Of a DNA stretch of 44,025 bases, positions 1 through 44,025 are shown piece after piece. This DNA is from Bryobacterales bacterium. GTDB lineage: Bacteria; Acidobacteriota; Terriglobia; Bryobacterales; Bryobacteraceae. Where the stretch lies: assembly GCA_025350625.1 (NCBI GenBank), contig JANXXL010000397.1, positions 1-44,025 on the forward strand, read 5' to 3'. The notes under the pieces were generated by a model. It had not been told where the DNA came from, made no database searches, and saw nothing but the letters and a program-made list of their open reading frames with translations. How positions within the stretch are numbered: position 1 is the first letter of the stretch; each line of letters starts with the position of its first letter. Both the position numbers and the translations under genes were made by a program.

Positions 1-744
1 TGCGCCCGGCTCGAACCCCATCGACTGATAGAGGGGCTTTCCCATGTCCGACGCGTGCAGCGTCATTCGCGTGACCCGCATCGACGGTTGCGCCTGCTCA
101 ATCGCCCTGCGCATCACTGCCTCCGCGTAACCTTTGCCATACGCCTCAGGCAGCGTCGCGACAAAGGCGATGTACATGGCGCCAGGCACTGGCAACACCG
201 CCGCGGAGGTGACCGCCTGCCCGCCGGCATAACCGACATAGGCAAAGCTGTCCTCGCGCCACAGATATAAATTGCAAATGCACTCGAACTGTTCGAGCGG
301 CATGCCGTAAGCGTGCGCGTTAATCGTCGCAAGATCGCGGGCTTCGGCTTCATGCAGCACGCGGCGAAACTCGAGGTCCGGCGGGGCGCGACGCGGGGGC
401 AGCAACCGATCGGCCGCCATCCCGGTCATGTTCAACGCCGGCACGAATCCTTCTTCGGCGGCGATCCGCTCCCAATCCGCAGGCGCCAACGCTTCGCAGA
501 GTCCGAGCATGGAACCATGCGCGCACGATGCGGCGCGCTCTCGTGCCACAGCCAGGACGCCGCGCAAGTCTCGCTCATCCGCCAGCGGCCTATCGAGTAC
601 CGACAGGTTCAAAAACGGCAGCGCAACATGACCGAACATCGTCGCGACGCCGCCGGCTTGGTGAATCTTCGCGCCGGGCAACCCGCCCGCCATAAACTTC
701 CAAGCCTCGATCAAGACAGCGACATTTTCCTCAGTTGATAACAT
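1..744 (-). CDS. GNAT-family N-acetyltransferase (3' end beyond window)
   Basis: Reading the minus strand from ATG at 744 gives an open frame to the window edge, so the C-terminus is missing. The N-terminus reads MLSTEENVAVLIEAWKF. An N-terminal half of about 120 residues is followed by a GNAT-like region. Its acetyl-CoA-binding signature is visible as LPEAYGKGYAEAVMRRA, followed by a LYQSMGF segment typical of the GNAT C-terminal strand. The family transfers an acetyl group from acetyl-CoA to an amine; the substrate cannot be read from sequence. It starts 11 bp after the stop of the APC permease and is probably co-transcribed with it. A permease next to an acetyltransferase suggests, by inference only, handling of an amino acid or amine. 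Confidence 0.8.
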   Translation of the reverse strand, partial: MLSTEENVAVLIEAWKFMAGGLPGAKIHQAGGVATMFGHVALPFLNLSVLDRPLADERDLRGVLAVARERAASCAHGSMLGLCEALAPADWERIAAEEGFVPALNMTGMAADRLLPPRRAPPDLEFRRVLHEAEARDLATINAHAYGMPLEQFECICNLYLWREDSFAYVGYAGGQAVTSAAVLPVPGAMYIAFVATLPEAYGKGYAEAVMRRAIEQAQPSMRVTRMTLHASDMGKPLYQSMGFEPGA

Positions 745-755
745 TTGTTCTCGCT

Positions 756-2174
756 TCAGGCGCGGCTGCGTGCCTTTGTCGCTCGCCAGTAGTAGGCGGC
801 CCCGGCGCACTGTAAGCCGCCCGTCACGGCGACTATTTTGGCTGTAAACAGCCAGGGATTTTGCAGATCGATAATCGGGAAGACCGACAACACAACATAC
901 AGGAGCGTCATCAGAAAGCCGGAGAACGCGGCCGTGCGTACGCCCCAGGATGGCTTTTCGCCGTGCGCCACCAGGGGGATGGCGAACATCGTCAGATACG
1001 CCAGAGCATACAAAATTCCACCGGTATTATCCAGCAGCTGAAACGCTTCCTGATTTCCCGTGCCCAGGTTGGCCAGGATCGAGAACCCGACTCCGACCAC
1101 TCCGGCAAATAGAACCGACCCGACGGGAGTGCGATAACGAGGATCCAAGCGGCTGAACCAGGCGGGGAGCAGGTGATCCCACCCCGCGACCATGGGAAGG
1201 CGAATCATCGTGCTGAAGCCCAGCGAATTCTGGGCGAGCAACGCAGCCACTAGCAGAGCAGCGGACCAGGTTGCGAGCGCCGGTGCGCCCAAGTTCAAGA
1301 CTTGGGTCATAGGGGCCACCAGGTCAATCGATTCGGGACGCACGAAAGTCAATACACTCGCTGTCCCTGCGATGAACATGAGGGAGATGATGGGAGCCGC
1401 CAACCAGACGGAGCGCCGGATGGGCTTCGCTGGATCGGCGGCACGGCACTCCCCGGCAAAAATCCCCACTCCATCGAATCCACTGAAGGCGCCAAATCCC
1501 ATCTTGCCGAGGAGGTTCAGGTTCAGCAGCGAAACGGCGGGAAAAGTGAAGGCCAGGGGCGCTATCGCCGCCGTGCCCTGGAACCAGCGCGGGAGCGCAA
1601 CAACAATCATAGAGATAAATAGAAATACGATGGCAAAACCACCGAAATTATTCACCCATTTCCCCAGCGCCAAGCCGCGCCAGGCTAACAGCATCAAGCC
1701 GATGATGGCGGAAACGCTGATCGCGATAATCGCCGGGCGGCTGGTGGAAATCCAGGCGGCGCCGGGCCCCAGTGCATACGCCGCGTTATCCGCCGCGATC
1801 ACCCCCGTCTTGCACACAATCAGCAAATTGTTTACCCAGATATTCATTGCCACCAGGAATCCGATCAGTGGGCTGAAACGGAGCTTGGCCCACTGATACA
1901 GCCCGCCTTCGAGCGGCATTTCCTTTACGAGGTGGGCGACGACGATGCCGGACGGAATGTAGAACAGCAACACTGCCGGAAGCCAGAACATCGCATGGGA
2001 AGAACCCAGCTTCCCTGCGGTACCCACCCAATATAGGCCGACGATGTTGAGAATCTGCATTCCCACCAGATCGATAAGCCGCAGTTCCTTCTTGAGAGCG
2101 GTGCTCTCGAGTTCGACCTTGTGTTCACCGGCAAGGAAGCGCTCTTCGTCGGGGGAACCGTCGCGGGACTGCAT
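756..2174 (-). CDS. APC-superfamily amino acid permease
   Basis: The product is a 472-residue inner-membrane transporter with about 12 hydrophobic segments. The N-terminus (residues 30-60, LRLIDLVGMQILNIVGLYWVG) has the helix-1 pattern of the amino acid-polyamine-organocation superfamily. The internal FSGFDGVGIFAGECR segment matches the conserved region around helix 6. Size and pattern fit the glutamate:GABA antiporter-like branch, but the substrate is not certain. It lies 22 bp downstream of hpt and 11 bp upstream of the GNAT gene. Its own promoter is possible: TACCAT (2186-2181) ends six bases before the ATG, and no good Shine-Dalgarno is seen, so a leaderless start is plausible. Confidence 0.85.
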   Translation of the reverse strand: MQSRDGSPDEERFLAGEHKVELESTALKKELRLIDLVGMQILNIVGLYWVGTAGKLGSSHAMFWLPAVLLFYIPSGIVVAHLVKEMPLEGGLYQWAKLRFSPLIGFLVAMNIWVNNLLIVCKTGVIAADNAAYALGPGAAWISTSRPAIIAISVSAIIGLMLLAWRGLALGKWVNNFGGFAIVFLFISMIVVALPRWFQGTAAIAPLAFTFPAVSLLNLNLLGKMGFGAFSGFDGVGIFAGECRAADPAKPIRRSVWLAAPIISLMFIAGTASVLTFVRPESIDLVAPMTQVLNLGAPALATWSAALLVAALLAQNSLGFSTMIRLPMVAGWDHLLPAWFSRLDPRYRTPVGSVLFAGVVGVGFSILANLGTGNQEAFQLLDNTGGILYALAYLTMFAIPLVAHGEKPSWGVRTAAFSGFLMTLLYVVLSVFPIIDLQNPWLFTAKIVAVTGGLQCAGAAYYWRATKARSRA

Positions 2175-2180
2175 TTGGCG

Positions 2181-2186
2181 ATGGTA
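2181..2186 (-). promoter_or_regulatory. Candidate -10 element directly upstream of APC permease start
   Basis: TACCAT on the minus strand is followed by six bases (CGCCAA) and the ATG at 2174. A start point six to eight bases downstream of the hexamer would fall at or next to the A of the start codon, the leaderless layout seen elsewhere in this window. No convincing -35 was recognised. The assignment is from pattern only. Confidence 0.4.
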
Positions 2187-2196
2187 ACACCCGGGG

Positions 2197-2745
2197 TCAA
2201 CCCCGCTCGGGATCGAGCACCGCGATATAGCCCAGATTGCGGTAGAGCTGCTTGTGATCGAGGCCGCAGCCTACGACGAAGCGGTCGGGAATCTCGAAGC
2301 ACCGGAAATCGACGGGGACCTGGACGATGCGGCGCACCGAACGGTCGAGCAGCGTGCAGATTCCGAGGGACCGGGGGCCGCGCCCGGCCAGGGTCTGCAA
2401 AAGATAACGGGTGGTGAAGCCGGTGTCGACGATGTCTTCGATCAGTAGCACGTCCTCATCGTGGATCGGCTCGTCGAGATCCTTGGCGATTCGGACCAAA
2501 CCAGGGGTGGGGCCGCGCGACGGCCCGCCAAAACTCGAAATCGCCAGAAAGTCGATTTTGAGCGGGATAGTTATTGCGCGGGCCAGTGCCGTCAGGAAAA
2601 AAACCGACCCTTTGAGGACCGCAATCAGCTTGAGATCGCGTCCGCGATATTTGTCGCTTATTTCGGCGGCCACTTCCGCGATGCGCGCCGATACCTGCTC
2701 TTCCGTGAATAAGATGCGCTCCAGGTTTTCCGGCGCAGGGGTCAT
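2197..2745 (-). CDS. hpt: Hypoxanthine phosphoribosyltransferase
   Basis: The 182-residue protein has the full type I PRTase layout. A KGS loop lies at residues 45-47, the PRPP-binding motif VLLIEDIVDTGFT at 99-111, and the C-terminal base-recognition segment PDRFVVGCGLDHKQLYRNL at 153-171. The enzyme salvages hypoxanthine (and usually guanine) to IMP or GMP in the cytoplasm. The ATG overlaps the end of the upstream kinase-like/nuclease-like gene by four bases (ATGA), which indicates translational coupling. The usual neighbours tilS and ftsH are not adjacent here. Confidence 0.95.
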   Translation of the reverse strand: MTPAPENLERILFTEEQVSARIAEVAAEISDKYRGRDLKLIAVLKGSVFFLTALARAITIPLKIDFLAISSFGGPSRGPTPGLVRIAKDLDEPIHDEDVLLIEDIVDTGFTTRYLLQTLAGRGPRSLGICTLLDRSVRRIVQVPVDFRCFEIPDRFVVGCGLDHKQLYRNLGYIAVLDPERG

Positions 2746-3683
2746 GAGGCCACCATTTTCAGGCCGTACTTAAATACCAGATCCTGGAAATCTTTTTGGT
2801 AGAACACCTGGATGTTGATGTGAGGATAAATGGCGCGAAGCAGTTTTACCTTGCGGTTTTTTTTGGTCACCAGCGACTGCTTCATGGTGGTGAGTTCCAC
2901 ATAGAGATCGAGTTCCGGTAAGTAAAAATCTGGCGTGAAAGCTTCCGTGACTCCGCCGTCCTTGTCCCATTGCAGGGGGAAACTGCGCGGCTCGTACTCC
3001 CATTGGATGCGGTAAAAATCGAGCAAATTGGCGAACATTTCTTCGCTGGGGTGACTGAAGCTGGCCCGCGTTACGCGCGCACGGCGGGCGGGGACGATCC
3101 CGCGTTTCGAGAGTTCGAGCCGGGTTTCAAATTCGATTTCATCCGCGTCGTTGGGAGAGAGTAGGCCTTGTTGGTCCAACCGCCGGGCGGTGGCTGCTGC
3201 CAGCATCTCGACCGCTTGCGCAGCGTCCATATTCGCCAGGTTCAGCGTGAGGTCGAAAGCCGTGGGGTCGGCCGAGGACCTGCCGAAGCGCGCTTTGCGC
3301 ACGCGCTTATGTTCGGCGTCGAGTTCCCTGAGACGCGACTGTGCCGCCGGCTTTTCGAGGCGCAGATCCAGAATGAGATTGCCGGTGCGGTGCTCGTCGA
3401 TAGTTGTGATACGCGTGCGCAGCAGCCAGGGCGCGGGCCGGAACAGGTGTTCCGATCCATCGAGAGCGACCAGTAGAGGGTGTTCTCGCGCCAACCGGGC
3501 CAGCATCGCTACCGCTGCAGCGCCCCAAGACCGCGCGGGTAACGGGGTCTCGCCAAATTCCTCGGTCATCCATTGCGCCAGGCGCGATTCGGCGACCAAC
3601 TCGAATCCCAGGAGTTGCGCCACACCGCGCGCTACTTCTTCCCAGCGCGACGCCGGGTCACCCGAAATCGTAAGCACTGCCAT
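2742..3683 (-). CDS. Degenerate cytidylate-kinase-like domain fused to PD-(D/E)XK-like nuclease domain
   Basis: The protein is 313 residues. Residues 1-170 resemble the cytidylate-kinase-like family: ISGDPASRWEEVARGVAQLL occupies the P-loop position, and a block around residues 100-165 (LDLRLEK...ADPTAFDLTLNLANMDAAQAVEML) matches the family lid and C-terminal region. The P-loop glycines and the Lys-Ser/Thr pair are gone, so ATP hydrolysis looks unlikely. Residues 205-313 look like a small restriction-nuclease fold: E214 in a helix, PDFYLPELDLYVEL with D252 and E263, but Thr265 where the motif Lys should be (K268 is nearby). Function is unknown. The stop overlaps the hpt start by four bases. 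TATTCT lies 13 bases before the ATG as a possible -10. Confidence 0.6.
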   Translation of the reverse strand: MAVLTISGDPASRWEEVARGVAQLLGFELVAESRLAQWMTEEFGETPLPARSWGAAAVAMLARLAREHPLLVALDGSEHLFRPAPWLLRTRITTIDEHRTGNLILDLRLEKPAAQSRLRELDAEHKRVRKARFGRSSADPTAFDLTLNLANMDAAQAVEMLAAATARRLDQQGLLSPNDADEIEFETRLELSKRGIVPARRARVTRASFSHPSEEMFANLLDFYRIQWEYEPRSFPLQWDKDGGVTEAFTPDFYLPELDLYVELTTMKQSLVTKKNRKVKLLRAIYPHINIQVFYQKDFQDLVFKYGLKMVAS

Positions 3684-3721
3684 CCGCTACATTGTCAGAA
3701 TATCAGTCCCGCTCGCGGCGT

Positions 3722-4198
3722 CTATAAGCGCCGCACTTGCTGATCCATGACGTGGGCCAGCAGTTCTTGAATCGTGTGGCACGAACGCGGTGGGCGGAGT
3801 GCGGGTGCCAGCTCGGATAGCGGCTCGAGAACAAAACGGCGATCCGCCATTCTAGGATGCGGTATTTCCAGGCCGGCCGCGTGGATCACGGTATCGCCGA
3901 ACAGCAGGAGATCCAGGTCGATGACGCGCGGTCCTTTATCCATAGTGCGCCGACGGCCCATTTCCTGCTCGATTCGCAGCAGCCGCGCCAATAGCTGGCG
4001 TGGGAAGAGCGTGGTCTCTGCGGCAACCACCTGATTTAGAAACCAGGGTTGATCGAGGACTTCGCGCGGCGCAGTCTCGTAGATGGACGAGGCGCGAGTA
4101 AGGCGCACATGGGGCGATACAATTCGCTCCCGCGCGAGCAGCAGGTTCTCAACACGATCCCCCAGGTTGGAACCCAGCGCGATGTAGACGGTTTTCAA
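3722..4198 (-). CDS. folK: 2-amino-4-hydroxy-6-hydroxymethyldihydropteridine diphosphokinase
   Basis: The 158-residue protein carries the HPPK hallmarks: GSNLGDR near the N-terminus, then PRVIDLDLLLFGD and PHPRMADRRFVLEPL, which hold the Mg-ATP and pterin-binding residues. It pyrophosphorylates the pterin precursor in folate biosynthesis. The start is TTG at 4198, because it directly precedes the conserved KTVYIALGSNLGD strand and no ATG or GTG fits. It begins 10 bp after ruvB in the same direction, so folate synthesis is tied to the Holliday-junction genes. No obvious individual promoter was seen. Confidence 0.95.
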   Translation of the reverse strand: MKTVYIALGSNLGDRVENLLLARERIVSPHVRLTRASSIYETAPREVLDQPWFLNQVVAAETTLFPRQLLARLLRIEQEMGRRRTMDKGPRVIDLDLLLFGDTVIHAAGLEIPHPRMADRRFVLEPLSELAPALRPPRSCHTIQELLAHVMDQQVRRL

Positions 4199-4208
4199 GG
4201 CAGTTTTC

Positions 4209-5231
4209 TTAAAACAGGGCGCCCTGCGAGCCGCCCCGGCGGCGTGCGATGCCGAAGTATTCGAAGCCGCGTTCCGTGCCCACGCGGCCGCGCGGAGTGC
4301 GGTCGAGAAAACCCAGTTGCATCAGATACGGTTCGTAGACTTCTTCGATGGTGCCAGGTTCTTCGTCAATCGAGGCTGCGATGGTGCTTAGCCCCACCGG
4401 GCCGCCGCCATATTTTTCGAGCACCGTGAGCATGATCTTCTGGTCGATTTCATCCAGGCCGTGGCGGTCCACTTCCAGCAGGTTCAGCGCTTTCTCGGCG
4501 ACGTCCGCATCCACGTGCCCGTTGGCGCGCACCTGCGCATAATCGCGCACGCGGCGCAGCAGACGATTGGCGATGCGGGGAGTACCGCGGCTGCGCCGTG
4601 CAATCTCTTCCGCGCCGGCTGCGTCGATTTCAACGTCGAGCAGATTGGCGGAGCGCCGTACAATGTGCGCCAGTTCCTCGACGCCGTATGGATTCAAGCG
4701 CAAAACGAGTCCGAAACGGCCGCGCAACGGAGCGCTGATGATCCCCTGCCGCGTGGTGGCGCCGATAGCCGTGAACGGTTTGATGTCCATGGCTACCGTG
4801 CGCGCGCCGGGGCCAGTGCCGATCAGGATATCCATGCTGAAGTCTTCGAGCGCCGAGTAGATCATCTCTTCGACATCCGGCTGCAGGCGATGGATTTCGT
4901 CGATGAAGAAGACTTCGCGCTCCGCTACGTTGCTGAGGATGCCCACCAGGTCCAGTTTTTTCTGCAAGACTGGCCCGGAAGTTTGCTGCATGCCGACGCC
5001 CAACTCGGCGGCGATGATTCCGGCGAGCGTGGTTTTTCCCAAGCCCGGTGGGCCGTACAACAACACATGGTCCATGGCTTCGCCGCGCAGGCGGGCCGCT
5101 TCAATGGCGATGGCAAGCTGTTCTTTGAGCTTGGTCTGGCCGGCGAAATCCGCCAGCCTCACGGGCCGGAGCGCGGTTTCGAACTGGCGCTCTTCCTCGC
5201 GCAGCGACGCCGAAACGATGCCCTTTTCCAT
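4209..5231 (-). CDS. ruvB: Holliday junction branch-migration ATPase RuvB
   Basis: The 340-residue AAA+ protein has Walker A GPPGLGKT at residues 60-67, Walker B with FFIDEIHR near 111-118, the sensor segment GATTRQG, and the C-terminal winged-helix DNA-binding part (DRTPRGR...). Full length for the family. As a hexamer on DNA with RuvA it drives branch migration of recombination intermediates. It lies 11 bp downstream of ruvA. TAGACT at 5245-5240 ends eight bases before the ATG and could act as an internal -10, though its first three bases are also the ruvA stop codon. Confidence 0.97.
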
Positions 5232-5242
5232 GCAGCTTCAGT

Positions 5243-5839
5243 CTAGCGAACTAATTTCAGCGCGCGGCGGAACAAGGCGTCGAAATCATTGGATTCGTTT
5301 GCGGAGCGGGCCTTGTTCACCGCTGCTTCGGCCGAGCCGCGCGTAGCTCCGAAATTCATCAGCGCCGAGATCACGTCCTCTTCCGTGGTACTGAAGGCGC
5401 TCTTAGGAGTGCCGGTACCGGACTGTGACGCCCCTAGCGGTCCCAGTTTGTCGCGCAGTTCCAGGACCATGCGCTCCGCCGTTTTCTTCCCGACACCCGG
5501 AATGCGTACCAGTTGCTCCACTGCGCCGGAGCGGATCGCGGCCACCAGATCCTCGGTAGTCAGGCCGCTAAGCGCCGTTATAGCAAGCTTGGGTCCGATC
5601 CCGCTCACCGCGATTAGTTTTTCGAAGAGCGCCTTGTCGTCCTTGGTGATGAAACCGTAGAGCGCCAGGATGTCTTCGCGCACGTGCTGGTAAATGTGCA
5701 TGCGCACCGGCGCGCCCTGATCTGGAAGCGAGGAGTAGACCGAGACCGGAATCGTAACCTCGTAGCCCACCCCGTGCACGTCGATCACTATCTGGTTAGG
5801 ATGCTTTTCAAGGAGCGAGCCGCGCAGGTGCGAGATCAT
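5243..5839 (-). CDS. ruvA: Holliday junction DNA helicase subunit RuvA
   Basis: The 198-residue protein matches RuvA along its length. The OB-fold domain (MISHLRGSLLEKHPNQIVID) comes first, then the helix-hairpin-helix region with VSGIGPKLAITALSGL and IPGVGKKTAERMVLELRDKL, then the small C-terminal domain that contacts RuvB. It binds four-way junctions and loads RuvB. ruvC is not adjacent. The gene diverges from rsmE with only 16 bp between the two ATG codons. TATCCT at 5853-5848 ends eight bases before the ATG, suggesting a leaderless or nearly leaderless mRNA. Confidence 0.97.
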   Translation of the reverse strand: MISHLRGSLLEKHPNQIVIDVHGVGYEVTIPVSVYSSLPDQGAPVRMHIYQHVREDILALYGFITKDDKALFEKLIAVSGIGPKLAITALSGLTTEDLVAAIRSGAVEQLVRIPGVGKKTAERMVLELRDKLGPLGASQSGTGTPKSAFSTTEEDVISALMNFGATRGSAEAAVNKARSANESNDFDALFRRALKLVR

Positions 5840-5855
5840 TAGAACTTAGGATATT
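5840..5855. promoter_or_regulatory. 16-bp divergent promoter region between ruvA and rsmE
   Basis: Only 16 bases separate two opposed ATG codons. On the minus strand TATCCT (5853-5848) sits eight bases before the ruvA ATG. On the plus strand the overlapping TAGGAT (5847-5852) is only three bases before the rsmE ATG, too close for a standard start point; the same bases contain AGGA, which may serve as a short Shine-Dalgarno for rsmE. The ruvA promoter is therefore better supported than one for rsmE. Confidence 0.4.
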
Positions 5856-6596
5856 ATGCGACGACGTTTTTTTGTTGAAGACATTCGCAATGGACATGCC
5901 GAGATTGCTGGCGACGACGCTCGCCACCTCACACGGGTGCTGCGCGTGGAGGCGGGCCAGCGCTATGAGATATCCGATAATCATGCCGTGTACCTGGCCG
6001 AGATCGAGACCGCTCGCAAGGAACGCGTGATCTTCCGCACGCTCGAAAAGCTGCCGATGATCGAGCCGCCCGTACACATGACGCTTTGCGCTGCGATCGT
6101 CAAATTCGACCACTTCGAATGGATGATCGAGAAGGCCACCGAGCTGGGCGTGTCCCGGATCGTGCCGCTGATCAGCGTGCGCACGGAACGCGGATTGGAT
6201 AAGGCGGCTCCCAAACGTCTGGAACGCTGGCGGCGCATCGGACTCGAAGCCAGCCAGCAATCGCGGCGCGCGCATCTTCCGGAAATTGCCGAGCCTGCCC
6301 GGTGGCGGGATGCGCTCGAAACACGAGCGGATTATTGCTATGCGTTGGACGAAAATACTACCAATCCGTTGCCCGCGGCGTTCCCGGCGCAACGGCGAAC
6401 GGACGATTCCGTGGTTCTGCTGATCGGCCCCGAAGGCGGCTGGACGGATGAAGAACGATCCGAATTTACAGCATCTGGATGGGTTGCGGTTTCGCTCGGT
6501 CCATCGATTCTGCGCGCGGAAACGGCGGCGTTGGCTGCGATTGCCGTAGTGAGCGTGGCGTGGCTCCCGGTGGGGGTTGCTACACTGGAGCCTTGA
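5856..6596 (+). CDS. rsmE: 16S rRNA (uracil-1498-N3)-methyltransferase
   Basis: The 246-residue protein begins with the typical MRRRFFVEDI PUA-like N-terminal domain. It ends with the SPOUT methyltransferase knot: LLIGPEGGWTDEE, then SLGPSILRAETAALAAI, which form the SAM-binding trefoil. It methylates U1498 of 16S rRNA in the small subunit. The TGA stop overlaps the TTG start of the following ABC permease (TTGA), so the two are translationally coupled. The C-terminus is slightly longer than usual (SVAWLPVGVATLEP). Confidence 0.95.
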   Translation: MRRRFFVEDIRNGHAEIAGDDARHLTRVLRVEAGQRYEISDNHAVYLAEIETARKERVIFRTLEKLPMIEPPVHMTLCAAIVKFDHFEWMIEKATELGVSRIVPLISVRTERGLDKAAPKRLERWRRIGLEASQQSRRAHLPEIAEPARWRDALETRADYCYALDENTTNPLPAAFPAQRRTDDSVVLLIGPEGGWTDEERSEFTASGWVAVSLGPSILRAETAALAAIAVVSVAWLPVGVATLEP

Positions 6597-7678
6597 TTCA
6601 CCGCCTGGTCTTAGAAAACCTCAAGCATCGTCCGGTGCGAACTCTGCTCAGCGCGGTGGCGATCGGGGTTCAAGTCACTATGATCCTGACGCTAGTGGGC
6701 GTTAGTGAGGGCGTGTTAGGGGACATCGCAGCGCACTCGCGCGGCACTGGCGCGGATATTCTGGTTCGGCCCCCGGGCAGCTCAGTGTTGGCGTTTTCGG
6801 GTGACATGCCACAGGGGATTGTCGGACTGGTCCGCAAGGAGCCGCACGTGGTGCAGGCCACCGGCACCAAAGTCCAGTCGGTTGGGAATTTCGATTCCAT
6901 CACTGGTATTGATCTCGACGAGTTCAATCGTATGAGCGGAGGATTGCGCTACCTTGAAGGCGGTCCATTCACGGGCCCGGACGACATGGTCATTGATGAC
7001 GTCTATGCGGGCGCCCACAAGTTGCACGCCGGCGACACGGTTGACCTGGGACTCAAATGGCGGGTGTCGGGAGTAGTGCAATCCGGCAAGCTGTCGCACA
7101 TGTTCGTGCAGTTGCCCTCGCTGCAGGAAAAATATTCCGCCAAGGACAAGGTCAGCGTCGTCTATGTAAAAATTGACGATCCGAAAAACTTGGCCACGGT
7201 GATCGATTCACTCAAAAGCAAACTGGAAGACTACAAGGTTTTTTCCCTGGATGAATTTGTTTCGCTTATTTCGGTGGACAGCATTCCGATTCTTAAACGC
7301 TTTACCCGAGTGGTGATCGGACTCGCGGTGGTGGTGGGTTTCCTGGTGGTGTTTTTGTCGATGTATACCGCGGTTTTGGAACGGACCCGCGAAATCGGCA
7401 TTCTGAAAGCTCTGGGCGCTTCGCCGGGCTACATCATGACCATTCTCTTACGCGAAACGTTTTTGTTGGCGGTGGTGGGAGCGATAGTCGGCATTCTGAT
7501 GAGTTACGGCACGCAGGCCATCCTGCGGGTGTCCGTGCCGACTATGCCGATGCTGATCGCCCACGCGTGGTGGCCGTGGTCGGCATTGATCGCGTTGACG
7601 GGCTCGCTGATCGGCGCGATTTACCCGGGCCTCAAGGCTGCGCGACAGGACGCCATTGAAGCTCTGGCCTACGATTGA
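6593..7678 (+). CDS. ABC transporter permease, FtsX/MacB type
   Basis: The product is 361 residues from a TTG start at 6593, preceded by GGAG five bases upstream; an earlier in-frame start would lie inside rsmE. An N-terminal membrane helix (about residues 12-35, RTLLSAVAIGVQVTMILTLV) is followed by a large periplasmic domain to about residue 240. Three C-terminal helices follow, with the FtsX-type RTREIGILKALGAS coupling segment. This is the membrane half of a MacB/LolCE-like exporter or mechanotransmission complex; the ATPase is the next gene, 15 bp on. Substrate unknown. Confidence 0.9.
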   Translation: MIHRLVLENLKHRPVRTLLSAVAIGVQVTMILTLVGVSEGVLGDIAAHSRGTGADILVRPPGSSVLAFSGDMPQGIVGLVRKEPHVVQATGTKVQSVGNFDSITGIDLDEFNRMSGGLRYLEGGPFTGPDDMVIDDVYAGAHKLHAGDTVDLGLKWRVSGVVQSGKLSHMFVQLPSLQEKYSAKDKVSVVYVKIDDPKNLATVIDSLKSKLEDYKVFSLDEFVSLISVDSIPILKRFTRVVIGLAVVVGFLVVFLSMYTAVLERTREIGILKALGASPGYIMTILLRETFLLAVVGAIVGILMSYGTQAILRVSVPTMPMLIAHAWWPWSALIALTGSLIGAIYPGLKAARQDAIEALAYD

Positions 7679-7693
7679 GATCCCGCTGAAACG

Positions 7694-8356
7694 ATGATTC
7701 AAATTCGGGACTTGAAGAAGACTTATCGTGTCGGCGAGATCGATGTGCACGCGCTGCGCGGCGTGAATCTGCAGGCCGAGCGCGGCGAGTTTCTGGCGGT
7801 GGTGGGCCCCAGCGGATCGGGAAAATCGACGCTGTTCCACATTCTGGGCGGTCTTACGCCGCCGACCTCGGGCAGTATCCACATAGACGGCCGCGATCTG
7901 CTGGCCATGACTGAGGCCGAGCGCACCAACCTGCGCAAGACCGGCGTCGGTTTCGTGTTCCAGAAATACAATCTGCTGCCGACTTTGACCGCAGCCGATA
8001 ACATCGAGATCGCCCGCGACATCGCCCACCAGAAAGGTCCGCTGGATCCGAAGTTCGAAGAAATTTTAAATCTGCTCGGCCTCAAGGGCCGCTTGCACCA
8101 TAAGCCCCGCGCTCTTTCCGGAGGCGAACAGCAACGTGTAGCGATTGCACGCGCGATCGTCAATCATCCGGCAATTCTACTGGCCGATGAACCCACCGGC
8201 AACCTGGACACCGAAAATTCGGAAGCGGTGCTGGGCCTGCTGCGCGATCTGAATACGCGGCTTGGCCAGACCATCCTGATGATCACCCACAACCCGGAAG
8301 CTGCGGCGTACGCACATCGGATTGTGAAGATGCGAGACGGGCGCGTCGTCGAGTAA
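7694..8356 (+). CDS. ABC transporter ATP-binding protein, MacB/LolD family
   Basis: The 220-residue ATPase has all motifs in order: Walker [10 protein letters not shown] (38-46), Q-loop VFQKYNLLP, signature LSGGEQQR, Walker [13 protein letters not shown], and the switch His in ITHN. EPTGNLD and the overall length are typical of the LolD/MacB/FtsE group, which pairs with FtsX-fold permeases such as the preceding gene. It energises that permease at the inner membrane. Export of a lipoprotein, peptide or drug is possible, but the sequence does not say which. Confidence 0.93.
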
Positions 8357-8394
8357 AACGGGAACCTTTCGTTGCGTGCGGTGTCTATGAGTGC

Positions 8395-9108
8395 ATGTTC
8401 GAGCAATCCATGCTGCTCTCTTCCGCTCCGGGCAAGAAAGCCGGGGCGCTCGCCGCCTCGCTTACGGCGCAAACTTTCGCTCTCGGCACGCTGTTGCTAA
8501 TCCCGTTGATTTATACGGACCGGCTTCCTTTCGCACAACTCCAGTTACCTACGTTTCTGCCGCCGCCACCGCGTCCGGAACTTCCCAAACCTGAGCCGGC
8601 GCTTCGCCGGCGTGCAATACCGAGAGTGTGGAATCCCTATGTTTCTCCCACCACCATTCCACCGCTCAATCGGCAACCGGACCTGATCGAGAATGCCCCA
8701 GGACTGCTTGACCGCATCGATTCGGGGCCGCCTACTCTATCTATGCCCAACATGGTCGCCATCCCGATGGTTGCACCGCCGCCTTTGCTGGCGCACGCCG
8801 TCGACACGACGCCCAGCAAGCCTATAGCAGTTCCAAGCGACATTCAATCCGCAAAATTGATTCACAAAGTGATTCCCGCTTATCCCAATCTTGCCCGGAT
8901 CAGCCGCATCTCGGGTACGGTGCGATTGCAGGCAACGGTATCGCCCGAAGGAACCATTGAGAAGTTGGAAGTAATCAGCGGGAACCCACTGCTGGTGCCA
9001 GCCGCGGTGGATGCGGTCCGCCAGTGGATCTACCGGCCCACTATTCTGCACAATATTCCGGTCGAAGTCATTGCACCGATCGATGTGATCTTCACGCTGT
9101 CACAATAA
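8395..9108 (+). CDS. Energy transducer TonB-like protein
   Basis: The 237-residue protein has one membrane helix near residues 18-38 ([20 protein letters not shown]). A proline-rich stretch ([15 protein letters not shown]) follows, then a linker, then a C-terminal TonB domain from about residue 145 with [20 protein letters not shown] and [12 protein letters not shown]. TonB links the proton-motive force to outer-membrane receptors. No exbB or exbD is adjacent, so it may use components encoded elsewhere. It lies 38 bp after the ABC ATPase and overlaps the end of the convergent tyrS by 17 bp. Confidence 0.88.
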
Positions 9109-10285
9109 TGCGCTTCCACTTCTTTCCTGCGCGGACGGTATAGGTTCCGGGTTCGGCGTGGAACACGATGCCGGTTCGCACGCCGTCGATTTCGACTGCT
9201 CCGGCCTTGATCAGCCGCTCGGCGTCGGTTCGTGTCCCCGCGAGCTCAATGGCATGCAGCATTTGAGGAACGCGAAGATCCCCGGCTGAGCCGTAGTTGA
9301 CGACCGCGATGTCGGAAGGCTCCGCGCCCTGCCTTACCTCGCGATTAAAGTCGCCGAGCGCTTGCGAGGCGTCCGCCTGTGAGTGGAAATCGGCGACAAT
9401 GCGGCCGGCCAGCTCCATCTTCACGCCCATGGGTTCGCGCTGCTTCAGTGCGGAGATTTCAGGCAGCGATAAATCCGTCAGCAACTCCCAATACCGCCAC
9501 ATGAGGTGATCGCTGATCCCCATAACTTTGCGGAACATGATCTTCGGCGGCTCGGTGATGCCGATGTAGTTGTTCTTCGATTTCGACATCTTCTCGACGC
9601 CGTCGGTGCCTTCGAGCAGCGGTGTGGTCGCGACGATCTGCGGTGGCTGATCGTAGTCGCGCTGCAGCTCGCGCCCTACCAGAAGGTTGAACTTCTGATC
9701 TGTTCCGCCCAACTCCACGTCGCAGGCTAGCATCACGGAATCGTAACCTTGTGCCAATGGATAAAGGAGTTCGTGCATGGAAATGGGTGTGCCGTCCTTC
9801 AGACGGTTAGTGAAGTCATCGCGCTCGAGAATCCGCGCCACGGTGTATTTCGAGCACAACCGGATCATGTCTTCGAATTTCAATTTGTCTAGCCAGTCGC
9901 TGTTGAAGCGAATCTCGGTTTTATTCGCGTCCAGGATTTTGAAAACTTGCGCCTTGTAGGTTTCAGCGTTGCGGATAATATCGGCGCGAGTCATCGGAGG
10001 ACGCGTCACGTTGCGGCCGGTGGGGTCGCCGATCAAACCGGTCATATCGCCGATCAGGAAAATGACGGTGTGGCCTAGATCCTGAAAGTGCTTCATTTTT
10101 CGCAAAAGCACGGTGTGGCCCAGATGCAGATCGGGAGCGGTAGGATCGAAACCGGCCTTCACCCGTAAGGGACGCCCGGTCTTGGCGGCTTCCGTGAGGC
10201 GCGCTCTCAAATCTTCTTCGCGAATGATTTCCGAGAAACCTTTGGTGAGATAGGCGAGTTGTTCCGGGACGGGAGCAAAGGACAC
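9092..10285 (-). CDS. tyrS: Tyrosyl-tRNA synthetase
   Basis: The 397-residue class I synthetase has the HIGH-type motif DLHLGH, the KMSKS loop ([10 protein letters not shown]) and a C-terminal S4 RNA-binding domain ([18 protein letters not shown]). Length and motif spacing suit the shorter TyrZ-like lineage. It charges tRNA-Tyr in the cytoplasm. The start is GTG at 10285, just before the conserved SFAPVPEQL. The gene diverges from the DUF885 gene with 15 bp between start codons, occupied by a perfect 14-bp palindrome. TACAAT ends six bases before the GTG, which suggests a leaderless mRNA. Confidence 0.95.
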
Positions 10286-10299
10286 TTTACAATTGTAAA
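10286..10299. promoter_or_regulatory. Perfect 14-bp palindrome with TACAAT -10 elements on both strands
   Basis: TTTACAATTGTAAA is its own reverse complement and fills the gap between the tyrS GTG and the DUF885 ATG. It contains TACAAT on the plus strand (10288-10293, seven bases before the ATG) and TACAAT on the minus strand (10297-10292, six bases before the GTG). Transcription starting six to eight bases after each hexamer would begin at both start codons. It could alternatively, or also, be a repressor operator. Confidence 0.55.
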
Positions 10300-10300
10300 C

Positions 10301-11959
10301 ATGAAGGCGCTTGTGCTTATGACTTCATTCATCTCCATGGCTGCCGCGCAGACGCTGGCGGACCGCTTTTTCGACGAATACTACTTCCCGTTCAACCCGA
10401 CATCTGCCACCGCCGCCGGAGTTCATCAGTACGACGGCCAGATCGAGGATTATTCCAAAGCGGGAGTCGCCGCGCGCGTCGCCAAGCTCAAACACTTCGA
10501 GGCTGAATTCGCCAAGCTGCCGGCTGAACCCGACCGCGATCTAGTGCTTTCGAGCATTCGTGCGAGTCTGCTGGAGTACGAGACGGTTCGCAGCTGGGAG
10601 CGAAATCCGGACATCTATTCGAGCGGAATCACCAGCAGCGCGTTCATCATCATGAACCGGACTTTTGCGCCGCCGGAGGCGCGGCTGCGTTCGCTGATCG
10701 AGCGTGAGCGAAAAATGCCGCCGGTGCTTGCCGCAGCGCGCGCAAACCTGAAGAATCCGCCCAAAATCTACACCGAGATTGCGATTGAACAAGCGCCGGG
10801 AATGATCAGTTTTTTTCAGAAAGATGTCCCGCTAGCTTTCAAAAGTGTGACAGACCAGAAGCTTCTGACGGAGTTTCGAACGGCCAATGACGCAGTCATT
10901 AAAGCATTGCATGAGTATCAGGGCTACCTCCAAACCGACGTCCTGCCGCGATCGAACGGCGACTTTCGCATGGGCGCACAGACTTACTCCAGGAAACTTC
11001 TGCTGGAAGAAATGGTGGATATCCCGCTCGACCGGCTATTGGCAATTGGCTACGCAGATCTGCGCGCCAATCAAAACAAATATCGTGAGACCGCTGCGCT
11101 GATCGACAAGAGCAAAACGCCTCAGCAGATTCTCGCGGCCGCGCAGAAAGATCATCCGGCGCCGGATAAGCTGCTCGACGCATTCCGTAACACCTTAGTC
11201 AGCTTGCGGGACTTCGTGATTGCCCACAAGCTTATGACAATTCCGTCCCCCCGGCTGCCTGTTCTTGAAGAGACGCCGCCGTTCATGCGCGCGACCACCT
11301 TCGCCTCCATGGATACTCCGGGCCCTTTTGAGACCGTGGCGAAGGACGCGTTCTTCAATGTGACGATTCCGGAAAAGGACTGGACTCCGCAGCACGTCGA
11401 GGGATTCATGGGTCAATTCAATTGGGGTACGGTTCTCTCCACTGCGATCCATGAGGCCTATCCCGGCCACTACGTACAGTTTCTGTGGATGCATCAAGTT
11501 CCTTCGCGTGTGCGCAAACTGTTGGGCGCGAATTCGAATGCGGAAGGGTGGGCCCACTATTGCGAGCAGATGATGCTCGACGAAAAATATTCAACCGATC
11601 CAAAAATGAGGCTGGGCCAGCTTCAGGACGCACTCTTGCGCAATGCCCGATACATTGTAGGTATTGAGATGCACACCGGGAAACGGAGCTTTGAGCAAGC
11701 CGTCGACTTCTTCGAAAAAGAAGGCTACCAGACGCATGAAGTGGGTGTTGTCGAAACCAAGCGCGGCACTTCCGATGCTACCTATCTGTATTACACGCTG
11801 GGCAAGCTGCAAATCCTGAAGCTGCGGGAAGATTACAGAAAAATGCGCGGTAGCCAATTTTCGCTGCAGGAATTCCACGATCGCTTTCTGAAACAGGGCT
11901 TTCCGCCTGTCAAGATAGTGCGTAAGGAGATGCTGGGCGACGATTCTCCGACGCTGTAA
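10301..11959 (+). CDS. Exported DUF885 family protein (putative metallopeptidase)
   Basis: From ATG at 10301 the product is 552 residues. It opens with a signal peptide ([17 protein letters not shown], cleavage near AAA-QT). The DUF885 hallmark HEAYPGH, a HExxxGH variant of a zinc-protease motif, lies in [16 protein letters not shown] at about residues 384-399. [11 protein letters not shown] follows and may supply the third ligand. Such proteins are predicted exported or lipid-anchored peptidases; the substrate is unknown. The upstream TTG at 10259 was rejected because it lies inside tyrS and would spoil the signal peptide. TACAAT seven bases before the ATG suggests a leaderless transcript. 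Confidence 0.88.
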
Positions 11960-11964
11960 AGCGC

Positions 11965-13230
11965 TTAGACCACCACATCGACCGGCAGCGGAGGCAGATC
12001 GCGGCGGCCGATGTTCAGCTTGATATGGTGCAGTCCCGGGCCTATTTGCTCAGGCAAGCGGAAGTGCACCTGGTAGCGCTGCGGGCGCGGGTCGATACAA
12101 ATTTTTTCGAGATCCTCGACGGGCTGTCCTCCCATCTGCACTTGGATGTCGGAAGGATGCGCGATTTCCTCCAGCGTCAGGGTCACGATGCGATTCTCAA
12201 TGCACCGGGGCGCCCCTACTACGCGCGGGATGGGCGGGCCGGGAGGAATGACGCGAAGAGTAGCCGGCTCCGATAAAGGGCGATCCAGCCAGAAGAGTTG
12301 AACCGGGAGCAGACCGGTAGCCTCCAGTTCCGGCAGGTCCACGCGAATCCGCTGCTGCCCGTCGCGGTCGGGCGCGCCGACCGATGTGATGGTTCCGAAC
12401 GAGCTGCCGATGGTGGCGCGTAAATGATTGAGGCCCGCGTCAGGCGGCAGATTCCCGGCGCGAATGGAGATCGCGGCAAAACGTCCGCGGCAGGGAGCGA
12501 CCGGCTCAAAGCTGCTGGCGTTGGTGATTTTGTGTATCTCCACCGTCAGCGTATCTCCCAAAGCGGAGATCTTTGCTGCGAGACCGGCAGACCAACTGGC
12601 AGGCTGCCTGCGCCAGGTAGTCCACATGGATTGGGTCGAGACGCCGTCGAGCGTCAGCACTTGAAAATCGTGCGCTTCCGCGAATTCCAAAATGTCGTGC
12701 GAGCGGAGCTGTGCCCCGGTCCATTGGTCAAACGCCTGGCTGCCTGCGGAGCCGTTGAATTGCATCCGCACCAAGCCGCCGGGCCGCACCACGCGATGGA
12801 TTTCGCGCAGGAACGCAAGCACCAGCTCCCGGCTTGGAATATGCGGGAAGAGGTCGAACGAATATGCGAAATCGAACGACTGGTCCGCAAAATCTTCCAG
12901 ACTGGTTCCGCGGATCTGGTGCGGACGCGCGTTCGGGATGTCCAGCAGATTTTCGCGCGCTTGCCGGATGAAATCGGCCGAGACATCGACCCCGTGGATT
13001 TCAAGAAAGTGCCGGCTCATCGGCCGCATCAGGCGTCCGGAGCCGCATCCGATTTCGAGCGCGCGCCAATTGCCGCGCTCTTCGGCCTTCAGGCGGTGAA
13101 GCTCGGTTTCGAGATCGTTAATCACTCCGGTGGCGGCCGCCAGGAATTCCGCGTCGCTTTGGCTGCGACGCCCGAAGGCTACGTAATAGCTGGCGTCAAC
13201 GGAAGCTTCTGGGCGCTCGGAATCAGGCAC
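11965..13230 (-). CDS. SAM-dependent methyltransferase with C-terminal Ig-like region
   Basis: From GTG at 13230 the product is 421 residues (MPDSERPEASVDASYYVAF). Residues 50-160 are a class I methyltransferase domain with ALEIGCGSGR at 57-66, the acidic DVSADF segment and HRVVRPGGLV. From about residue 240 the protein changes to beta-rich sequence: ITNASSFEPVAPCRGRFAAI, then IRVDLPELEATGLLPVQLF, and a second similar stretch to the end. The first repeat resembles the IPT/TIG-like domains common in Solibacter-type proteins. A longer frame exists, but it would overlap the SYLF gene. Substrate unknown. It starts five bases after the SYLF stop and is likely co-transcribed. Confidence 0.8.
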   Translation of the reverse strand: MPDSERPEASVDASYYVAFGRRSQSDAEFLAAATGVINDLETELHRLKAEERGNWRALEIGCGSGRLMRPMSRHFLEIHGVDVSADFIRQARENLLDIPNARPHQIRGTSLEDFADQSFDFAYSFDLFPHIPSRELVLAFLREIHRVVRPGGLVRMQFNGSAGSQAFDQWTGAQLRSHDILEFAEAHDFQVLTLDGVSTQSMWTTWRRQPASWSAGLAAKISALGDTLTVEIHKITNASSFEPVAPCRGRFAAISIRAGNLPPDAGLNHLRATIGSSFGTITSVGAPDRDGQQRIRVDLPELEATGLLPVQLFWLDRPLSEPATLRVIPPGPPIPRVVGAPRCIENRIVTLTLEEIAHPSDIQVQMGGQPVEDLEKICIDPRPQRYQVHFRLPEQIGPGLHHIKLNIGRRDLPPLPVDVVV

Positions 13231-13235
13231 AAGGA

Positions 13236-13919
13236 CTACTTGCGGCTGGAGTAGCGGTCGAGTTCCATCAATAGTGCGGCGGCCGCCTTGGGGGGCGCCA
13301 CCGATCCCTCGACAATTTCGCGGTTCTTGAGGGTCTTGCCATAAAGCTCGACGTTCCAATCCGTGTCTTCACGCAAGGTAGCGCCGTTCAGAGCGATGCC
13401 GGCAAAGAGCCCGCGCGCGCGCGACCAGGTCAGGATTTCGGCAGTCAAGCGGGCGTCGGTTTCCGCTTGCGCGACTCGCCCCACGGGCCCGGCGGCGACG
13501 GTAGCGTCCCCACCCAAGGTGAACTTACTCGAAAGCAGGCGATCGACGCCTTTTTCATTCATCACCAGCATGAAGACGTCCATTTCGGAGCCTCCGATCT
13601 GGAAGCCCACGCTGCCCCCCTCGATGCGAATCGCGCCGGGAGCGGACCAGCCCACGCCGCTTTTCTTGCGGCAGGAGAGGAAACCTTTGCCGTACTTGCC
13701 GCCCACGATGAATGCGCCCTTCTTCAAATCGGGAACGATGACGATGCACTCCGCCTTGCTCAGGAGATCCTGCGGGATGGATTTATCGGGAATTCCCATC
13801 ACTTCCCGAAAGGCTTGCGCGGCGCTTTGCAGGCGCTTGGGCGCGTCGGAAGCGGCGGAAACCGTGAAAGGCAACAGGACCGCGCCGGCCAGCAGCGCGC
13901 TAAACATTTTCGTTCTCAT
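13236..13919 (-). CDS. Exported SYLF-domain (Ysc84-like) protein
   Basis: The 227-residue protein has a clear signal peptide (MRTKMFSALLAGAVLLPFTVSA). The rest is a SYLF/Ysc84 lipid-binding domain: a KAECIVIVPDLKKGAFIVGG strand, then GKGFLSCRK, SVGFQIGGSEMDVFMLVMN and TDARLTAEILTWSRARGLFAG. Bacterial members are exported proteins of unknown role thought to bind lipids. The ATG is preceded by GGGAGG nine bases upstream, so this gene uses a normal ribosome-binding site, and TACATT further upstream is a plausible -10. The methyltransferase gene follows directly. Confidence 0.9.
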   Translation of the reverse strand: MRTKMFSALLAGAVLLPFTVSAASDAPKRLQSAAQAFREVMGIPDKSIPQDLLSKAECIVIVPDLKKGAFIVGGKYGKGFLSCRKKSGVGWSAPGAIRIEGGSVGFQIGGSEMDVFMLVMNEKGVDRLLSSKFTLGGDATVAAGPVGRVAQAETDARLTAEILTWSRARGLFAGIALNGATLREDTDWNVELYGKTLKNREIVEGSVAPPKAAAALLMELDRYSSRK

Positions 13920-13982
13920 TGGAATAGCCTCCCGTTAAATGTACTGGTACTTTACCAATGATGCCAGATCGGGGATCGCGTT

Positions 13983-14147
13983 TCACGTTTCCTTCTCCAT
14001 GATGCTTGATACTTCGGCATAGCGCACGCCGTACACGCGGCGAATCACGCGGCAGATTTCAGCGGCCACTCGTTCGGGCCGTTCTTTATCTTTTTGCGAA
14101 TCCGGCAAGTCCAGTTCGACTTTGATGTAAACATGGGTCCGCGACAT
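13983..14147 (-). CDS. Small conserved-looking protein of 54 residues
   Basis: From ATG at 14147 the product reads MSRTHVYIKVELDLPDSQKD and ends SSIMEKET. It has an N-terminal beta strand, then a charged helix (ERPERVAAEICRVIRRVYG). I do not recognise a family. An upstream in-frame TTG at 14174 would leave no room for expression of the divergent gene. TATCAT (14159-14154) ends six bases before the ATG, the leaderless layout seen at other starts here, and supports it as a real gene. Confidence 0.55.
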   Translation of the reverse strand: MSRTHVYIKVELDLPDSQKDKERPERVAAEICRVIRRVYGVRYAEVSSIMEKET

Positions 14148-14153
14148 TTCCCG

Positions 14154-14163
14154 ATGATACGAT
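14154..14163. promoter_or_regulatory. Overlapping divergent -10 elements (small ORF / Cys-rich gene)
   Basis: On the minus strand TATCAT (14159-14154) lies six bases before ATG 14147. On the plus strand TACGAT (14158-14163) lies 14 bases before GTG 14178, giving a predicted leader of about seven bases. The two hexamers share two bases. Assignment is by pattern only. Confidence 0.35.
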
Positions 14164-14177
14164 AGGGGTGTCAAGCG

Positions 14178-14798
14178 GTGAACATTCCTTGCAAACTATG
14201 CGAAAAAAGACGCGCGCGAAGGCAGTGTCCCGGCGTGGAAGGCGAAATTTGCGCCCAGTGCTGCGGTTCCGCGCGCGAGAATACGATTGATTGCCCAGGC
14301 TCCTGCGAATACTTCCGGGGAGCGCGGTTTCACGAACAGCCACCCGCGATTCCCGAGGATCAAGTGCCGAACAAAGACATTCGGTTGAGCGAGACATTTC
14401 TGCGCGAGATGGAGCCGCTAGTTTATGCCCTGGCGTTGGCTTTGAGGCGTGCAATCGAGAGTGGCCACGCAGTTGATTCGGACGCGCGGGAGGCGCTCGA
14501 CGCGGAAATCCGCACCTATCGCACGCTAGAAGCGGGCTTGATCTATGAGAGCCACCCAGCCAACCCGTACGCGGCGGCGATTCAACACAAGCTTCGTGAT
14601 GCGGTGGTAGAACTGCGCAGGGAACTGGCCGCGCAAACGGGCATGCACACGCTGCGCGATGCGGACGTGCTGGGTGTCCTGGTGTTTTTGCAGCGGCTGG
14701 AGATGCAGTATAGCAATGGCCGGCCGCGGGGGCGGGCGTTTCAGGACTTCCTGGCGTGCTATGTGCCGGAGCTTCCAGTGCCGGCGGTGCTCACGTGA
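14178..14798 (+). CDS. Cys-rich zinc-binding-like protein of unknown function
   Basis: The 206-residue protein starts with GTG. Its first 45 residues hold eight or so cysteines in CxxC, CxxCC and CPxxCxYF patterns (PCKLCEK, ICAQCCGSAREN, DCPGSCEYFRG), which suggests one or two bound zinc ions or a metal cluster. Residues 60-200 are mostly helical with no recognised motif. It overlaps the CbiX-like gene by four bases (GTGA) and heads a four-gene run with a chelatase, a flavin reductase and a small membrane protein. A role in metal or tetrapyrrole handling is inference from neighbours only. Confidence 0.75.
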   Translation: MNIPCKLCEKRRARRQCPGVEGEICAQCCGSARENTIDCPGSCEYFRGARFHEQPPAIPEDQVPNKDIRLSETFLREMEPLVYALALALRRAIESGHAVDSDAREALDAEIRTYRTLEAGLIYESHPANPYAAAIQHKLRDAVVELRRELAAQTGMHTLRDADVLGVLVFLQRLEMQYSNGRPRGRAFQDFLACYVPELPVPAVLT

Positions 14799-15190
14799 CG
14801 TCGAAAGGGTACGTCGTGTTCGGCCACGGGTCGAGCGTCGAATCAGCTAATGACGCGGTGCGGGCGATGGCGGCGGAACTGGCTCGCCGCGCGGGGTACG
14901 ACGCCGTGGAAACGGCGTTTCTCGAATCCGGAAAGCCGGACTTGCGGGGAGCCATAGATAGCTTGGCGAGTCGCGGGGTTGCGCATGTGATCGTCATCCC
15001 CTACTTCCTCACGCTGGGGATACACCTGCAGCGGGATCTGCCGCGTCTGGTGGACGAACTTCGCGCGGTTCATCCTGGAATGAGGATTGAAGTAACCCCG
15101 CCTTTGGACGGCCATCCGGCATTGATGGAAGCCCTGCTGGGGCGCGCGGCTGCGGGGGAAGGGAAGCTCGGTGGAAGCGAAACTGATTGA
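14795..15190 (+). CDS. CbiX/SirB-type chelatase (short form)
   Basis: The 131-residue product starts at GTG 14795, overlapping the previous stop. It has the CbiX/sirohydrochlorin chelatase pattern: VVFGHGS with the metal-binding His near the N-terminus, ETAFLESGKPDLRGAIDSL, and YFLTLGIHLQRDLP carrying the second His. At this length it is a single-domain chelatase that would dimerise, like CbiXS. The family inserts Co or Fe into sirohydrochlorin for B12 or siroheme. No other cobalamin genes are present, so the metal is undecided. The last 20 bases overlap the reductase gene. Confidence 0.85.
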   Translation: MTSKGYVVFGHGSSVESANDAVRAMAAELARRAGYDAVETAFLESGKPDLRGAIDSLASRGVAHVIVIPYFLTLGIHLQRDLPRLVDELRAVHPGMRIEVTPPLDGHPALMEALLGRAAAGEGKLGGSETD

Positions 15191-15860
15191 GTGGGTGGAG
15201 ATCGCGCCCGGTGTACGGCACTTTATTTTCGAGGCGCCGCGACTCGCGCGGCTGGATTTCATACCGGGGCAATTCGTGTCGCTCACAGATTCGGTAGACA
15301 GCCGGGCGATTACGCGGGCATATTCGATCGCATCGGCCCCGGGCGCCGGCAACCGTTTCGAATTGTGCCTGAACCGCGTCGAGGATGGCACGTTCACACC
15401 GCATCTGTTTGATCTTTCCCCGGGAGATGCGGTCGAGATGCAACCGCCGCTAGGCACGTTTACGCTGCGCCAGCCATTGCGGGATTCGCTCTTAGTGGCC
15501 ACTGGAACCGGCATCGCGCCCTTTCGCTCGATGCTGAAAATCGCGCTTCAGCCGGGGTCGCCGGCCTTCACGCTGTTGTTCGGCGTGCGCTTTGAATCGC
15601 ACCTGCTGTATCGTGAGGGATTCGAAGAGATGGAGCAAGAGTTTCCGCAATTTCATTTTTGGCCGACGCTGACGCAACCTGGTCCGGATTGGCGCGGCCG
15701 CACGGGTCGCGTGCAGACGCACTTGATGGAAGCGATTGCCGGGCGGAAGGATGTCGATATCTACCTGTGCGGCTTGCGCCCCATGGTGGATGACGTGCGG
15801 CAGATCCTTAAGGGCATGGGCTTTGACCGCAAACAGATCCGCTACGAGAAATACGACTGA
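15171..15860 (+). CDS. Ferredoxin-NADP reductase-type flavoprotein
   Basis: The 229-residue protein has the FNR fold. The FAD site is RAYSIASAP (residues about 51-59), the isoalloxazine-binding segment is around FTPHLFDLSPGD, and the nucleotide site is VATGTGIAPFRSML, followed by FGVRFESHLLY and YLCGLRPMVDDV. It ends YEKYD. No iron-sulfur domain is attached, so it would pass electrons between NAD(P)H and a separate carrier. The start is GTG at 15171 with GGAAG upstream. It overlaps the chelatase gene by 20 bases and touches the next gene. Confidence 0.9.
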   Translation: MEAKLIEWVEIAPGVRHFIFEAPRLARLDFIPGQFVSLTDSVDSRAITRAYSIASAPGAGNRFELCLNRVEDGTFTPHLFDLSPGDAVEMQPPLGTFTLRQPLRDSLLVATGTGIAPFRSMLKIALQPGSPAFTLLFGVRFESHLLYREGFEEMEQEFPQFHFWPTLTQPGPDWRGRTGRVQTHLMEAIAGRKDVDIYLCGLRPMVDDVRQILKGMGFDRKQIRYEKYD

Positions 15861-16078
15861 TGGGACGCACCCTCTCGCTGGCCTTGGCGGTGGTGTTCAT
15901 TTTCGCAGCGGTGGCGGCGATCATGCTGAAGGTGATGCCTGCGCCTCTCAAAGATAGCGATTATCTGATCATCGGCTCGGTAGCCACCATGGTTTCGCTG
16001 CTGATGTTGTTCCTGCTGGTGGTGGTGACATCCGGAAAGGGTGCGAGCGTATTTTTCAAGCGGCGGAAGCGCCATTAA
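15860..16078 (+). CDS. Small two-helix membrane protein
   Basis: This 72-residue protein has two hydrophobic segments, about residues 5-25 (LSLALAVVFIFAAVAAIML) and 35-58 (YLIIGSVATMVSLLMLFLLVVV), and a basic tail (FFKRRKRH). It starts one base into the end of the reductase stop codon (TGATG), so translation is coupled. No family is recognised. It overlaps the convergent porin gene by four bases. Confidence 0.7.
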   Translation: MGRTLSLALAVVFIFAAVAAIMLKVMPAPLKDSDYLIIGSVATMVSLLMLFLLVVVTSGKGASVFFKRRKRH

Positions 16079-17403
16079 AAACTGTCCTTTCCGAATTCGA
16101 TGTGCAGGCGCAAGCTCCAGACCCAGACGGGACCGCGATCCTGGTTATAGGCGGGATTGGCAACGTGCTGAAGGTCGAGCGTAGTGAAAAAGCCGGGGAA
16201 GAGCCGGGCGTTGTAATAGGTTTCCCAGACATACTCCGGTCCGTATTGGAGCGCCCCGTCGCCGATCAGGAAGTCTTTGCCGCCGCGCGCTAGATATGAT
16301 GCGTGCACACCGGAGATGCCGCCGACTGTGAGTGCGCTGGCCGCCACATCATGCGGGCGCTTCCAGCGTGTACCGGCGATCGATACTCCACCACTCGCAA
16401 GACGGTCCATTGCCGTGAACGCGAAGCTTTCTGTCTTCCCGTCGCTCCAGCCCAATCGCGCGAATACTCCGACATCCTTCGTGATCTCCTGTTCGAGGTT
16501 GATACCCCCGCCGTATTTTAAGCGGCCGGGATGGCGGGTGGCGGTCACGTCGGGCGTAGCGTGGTTGATTTCGCTCAATCGGAGTGCCTCGGCATATCTC
16601 CCCGAATCGGTATGCAGCCAGGAGCCCATCAGCCGGAGGACGCCCGCATGGCCGGCGGGCGCATAACGCAATTCGCCCTCCACCATATCTCCGCGATCGC
16701 GCAGCAAACGCCGGTCGAAGCGCAGACCGTTCGCCGTTTTTGGTTCCGCGGCACTTCCGTAACGGAGGGACCAGCGTTTGGTGTGGAACTCATGAATCCA
16801 GCCCCAGGTATAGCCGCGCGTATCGGCTGGATAATCCCAAGCGCCGTTATACATGGTGGCCCAACCCATGAATTGGGTGCGCGGATCGTGCGAGTAGCGG
16901 TTGTTGTCGAAAAAATCGGTGACCGTGAAACGGCCTCCGGTAATGCTGTAACGCGTCATCGGTCGCGAGCCTGCAAGCTGGTTTTCAGAACTGGTGAAGG
17001 TTTCGCGTTCGCTCCCGAACCCGAAGTCCTGCGTAAAGTAGGCTCGCGCGAGATAGGGTTTGGGGGTCGCTGAAGCCACACGCGGCAGCTCGCCGTTGGG
17101 AAAGTTCGCGATTCCGTTCACCGCGCTGAAGCCGCGGCCGCCGGCAATTTCCGGATCGACGTAAATCTGAGTGTTACGGCCGAGTTTAACGCCGAGAAAC
17201 AGCGTGGTGGTGAGTGAGACATCCCACTCCGACTGATTTTGAAGACTGAAGTCGCCCGCGTATGGTGACCGGAAAGTGCCATGATGATCGCCAATGGAAG
17301 TCGCTTGAAAGTAGAGATTCCAGCGCTCGGCAACTGGAGGATCAGCGGGGGTGTCTTGTCCCACCAAGCGAACGGAAAGCAGAAGGAACAGGAAAAGGAA
17401 CAC
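16075..17403 (-). CDS. OprB-like carbohydrate-selective porin
   Basis: The 442-residue protein has a signal peptide (MFLFLFLLLSVRLVGQ) and a beta-rich body ending in Phe, as expected of an outer-membrane barrel. Features of the OprB/alginate-porin family include WNLYFQATSIGDHHGTF, the GGRGFSAVNGIANFPNGELPR block and the C-terminal LDLQHVANPAYNQDRGPVWV. It would let small molecules, perhaps sugars, through the outer membrane. The start is GTG at 17403, with GATAAT five bases upstream as a possible -10. The PfkB sugar kinase lies just upstream on the same strand, consistent with sugar uptake (inference). Confidence 0.85.
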   Translation of the reverse strand: MFLFLFLLLSVRLVGQDTPADPPVAERWNLYFQATSIGDHHGTFRSPYAGDFSLQNQSEWDVSLTTTLFLGVKLGRNTQIYVDPEIAGGRGFSAVNGIANFPNGELPRVASATPKPYLARAYFTQDFGFGSERETFTSSENQLAGSRPMTRYSITGGRFTVTDFFDNNRYSHDPRTQFMGWATMYNGAWDYPADTRGYTWGWIHEFHTKRWSLRYGSAAEPKTANGLRFDRRLLRDRGDMVEGELRYAPAGHAGVLRLMGSWLHTDSGRYAEALRLSEINHATPDVTATRHPGRLKYGGGINLEQEITKDVGVFARLGWSDGKTESFAFTAMDRLASGGVSIAGTRWKRPHDVAASALTVGGISGVHASYLARGGKDFLIGDGALQYGPEYVWETYYNARLFPGFFTTLDLQHVANPAYNQDRGPVWVWSLRLHIEFGKDSF

Positions 17404-17429
17404 GCGCTATTATCATCTTCGCATCTGCA

Positions 17430-18359
17430 TCAACGAGTTTGGCGGAGTTCCACTTGTTTATAGACCGCGCGAGCGTCGTTAAATGTGGGGAAGGATAGTC
17501 CCGGTTGCTTGGCCGCGGCGGTGCCGGTGGCTACTCCCCAGCGAAGAGCCTCCGAGAAGGATTTCTTTTTTTCCATGCTCCATGCGAAGGCCGCGCCGAG
17601 CGCGTCGCCCGCCCCAATGGGGCACAGGGCTTCGATCCGTGGCGGGATGGCTTCGAATACTCCTTCGGGGGAGGACCCGATAGCCCCCCGCGCGCCCAGC
17701 GAGAGAATTACATTTTCCGGTCCCATGGCCTGCATCACATCGACGGCCTCCAGGCATTGCCCGCGAGTGATCAGCGCACGGCTAAGCAGGCGCTCGGCTT
17801 CGTGCTGATTGGGCATGATGACGGTGGGCTTCGCTTCGAGAGCGTGTTGCAGCGCCTCACCGTCGGTATCAAGCAGTGTCTTTACGCCGTGGCTCTTGGC
17901 CATTTCAATGATTTCGCAATAGTAGTGCGGCGGCACGCCGGGCTGGATGCTGCCGCAAATCATGAGCCACTGCGTTTTCGCAAGACGGCCTTCCACTTTC
18001 TTCTTGATTTCCTTAAGTTCACTCGCCTCGAGGGGCGCTCCGCGCTCATTCAGCTTCACGGTGAGGCCATGTTTATCTGAAATCGTCAGATTCGTGCGGG
18101 TCTCGGCGCGGACATGCACGATGTCGCTCGTAAAACCCAAGGTGCCCAGCAGTTTTTCGATGCGCTCGCCGGCGGAGCCGCCTGCGGTCAGCACAGCCAC
18201 GGTTTTCCCGCCAAAGGCGTGGACCACCTGGGACGCATTAATGCCCCGGCCACCCGCGGCTTCGCTTCGGTCCAGTATGTAACCGCGGTCCTCGAAGACG
18301 AGGCGGTCCGCCGTAATAATGCGATCAACGGCTGGATTGATAGTGAGCGTGAGGATCAA
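17430..18359 (-). CDS. PfkB-family hexose-phosphate kinase (1-phosphofructokinase-like)
   Basis: From TTG at 18359 the product is 309 residues and begins with the typical strand ILTLTINPAVDRII. It has GGRGINASQVVHAFGG (the PfkB N-terminal substrate motif region) and the C-terminal signature PIGAGDALGAAFAW with the catalytic Asp. This group phosphorylates fructose-1-phosphate, tagatose-6-phosphate or a similar sugar phosphate with ATP. A longer open frame exists but runs through the divergent gene. TACCAT (18371-18366) ends six bases before the TTG. The gene diverges from the EamA transporter with 14 bp between start codons. Confidence 0.9.
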   Translation of the reverse strand: MILTLTINPAVDRIITADRLVFEDRGYILDRSEAAGGRGINASQVVHAFGGKTVAVLTAGGSAGERIEKLLGTLGFTSDIVHVRAETRTNLTISDKHGLTVKLNERGAPLEASELKEIKKKVEGRLAKTQWLMICGSIQPGVPPHYYCEIIEMAKSHGVKTLLDTDGEALQHALEAKPTVIMPNQHEAERLLSRALITRGQCLEAVDVMQAMGPENVILSLGARGAIGSSPEGVFEAIPPRIEALCPIGAGDALGAAFAWSMEKKKSFSEALRWGVATGTAAAKQPGLSFPTFNDARAVYKQVELRQTR

Positions 18360-18373
18360 GTTAACATGGTAAC
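18360..18373. promoter_or_regulatory. 14-bp near-palindromic divergent promoter (pfkB / EamA)
   Basis: GTTAACATGGTAAC is a palindrome except for one mismatched pair. On the minus strand it contains TACCAT six bases before TTG 18359, and on the plus strand TAACAT (18362-18367) six bases before CTG 18374. The layout mirrors the tyrS/DUF885 palindrome with a different sequence. Predicted start points lie on both start codons. Confidence 0.5.
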
Positions 18374-19306
18374 CTGACCAGCGAAGAGCATTCCGCTGCA
18401 CAATTCCGCGCGCTGGCGGCGCTCGCCTGCGTGTGTTTTTTCTGGGGCACCACGTATTTGGGTATCCGCGTGGCGCTGGAATCGTTTTCGCCGGCGATGT
18501 TGATGTGCTTGCGGTATTCGATCTCGGGCGGTGCTTTGCTGATCGGCGCGCTAGTGGCAGGCGCGCGCCTGCCAACGATCCGGGAAGCGCGACAGACAGC
18601 TTTTAACGGCCTTTTAACCATCGCAGTCGGCACCGGATGCCTGGCTTATAGCGAGCAATGGATCCCCAGCGGCATGGCGTCGCTATTCGCCAGTCTGCAA
18701 CCTTTCTGGCTGGTAGGAACGGAAGCGCAGACGCCGGGCGGCGAGCGGCTGCACTGGCCGTCGATCGGCGGAATGCTGGTTGGGCTGGCCGGGGTAGCTC
18801 TGCTCATGACACCGGACGCCTCCGCCAGTCGAAGCGTGGGAACTCGATCGATGCTGGGCGGATTCTTTCTGATGCAATTCGGCGGGGCATTGTGGTCGGT
18901 AGGATCCATCTGGCAGCGGAGGATGGGAAGCCGTGTGCATCCCTTCGTGAGCGGGGGAGTCCAGCAACTCGCTACGGGAATCGCATTCGCAATTCCGGCG
19001 CTTCTCGACGGACGGCACGAAGTGTGGAACAGCAAAGGTTGGTTTGCAATACTCTACTTGGCCGTTTTCGGGGGAATTGTCGGCTACAGCGCCTTTATCT
19101 ATGCGATGCAGCACCTGCCAGTGGCACTGGTATCGATCTACACTTACATCAATCCAATAGTGGCGGTAGCGTTGGGATGGTGGTTCTACCGCGAACCGTT
19201 TGGGTGGCGCGAGACTGCCGCGATGGTGGTCATCTTCGCCGGCGTCACCATCGTGAAATGGACTACGGCGCGGTGCCCGCAGGACGCTTCAGTCCCGATC
19301 GAGTAG
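18374..19306 (+). CDS. EamA-family (DMT superfamily) transporter
   Basis: The product has ten membrane helices in two EamA repeats; FFWGTTYLGIRVALESFSPA is helix 1, and IVGYSAFIYAMQHLPVALVS lies in the second repeat. I place the start at CTG 18374, because the frame from there adds a soluble N-terminus (TSEEHSAAQFRALAALACV) and a complete first helix. The nearest GTG (18431) would truncate helix 1, and no ATG fits. CTG is a rare start, so this is uncertain. The family exports metabolites such as amino acids. The end overlaps the convergent zinc-ribbon gene by 18 bp. Confidence 0.85.
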   Translation: MTSEEHSAAQFRALAALACVCFFWGTTYLGIRVALESFSPAMLMCLRYSISGGALLIGALVAGARLPTIREARQTAFNGLLTIAVGTGCLAYSEQWIPSGMASLFASLQPFWLVGTEAQTPGGERLHWPSIGGMLVGLAGVALLMTPDASASRSVGTRSMLGGFFLMQFGGALWSVGSIWQRRMGSRVHPFVSGGVQQLATGIAFAIPALLDGRHEVWNSKGWFAILYLAVFGGIVGYSAFIYAMQHLPVALVSIYTYINPIVAVALGWWFYREPFGWRETAAMVVIFAGVTIVKWTTARCPQDASVPIE

Positions 19307-19906
19307 CTTCGCGCCCAGCGAGCCGCCAAAGGTGGGCAACAATGTCAGGAAGACAAACGATTCTAGTAGTGCTTTGGTGATCCCGGCCGCGGTCTGGATC
19401 TCTTTCAGAGCTTGCAATACCTCGGGCCTGGCGGTCCCCGCTTGCTGGCGGACGGCGTTGGCCAGTTCCGGATTGGTCAGCATCACTGCAAAAGCGGTGA
19501 ACATTAGCGTTGTGATCAGGAAGCCGAAGATACCGGATATCCAGCCCAGGTGTGCGCCGCTTGCCATGGACAGCCGCTGCCCGGTTTTGCGCTTATACAG
19601 GTGCACGGCGAACGCCCCCGAAGCTATCGGCGACAGAATCGCGATCACCTGCAATCCCGGTAACTGTCCGAGGAGTACGAACAAACACAAGCCCAATGCT
19701 CCGGCCATCAGAGCCGCGCGAACCGCAGGGATGTTATGAAAGCTGATGCGGGCGGGCACGGGAGCAGGGAGCTCCGTGAAGGGCAAAGGCGGCGGCGAAT
19801 CCGCTTCTTCGACGAAACCCGGTTCATCGCGCTGCGGCTTGCCACACTTGTGGCAAAATCGCGCATCGGGTGGGAGCTTTGCGCCGCAAGTACAAACGTC
19901 AGGCAC
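19289..19906 (-). CDS. Zinc-ribbon membrane protein
   Basis: From GTG at 19906 the product is 205 residues. It opens with a zinc ribbon (C5, C7, C18, C21: CTCGAKLPPDARFCHKCG), then a Pro-rich linker (SPPPLPFTELPAPVPA). Several hydrophobic segments follow from about residue 65 (ALMAGALGLCLFVLLGQL, VIAILSPIASGAFAV, GWISGIFGFLITTLMFTAFAV) and near the C-terminus. The longer frame upstream was rejected because it lies in the divergent dehydratase gene. Proteins of this layout are common and mostly uncharacterised. TAACGT lies 14 bases before the GTG as a possible -10. Confidence 0.75.
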   Translation of the reverse strand: MPDVCTCGAKLPPDARFCHKCGKPQRDEPGFVEEADSPPPLPFTELPAPVPARISFHNIPAVRAALMAGALGLCLFVLLGQLPGLQVIAILSPIASGAFAVHLYKRKTGQRLSMASGAHLGWISGIFGFLITTLMFTAFAVMLTNPELANAVRQQAGTARPEVLQALKEIQTAAGITKALLESFVFLTLLPTFGGSLGAKLLDRD

Positions 19907-19920
19907 GACTCCAGTGTGCC

Positions 19921-19930
19921 ACGTTATGCT
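19921..19930. promoter_or_regulatory. Overlapping divergent -10 elements (zinc-ribbon gene / dehydratase)
   Basis: ACGTTATGCT gives TAACGT on the minus strand (19926-19921, 14 bases before GTG 19906) and TATGCT on the plus strand (19925-19930, 10 bases before ATG 19941). The two hexamers share two bases. Predicted leaders are very short on both sides. This is a pattern call only. Confidence 0.35.
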
Positions 19931-19940
19931 GAGACTTGCG

Positions 19941-20906
19941 ATGTCACCCGGCGTGGCCACTCCTATAACCCTTGCTGACATCCGGGCCGCCGCCGAGCGG
20001 ATTCGCCCCATAACGCGGCGAACCCCGGTTCTTAATTCCCACACCTTCGATCGCGAAGCAGGCGTTGCCGCATTCTTTAAGTGCGAAAACATGCAGAAAG
20101 GCGGCGCCTTTAAGATTCGCGGCGCGGCGAATTTTATCTACTCGATTCCTGAACTGGATCGCGCGCGCGGTGTGGTGGCGTTTTCCTCCGGTAATCACGC
20201 CCAGGCGGTGGCCATCGCGGCACAGTCGCTTGGAATTCCAGCGACGCTCGCCATGCCTCTCGACGCGCCGCGCACCAAGGTGGAGGCGACGCGGGCGCGG
20301 GGGGCGCGTATCGTTAACTACGACCGTTTCCGGGAAGATCGCGTGGCCCTTGGAAAGAAACTGGCGGCGGAGAGCGGGGCGACGCTAGTGCCGCCCTACG
20401 ATCATCCCTGGACGATCGCCGGCCAAGGCACGGCCGCACTTGAATTGCTAGAGGAGGTTCCCGATCTGGATGCAATCGTCGTATGTATTGGCGGCGGCGG
20501 ACTCATTTCCGGAAGCGCCATCGCCGCTAAGAGCCTTCTTCCGGGAATTCGCATGATCGGCGTCGAGCCGGCCGATGGAAACGACACGTTCCTGTCACTC
20601 CAGGCTGGGAAGCGTATCGAGATTCCCCCACCCGCCACTTTTGCGGATGGCCTGCGTGCTCAAATCCCGGGCGAAATCACTTTTCCGATCGTCGAGCGCC
20701 TGGTGAATGAAATTGTATTAGTGAGTGAAGCCGAGATCCGCGCCACGATGAAATTTCTGCTGACGCGGCTGAAGGTTCTGACCGAGCCGAGCGGCGCCGT
20801 TTCTGCTGCGGCCGTGTTATTCAAAAAATTGCCGCCGGGGCTCGCGCGCGTAGGCGTCATCCTCTCCGGCGGCAATGTCGATTATGAGCTGCTTAGCAGT
20901 TTATAA
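19941..20906 (+). CDS. Threonine/serine dehydratase (PLP fold type II)
   Basis: From ATG at 19941 the product is 321 residues (MSPGVATPITLADIRAAAER). The PLP lysine lies in KGGAFKIRGA, the phosphate-binding loop SSGNHAQ follows, and the glycine-rich cofactor loop is VCIGGGGLISG. There is no C-terminal ACT regulatory domain, so it resembles the catabolic or serine-racemase-like branch rather than biosynthetic IlvA. It deaminates Thr to 2-oxobutyrate, or Ser to pyruvate. Earlier in-frame starts lie inside the divergent gene. It converges on the VOC gene pair with a five-base gap. Confidence 0.9.
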   Translation: MSPGVATPITLADIRAAAERIRPITRRTPVLNSHTFDREAGVAAFFKCENMQKGGAFKIRGAANFIYSIPELDRARGVVAFSSGNHAQAVAIAAQSLGIPATLAMPLDAPRTKVEATRARGARIVNYDRFREDRVALGKKLAAESGATLVPPYDHPWTIAGQGTAALELLEEVPDLDAIVVCIGGGGLISGSAIAAKSLLPGIRMIGVEPADGNDTFLSLQAGKRIEIPPPATFADGLRAQIPGEITFPIVERLVNEIVLVSEAEIRATMKFLLTRLKVLTEPSGAVSAAAVLFKKLPPGLARVGVILSGGNVDYELLSSL

Positions 20907-20911
20907 AGAAG

Positions 20912-21721
20912 TCACTTTGCCGACGCGTTTTCCTTGGCCGGCGCGAGGCCTTGCGTCAACTCGATGGTGGTCCCCCAGGGATCGGTAAGGAAGGCGATCC
21001 TGGTGGTCCCGTTCGAGGCTGCTTGCGGGGCGCGTTCCATCTTGATTCCTGCCGCTTCGAGGCGCTTCACGGTTCCGTTCAGATCTTTCACTTCGAAGCC
21101 GATGTGATCGAGCGAGCGCCCCTTGGTCGGAGCCTGCGCCATCTCCTGCTTCGTGATCGACATTTCAACGCCCGGAAGCGTCACGGTGTCGAACACGCCG
21201 CGCTTGCCGGTGGTGCCGCCGAACATTTTGGCATACCAAGCCTGCACTTCAAGAGGCGCCGTGGTGAAGAGGTGCACGTGATGCATTTCGATGGGAGAAG
21301 AAATCGTTTTGTCTTCGAGCAGTTCTACCTTTACGCCTTCCGGTCCCGTGACGAACGACTGCTGCGGATTGTTTTGGGTCACCTTCAGGCCGAGCGATTT
21401 GATCTTCTCCACGGTGTCGGCGACGCTCTGCACATGAAATCCGAAGTGATTGACGCTTGAGCCCTCGGTGCCGGCGGTCGGCATGCCGGGACGGATCAGG
21501 ATAAATACGCCGGGGAATGAGATCATCTGCAGGCTGCCGTTGGACATCGGCGTGCCGCCTAACATGACGAAGAACTTTTTCTCCGCCTCGACATCCTGAA
21601 CGGCCAAGTGTATATGGCCCATGGAGATGCCGGTCGAGTTCGGAGCGGCCAGTTCCGCCCGCGCCGGCGATACCGTCAAAACCGCAAGCGCGGCAAAGGC
21701 AGAGAGAAATTGGGTTTTCAT
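20912..21721 (-). CDS. Exported VOC-superfamily protein (paralogue 1)
   Basis: The 269-residue protein has a signal peptide (MKTQFLSAFAALAVLTVSPARA) followed by two glyoxalase/VOC modules. Each module keeps the metal-ligand pattern: MGHIHLAV, NHFGFHV and VKVELLE in the first, and MHHVHLFT, DHIGFEV and TTIELTQG in the second. VOC enzymes use a divalent metal for isomerase, dioxygenase or resistance functions, and no substrate can be named. It lies 17 bp downstream of a paralogue. TAGACT (21735-21730) ends eight bases before the ATG. Confidence 0.85.
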   Translation of the reverse strand: MKTQFLSAFAALAVLTVSPARAELAAPNSTGISMGHIHLAVQDVEAEKKFFVMLGGTPMSNGSLQMISFPGVFILIRPGMPTAGTEGSSVNHFGFHVQSVADTVEKIKSLGLKVTQNNPQQSFVTGPEGVKVELLEDKTISSPIEMHHVHLFTTAPLEVQAWYAKMFGGTTGKRGVFDTVTLPGVEMSITKQEMAQAPTKGRSLDHIGFEVKDLNGTVKRLEAAGIKMERAPQAASNGTTRIAFLTDPWGTTIELTQGLAPAKENASAK

Positions 21722-21729
21722 AGGAGTCC

Positions 21730-21735
21730 AGTCTA
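21730..21735 (-). promoter_or_regulatory. Candidate -10 element upstream of VOC paralogue 1
   Basis: TAGACT on the minus strand is followed by GGACTCCT and the ATG at 21721. It lies within the 17-bp gap after paralogue 2, so it could be an internal promoter giving a leaderless message. The same hexamer at the same distance precedes ruvB. Confidence 0.35.
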
Positions 21736-21738
21736 CAA

Positions 21739-22563
21739 CTAATTCTTTGCAGGCGCGAGGCCTTCGGTCAGTTCAATATAAGTGCCCCAGGGATCGGTCA
21801 GATAGGCAATTTTAGTGTTGCCGTTGGGCACCTGGTGGACCGGAACGTCCAGTTTAATGCCTTGGCCCACAAGTTTCTTGGCGAACTCATCGAGATTTTT
21901 GACCTCGAAACCGATGTGATCAATCGCGCGGCCTTTGGTAGGGGCCTGCGGCTCTTTGGCTCCGCCGAACGAAAGATTCACCATTCCCGGGAGGTTTCCG
22001 GTCTCGATCGTCACCGGATGCGATATACAGGCGATACACGCACGCTGACTGGGCTCGGCACCAAAAATTTTTACGTACCAGGCCTTCATTCCAGGAATGT
22101 CAGAAGCGTAGAAATGAATATGATTCATCTGGACTTCGTTCGGCAAGGTTGGGATGCCGTAAACTTCGACGCGCACGCCGTCGGGACCATAGACATACGA
22201 TTCGTTGGGATTTTCAGTCGGTTCCACCTTGAGGTTGTTGGCTTTCCACTTTGCTAAGGCCGCCGGCATGTCCCTAACGACAAAACCGAAGTGATTGACA
22301 ATCGAGCCTTCCGGGGAAGCAGTTGGTTCGCCCTGGCGCAACATTATATACACGCCCGGGAACTGGATGAGCTCCAGCGGCCCGTTCTTAACCACCTTTC
22401 CGCCCAGGATCGAAACCCAAAAATGCTTTTGGGCATCCACGTCTTTTACGATCAGGTGGAAGTGTCCTAAAGTCACCCCAGCGTCATTGGGCGGCGCGAG
22501 TTGCGCCAGAGCGGGCGCAATCGAAAGGACAACAAGAGCCAGGACAGAGCGGAAATATCGCAT
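21739..22563 (-). CDS. Exported VOC-superfamily protein (paralogue 2)
   Basis: The 274-residue protein has a signal peptide (MRYFRSVLALVVLSIAPALA) and two VOC modules: LGHFHLIV, NHFGFVV and VRVEVYG, then MNHIHFYA, DHIGFEV and TYIELTEG. It is clearly similar to the downstream paralogue over its whole length, so the pair arose by tandem duplication. ACIACI in the second module has two cysteines that the paralogue lacks. An AGGTG run lies six bases before the ATG, and TATATT (22578-22573) ends nine bases before it, so either a short-leader or a Shine-Dalgarno start is possible. Confidence 0.85.
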   Translation of the reverse strand: MRYFRSVLALVVLSIAPALAQLAPPNDAGVTLGHFHLIVKDVDAQKHFWVSILGGKVVKNGPLELIQFPGVYIMLRQGEPTASPEGSIVNHFGFVVRDMPAALAKWKANNLKVEPTENPNESYVYGPDGVRVEVYGIPTLPNEVQMNHIHFYASDIPGMKAWYVKIFGAEPSQRACIACISHPVTIETGNLPGMVNLSFGGAKEPQAPTKGRAIDHIGFEVKNLDEFAKKLVGQGIKLDVPVHQVPNGNTKIAYLTDPWGTYIELTEGLAPAKN

Positions 22564-22572
22564 GTGGCACCT

Positions 22573-22578
22573 AATATA
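22573..22578 (-). promoter_or_regulatory. Candidate -10 element upstream of VOC paralogue 2
   Basis: TATATT on the minus strand ends nine bases before ATG 22563. The overlapping plus-strand TAATAT (22572-22577) could drive the divergent gene at 22604 with a leader of about 20 bases. The pattern is close to the vegetative -10 consensus on both strands. Confidence 0.45.
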
Positions 22579-22603
22579 TCAGCATCCATGAAAGAATTAG
22601 AAA

Positions 22604-23233
22604 ATGCTATGGCTTGTGATGTTACTGCTCTCTGCCGACTCTTTCTGGGAGGCAAAGCCGCCCATGGAGTGGACCGACGTGGAGCTATCGCAAATCCTGG
22701 CCGATTCTCCGTGGGCGCAAATGGCCGCTCAGCCGGGCAAAGCGCAGGTGGGAAAGAACGCGGGACAAGGCCAATTGGTGCAGGTATACCTGGTCACGGC
22801 GGCGCCTATCGCGAAAGCGGTCTCCGAGCGAGAGCGACGCATTGAGCTGCGGCGTCCTGGGACGGCCAAAGCCCTGGCTGACGATCCGCTTTCCGAAGAG
22901 CGTTCGGCGTGGCTTGCGGATAATCGCGAGGGGCACATAATTGTGGCGGCCCGTATCGGGGACAACGGCAACGCTTTTTCGAGCGGCCCGGAGACGCGCC
23001 GGATGGAACAGGACACTGCCATCGATCTGGGCCGCCTCCGCATTAAGCTGAGCGCCTACTTTCCGCCCACGCGCACCGATCCGCACCTGTATTTGGCGTT
23101 CCCACGCCAGCCCGTGACCGACTCGGACAAAATCGTTACCTTCGAACTTTACCTGCCGGGCGTGCCTGGCCCCTATCGGACGGTCACGTTCAAAGTGAAA
23201 GATATGCTGATCGACGGCAAAGTGGAGATGTAA
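22604..23233 (+). CDS. Secreted protein with WTD...SPWA motif, function unknown
   Basis: The 209-residue protein has a short hydrophobic N-terminus (MLWLVMLLLSADS) that may be a signal peptide. The segment PMEWTDVELSQILADSPWA follows, a motif I associate with uncharacterised acidobacterial secreted proteins. The C-terminal half is beta-rich (IDLGRLRIKLSAYFPPTRT, IVTFELYLPGVPGPYRTVTF). No catalytic residues are recognisable. It diverges from the VOC pair. The exact start is uncertain, since no strong Shine-Dalgarno is seen. Confidence 0.7.
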   Translation: MLWLVMLLLSADSFWEAKPPMEWTDVELSQILADSPWAQMAAQPGKAQVGKNAGQGQLVQVYLVTAAPIAKAVSERERRIELRRPGTAKALADDPLSEERSAWLADNREGHIIVAARIGDNGNAFSSGPETRRMEQDTAIDLGRLRIKLSAYFPPTRTDPHLYLAFPRQPVTDSDKIVTFELYLPGVPGPYRTVTFKVKDMLIDGKVEM

Positions 23234-23248
23234 ACCCAAGCCGGGTCG

Positions 23249-23671
23249 TCAGAGCATGATTGGGATGCCACATTTTGTCGCGGCTCCACGGAGTCCCTCA
23301 TCTTCGACGCGAGCGGCAGACCCTCACGTTGGGCCAGCTCCAGATAGGCCGCGTCGTATATCGATAACGAATATTCGGCGGTGAGATCCCAGATCCGGTG
23401 GAGCGCCAACCGCGGCCCGTCGTCATCAATGACGGGATGCAAGCGGCTCAAGCCGCGGCGCGCGCGCAGGGACTGCTGCGGCTGAATCCTTTTCCGGCGC
23501 AAAAGAACCAGAAGGGCGTTCGCGACTTCATACATCCACAGGCCGGGCACCACGAAAGGCTTGCCGGCGGCGACTTCTTCGAGCAACAAATCGGTGGCCG
23601 GACTAGACTGTGCGAATACGGCCCACGAAACACCTCGAATCCCCGGTCGGGGGACTCAAGGTGGGATTCAA
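23249..23671 (-). pseudogene. PIN-domain (VapC-like) toxin, broken by two frameshifts
   Basis: The central frame encodes a PIN-domain core: SPATDLLLEEVAAGKPFVVP, then LWMYEVANALLVLLRRKRI, and YSLSIYDAAYLELAQREGLP with its acidic residue. The expected start is TTG 23671 (overlapping the antitoxin stop as TTGA), followed by a GDS that would carry the first catalytic Asp. The frame shifts just after it (near 23635) and only then joins VSWAVFAQSSPATD. Near 23303-23306 a second shift returns to the original frame, where DEGLRGAATKCGIPIML and TGA 23249-23251 complete a normal PIN ending. Translation from the TTG would stop after about 22 residues, so the toxin is probably dead. Confidence 0.75.
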
Positions 23672-23928
23672 CGGCGGCCCTTCCGGATGGCTTCGCGAAT
23701 ATCTTTGTCGGAAAGCGGCCGTGCTCCGCGACGGCTCGCCATTTCATGACGAAGACTCCTCAGTTCGTCGACGGACTCCCGTATCTCGCTTATGCCAGGA
23801 CGGCCTTCCGGGACCAGCCGCGCCACTGGCTTCTGGTGCTTCGTGATGACAATTTCCTCGCCGCGCGTGACTCTTTCGAGCAGGTCTCCGAACCGGGTCT
23901 TGGCGTCGAACGCGCTAATGGTGGTCAT
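23668..23928 (-). CDS. Phd/YefM-type antitoxin
   Basis: The 86-residue protein has the Phd/YefM N-terminal fold (MTTISAFDAKTRFGDLLERV, EEIVITKHQKPVARLVP), which binds operator DNA as a dimer. The charged C-terminal tail (RGARPLSDKDIREAIRKGRR) is the toxin-neutralising part in such systems. It is intact although its PIN partner is broken. A perfect inverted repeat lies just upstream and is its likely autoregulatory operator. Confidence 0.88.
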   Translation of the reverse strand: MTTISAFDAKTRFGDLLERVTRGEEIVITKHQKPVARLVPEGRPGISEIRESVDELRSLRHEMASRRGARPLSDKDIREAIRKGRR

Positions 23929-23943
23929 GAGCTCGTTTCAGAA

Positions 23944-23964
23944 AAACTAGTCACCGACTAGTTT
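23944..23964. promoter_or_regulatory. Perfect inverted repeat, likely antitoxin operator
   Basis: AAACTAGTC and GACTAGTTT are perfect 9-bp arms around a three-base spacer (ACC). The repeat starts 15 bp upstream of the antitoxin ATG. The right half, read on the minus strand, contains TAGTTT, which could be the -10, so bound antitoxin would block RNA polymerase. There is no T-run, which argues against a terminator. Confidence 0.55.
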
Positions 23965-23983
23965 AACAGGCTCACAAGAACAA

Positions 23984-24655
23984 TCACCGGGCCAGCACCG
24001 TCCGCAGCAGCGCACTCAGGCCATTCCATGAAATCTGCACGCCGATGCAAACCAGAATGAAAGACGACAGCCGGATAAAAATATTCATCGCCGCCTCTCC
24101 CAGTGCGGCGGCGATCCGTTCGGCGAAACGATAGCTCAGATAGATGGATATAGCGATGAGAATGGCTCCGATAAGTAGCCCCACCACCAGCGGCCAGCGC
24201 CACTCCGACCCCTCGGTGCGGTTGGCCCCCACCGTGATTGCCGCCGATATCGAACCCGGGCCCACCGTTAACGGCAGGGTCAACGGATAGAAAGCCTGGC
24301 GCATATAATTGGCTTCGTTGCAGGGTCTCTTGGCGTCCATGGTCGAGTCGTCGTCATCGGAATGGCGCAGGAGGGCCCAACCGGTGGCTGTTACCACCAG
24401 CCCGCCGCTCAGTTGCACTACAGGGAGCGAAATTCCGAAGAACCCGAGTATGTGCGTGCCGATGAAAATCGATACCACCATGAGCGCAAGTCCGTTGATG
24501 GCGATTGTCCGCGCGAGTTTGGCGCGCCCGTGGTCGGAGAGTCCGCGGGTGAGCATCAGGAAGATGGGAGCGCCGCCCAGCGGATTGACGATTGGGAACA
24601 GCGCGCCCACCACCAGCAACGTGCTCGCCACCAACTGACTGAAACTGCCGCTCAC
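23984..24655 (-). CDS. MarC-family integral membrane protein
   Basis: From GTG at 24655 the product is 223 residues with about six membrane helices. MarC signatures include LFPIVNPLGGAPIFL in helix 1-2 and FYPLTLPLTVGPGSISAAIT in the middle. I prefer this start over ATG 24727, because GAGG lies eight bases upstream and the length then matches the family. The family is sometimes annotated as a drug-resistance or homoserine/threonine transporter, but its function is not settled. Confidence 0.88.
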   Translation of the reverse strand: MSGSFSQLVASTLLVVGALFPIVNPLGGAPIFLMLTRGLSDHGRAKLARTIAINGLALMVVSIFIGTHILGFFGISLPVVQLSGGLVVTATGWALLRHSDDDDSTMDAKRPCNEANYMRQAFYPLTLPLTVGPGSISAAITVGANRTEGSEWRWPLVVGLLIGAILIAISIYLSYRFAERIAAALGEAAMNIFIRLSSFILVCIGVQISWNGLSALLRTVLAR

Positions 24656-24784
24656 GATGCAGACCTCATTCGTTCCGGTCCAGTGAAAGTCTCCGGACCT
24701 TCGTCCAATGGTACTCAACTGAAGCATTTGCCCAGTGGGTGCGCGACCCGGGAAGCGATTCAGGGTTGCGGGAGGAACGTCTGT

Positions 24785-24790
24785 TATACT
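24785..24790 (+). promoter_or_regulatory. Extended -10 promoter for the rpmH cluster
   Basis: TGTTATACT is an extended -10 (TG at 24782-24783, TATACT at 24785-24790), close to consensus. The predicted start near 24797 gives a leader of about 58 bases before rpmH. No good -35 at 16-18 bp was found, which is usual for extended -10 promoters. No DnaA box was seen between 24656 and 24854. Confidence 0.55.
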
Positions 24791-24854
24791 CTAATTTGAT
24801 TTCTAGCACTTGCGCCTTCGCTGCTTGCGTGGCGCGCGTCTAAGAAGGAACGAG

Positions 24855-25031
24855 ATGCCGAAACGCACATTTCAGCCGAATAATCGTAAGCGCGCCAAAG
24901 TCCACGGGTTCCGTGAGCGCATGAAAACCAAGAACGGGCGTGCCGTTCTCAGCCGCCGCCGCGCGCGCGGACGTCACAAGTTAACGGTCAGCGACGAGAG
25001 AGCCGTCCGGTACGCCAAGGCTACCAGTTAG
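24855..25031 (+). CDS. rpmH: 50S ribosomal protein L34
   Basis: This 58-residue basic protein matches L34 ([19 protein letters not shown], then [18 protein letters not shown]). The C-terminus is extended by about 10 residues ([14 protein letters not shown]) relative to the usual 44-50. The start at 24855 is preceded by AAGGAACGAG. It is part of the large ribosomal subunit and heads the rpmH-rnpA-yidD-yidC-khpB-mnmE run. Confidence 0.97.
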
Positions 25032-25053
25032 AACCGCCTCAGGCGGCGCGCTC

Positions 25054-25395
25054 ACGTTTCCGCAGGCTTCGCGGATTCTGCGCTCCTCCGAATTCAGAGC
25101 CGTCTATGACAACGGTACTCGCCTCTCCGGCCCACTTTTCGCCGCGTTTTGCCTGGCACGTCCGGACCCGAAGAGGAGCACCGCCCGCCTCGGACTTACG
25201 GTGCCCCGCGCCATCGGTGGATCAGTCGTCCGCAACCGTATCAAACGCCGTATCCGCGAGGCGTTCCGCATGCACCGCGCGGAAATCGGCCCGCAGTGGG
25301 ATATCGTGGTCAATCCGCGGCGCGCGGCTCTCGGCGCCTCGTTTCCGCAGATCGAACGGGCCCTCGGAAAGGTGATTGAAAAATGCGGAGCTTAG
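25054..25395 (+). CDS. rnpA: Ribonuclease P protein component, no canonical start codon
   Basis: The frame encodes a clear Rnp[22 protein letters not shown] at the N-terminus, [16 protein letters not shown] as the RNR motif, and a normal C-terminus. The protein binds P RNA to process tRNA 5' ends. Between the in-frame TAA at 24982-24984 and GTG 25198, which lies well inside the protein, there is no ATG, GTG or TTG. I use ACG 25054 as the most likely start, by position relative to homologues and with AGGCGG upstream at 25041-25046. CTC 25051 is an alternative. The gene ends inside yidD by 13 bp. Confidence 0.85.
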
Positions 25396-25592
25396 TGGTG
25401 GGGGTTTTACGTCTATATAAGCGATGGGTCTCTCCCTGCCTCCCCTCGGCGTGCCGTTTTCATCCCACTTGTTCTGAGTACATGATGCTGGCGGTAGAAA
25501 AACACGGCGTCGGGCGGGGCGTTTGGCTGGGCGCGAGGCGCCTCTTGCGCTGCCATCCATTTCACCAGGGAGGATTCGATCCCGTCCATTAG
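25383..25592 (+). CDS. yidD: Membrane protein insertion efficiency factor YidD
   Basis: The 69-residue protein has the YidD pattern: [25 protein letters not shown], with three conserved cysteines, and a [13 protein letters not shown] tail. It is a small membrane-associated helper of YidC-dependent insertion. The ATG overlaps the end of rnpA by 13 bp, and yidC starts shortly after, as in most bacteria. Confidence 0.93.
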
Positions 25593-25604
25593 GACTTGGC
25601 TGTT

Positions 25605-27287
25605 ATGAAAAAAGAATTGTCCATGGAAGTGCGGCTGCTGATTGCGTTCGTGCTGATGGGGCTGGTTCTGCTGGTCAGCCAGTACTTCATTAAGCCCGCG
25701 CCTGCGCCGACTGCTACCAAGGAAGGCGCGGCGAAGAGCGCAAAACCGGTGACGGCGGCAGCGGTCGAAAAGCCCGAAGCTGTCATTCCATCAATCGCCA
25801 GGCAGAAGGCCGCGGAGACCGCAGGTGCAGTACAAGCGGCGAGCGAAGAGACTGTGACTGTGGATACCGATGTCTACCGCGTGGTGTTTTCGAATCGCGG
25901 CGCGGTGGTGCGAAGCTGGGTTCTCAAGGATTATAAAGATCACGCGGGCAAGCCGCTCGAATTGGTGTACCAGCCCGGGTTAGCGCGTGTGTCATCGCCC
26001 TTTGCTGTGGACGTCAAGGGGCAGACGCTGGCGACCGATCCTAACACTGCGCTGTTTAAGACGGAACGTTCTGGCGACGGGCTCGAGGTTTCCTTCGAGT
26101 TTTCCGATGGCCGCGCGCTTATCAAGAAGGGCTTTCGCTTTGCTCAGAAGAGTTACCTGGTGAGCGTAACCTCCGAGATCACGCAGAACGGAACGGCGGT
26201 TTCGCATTTACTCACGTGGCGCGGCGGCTTCGGCGACCCGACGGTGCGCAATCCCGTCTCGGTACAGCACTCCCTTTATTACGATCTCTCGAACAGCAAG
26301 CTCCAGCAAAAAGCGGCCAGCGATGCGAAGAACGGCCCGATTTCCGCCAGCGGGCAGTTTTCCTTTGTCGGAATCGAAGACAGTTACTTCACTGCGGTAT
26401 TCCTGCCGGGCGAAAAGCCCTCGGTGGAACAGACTACGTTTGCCGATCTGGTCCCCGATGCCGACGGCAAAGACGAGAAGCGTGTGGGCGTGGGCGTGGG
26501 AGGCGAAGGTCTCAACACACTTTCATTGTTTGTCGGACCCAAAGATACCGATTTGCTGCGCAAGGTAAACCCGAAATTAGAGCAGGTAGTGGACTGGGGA
26601 TTCTTCGGCGTAATCGCGAAGCCCCTGTTCCTGGTCCTCAACTGGACCTCGGATCATCTGGCGCACAACTATGGCTGGTCCATCGTGCTGGTGACGCTAG
26701 CGATCAATATGCTGCTATTCCCGCTAAAGATCACCGGCATGAAATCGTCCAAAAAGATGCAGGCGTTGCAGCCGCAGATCAAGGCCATCAACGACAAATA
26801 CAAGGGCATCTCCATGAAGGATCCGCGCAAGACGGAACAGAACCAGGAAGTAATGGATCTGTACAAAAAAAATGGCGTGAATCCGGTGGGCGGATGTTTG
26901 CCGATGCTGCTGCAGCTTCCTTTCCTATGGGCGTTCTATAAAGTTCTGGGCGTGGCGATCGAGATGCGCGGCTCGCGTTGGCTGTGGATCAGCGATCTTT
27001 CGCAGCCGGAGGCGCTGGCGATTCACCTGCTGCCCATCCTGCTGGTGATCACGCAATTCGCCATGCAGCGAATGACGCCCAGCCCCGGCATGGACCCGGC
27101 GCAGCAAAAGATGATGATGTTTATGCCGCTGATGTTCGGCTATATGTTCTACTTCGCATCGGCGGGATTGGTACTATACTGGTTAACCGGCAACGTGATG
27201 GGCATTGTCCAGCAGTGGCTGTTGAATAAGACCATGCCCGCGCCGGCCGTGACTTCTCCGGTTCCCATCAAGAAGGGCAGGAAATAA
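25605..27287 (+). CDS. yidC: Membrane protein insertase YidC
   Basis: The product is about 560 residues from ATG 25605. An N-terminal helix (VRLLIAFVLMGLVLLVSQYF) is followed by an Ala/Pro-rich linker and a large periplasmic P1 domain to about residue 340. The conserved insertase core has five helices, with YGWSIVLVTLAINMLLFPL, the cytoplasmic loop KMQALQPQIKAINDKYKG, and GGCLPMLLQLPFLWAFYKVL. The full-length Gram-negative form supports an outer-membrane-bearing host. TTG 25596 and ATG 25623 are alternative starts. Confidence 0.95.
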   Translation: MKKELSMEVRLLIAFVLMGLVLLVSQYFIKPAPAPTATKEGAAKSAKPVTAAAVEKPEAVIPSIARQKAAETAGAVQAASEETVTVDTDVYRVVFSNRGAVVRSWVLKDYKDHAGKPLELVYQPGLARVSSPFAVDVKGQTLATDPNTALFKTERSGDGLEVSFEFSDGRALIKKGFRFAQKSYLVSVTSEITQNGTAVSHLLTWRGGFGDPTVRNPVSVQHSLYYDLSNSKLQQKAASDAKNGPISASGQFSFVGIEDSYFTAVFLPGEKPSVEQTTFADLVPDADGKDEKRVGVGVGGEGLNTLSLFVGPKDTDLLRKVNPKLEQVVDWGFFGVIAKPLFLVLNWTSDHLAHNYGWSIVLVTLAINMLLFPLKITGMKSSKKMQALQPQIKAINDKYKGISMKDPRKTEQNQEVMDLYKKNGVNPVGGCLPMLLQLPFLWAFYKVLGVAIEMRGSRWLWISDLSQPEALAIHLLPILLVITQFAMQRMTPSPGMDPAQQKMMMFMPLMFGYMFYFASAGLVLYWLTGNVMGIVQQWLLNKTMPAPAVTSPVPIKKGRK

Positions 27288-27290
27288 ATT

Positions 27291-27953
27291 TTGGCCCAGA
27301 AGAAATATACGGTCGCCGATACCGGCCCGCGCATTGAACAATTTCTCAACCACATCTTGAAATTGGCTGGATTTCAACTGGCTTTTACGGTGGCGGAAGG
27401 GGAGACGCCGCATCCGGATTTCGAGAATCCGGATTTGATGCTGCGCTTCACGGGCGCTGACGTAGACTTGCTGCTGGGAAATAAAGCAGAGCTGCTGCTC
27501 GCGCTGGAACACCTGACTATGGAAGCGATCGGCATGGCTCCGGAGGAGCATTCGCGGATTTGTTTCGACGCCAATGACCGCCGCATCCTGCGCATTGAAG
27601 AGCTGCGCATGAGCGCTCAAGCCGCCGCCGAACGAGTCAAGAAATCGCGCCAGCCGTTTCACTTCAGTCCCATGAACAGCCGGGAGCGACGGATTTTGCA
27701 CCTGGCCCTGCGCGAGGAAACGGATGTCCGCAGCGAGAGCGTGGGCGAAGGCCCCATTCGCCAGGTGGTGATTGTGCCTGCGGAGATGAAGGTGCTGCCT
27801 GAGCCGGTGATTCCTCCACGCCCGCGGCCGGAAATGGATTCTGCGGGCGGCCGCCCGGGATTCCGTGACCGCGGCCGCGGTGGACGCGACGGCGATCGCC
27901 GCGGCGGTCCGCCACGCGGTGGCTCGCGCGGGCCGCGCCGCGATTTCCGGTAA
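27291..27953 (+). CDS. khpB: KhpB/Jag RNA-binding protein with RGG-rich tail
   Basis: The 220-residue protein (TTG start, GGAAAT upstream) has a KH-like domain over about residues 50-95 (LLGNKAELLLALEHLTMEAI), then an R3H domain with RRILHLAL. The last 35 or so residues are rich in Arg and Gly (RGRGGRDGDRRGGPPRGGSR), an RGG-type disordered RNA-binding tail. The gene sits between yidC and mnmE, its usual place. The RGG tail is longer than in typical KhpB proteins. Confidence 0.88.
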   Translation: MAQKKYTVADTGPRIEQFLNHILKLAGFQLAFTVAEGETPHPDFENPDLMLRFTGADVDLLLGNKAELLLALEHLTMEAIGMAPEEHSRICFDANDRRILRIEELRMSAQAAAERVKKSRQPFHFSPMNSRERRILHLALREETDVRSESVGEGPIRQVVIVPAEMKVLPEPVIPPRPRPEMDSAGGRPGFRDRGRGGRDGDRRGGPPRGGSRGPRRDFR

Positions 27954-29306
27954 GTGAACCTCCACGACACGATTGCCGCGGTTTCGACGCCGCCGGGACG
28001 CGGCGGTATTGGCGTGGTGCGCATTTCGGGAACCGATGCGCGGGTAATCGCCGAAAACATGCTGCTGTTTCCGGCGGCGAGGCCGGCTTGGAGAACGTGG
28101 ACCGCAATCCTCGCGGAACTTCTTGATGCAGAAGGCCATACTGTCGATCAGGTAGTCGCGACGTATTTCGCCGCGCCCCGTTCCTACACCGCCGAAGATG
28201 TAATTGAGATTTCGTGCCATGGCTCCCCCGTCGTCCTGCGCTTTGCTTTAGAGCGTGCGTGCGCTTCGGGAGCGCGTTTGGCCGAGCCCGGCGAATTCAC
28301 TCTCCGGGCGTATCTGAACGGCCGCATCGATCTGCCCCGAGCGGAGGCGGTGCGTGACCTGATCGACGCCACCACCCTCTACCAGGCCCGCATCGCTGCG
28401 CAGCAAGTGGGAGGATCAGTTTCCCTGCGCTTGAGGCCCGTAAAAGAGCAGTTGCTGGAGCTGATCGCGCTGCTCGAAGCAGGGATCGATTTTGCAGAGG
28501 ACGACATCAGCGTGGCGCCGCCCGAAGAGATTTTGCGGCGGATCGATCCGGTGCTGGCCGCGGTGCGGGCGCTGATTTCGAGCTTCGCCTATGGCAAGCT
28601 GGTGCACCAGGGATTTACGCTCGCGATCGTCGGACGCCCGAACGTCGGCAAGAGCAGTTTGTTCAACCGCTTGCTCGAGCAGGATCGCGCGATCGTTACG
28701 GATATGCCCGGAACGACTCGCGATCTGGTATCGGAGATAGCGGTGATTGAAGGAATCCCGGTACGGTTTGTGGATACGGCCGGCATCCGCGCGGGACAAG
28801 ACATCGTAGAGAAGCTTGGCATCGAGCGCAGCTATCAGGCCATGGCCGATGCAGACTTGACCGTGGTAGTGGTGGATCTCGCCGCGCCATTAGACGCGGC
28901 GGATATGGAGTTAATCGCGAGAGCTCAACAACAGGGCAAGAGTCTCCTGGCGGGAAATAAATGCGATTTGGCGGAATGCGCTGCAGTAAATTCCGCACTG
29001 CGCGTTTCTGCGCTGACCGGCGAGGGGCTTAGCGAACTGCGTCGCGCCATTATCGGCGCCATAGCTCCCTGTGGGCGCCTGGAACAGGAGGGCGGCTTCA
29101 TCACCAGCCTGCGCCATGAGCAACTGTTAGAGGAGACCCGTTGCGCCCTCGAACAGGCACAAACTGCAACCACGCACGGAATCCCGCACGAGATGCTATT
29201 GCTGGATCTGTATGCGGCGCTGCGTCCCATCGATGGCATCACGGGCGCTACCACGGCGGATGACATTTTAAACCGCATTTTCTCAACCTTCTGCATTGGG
29301 AAATAA
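27954..29306 (+). CDS. mnmE: tRNA modification GTPase MnmE
   Basis: The 450-residue protein starts with GTG directly after the khpB stop. Order: an N-terminal tetrahydrofolate-binding domain ([20 protein letters not shown]), a helical part, the G domain with [21 protein letters not shown] and NKCD, and the C-terminal CIGK cysteine motif. With MnmG it modifies U34 of certain tRNAs. All key residues are present. Confidence 0.97.
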
Positions 29307-29319
29307 GGCCTCAAGGGAC

Positions 29320-30639
29320 ATGACTCCACGCGAATCCGAATTGCGCGCCATGTTTGCGTTGGCTGCGCCCCTGGTGCTGACCGAACTCGGCTGGATGGCC
29401 ATGGGCATCGTAGACACCATGTTTGTCGGACGCGTGAGCGCGGAGGCTATCGGAGCGGTAAGCCTGGGAACTTCGGTGTTCTATGCGATTGCGATTTTCG
29501 CCAGCGGCCTGTTGCTGGGACTCGACACACTGGTCTCTCAATCCTTCGGCGCCGGCGATCTGGAGGACTGTCATCACTCGCTGGTGAGCGGCATTTGGCT
29601 TGCGTTGTTTCTGATTCCCGGCGTGATGGGCGCCGTCTGGCTCTTCATTCCCCTAATGGCAAGGTTCGGCATCAACGCCAGTGTGCTGCGCGATACTACT
29701 CCCTACATTCGCGCACTGAACTGGAGCGCGCCGCCCCTGCTTTTGTTCCTCTGTCTGCGGCGCTATCTGCAATCGACCGGAATCGTGCGGCCGGTTCTGG
29801 TCACATTGATTACGGCAAACCTGGTCAATGCGGCGGCCAATTGGATCTTTGTGTACGGCAATCTTGGCGCGCCGCGGCTGGGTGCGGAAGGATCGGGCTG
29901 GTCGACGTGTTTTTCACGAGTCTACATGCTGGCCGCGCTGGTCTACATAATCTGGAGCCGCGACCACCAGGCTTTTCGAGTAAACTGGCGTCCGGATTTC
30001 CGGCGCATCGCCAGGCTTCTAAAACTGGGCCTGCCCGCGGCGGGGCAGATCGGTTTGGAGACCTCAGTATTCGCGACCGTAACCATCATGATTGGTAAGC
30101 TCAGTGCGGACATGCTGGCCGGTCATCAGATTGCGTTGACGGTGGTGTCGACCACTTTTATGATGCCCCTCGGCATCAGCTCGGCTGCCGCAGTGCGGGT
30201 GGGGCAGGCTATTGGAAGGCGCGATCCCGAGGGCGCGTCACGCTCCGGCTGGACGGCGCTGGCATTTGGCGCGGGCGTGATGTCCGCGGCGGCGCTGGCG
30301 TTCCTCAGCTTTCCGCAGGCGATCGCGCGTCTTTTTACGCCGCAGCCCGCAATCATTGCGGCCGCGGCTCCATTGCTGCGCGTGGCGGCTTTCTTTCAGC
30401 TTTTTGATGGATTACAAGTGACCGCGACCGGAGCCTTGCGGGGCGCGGGCGACACGCGGACGCCTATGCTCTGCCATTTCGCGGGCTATTGGATTTTGGG
30501 ATTGCCGCTAGGCGCGTACTTGTGCTTCCACGAGTCGCTCGGCGCCGTGGGATTATGGATGGGTCTTTCGCTGGGGCTCATTGTGATCGGCATCATACTC
30601 GTCTGGTTCTGGCGGCGAACCGCGCGCGGCTTTCGTTAG
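29320..30639 (+). CDS. MATE-family efflux transporter
   Basis: From ATG 29320 the product is 439 residues with about 12 membrane helices in two MATE halves. Visible features are LVLTELGWMAMGIVDTMFVGR in helix 1-2, LDTLVSQSFGAGD, and in the second half PAAGQIGLETSVFATVTIMI and GDTRTPMLCHFAGYWILGLPL. Such pumps export cationic drugs or metabolites by H+ or Na+ antiport. An upstream TTG (29296) overlaps mnmE and is less likely, since AAGGGAC precedes the ATG. It is the last gene before the tRNA. Confidence 0.9.
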   Translation: MTPRESELRAMFALAAPLVLTELGWMAMGIVDTMFVGRVSAEAIGAVSLGTSVFYAIAIFASGLLLGLDTLVSQSFGAGDLEDCHHSLVSGIWLALFLIPGVMGAVWLFIPLMARFGINASVLRDTTPYIRALNWSAPPLLLFLCLRRYLQSTGIVRPVLVTLITANLVNAAANWIFVYGNLGAPRLGAEGSGWSTCFSRVYMLAALVYIIWSRDHQAFRVNWRPDFRRIARLLKLGLPAAGQIGLETSVFATVTIMIGKLSADMLAGHQIALTVVSTTFMMPLGISSAAAVRVGQAIGRRDPEGASRSGWTALAFGAGVMSAAALAFLSFPQAIARLFTPQPAIIAAAAPLLRVAAFFQLFDGLQVTATGALRGAGDTRTPMLCHFAGYWILGLPLGAYLCFHESLGAVGLWMGLSLGLIVIGIILVWFWRRTARGFR

Positions 30640-30691
30640 AGACAGTGTGTGACGGGCGCGATGCGAAACAGGCTGGCGAATGCGGCGGTGT

Positions 30692-30697
30692 TACAAT
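30692..30697 (+). promoter_or_regulatory. Candidate -10 for tRNA-Phe
   Basis: TACAAT ends 25 bases before the first base of the mature tRNA, giving a short 5' leader for RNase P to remove. No clear -35 was found. The same hexamer occurs in the tyrS/DUF885 palindrome. Confidence 0.4.
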
Positions 30698-30722
30698 TAG
30701 GAAACTCGTCTGCGAGATCCAT

Positions 30723-30798
30723 GGCCAGGTAGCTCAGTTGGTAGAGCGCAGCCCTGAAAAGGCTGGCGTCGGCGGTTCAAGTCCGTCCCTGGCCACCA
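30723..30798 (+). tRNA. tRNA-Phe (anticodon GAA)
   Basis: The sequence folds as a standard 76-base cloverleaf. The acceptor stem is GGCCAGG/CCTGGCC (seven perfect pairs), the D stem GCTC/GAGC, the anticodon stem CAGCC/GGCTG with loop CTGAAAA (anticodon GAA), variable loop GCGTC, and the T stem with TTCAAGT loop. The CCA end is encoded. GAA reads Phe codons. Confidence 0.97.
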
Positions 30799-31114
30799 CG
30801 TTTTCAATAAGTTACGGTGACTCAAAAACTCAGTTTCATTCCGTTTCATTCCAAAAACATTGGTCTGTCGAGACTCGCCTCTCGAATGAAATCGCGCAAT
30901 AGAGTTTGTATGACTGGCTCTCGATTCCACGAAACTTGAAACCCGAGGGGGAACAGGCAAATTCAAAGTGCTCACCTAAAACGGAATAATCCGTTTAACG
31001 TGTAAAGCTCGTCCCGCTCGTCTCCCAGAACCCACCGAAGCGCAGAGAGTTTGCCGTTGATCGGGAGAGAACCGCAGTCGATCCCTAGATATACTCTTCT
31101 TTGGAGATAGGCAA
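30799..31114. other. 316-bp gap after tRNA-Phe with repeats but no gene
   Basis: No convincing coding frame is present. The stretch holds a 10-bp tandem repeat GTTTCATTCC (30833-30852), whose core is complemented by GAATGAAA near 30890. A perfect inverted repeat AAACGGA-ATAA-TCCGTTT lies at 30979-30996, and TATACT at 31090-31095 is a good -10 for the next gene. It may be a tRNA trailer plus remnants of accessory DNA. Confidence 0.5.
31090..31095 (+). promoter_or_regulatory. -10 element upstream of DUF4145 gene
   Basis: TATACT is followed by GGAG at 31103-31106 and ATG at 31115. The predicted start point is near 31102, so the leader would consist of little more than the ribosome-binding site. 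Confidence 0.45.
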
Positions 31115-31824
31115 ATGCCTGAACTTGTAGCCGACTGCCCACGTTGCCGTGCTCGCCACATCACATTTGACGTAATGAGGGAACATATTGTCGACGTTCG
31201 ATATGGCTGGCAAAAGTGGTACGAGGCGTTTTCCGTCTGCCGCAATTGCAGCCGGTCTACTACCTTCGTCCTCAGCGAAAGCGTCCATGGCGATTACAAA
31301 AAGGTTCACAGCGAAGGATTACTCAACGTCAATGGCAGTTTGAATAACTATGTCAATGTTGAGAGTTATATCAGCCTCCGAGACTTTTCCGCTATGCCAG
31401 TGCCCGAACATGTGCCTGAGGATATCGAGGCGGCGTTCAAAGAGGCCGCTACTTGCCTATCCGTCGGGTGCTATAACGCGGCGGGTACGATGTTTCGATT
31501 GTGCGTTGATTTTGCTACGAAGTCGAAGCTTCCCGATCAGGATGACAATGTCTCAACCGGTCGACCAGGCGGTCGCTCGGGCTGAGGCTCGCGTGGCTAT
31601 TCGATAATGGACATCTTCCAATAGCACTGCGTGACCTGTCTGCCGCTGTGAAAGAGGATGGAAATGATGGCGCTCATGCCGGAACCCTCAGCAGAGAGGA
31701 GACGGAGGATCTGCTTGATTTCAGTGTTACCCTGCTAGAGCGAATGTACACGGAACCTGCGCGACTTCGCCTAGCGAAGGAGCGCAGGGAAGAACGACGT
31801 GCTACCCCGAAGGGGGGAACCTAG
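31115..31824 (+). pseudogene. DUF4145-domain protein, frameshifted
   Basis: The first frame (31115-31585) encodes MPELVADCPRCRARHITFDV with a zinc-ribbon-like CxxC pair (CPRC, CRNC), then the DUF4145 core (EDIEAAFKEAATCLSVGCYN, FRLCVDFATKSKLP). Shortly after residue 140 it loses homology and stops. The -1 frame continues the domain as RRSLGLRLAWLFDNGHLP and KEDGNDGAHAGTLSREETED to TAG 31822-31824. A single-base deletion around 31535-31565 explains this. DUF4145 proteins often accompany defence or mobile genes, and their role is unclear. A 1-bp sequence error would restore a protein of about 236 residues. Confidence 0.75.
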
Positions 31825-31843
31825 TAAGTTTGCCGAACTTACT
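31823..31843. terminator. Inverted repeat at end of DUF4145 gene
   Basis: AGTAAGTT and AACTTACT are perfect 8-bp arms around TGCCG, starting inside the TAG stop codon. There is no T-run, so it could be a weak terminator or an RNA-stabilising hairpin. The 215 bases that follow, to 32058, hold no recognisable gene. Confidence 0.35.
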
Positions 31844-32058
31844 TAATAGAACCTGGAGCGCCTTCTAGAGACCGGCGTCTTTTAGATCAGAACTCTATCG
31901 GAGAGCTGCGTATGCGCTTGTTCGGGTCCGCTCTCGGAGACGGACGATGTTGTGCCCAAGCCCCTTCGGGAAGAAGATGTCGTTCGCTTTGTGCGGCTCG
32001 CTTGGTCGTATTGGAGTAGCTCGACCAGCCCATCGCCACTACCGGTTAAGCATTATCG

Positions 32059-32721
32059 CTAGGAAATCAGACCTTTTCTCACCGCATAGAGAATTACCTC
32101 AGCGAGACTATGCAGATTTAATTTCTCTTGAAGATTTCTCCGGTGGGTTTCGACTGTGAACAGGCTCAGTTGGAGCAGAGTCGCGATCTCTTTGTTGGAC
32201 TTTCCTTCGGCAAGCAAGTGCAGGATCTCCCGTTCACGGGCGGTGAGGAGCTCATAACTATCCTCAACGCCCCTAGTCTTCATCTCCCTTACATAGTCCT
32301 CCACCAGCATCTTGCTCACTTCGGGACTAAAGAACGCTTTTCCCTGGCTGACGGCCTTGATCGCCTCAATGAGATCGCCTTCGGCAGAATCCTTGACCAA
32401 GTACCCTTTGGCTCCCGACCTGAGAGCGCGTAAGACGTAGCCTTCGTCTGAGTGCATGCTTAGCATGATGACCGCAGTATTGGGCAGCGATTCGATAATT
32501 CTCTGTGCTGCCTCAGTTCCGTTAAGATGCGGCATGGCAATATCAAGGACCACCACGTCTGGCTTTGTCGCTTGCGCCTGCTGCACCGCGACGCGCCCAT
32601 CCGCTGCTTCAGCGACTACTATGAATCCCGGTTGGCTCTCCAGCAACAACCGCAAGCCCCGGCGCATGACATTATGATCATCCGCTAACAGAATGCGAAT
32701 CGGTTTGGCTTTGGTAAGCAC
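32059..32721 (-). CDS. NarL/LuxR-type response regulator
   Basis: The 220-residue protein has a receiver domain (ILLADDHNVMRRGLRLLLE, phospho-acceptor Asp in VVVLDIAMPHLNG, Lys in GYLVKDSAEG). A LuxR-type helix-turn-helix follows (LTAREREILHLLAEGKSNKE, LSLFTVETHRRNLQEKL). It would bind promoters after phosphorylation by the kinase whose gene it overlaps by 44 bp. The adjacent RND efflux operon is the obvious candidate target (inference). Confidence 0.95.
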   Translation of the reverse strand: MLTKAKPIRILLADDHNVMRRGLRLLLESQPGFIVVAEAADGRVAVQQAQATKPDVVVLDIAMPHLNGTEAAQRIIESLPNTAVIMLSMHSDEGYVLRALRSGAKGYLVKDSAEGDLIEAIKAVSQGKAFFSPEVSKMLVEDYVREMKTRGVEDSYELLTAREREILHLLAEGKSNKEIATLLQLSLFTVETHRRNLQEKLNLHSLAEVILYAVRKGLIS

Positions 32722-34150
32722 TTCGGGTTCCCTCCTGGTTGGGATGCGGCAATTCGATGGACAGGATCACTCCGTTTCCCGGCTCGGAATGTATTTCGCA
32801 AGTGCCTCCCAAGTGAGCCACCCGCTCTTCGATCCCGAGCAGACCGAGACCTTTTGATTGCTTTATGTCAAATCCGTGACCATCGTCTTGAATCAAAAGC
32901 GTGATCGTACCCGGTTTTTGCTGAACCCGAATACGCACGGTGGACGCTTGAGAATGACGAGCGCAATTGTGCAAAGCCTCCTGCACTACACGGTATACAC
33001 AAGTCTTGTGCTCGTCAGGCAAATCATCGGACGAAAGATTGGTTGAAACGTTTACATCCATTCCCGTTCGTTTGGACACCTCGCGAGCTTGCCATCGCAG
33101 CGCGGGGAGCAGTCCAAGATCGTCGAGCATTGACGGACGGAGCAGCAGCGCCATATTACGTACGACACGCACCGTGTTTTCGACCAGACTCTTAATCAGC
33201 TCCATTTGGTTCCGAGATTGCTCTTCCGATCGCATTGCAGTCAGGGTGGCCAAATTGCGCAACTCGACAAGCACAGCCGAAAGCGCTTGCCCCACCTCGT
33301 CATGTAGTTCACGGGAAAGGGCGCGACGCTCTGTTTCTTGGGCGCTCACCAGCTTCGCGGACAGGTTCGCGAGCTGCTTTCGTGCGTCCACCACTTCCTG
33401 GAATCGCGCCTGCGAGTGAGACTCTAACTTCAAAATCTTGCGTGTGCTGAAAGCAGCCATTCCCAGCCCAAGCGCAAGGGTTGCAAGGAGCGTGAGGGCC
33501 ATCCGGTTCTGAAACTTGACCAACAGTTCAACCACTCGCTCATTACCGGCATTTAACTGTTGCTCGTTTATCTCGGCGATACGGCCCGCGATCTCAAGCA
33601 TTGCCGTCCGGCGAGGAAATACTTCGTCTCGTAGAAAGGTGTATCCTCGGCGGCGTCTCTCAGCGGCGTCCCAACTGAGGATGGGATCGAGCGTCTTCCA
33701 ATACCGGGACAGCTCAGTTTTTAAGGCAGTATAGTGCTGTTTCTCCTCTGGCTCCACTTGATTGTCATAAGAGAGCAAGGCGGAATCCATCCCGTGGCGA
33801 ACCTCCTGCAAGCTCGCTCGGAAGGTGCCGGCCCGCTCCGGCTCGGGCTCCAGCAGATAGTCCCGTACATAGGTACCAGAAAGATAGAGATCCGATCGAA
33901 TATCGTTGAGCACATGATTGCGGGAGAGAAACTGCCGGCGGATTTGATCATCGTCGCGCCTAATTTGCCGCAATACCCGCAAGGCATCGATGCCGGCTAG
34001 AGCCATAATCACGAGGAGCCCACCGAAACCGAGCGCAAGCGTGAAGCGGCTGCTCAGATGGAGCCGATCGGACATGCGGCCGTATTTGGCGGATTCCATT
34101 GGTTCAAGCTGAAGGACGACAGCTACCCACCAGCCTAACGCCGAGTGCAT
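32678..34150 (-). CDS. NarX/DegS-type sensor histidine kinase
   Basis: The product is 490 residues from ATG 34150; ATG 34099 is a possible alternative. Two membrane helices (about 38-60 and 222-245) flank a helical extracytoplasmic sensor (residues 70-215, SRNHVLNDIRSDLYLSGTYV), which looks like a CHASE3-type four-helix bundle. The kinase part is HisKA_3 with the phospho-His in ERRALSRELHDEVGQALSA and an ATPase domain with IQDDGHGFD and GLGLLGIEERV. The stimulus is unknown. It diverges from the RND operon. Confidence 0.93.
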   Translation of the reverse strand: MHSALGWWVAVVLQLEPMESAKYGRMSDRLHLSSRFTLALGFGGLLVIMALAGIDALRVLRQIRRDDDQIRRQFLSRNHVLNDIRSDLYLSGTYVRDYLLEPEPERAGTFRASLQEVRHGMDSALLSYDNQVEPEEKQHYTALKTELSRYWKTLDPILSWDAAERRRRGYTFLRDEVFPRRTAMLEIAGRIAEINEQQLNAGNERVVELLVKFQNRMALTLLATLALGLGMAAFSTRKILKLESHSQARFQEVVDARKQLANLSAKLVSAQETERRALSRELHDEVGQALSAVLVELRNLATLTAMRSEEQSRNQMELIKSLVENTVRVVRNMALLLRPSMLDDLGLLPALRWQAREVSKRTGMDVNVSTNLSSDDLPDEHKTCVYRVVQEALHNCARHSQASTVRIRVQQKPGTITLLIQDDGHGFDIKQSKGLGLLGIEERVAHLGGTCEIHSEPGNGVILSIELPHPNQEGTRSAYQSQTDSHSVSG

Positions 34151-34212
34151 GTATTCGGAAAGCGAAAACGGCGCCCTACCAGGCGATTTCTTAGCTGACT
34201 ACCAACTTTCTG

Positions 34213-34236
34213 GTATGGGAGATGAGCTATACCATA
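34213..34236. promoter_or_regulatory. Imperfectly spaced inverted repeat between kinase and RND operon
   Basis: TGGTAT and ATACCA form 6-bp arms with a 12-base spacer between the divergent kinase and efflux genes. Response regulators bind such dyads, so this may be an operator. TATCGT (about 34236-34241) lies nine bases before ATG 34250 as a possible -10 for the efflux operon. Confidence 0.35.
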
Positions 34237-34324
34237 TCGTAAATTTGTTATGAACTATGCCTCGGAGAGCCCTTCTGTGGAGTCGCCGCTAACCTTTACC
34301 CTACAGTCATTAAACGTCAGTAAG

Positions 34325-35584
34325 ATGAGCAGATCGTTTGCGCGCAACCTGGTTTTTCGATTGCCCGCGATTCTAATCGTCTGGTTCGCTTCGTTTGTTT
34401 CCCAGTCCTGTTCGCAAAGCTCGCACGCCGAAGCTCCTGAATATAAAGTAGCCCAAGCGCCAACCGTCTCGGTTACCAGAGCCAAGGCAGAGGACATGTC
34501 ACGCGCCATGGTGCTCACCGCAGAATTCAAGCCCTTCCAGGAAATCGACGTAATGGCCAAGGTCGCCGGCTACGTAAAGAAAATCAGCGTCGACGTTGGT
34601 GACCGAGTGAAGCAGGGCGAACTGCTGGCCGTGCTCGAAATCCCTGAGATGGCGGATGATCAGGCTCGGGGGCAATCCATGGTGAGCCGAAGCGAGGCGG
34701 AAGTGGCTCGTGCCCGCGATGAATTGCAGCGTGCGGAGTCCTCGCATAAGATCGCGCATCTTTCCTATACCCGGTTAGCGGAAGTTTCAAAGCAGAAGGC
34801 TGGATTAGTCGCACAGCAGGAGATTGACGATGCGCAGGGAAAGGATCTGGTGGCAGAGGCACAGGTAAACGCAGCGAAATCCAGTCTTTCCGCTGCGGAG
34901 CAGCAGGTGCAGGTCAGCGCCGCGGAGTTGCAGAAGATCAAAACGTTGTTTGACTATACCCGCGTCACTGCTCCCTTCGCCGGGGTAATCACCAAACGCT
35001 ACGCCGACACGGGCTCCATGATTCAGGCCGGCACGTCTTCGAGCACACAAGTGATGCCGCTGGTTAAGTTGTCAGAAAATAGCTTGCTGCGATTGGTCCT
35101 TCCGGTTCCCGAGTCGGCAGTTCCCACCGTGCATGTGGGCCAGAGGGTTGAGGTCCGCGTACCCACATTGGGTCGCACGTTCCCCGGCCGTGTTGCCCGC
35201 TTCTCCGATAAGGTCGCATCGGCAACTCGCACCATGGATACGGAAGTGGATGTACCCAATCCAACTTCGATTCTTATTCCGGGGATGTATGCCGAGGTCG
35301 ATCTGACGCTGGATCATCGCAGTGACGTGCTGGCGGTACCGATTCCCGCGGTAGACCTAGGTAGCGATGAATCTTCGGGCCAGGTCAAGGTCGTTACGCC
35401 GGAGAATCGCATCGAGATTCGGAAAGTTCAACTTGGAATGCAAACCGCAAATAGTATCGAAATCCGCTCGGGTTTGCGTGCTGGGGAGACGGTCGTTACT
35501 GGCAATCGCTCCAGCCTTCACGAAGGCGAGGAAGTCCGTCCCAAACTGTTGACATCCGAGGTCACGCGTGAGGTTGCGCATTAG
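34325..35584 (+). CDS. RND efflux periplasmic adaptor (membrane fusion protein)
   Basis: From ATG 34325 the product is 419 residues with a lipoprotein signal (VWFASFVSQSC, lipobox Cys near residue 29). Adaptor features follow: a lipoyl half (YVKKISVDVGDRVKQGELLAVLEIPEM), a long coiled-coil hairpin (about 95-180), the second lipoyl half (TRVTAPFAGVITKRYADTG) and beta-barrel/membrane-proximal parts. It bridges the inner-membrane pump and TolC. An earlier ATG (34250) has a -10-like TATCGT nine bases upstream but would put 25 residues before the signal peptide. The permease starts six bases after the stop. Confidence 0.93.
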   Translation: MSRSFARNLVFRLPAILIVWFASFVSQSCSQSSHAEAPEYKVAQAPTVSVTRAKAEDMSRAMVLTAEFKPFQEIDVMAKVAGYVKKISVDVGDRVKQGELLAVLEIPEMADDQARGQSMVSRSEAEVARARDELQRAESSHKIAHLSYTRLAEVSKQKAGLVAQQEIDDAQGKDLVAEAQVNAAKSSLSAAEQQVQVSAAELQKIKTLFDYTRVTAPFAGVITKRYADTGSMIQAGTSSSTQVMPLVKLSENSLLRLVLPVPESAVPTVHVGQRVEVRVPTLGRTFPGRVARFSDKVASATRTMDTEVDVPNPTSILIPGMYAEVDLTLDHRSDVLAVPIPAVDLGSDESSGQVKVVTPENRIEIRKVQLGMQTANSIEIRSGLRAGETVVTGNRSSLHEGEEVRPKLLTSEVTREVAH

Positions 35585-35590
35585 GTTTCC

Positions 35591-38500
35591 ATGTCACGTT
35601 TCGCTATCAAAACCCCTTACTTCATCGTCGTTGTCGCGTTGATCGTCGCTGTGGTGGGCGGTACAGCACTGGTGCGAATGCCGGTAGACATGTTCCCGAA
35701 TATCAACATACCAATGGTGGTCGTTGCGACATTTTACAACGGAATGCCGCCGGAACAGATTGAAACAGACATCACCAGCCGCTTTGAACGGCAATTTACG
35801 CTGGCCAGCGGTATTGAACACATAGAGTCCCGATCGCTTCCGGGAGCAAGCGTGATTCGGGTATACTTTCAACCCGGCACGAACGCGGATTCCGCTGTCG
35901 CGACGATTTCAAATCTAGCTATGGCTCAACTACGGAGGCTTCCTCCGGGCACATTGCCTCCTGTGGTCCTAAAGTTCGATGCTTCGAGCCTGCCGGTTTG
36001 CTTGGTAACCGTCGGGGGAGAGGGATTTAACGAGACGCAACTCCGTGATTTGGCGCAGTTCACTGTGCGAAACCAAATGGCGAGCGTCGCCGGAGCGAGC
36101 GTCCCGCAGCCTTTCGGGGGTGGTTATCGGCAAATTATGGTCTACGCGGACCCCTACAGGCTTGAGGCACATCAACTCAGTCTCATGGACGTGGTTCGTA
36201 CGGTTAACCGCTCTAACCTGATTCTGCCTGCGGGAGATGTGCCGATCGGCGCTCTGGACTATAACATCTACACCAATAGCCAGCTCCCGAGCATTGAAGA
36301 GATCGATCAGTTGCCCCTCAAAGTCGTAGGAAGCTCAATCGTTCGTGTTGGCGATGTAGGCTACGCCAAAGACTCCCGCCAAATCCTAACCAGCATTGTG
36401 CGAGTCGACGGAAAGCGCGCGGTTTACACTCCCGTGCTTAAACAGGGCGGCGATACCAATACGATTGCTGTTGTCGATGGCGTACGCGACGTTGTCAGTC
36501 ACCTTGTGGACGTGCCCAAAGAGTTAGTCACGAACGTGCTGTTCGACCAATCGCGCTTCGTAAAAACGGCTATAACTACCCTGTTGCACGAAGGCGCTCT
36601 CGGCCTGTTCCTGACATCCGTGATGATCCTTGTGTTTCTCGGAAGCATGCGGGCTACGGTGGCGGTCTTCTTTTCGATCCCCCTTTCGGCGTTAGCAACG
36701 TTTATGGCGCTCTCGCTGGGCGGGGGGACAATCAACAGCATGGTATTGGGCGGACTGGCGCTCGCGTTATCGCGCCTGATCGATAATTCGGTGGTCGTGC
36801 TTGAAAATATCTACCGGCATCTCGATCTAGGCGAGGAGCCGGGGGTGGCGGCTGAGAACGGAGGCCGGGAGGTCGCCCTCCCGGTTCTCGCCGCAACTCT
36901 TACTACCGCGGTGGTGTTCTTTCCCGTGACCTTTTTGTATGGCGTGAGCCAGTTTTTGTTCTCTGCCCTGGCACTTGCCGTTGTACTGGCGTTGTTCGCT
37001 TCTTATGCAGTTGCCTTGACTGTGGTGCCGCTATTCTGTGCGCGGTTCATCAAGGCTGCTTCGCATCATGGAACACCTTCTTCTGAGGAGCCAGTCGAGG
37101 TTGAACTCAAGAGTACCCACAATCGATGGCGGCTGGGGGAGCGATTCAATATCTGGTTCAATGATTGCTTCGAGTCCTTCTTACGTCTCTACGACCGCCT
37201 TGTAGGAAGCGCGCTGCGTCATGCTTGGCTTACGGTTGCGCTATGCGGGATTTCGTTCGTCGCGAGCCTGACTTTGTTTCCGCTTTTAGGATTGTCATTC
37301 TTCCCGAGAACGGATGCGGGAATGTTCGTGATCAACGTCAAGGCCCCCTCCGGCTCGCGCATTTCGGTTACGGAGAGCGAAGTCGCAAAGGTGGAGCAGT
37401 TGATCCGGGAGATCATCCCTGAAAGTGACCGCGGGGTGATTTTGTCAAACATTGGCGTTACACCGGGATTTTCGTCTATTTATACCAGCAATTCCGCCCA
37501 GCACACTGCATTCATCCAGGTGGGATTGAAGGACGACCACAAGGTGGGTAGTTACGAGTATATGGCTCGTGTGAAGCGGAGGATTGCGGAAGAATTGCCC
37601 GAATTGAATACCTATTTCCAATCAGGCGGCATGGTCGACGCCGTACTCAACCTCGGACTTCCTGCGCCGATCGACGTACAAGTGGCGGGCTCCAATCTCA
37701 CTCGCTCGCATGAGACCGCCTTAAACCTGGCCTCCGAAATACAGCGCATTCCTGGTGTTGCGGATGTCTACATTCCCCAAGACATCGACTATCCGGCCCT
37801 GAAGCTGGACGTAGATCGCACGCGTGCGAGCGAACTTGGGCTAGATCAGCAAGAGGTGGTGGGAAACGTCATCACAGCCCTCAGCAGCAATCAGATGATC
37901 GCACCTAGTTATTGGGTTGACCCCAAGTCGGGCCAAGACTACATGCTTACCGTGCAGTACACGGAAGGCCAAATAAAATCACTTGCGGATCTTCGAGCGA
38001 TTCCATTACGCGCTTCAAATAGCATTCTACCTACGCGTCTTGACACCATCAGTTCGGTGAAACGAGTTCAGGCTCCTACGGAAGTCGATCATTATCAGAT
38101 TAGGCGGGTTACAGACATCTACGTCCGACCATTGGGCGAGGAACTCGGAAGCATCGCGGACCGTATTGACGGAATTATCGCGAAAGCAAAAGTTCCTGAA
38201 GGATTGACCGTAGTGCAACGCGGCATGGTGCAAGGAATGCGAGCTTCCTTCCGCAGCTTTGCCATCGGATTGACGTTGTCTGTGGTCTTGCTCTATCTAA
38301 TTCTGGTCGCCCAGTTTCGCAGCTTTGTCGATCCGCTTCTGATCCTTTTGGCCGTTCCTCCTGGCCTGACTGGCGTGCTGCTCACGCTTTGGCTCACTCA
38401 TACAACGCTCAATGTGATGTCCCTGATGGGAGTTGTAATGCTGACCGGAATCGCAGTTTCCAATAGTATTCTTATCGTGGAATTTACACGGCAACTGCGC

Positions 38501-38749
38501 GACCAAGGGTTGCACGTGCGCGAAGCTGTAGCAACGGCGTGCAAGGTTCGTCTGCGGCCGGTTCTGATGACCTCGCTCGCAACGATTTTCGGGCTTCTCC
38601 CCATGGCTCTCAAGCTGGGCGAGGGAAGTGAGAGCTATGCTCCGCTGGCGCGTGCACTTTTGGGCGGCCTAGCCCTCTCGGTAGCACTCACGGTATTCCT
38701 GGTACCGGCTGCCTATTTGTTGGTTCACGATAGAAAGACGAATCACTAG
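35591..38749 (+). CDS. RND efflux permease with non-canonical proton-relay residues
   Basis: The 1052-residue protein has the AcrB-like layout: 12 helices and two large periplasmic loops, beginning FAIKTPYFIVVVALIVAVVG. Substrates are unknown. In helix 4, where AcrB has two adjacent Asp residues, the sequence is SRLIDNSVVVLENI (Asp then Asn). In helix 10, where AcrB has the relay Lys, it reads GIAVSNSILIVEF (Ser). This DN/S pattern suggests a distinct subfamily with different ion coupling. It is flanked by the adaptor and TolC genes. Confidence 0.93.
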   Translation: MSRFAIKTPYFIVVVALIVAVVGGTALVRMPVDMFPNINIPMVVVATFYNGMPPEQIETDITSRFERQFTLASGIEHIESRSLPGASVIRVYFQPGTNADSAVATISNLAMAQLRRLPPGTLPPVVLKFDASSLPVCLVTVGGEGFNETQLRDLAQFTVRNQMASVAGASVPQPFGGGYRQIMVYADPYRLEAHQLSLMDVVRTVNRSNLILPAGDVPIGALDYNIYTNSQLPSIEEIDQLPLKVVGSSIVRVGDVGYAKDSRQILTSIVRVDGKRAVYTPVLKQGGDTNTIAVVDGVRDVVSHLVDVPKELVTNVLFDQSRFVKTAITTLLHEGALGLFLTSVMILVFLGSMRATVAVFFSIPLSALATFMALSLGGGTINSMVLGGLALALSRLIDNSVVVLENIYRHLDLGEEPGVAAENGGREVALPVLAATLTTAVVFFPVTFLYGVSQFLFSALALAVVLALFASYAVALTVVPLFCARFIKAASHHGTPSSEEPVEVELKSTHNRWRLGERFNIWFNDCFESFLRLYDRLVGSALRHAWLTVALCGISFVASLTLFPLLGLSFFPRTDAGMFVINVKAPSGSRISVTESEVAKVEQLIREIIPESDRGVILSNIGVTPGFSSIYTSNSAQHTAFIQVGLKDDHKVGSYEYMARVKRRIAEELPELNTYFQSGGMVDAVLNLGLPAPIDVQVAGSNLTRSHETALNLASEIQRIPGVADVYIPQDIDYPALKLDVDRTRASELGLDQQEVVGNVITALSSNQMIAPSYWVDPKSGQDYMLTVQYTEGQIKSLADLRAIPLRASNSILPTRLDTISSVKRVQAPTEVDHYQIRRVTDIYVRPLGEELGSIADRIDGIIAKAKVPEGLTVVQRGMVQGMRASFRSFAIGLTLSVVLLYLILVAQFRSFVDPLLILLAVPPGLTGVLLTLWLTHTTLNVMSLMGVVMLTGIAVSNSILIVEFTRQLRDQGLHVREAVATACKVRLRPVLMTSLATIFGLLPMALKLGEGSESYAPLARALLGGLALSVALTVFLVPAAYLLVHDRKTNH

Positions 38750-38751
38750 CC

Positions 38752-40041
38752 ATGCAGATTGCCTACGCTGCAATTCTGCTTGCAGCTCCTCTCTGGGCGC
38801 AACACCTCGGGGCGCAAGAGCTGCCGAGGAAGCTGACACTCGCAGAAGCTGAGCGCCTTGCTGTCCAAAACAATCCCCAGCTTTCAGCAGCAAAGTTCAA
38901 TGCCGCGGCCGCGTACCAGGTCCCCCTCGAATATAGAGCCGGGCTAATGCCCACTGTTGCGGGCGCTCTCACTGTGGTGGGAGCCGACTCGGGCAGCCGC
39001 CTCGCGGCGGGCGGCCTAAACAATCCTGTGGTCTATAATCGCATAGCTTCGGGCCTGTTGGTCAACCAGCTCGTCACAGATTTCGGAAGGACCGGCAACT
39101 TGATTGCGTCCTCAAAATTGCGGGCGCAAGCGCAGGATCAATTCACCGAGACTACGCGCGCGGACATCCTGGTGACCACCGCGCGCGCCTATTTCACCGT
39201 ACTGCGGGCGCAGTCCGTCTTGAATGTTGCGCAGGAAACGGTGTCTGCGCGCCAGGTGGTTTCTGACCAGGTAACTGCACTTGCCAACAGCAATCTGAAG
39301 TCTGGCCTCGACGTTAGCTTCGCCAATGTCAATCTGGCGGACGCGCGTCTACTCCTTTCTCAAGCGCAGAATGATGTGAAATCCGCCGAGGCTCAACTCT
39401 CTGCTGCCATGGGGCTGCCCGCCGAAACTAGGTTCGCGCTTACCGAGGAGGCGATGCCGGGCCCGTTGCCGGATCACATCGATACTTATCTGCGACAGGC
39501 AATCGAGGATCGGCCGGAGCTCAAAAACCTCCGGCTCGAACAGAACGCAGCCGAGCGCCTTATTAAAGCAGAACACGAGTTGCATTTTCCGACCATCGGC
39601 GTCCTCGGAACTGCGGGATTCGTACCAACAGGGGAAGCTCCCGTTCCAGGGCGTTATGGCGCGATCGGCGTGAACGTAAATATTCCCGTATTTAACGGCG
39701 GATTGTTTCGTGCCCGCGAAAGAGAGGCAGAACTGAGAGCGAAGGCCGCTACCGAGCGCGTCAATGATTTAGCAATTCGAGTTCTGCGAGATGTGCGCAT
39801 CGCATACCTGAACGCCCTTACCGCATTCGATCGCCTTGACCTAACGAATCAATTGTTGAAGCAAGCCCAACTTGCCATGGATCTGGCACGGGGCCGATAT
39901 GATTTGGGCCTGAGCTCAATTGTGGAACTCAGCCAGGCGCAACTGAATCTTACGTCAGCGCAAATCGCAACTGCCACTGCACGGTATGATTATCAGGCGC
40001 AACGGACTGTCCTCGACTATCAGGTCGGAGCCCTTCACTAG
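38752..40041 (+). CDS. TolC-family outer-membrane efflux protein
   Basis: The 429-residue protein has a signal peptide (MQIAYAAILLAAPLWAQ) and two OEP repeats of long helices. Typical segments are LTLAEAERLAVQNNPQLSAA, the VLRAQSVLNVAQETVSARQV helix, and SIVELSQAQLNLTSAQIATA near the end. It forms the outer-membrane exit duct for the pump. It starts two bases after the permease stop. Confidence 0.93.
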   Translation: MQIAYAAILLAAPLWAQHLGAQELPRKLTLAEAERLAVQNNPQLSAAKFNAAAAYQVPLEYRAGLMPTVAGALTVVGADSGSRLAAGGLNNPVVYNRIASGLLVNQLVTDFGRTGNLIASSKLRAQAQDQFTETTRADILVTTARAYFTVLRAQSVLNVAQETVSARQVVSDQVTALANSNLKSGLDVSFANVNLADARLLLSQAQNDVKSAEAQLSAAMGLPAETRFALTEEAMPGPLPDHIDTYLRQAIEDRPELKNLRLEQNAAERLIKAEHELHFPTIGVLGTAGFVPTGEAPVPGRYGAIGVNVNIPVFNGGLFRAREREAELRAKAATERVNDLAIRVLRDVRIAYLNALTAFDRLDLTNQLLKQAQLAMDLARGRYDLGLSSIVELSQAQLNLTSAQIATATARYDYQAQRTVLDYQVGALH

Positions 40042-40403
40042 GTGAGAGAAATGCGCAATAAGACGCTTATTATTGCGTTGATCTCCTTGAAGTCACAATG
40101 GATGAACAGCTTGATGACGGCACCACCTATCGGAGGCCGCTTGACTTGGTCTACACAGCCAGGGTACGGCTCATATAGTGGCATGCCGGTGACGTCCGCA
40201 AGGGACTGATCATCGGCGACATTAGTACGCGATGCGCTATGCGGCGCCGTCCGGCGACAGAGGAGCAGGCGGCCACGCAGGAAACCGGCTACTGATCCAA
40301 GCACTCAACAATATTGCTATGATCGCATGCGGGAGTTAAGTCGTCAGGCCACGTTGACGAAGAAGTATAAGCTGGGTTCTGGTTAGCGGTAAATGGAGCA
40401 AAC
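40042..40403. other. 362-bp gap after the efflux operon
   Basis: No gene is called. A perfect inverted repeat, CGCAATAA and TTATTGCG with an eight-base loop, lies at 40054-40077 and may end the efflux operon, although no T-run follows. The minus strand has an 88-residue open frame (40038-40304) containing TGMPLYEPYPGCVDQVKRPP, which I could not assign; it may be a gene remnant. A GGAG precedes the next ATG. Confidence 0.45.
40054..40077. terminator. Inverted repeat after TolC gene
   Basis: Perfect 8-bp arms CGCAATAA and TTATTGCG surround GACGCTTA, 12 bases after the TolC stop. The stem is AT-rich and lacks a T-run, so a rho-independent terminator is only possible. Confidence 0.35.
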
Positions 40404-41726
40404 ATGATGACGATTACTCGGCGCGATTGCGCGAAAGGTCTACTTGGTCTCACTGCCCTGTCGCAGGCTTCCGGTCAAAAGGAGGCGGCGCCGGAAGGTG
40501 CTATTCCGCCACAAGGAATCGGACACGGTTTGCGTCATGTGTCCTACAGCGATCTTGGCGGACGTCCGGACAGTGTTCAGGTCATGCTTAACCGCCGCCA
40601 TCTCTATGTCGGCCACATGTTCAGCAACGGAGTGACGATTCTCGATGCGACGGATCCGCGCAAACTGAAGCCAGTCGGCTTCTTCACTGGCGGAGACTCT
40701 ACACGGACACATCACCTCCAGGTTTCAGACGACCTTCTTCTGCTGGCGAATGGGGCGAACATCGTCGCCATGCAGTCCTATGACGACATCCGCGGTTATT
40801 TCGAGAACGCACTGGCCGACAGCATTACCAACCGGAAAAAGTTTCGATCGGGCCTGAGTATTCATGATATTTCCCGCCCCGGCGAGATGCGAGAGATCGC
40901 CTTTTTGGAGACGCCCGGCCTGGGCATCAATCGCCTGTGGTGGGCCGGAGGACGCTACGCTACGATCGCTGCGCATTTGGATGGTTTCACAGACCACTTT
41001 CTCTGCATGGTCGACCTGCATAACATTACCAAGCCGGAAATTGTCGGGCGCTGGTGGATGCCCGGGATGAATCGCGCCGCGGGTGAGCCGCCGACGCTCG
41101 CCCCCGGACGCCGAGTGGCGCTGCATCACATGATCACCGCGGGCAATCGTGGCTATGGCGCCTGGCGCGACGGCGGCTTCACGGTCCACGATCTCAGCGA
41201 CCCGGCCAGGCCGAAACTGATTTCACACATCAACTGGTGTCCGCCGTTTCCAGGCGGCACCCACACACCGCTTCCCTTGCCGGGCCGAAAGCTGGCAGTG
41301 GTGGCCGACGAAGCCAATGCCGAAAAATGTGCGAAGGGCGTGTTTTGTACTTTCGTCGTCGATTTGCGAGCCGAAGAAAACCCGGTGCCGGTTTCCACTC
41401 TGCCTACTCCGAAGGAGAGAGACTTCTGCGGGTTCGGAACCGTCGGCCCACACAATTTGCACGAAAACCGGCCGGGTACGTTTCAAAGCGAGGAGACGAT
41501 TTTCTCGACCTACAACGTTGCCGGCGTGCGTGTCTTCGATATCAGAGACGCATTCGCGCCCAAGGAACTAGCCTTCTGGGTGCCTCCGCCACCCAAGAAG
41601 TTGATCGATCCACGCCCGAACGTTGCGCTTGCGGCGAAGGCTGCCGATATCCTGGTCACGACCGATGGATTGGTCTACGTCACCGATTGGAATGCCGGTT
41701 TGAACGTACTGCAATACGAAGGGTGA
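40404..41726 (+). CDS. Tat-exported LVIVD-type beta-propeller protein
   Basis: The 440-residue protein starts with a twin-arginine signal (TITRRDCAKGLLGLTALSQA). The body is made of propeller blades with LVIVD-like strands: GVTILDATDPRKLKPVGFF, FTVHDLSDPARPKLISHI, GVRVFDIRDAFAPKELAFWV and YVTDWNAGLNVL. The His-rich THHLQVSDD and PHNLHENRP stretches resemble the metal-binding region of selenium-binding/methanethiol-oxidase-like propellers, but that likeness is weak. Function unknown. GGAG lies five bases before the ATG. Confidence 0.75.
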   Translation: MMTITRRDCAKGLLGLTALSQASGQKEAAPEGAIPPQGIGHGLRHVSYSDLGGRPDSVQVMLNRRHLYVGHMFSNGVTILDATDPRKLKPVGFFTGGDSTRTHHLQVSDDLLLLANGANIVAMQSYDDIRGYFENALADSITNRKKFRSGLSIHDISRPGEMREIAFLETPGLGINRLWWAGGRYATIAAHLDGFTDHFLCMVDLHNITKPEIVGRWWMPGMNRAAGEPPTLAPGRRVALHHMITAGNRGYGAWRDGGFTVHDLSDPARPKLISHINWCPPFPGGTHTPLPLPGRKLAVVADEANAEKCAKGVFCTFVVDLRAEENPVPVSTLPTPKERDFCGFGTVGPHNLHENRPGTFQSEETIFSTYNVAGVRVFDIRDAFAPKELAFWVPPPPKKLIDPRPNVALAAKAADILVTTDGLVYVTDWNAGLNVLQYEG

Positions 41727-41809
41727 CATGTGTGTGCCGCATCCAGACTTCGTCCGAGCATTTGCGCTCGGGTCATTGGTTCTAGGTCGACCGTAAAGGA
41801 GAAAACTTC

Positions 41810-43093
41810 GTGCGTAAACTTATGATCATCTCCAGTGCGACTGTTTTGGTTGCCGTCGTGATTTTGAGCAATAGTCTGAGGCCTGTCGAGGCGCAACAGA
41901 AATCCGGCATGGGCTTCGCGGCGATTCCGGGGCAGAAAGGCGGCCAGGATATTTTTGGGGCCTACGACATCGTTAAAGACTGGCCGCAGAATATCAGCAC
42001 ACTGCCAGGAAACGAAAAATGGACCTGGGGCGCCGGCCAGAGCGTCTACGCCGAGAACCCCAACCGGGTCTTTCTTCTCTTCCGCGGTGAACTGCCGAAT
42101 ATCCCGAGGCCCCAGACCAAACTGCTCCCTGATTTTGGACCCAGTATTCAGTTCCCCATTGGCCGTTTGCCCTTTCGCGACGCCACCGTCTCCGCCTTGC
42201 CCGGAGCCGGCGGCAGCGGCCAGGACCCCGCTGACGGTCCCAAACTGTGGAAGGGCAAAGTAGGCGTGGACGCCAAGTGGGAACATTGCCTGACCGTAGT
42301 CGATGCCAACGGCAAAATCATCGAGCAGTGGGCCCAGTGGGACAAGATCTTCAAACGGCCACACTACATCGTCATCAATCCCTACGATCCCGAAAAGCAC
42401 GTGTGGGTGGTAGACGATCATATGCACGCCATCTACAAATTCACGCATGATGGTAAAGAACTGGTGCAGACGATCGGCACGCCTACGGTGGCGGGCGCCG
42501 ATGGCACGCACTTCAACCGGCCGACCTTTCTCGCGTGGCTTCCCGACAGCACGATGTTCGTGGCGGACGGCTATAACGGCACGCGCGTCGCGAAATTCGA
42601 TAAGAACGGCAAATTTCTGCTGGATTGGGGCATGAAGGGCACACCTCCGAATGACAAACGTCCGGGCTACATGAATAACGTGCATGGGATCGCGGTCGAT
42701 CCGCAGTCGCACCGCGTCTTCGTGAACGATCGCGCTAATCACCGCGCCCAGGTGTTTGATGAGAACGGCAAGTTCCTCTATGGGTGGAGCTTTGGCGAGG
42801 AGCCCTCCGACATTCACCTGCTCTACATCGGGGCTGACCGCAATCTGTGGGCCTTCGACCGCGGCACTTCGAAGATGTTGAAGTATGATCTCGACGGCCA
42901 CTTCCTCTATTCCTGGGGCGTGGGCGGCGACTTTGCCGGCGGCTTCTGGGGCGTGCACGGGTTCAGCGTGGATCAAGAAGGCAATTTCTACGTGGCCGAG
43001 GTGGACAGCGGCCGCGTTCAGAAATTCAAGCCGCGCGCGGGCGCGAACGCGGCGTTTCTGGTGGGCAAGCCAGTATACTCGGCATGGAAATAG
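41810..43093 (+). CDS. Secreted NHL-repeat six-blade propeller protein
   Basis: The 427-residue protein begins at GTG 41810 (AAAGGAG upstream) with a signal peptide (LMIISSATVLVAVVILSNSL). NHL blades follow: HVWVVDDHMHAIYKFTHDGK, MFVADGYNGTRVAKFDKNGK, GIAVDPQSHRVFVNDRANHR, LWAFDRGTSKMLKYDLDGHF and FYVAEVDSGRVQKFKPR. It is like the lyase domain of peptidylglycine amidating enzymes, but catalysis is not shown. It lies 83 bp after the LVIVD gene. Confidence 0.8.
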   Translation: MRKLMIISSATVLVAVVILSNSLRPVEAQQKSGMGFAAIPGQKGGQDIFGAYDIVKDWPQNISTLPGNEKWTWGAGQSVYAENPNRVFLLFRGELPNIPRPQTKLLPDFGPSIQFPIGRLPFRDATVSALPGAGGSGQDPADGPKLWKGKVGVDAKWEHCLTVVDANGKIIEQWAQWDKIFKRPHYIVINPYDPEKHVWVVDDHMHAIYKFTHDGKELVQTIGTPTVAGADGTHFNRPTFLAWLPDSTMFVADGYNGTRVAKFDKNGKFLLDWGMKGTPPNDKRPGYMNNVHGIAVDPQSHRVFVNDRANHRAQVFDENGKFLYGWSFGEEPSDIHLLYIGADRNLWAFDRGTSKMLKYDLDGHFLYSWGVGGDFAGGFWGVHGFSVDQEGNFYVAEVDSGRVQKFKPRAGANAAFLVGKPVYSAWK

Positions 43094-43122
43094 GCGGCGA
43101 TGTTGAGTATCATAAGTGACTA

Positions 43123-43135
43123 GAGGAGTGTCCTC
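43123..43135 (+). promoter_or_regulatory. Hairpin that hides the Shine-Dalgarno of the DUF6152-like gene
   Basis: GAGGA and TCCTC are perfect 5-bp arms around GTG, ending one base before ATG 43137. The left arm contains the GAGGAG ribosome-binding site, so folding would block translation of the next gene. This may set a low or conditional translation rate. Confidence 0.35.
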
Positions 43136-43136
43136 C

Positions 43137-43589
43137 ATGATGAAGAACAACGTACCCATGATTCTGATGACTGGGCTGCTTGCGGCATCGCTTCCGGCAT
43201 TGGCCCATCACGGGGACGCAGGGCGCTACGAGGATAACGTGGTCGTCATGACCGGAACCGTGGTTGAGTTGCAATTGATTACTCCGCATTCCGTCGTGGT
43301 GCTCGACGTCCCGGACGAGAACGGCAAAATGGTTCGCTGGATGGCGGAGATGGGCGGAAGAACCGCAATGATTAAGGAATTCGGCTGGAACAAGGACACC
43401 GTCAAGCCCGGAGACAAGATCACGCTCACGGGCCGCAAAGTCAAGAGCGGCGCTCCGTATATGAATTTGACCGATCGGGCGAACATCGTTATGACCGATA
43501 CGGGCAAGGAAATCTTCCGCACTGGTAACTACGGCACGAACACTCCCAAGCGCCCTGCTTTGCAGCAAGGCCCTGCGCCGGAGAATTAG
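43137..43589 (+). CDS. Exported DUF6152-like protein
   Basis: The 150-residue protein has a signal peptide ending in LPALAHHGDAGRYED. The double His at the mature N-terminus and VVVMTGTVVELQLITPHSVV, VLDVPDENGKMVRWMAEMGG resemble the small periplasmic DUF6152 family, whose role is unknown. An OB-like beta fold with a bound metal at the His pair is possible. It is 43 bases after the NHL gene. A second ATG follows directly at 43140. Confidence 0.7.
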   Translation: MMKNNVPMILMTGLLAASLPALAHHGDAGRYEDNVVVMTGTVVELQLITPHSVVVLDVPDENGKMVRWMAEMGGRTAMIKEFGWNKDTVKPGDKITLTGRKVKSGAPYMNLTDRANIVMTDTGKEIFRTGNYGTNTPKRPALQQGPAPEN

Positions 43590-43624
43590 ACCAGTTCGTT
43601 TGACCTAAGGATTGTCGAGGCAGC

Positions 43625-44025
43625 ATGAGCAGCAGAAATCTTTCGTCTGTAGCATTGGTGTGCCTGGCGCTTGTTACAACGGGCAACGGCACGGCACAAA
43701 CCCCCACCGCAGCGCCTGCGCCGAAATTGCGGCAGGTCGCCTATATCAAGGCCTCGAATACCCACGCGAACGATCATTTCGGCAACGGCGGCACGCTTGA
43801 GGGGCACGGGCTGGCGCTCAGCGGCGACGGCAACACGTTGGCAGTGGGCGCGCCCTACGAAAGCAGCGCCGCCAAGGGCATTAACGGTAACCAGAACGAT
43901 ACCTCGCTCTACAGTTCCGGCGCGGTTTACCTCTTCGCGCGTGTGAACAACGCCTGGACGCAACAAGCCTATATCAAAGCCTCGAACCCGGGACAGGGCG
44001 CCCGCTTCGGACAGGTTGTTTCTTT
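43625..44025 (+). CDS. Secreted FG-GAP (integrin-like) propeller protein, 3' end beyond window
   Basis: The frame from ATG 43625 runs off the window. A signal peptide (MSSRNLSSVALVCLALVTTG) is followed by FG-GAP repeats: LRQVAYIKASNTHANDHFG, LALSGDGNTLAVGAPYESS, GAVYLFARVNNAWTQQAYIK, then a second repeat begins (ASNPGQGARFGQVV). Repeated units of this type form seven-blade propellers that bind Ca2+. Its function is unknown. It starts 35 bases after the DUF6152-like gene. Confidence 0.8.
   Translation, partial: MSSRNLSSVALVCLALVTTGNGTAQTPTAAPAPKLRQVAYIKASNTHANDHFGNGGTLEGHGLALSGDGNTLAVGAPYESSAAKGINGNQNDTSLYSSGAVYLFARVNNAWTQQAYIKASNPGQGARFGQVVS

Follow-up and report, generated by a model that had tools for sequence, protein, structure and literature searches.

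Results

The pfkB and EamA genes diverge across 14 bp

The locus lies in a window of 44,025 nucleotides (the whole stretch of DNA analysed here) from the metagenome assembly of a soil/freshwater acidobacterium of the Bryobacteraceae (Acidobacteriota), a 5.09-Mb MAG in 417 contigs to which, among named relatives, MAGs of the Sulfopaludibacter type and of the Bryobacterales come closest. In this window the genes for a PfkB-family kinase and for an EamA-family transporter diverge from the two ends of a 14-bp gap, GTTAACATGGTAAC (Table 1). The pfkB product matched Pfam PfkB (2.4e-40) and, in NCBIfam, TIGR03168 (hexose kinase) above the cut-off and TIGR03828 below it. The EamA product matched Pfam EamA (1.2e-38), with YedA as its best NCBIfam match, below the cut-off. 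Note that, among the protein-family names used here, only pfkB and EamA were tested against libraries; tyrS, DUF885, DNA glycosylase, VWA, UbiA and DUF192 are names taken from the translations or from the original prediction.

Table 1. Features of the pfkB/EamA locus and of the tyrS/DUF885 gap (window coordinates)
Feature	Position	Strand	Basis
pfkB-family hexose kinase (1-phosphofructokinase-like), TTG start 18359	17430..18359	-	Pfam, TIGR03168; start fixed by relatives
EamA-family transporter (YedA-like), CTG start 18374	18374..19306	+	Pfam EamA; sole possible start before the first transmembrane segment
Entire gap GTTAACATGGTAAC, holding two opposed -10 elements that overlap, AT common to both	18360..18373	.	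Sequence and genus comparison
pfkB -10 element TACCAT, 6 nt from TTG	18366..18371	-	TANNNT at equal spacing in 38/56 distinct family pfkB genes
EamA -10 element TAACAT, 6 nt from CTG	18362..18367	+	TAnCAT + 6 nt + CTG in 10 distinct genus sequences
Predicted start of the pfkB RNA, leader of 0-2 nt	18359..18361	-	Inferred from the -10; 7 nt past the hexamer is 18359
Predicted EamA transcription start, 0-2 nt leader	18372..18374	+	Inferred from the -10; 7 nt past the hexamer is 18374
TGGTAACCT, putative relic of, or alternative, extended -10, overlapping the CTG	18367..18375	+	Matches the family-wide EamA -10 TGnTAnCCT; alignment with distant relatives
tyrS (GTG) / DUF885 (ATG), 15-nt gap TTTACAATTGTAAAC, opposed -10s overlapping by AT	10283-10303	divergent	

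The gap is bounded by CAA (18357-18359), which is the pfkB TTG on the minus strand, and by CTG (18374-18376), the EamA start codon. On both sides, counting 7 bases past the last base of the hexamer leads exactly to the first base of the start codon. The original prediction had described a near-palindrome of 14 nt with each hexamer 6 nt from its start, and its coordinates, spacing and symmetry proved exact: six of the seven base pairs of the 14-mer are palindromic, and the 14-mer occurs once in the 5.09-Mb assembly. A standard -35/-10 scan found no match to a -35 element at the standard spacing.

The gap holds the opposed, overlapping -10 elements expected of a symmetric bidirectional sigma-70 promoter, and both hexamers are conserved in the genus. 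With two -10 hexamers opposed and overlapping by AT, RNA polymerase would act in one orientation at a time; in each, the RNA would begin on the start codon or no more than about 3 nt from it, and translation would then begin at TTG (pfkB) and CTG (EamA), presumably with low efficiency. Transcription from the two hexamers would be mutually exclusive, since RNA polymerase cannot occupy both orientations.

The TTG start of pfkB and its -10 element are conserved in the family

The first codon of pfkB opens the segment (M)ILTLTINPAVD, and the relatives align from residue 1 or 2. When start codons were compared across 56 distinct (related, and so not independent) family sequences, 49 had TTG, 4 had GTG and 2 had ATG, while the remaining one coincides with an alignment end and shows no start codon. 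Both results support the predicted TTG as the true start of the gene. Close orthologues of pfkB were absent from 68 other genomes of the class outside the family.

The upstream region is equally regular. In 38 of the 56 genes the distance from the end of TANNNT to the start is exactly 6 nt, and in 45 it is 5-8 nt; most other offsets have 0-3 cases (offset 3 has 7). Judged on these alignments, the spacing of the pfkB hexamer in the family is beyond chance. An SD-like 4-mer precedes the gene in 3 of the 56. The gene pair has the marks of leaderless genes, namely a -10 located 5-8 nt before the start, no Shine-Dalgarno sequence, and conservation of this arrangement in orthologues.

The exact position of the RNA 5' end admits two readings. 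RNA polymerase prefers a purine at +1, and a pyrimidine at this position is disfavoured for transcription initiation, so a purine start located 2-3 nt upstream would be favoured. The same promoters would then produce RNAs with ultra-short leaders, in which TTG and CTG are not 5'-terminal; we put the odds of this only a little short of even. In the window and its nearest relatives both genes have C at position -1 and usually a purine at -2 (AC before TTG, AC before CTG, GC before TTG), and some relatives have spacers of 7-8 nt. Against this, the 6-nt spacing is by far the commonest in the family, and with it the optimal start coincides with the first base of the codon. Overall, a leader of 2-3 nt starting at a purine fits the sequences as well as a strictly leaderless start does.

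EamA starts at a CTG conserved in part of the genus

The EamA frame begins after the TAA contained in TAACAT (18362-18364), an in-frame stop that makes a start upstream of 18365 impossible. Downstream of the CTG, the next in-frame ATG, GTG or TTG is the GTG at 18431, inside the first transmembrane segment. The genus conservation of the CTG supports its use: a CTG placed 6 nt after TAnCAT is found in ten distinct genus sequences (the window, L080, L081, L083, L084, L085, L086, L087, L088 and L089), including three in which pfkB has moved away. In aligned EamA pairs, differences from the CTG onward lie mostly at third codon positions. Moreover, from the CTG to the conserved HPLF(G/P)AY segment, L086, L088 and L089 contain no further NTG codon. 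The CTG is thus preferred to the GTG at 18431, which was rejected as a start since it would cost the protein half of its first transmembrane segment and the CTG is conserved in relatives. Some other members of the genus start EamA at a TTG or GTG slightly downstream; as far as the compared sequences tell, the pfkB TTG is conserved family-wide and the EamA CTG in roughly half of the genus members sampled. L092 (G074) has CTT at the position of the EamA CTG and an out-of-frame TTG one base on, which suggests that its start was lost, frameshifted or mis-assembled.

An unlikely alternative is that EamA is transcribed from an ancestral extended -10, TGGTAACCT, in which case the RNA would start near 18382, a downstream codon would be used and the CTG would be no start at all. 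Most of the family, distant members included, does have TGnTAnCCT as its EamA -10, 5-7 nt before TTG, and TAnCCT is retained in the closest relatives of the window. However, L086, L088 and L089 offer no ATG, GTG, TTG or CTG between the element and the HPLF segment, in L097 the TTG lies one base past TAACCT, too close for transcription from it, and in the window the next available start, at 18431, carries the cost to the transmembrane segment described above. As the sole EamA promoter, TGGTAACCT was rejected on the evidence of L086, L088, L089 and L097.

The symmetry probably reflects two promoters rather than an operator

Across 15 copies of the 14-mer from the genus, no variation occurs at T3, A4, A7, T8, T11 and A12, which belong to the two TAnnAT hexamers, or at G1, G10 and C14. 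Of these copies 6 are palindromic at pair 2-13, which does not covary, and 1 at pair 5-10, which is mismatched in the other 14, so that the half-sites neither covary nor are symmetrically conserved. Since the invariant columns track the two hexamers and pair 2-13 shows no covariation, the gap is better described as two promoters than as an operator, in agreement with the original prediction. It is very improbable that the near-palindrome serves a dimeric regulator, with the promoters located elsewhere. Divergent genes often have an operator in common, and the palindromy of six pairs out of seven would suit one, but in the genus the symmetry is kept only at the -10 positions and the outermost G/C, and in other genera the palindrome is lost while the hexamers and their spacing persist.

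About 31 of 61 family genomes retain the divergent pfkB/EamA pair. In distant genera the two genes are usually tens of bases apart, with separate hexamers, each 5-8 nt before a TTG. In L084 and L078 an insert of more than 100 bp splits the two promoters, and each keeps its hexamer and its start codon. Because elsewhere in the family the -10s are separate, tens of bases apart and followed by TTG on both sides, the symmetry appears to be derived, and the overlap is best read as a contraction of two formerly separate, leaderless-type promoters. Two similar CTAACAT-type cores border the insert of L084 and L078, an arrangement that resembles a duplication of the bidirectional core. Among the sequences compared, L068 (CALQCC020000042.1) is titled Bordetella parapertussis and matches G024, of the genus of the window (Bryobacteraceae); this title looks wrong.

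That the arrangement is due to chance or to gene calling, with TTG and CTG not real starts, is hardly credible: these are rare starts and the genome is a 417-contig MAG, but the arrangement is repeated in many independent assemblies and the N-terminal protein homology begins at the TTG and the CTG.

TTG and CTG are exceptional among predicted leaderless starts in the genus

Leaderless translation is, to our knowledge, held to need AUG, or AUG/GUG in actinobacteria. To place the locus in its lineage we surveyed about 2,000 genes in 2.0 Mb (404 kb of the source genome and 1.6 Mb of a same-genus genome; G000, G076) for TANNNT 6-7 nt upstream of every codon within the start region. As the genes were called by ORF length, the z-scores should be read as approximate, and TTG or CTG classes of small size may escape. 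TANNNT preceded ATG 106 times (54 expected, z 7.0) and GTG 76 times (41 expected, z 5.5). In the same 2.0 Mb no -10 enrichment at 6-7 nt was found for TTG (31 seen, 40 expected, z -1.4) or for CTG (59 seen, 54 expected, z 0.6). The enrichment before ATG and GTG indicates that the lineage has leaderless genes and that they use these two codons. Since it is confined to them, the pfkB/EamA pair, which does not share the ATG/GTG starts of the other leaderless genes, is exceptional in its own lineage.

The association with SD-like sites gave z 27.7 for ATG, 1.5 for GTG and -0.4 for TTG. A general habit of leaderless TTG or CTG starts in the genus was rejected: it was not seen in the 2 Mb, where TTG has no SD association either. 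Since its association with the -10 is strong and that with SD sites slight, GTG may be mainly a leaderless start codon in G000 and G076.

Published data agree. In the Acidobacteria, 13.3% of the genes were predicted to be leaderless (Zheng et al. 2011; PMC3160421). CTG and TTG were ineffective in mycobacterial leaderless reporters (PMC4633059), and non-AUG leaderless starts are much weaker in E. coli (PMC9031893). The original prediction had called leaderless TTG and CTG starts unusual, and both these data and our survey support it. The pfkB TTG and the EamA CTG would be real exceptions, unless a leader of 2-3 nt starting at a purine makes them work.

Overlapping -10 elements recur occasionally

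The original prediction had also seen the layout at tyrS/DUF885 and taken it for a repeated promoter design. The shared layout stood, with opposed -10s overlapping by AT in both gaps; the repeated design was not well supported. In its 14-nt form the strict motif was found at 14 sites in 23 genus genomes and at 3 in the reversed control; 8 of the 14 are the pfkB/EamA locus and, among the 6 outside it, 2 are tyrS/DUF885. The 15-nt form gave 18 sites and 28 in the control, with no enrichment, and outside the pfkB/EamA locus these genomes show no enrichment of the strict motif. With looser criteria, a scan for divergent ORF pairs carrying a -10 on each side gave 5 in 2 Mb, where shifted spacings gave 0-4: pfkB/EamA, tyrS/DUF885, a DNA-glycosylase-like/VWA pair, a UbiA-like/DUF192-like pair and one more. 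The overlapping arrangement recurs occasionally and is not a dominant design; the case for a repeated design is weak.

In L173 a tyrS/DUF885 pair again flanks a similar core, and in L174 the core remains next to tyrS. The DNA-glycosylase-like/VWA-domain pair, with overlapping -10s (CATCCTAACATTGTAGTTATG), is found in L257 (G076 C1:185545-185565), its core also being present in G078 (L258). The UbiA-like (TTG) and DUF192-like (ATG) genes diverge 17 nt apart, with two opposed -10s, at about 208129-208147 of G076 C1; this TTG is possibly another leaderless one.

Discussion

Our results suggest, with a probability of roughly 0.7, that the 14 bp between pfkB and EamA are a compact bidirectional sigma-70-type promoter whose two messages are leaderless, or nearly so, and start at TTG and CTG. 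Counted against it are the absence of a -35, the retention of TGnTAnCCT at 18367-18375 and the CTT of L092.

In bacteria, bidirectional promoters have been described in which symmetry of the -10 and opposed, overlapping -10s lead to divergent transcription (Warman et al. 2021, cited in PMC12825309). As in these promoters, the -10s of pfkB/EamA are opposed and overlapping, so that one polymerase binding event would exclude the other. The start sites of E. coli bidirectional promoters are commonly 18, 10 or 23 bp apart (PMC12825309), compared with a predicted distance of about 11-15 bp here. Unlike in the E. coli promoters, the pfkB/EamA hexamers overlap by only 2 bp and, because both genes are predicted to be leaderless, the whole gap would be promoter.

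Like the leaderless genes of Deinococcus-Thermus (PMC12340547) and those predicted in the Acidobacteria (PMC3160421), both genes have a -10 about 6-7 bp upstream and no Shine-Dalgarno sequence. Unlike other genes with an adjacent -10, which in this genus start with ATG or GTG, they start with TTG and CTG; tyrS/DUF885, with similar opposed -10s, has GTG and ATG, the usual leaderless codons. As in mycobacterial leaderless initiation (PMC4633059), the start codon is predicted to lie at the RNA 5' end with no leader, but in mycobacteria only ATG and GTG work (PMC4633059), whereas here TTG and CTG are conserved in the leaderless position. Symmetric bidirectional promoters and leaderless genes with an adjacent -10 are both known; the variant described here joins the two within 14 bp and has non-RTG starts.

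Since TTG and CTG have no genome-wide association with a -10, the leaderless reading depends on this locus being special. It is possible, if somewhat doubtful, that the ribosomes of the Bryobacteraceae achieve efficient initiation here at the UUG and CUG of strictly leaderless messages, while the lineage otherwise uses AUG and GUG. If so, something specific to the locus would permit it, be it the sequence context at the 5' end, an initiation factor or selection for expression that is weak and balanced. A leaderless-type TTG conserved in the family, with a CTG partner across 14 bp, is a natural test of the codons that the ribosome accepts at an RNA 5' end, and the locus illustrates the extent to which a promoter pair can shrink if both genes do without a leader.
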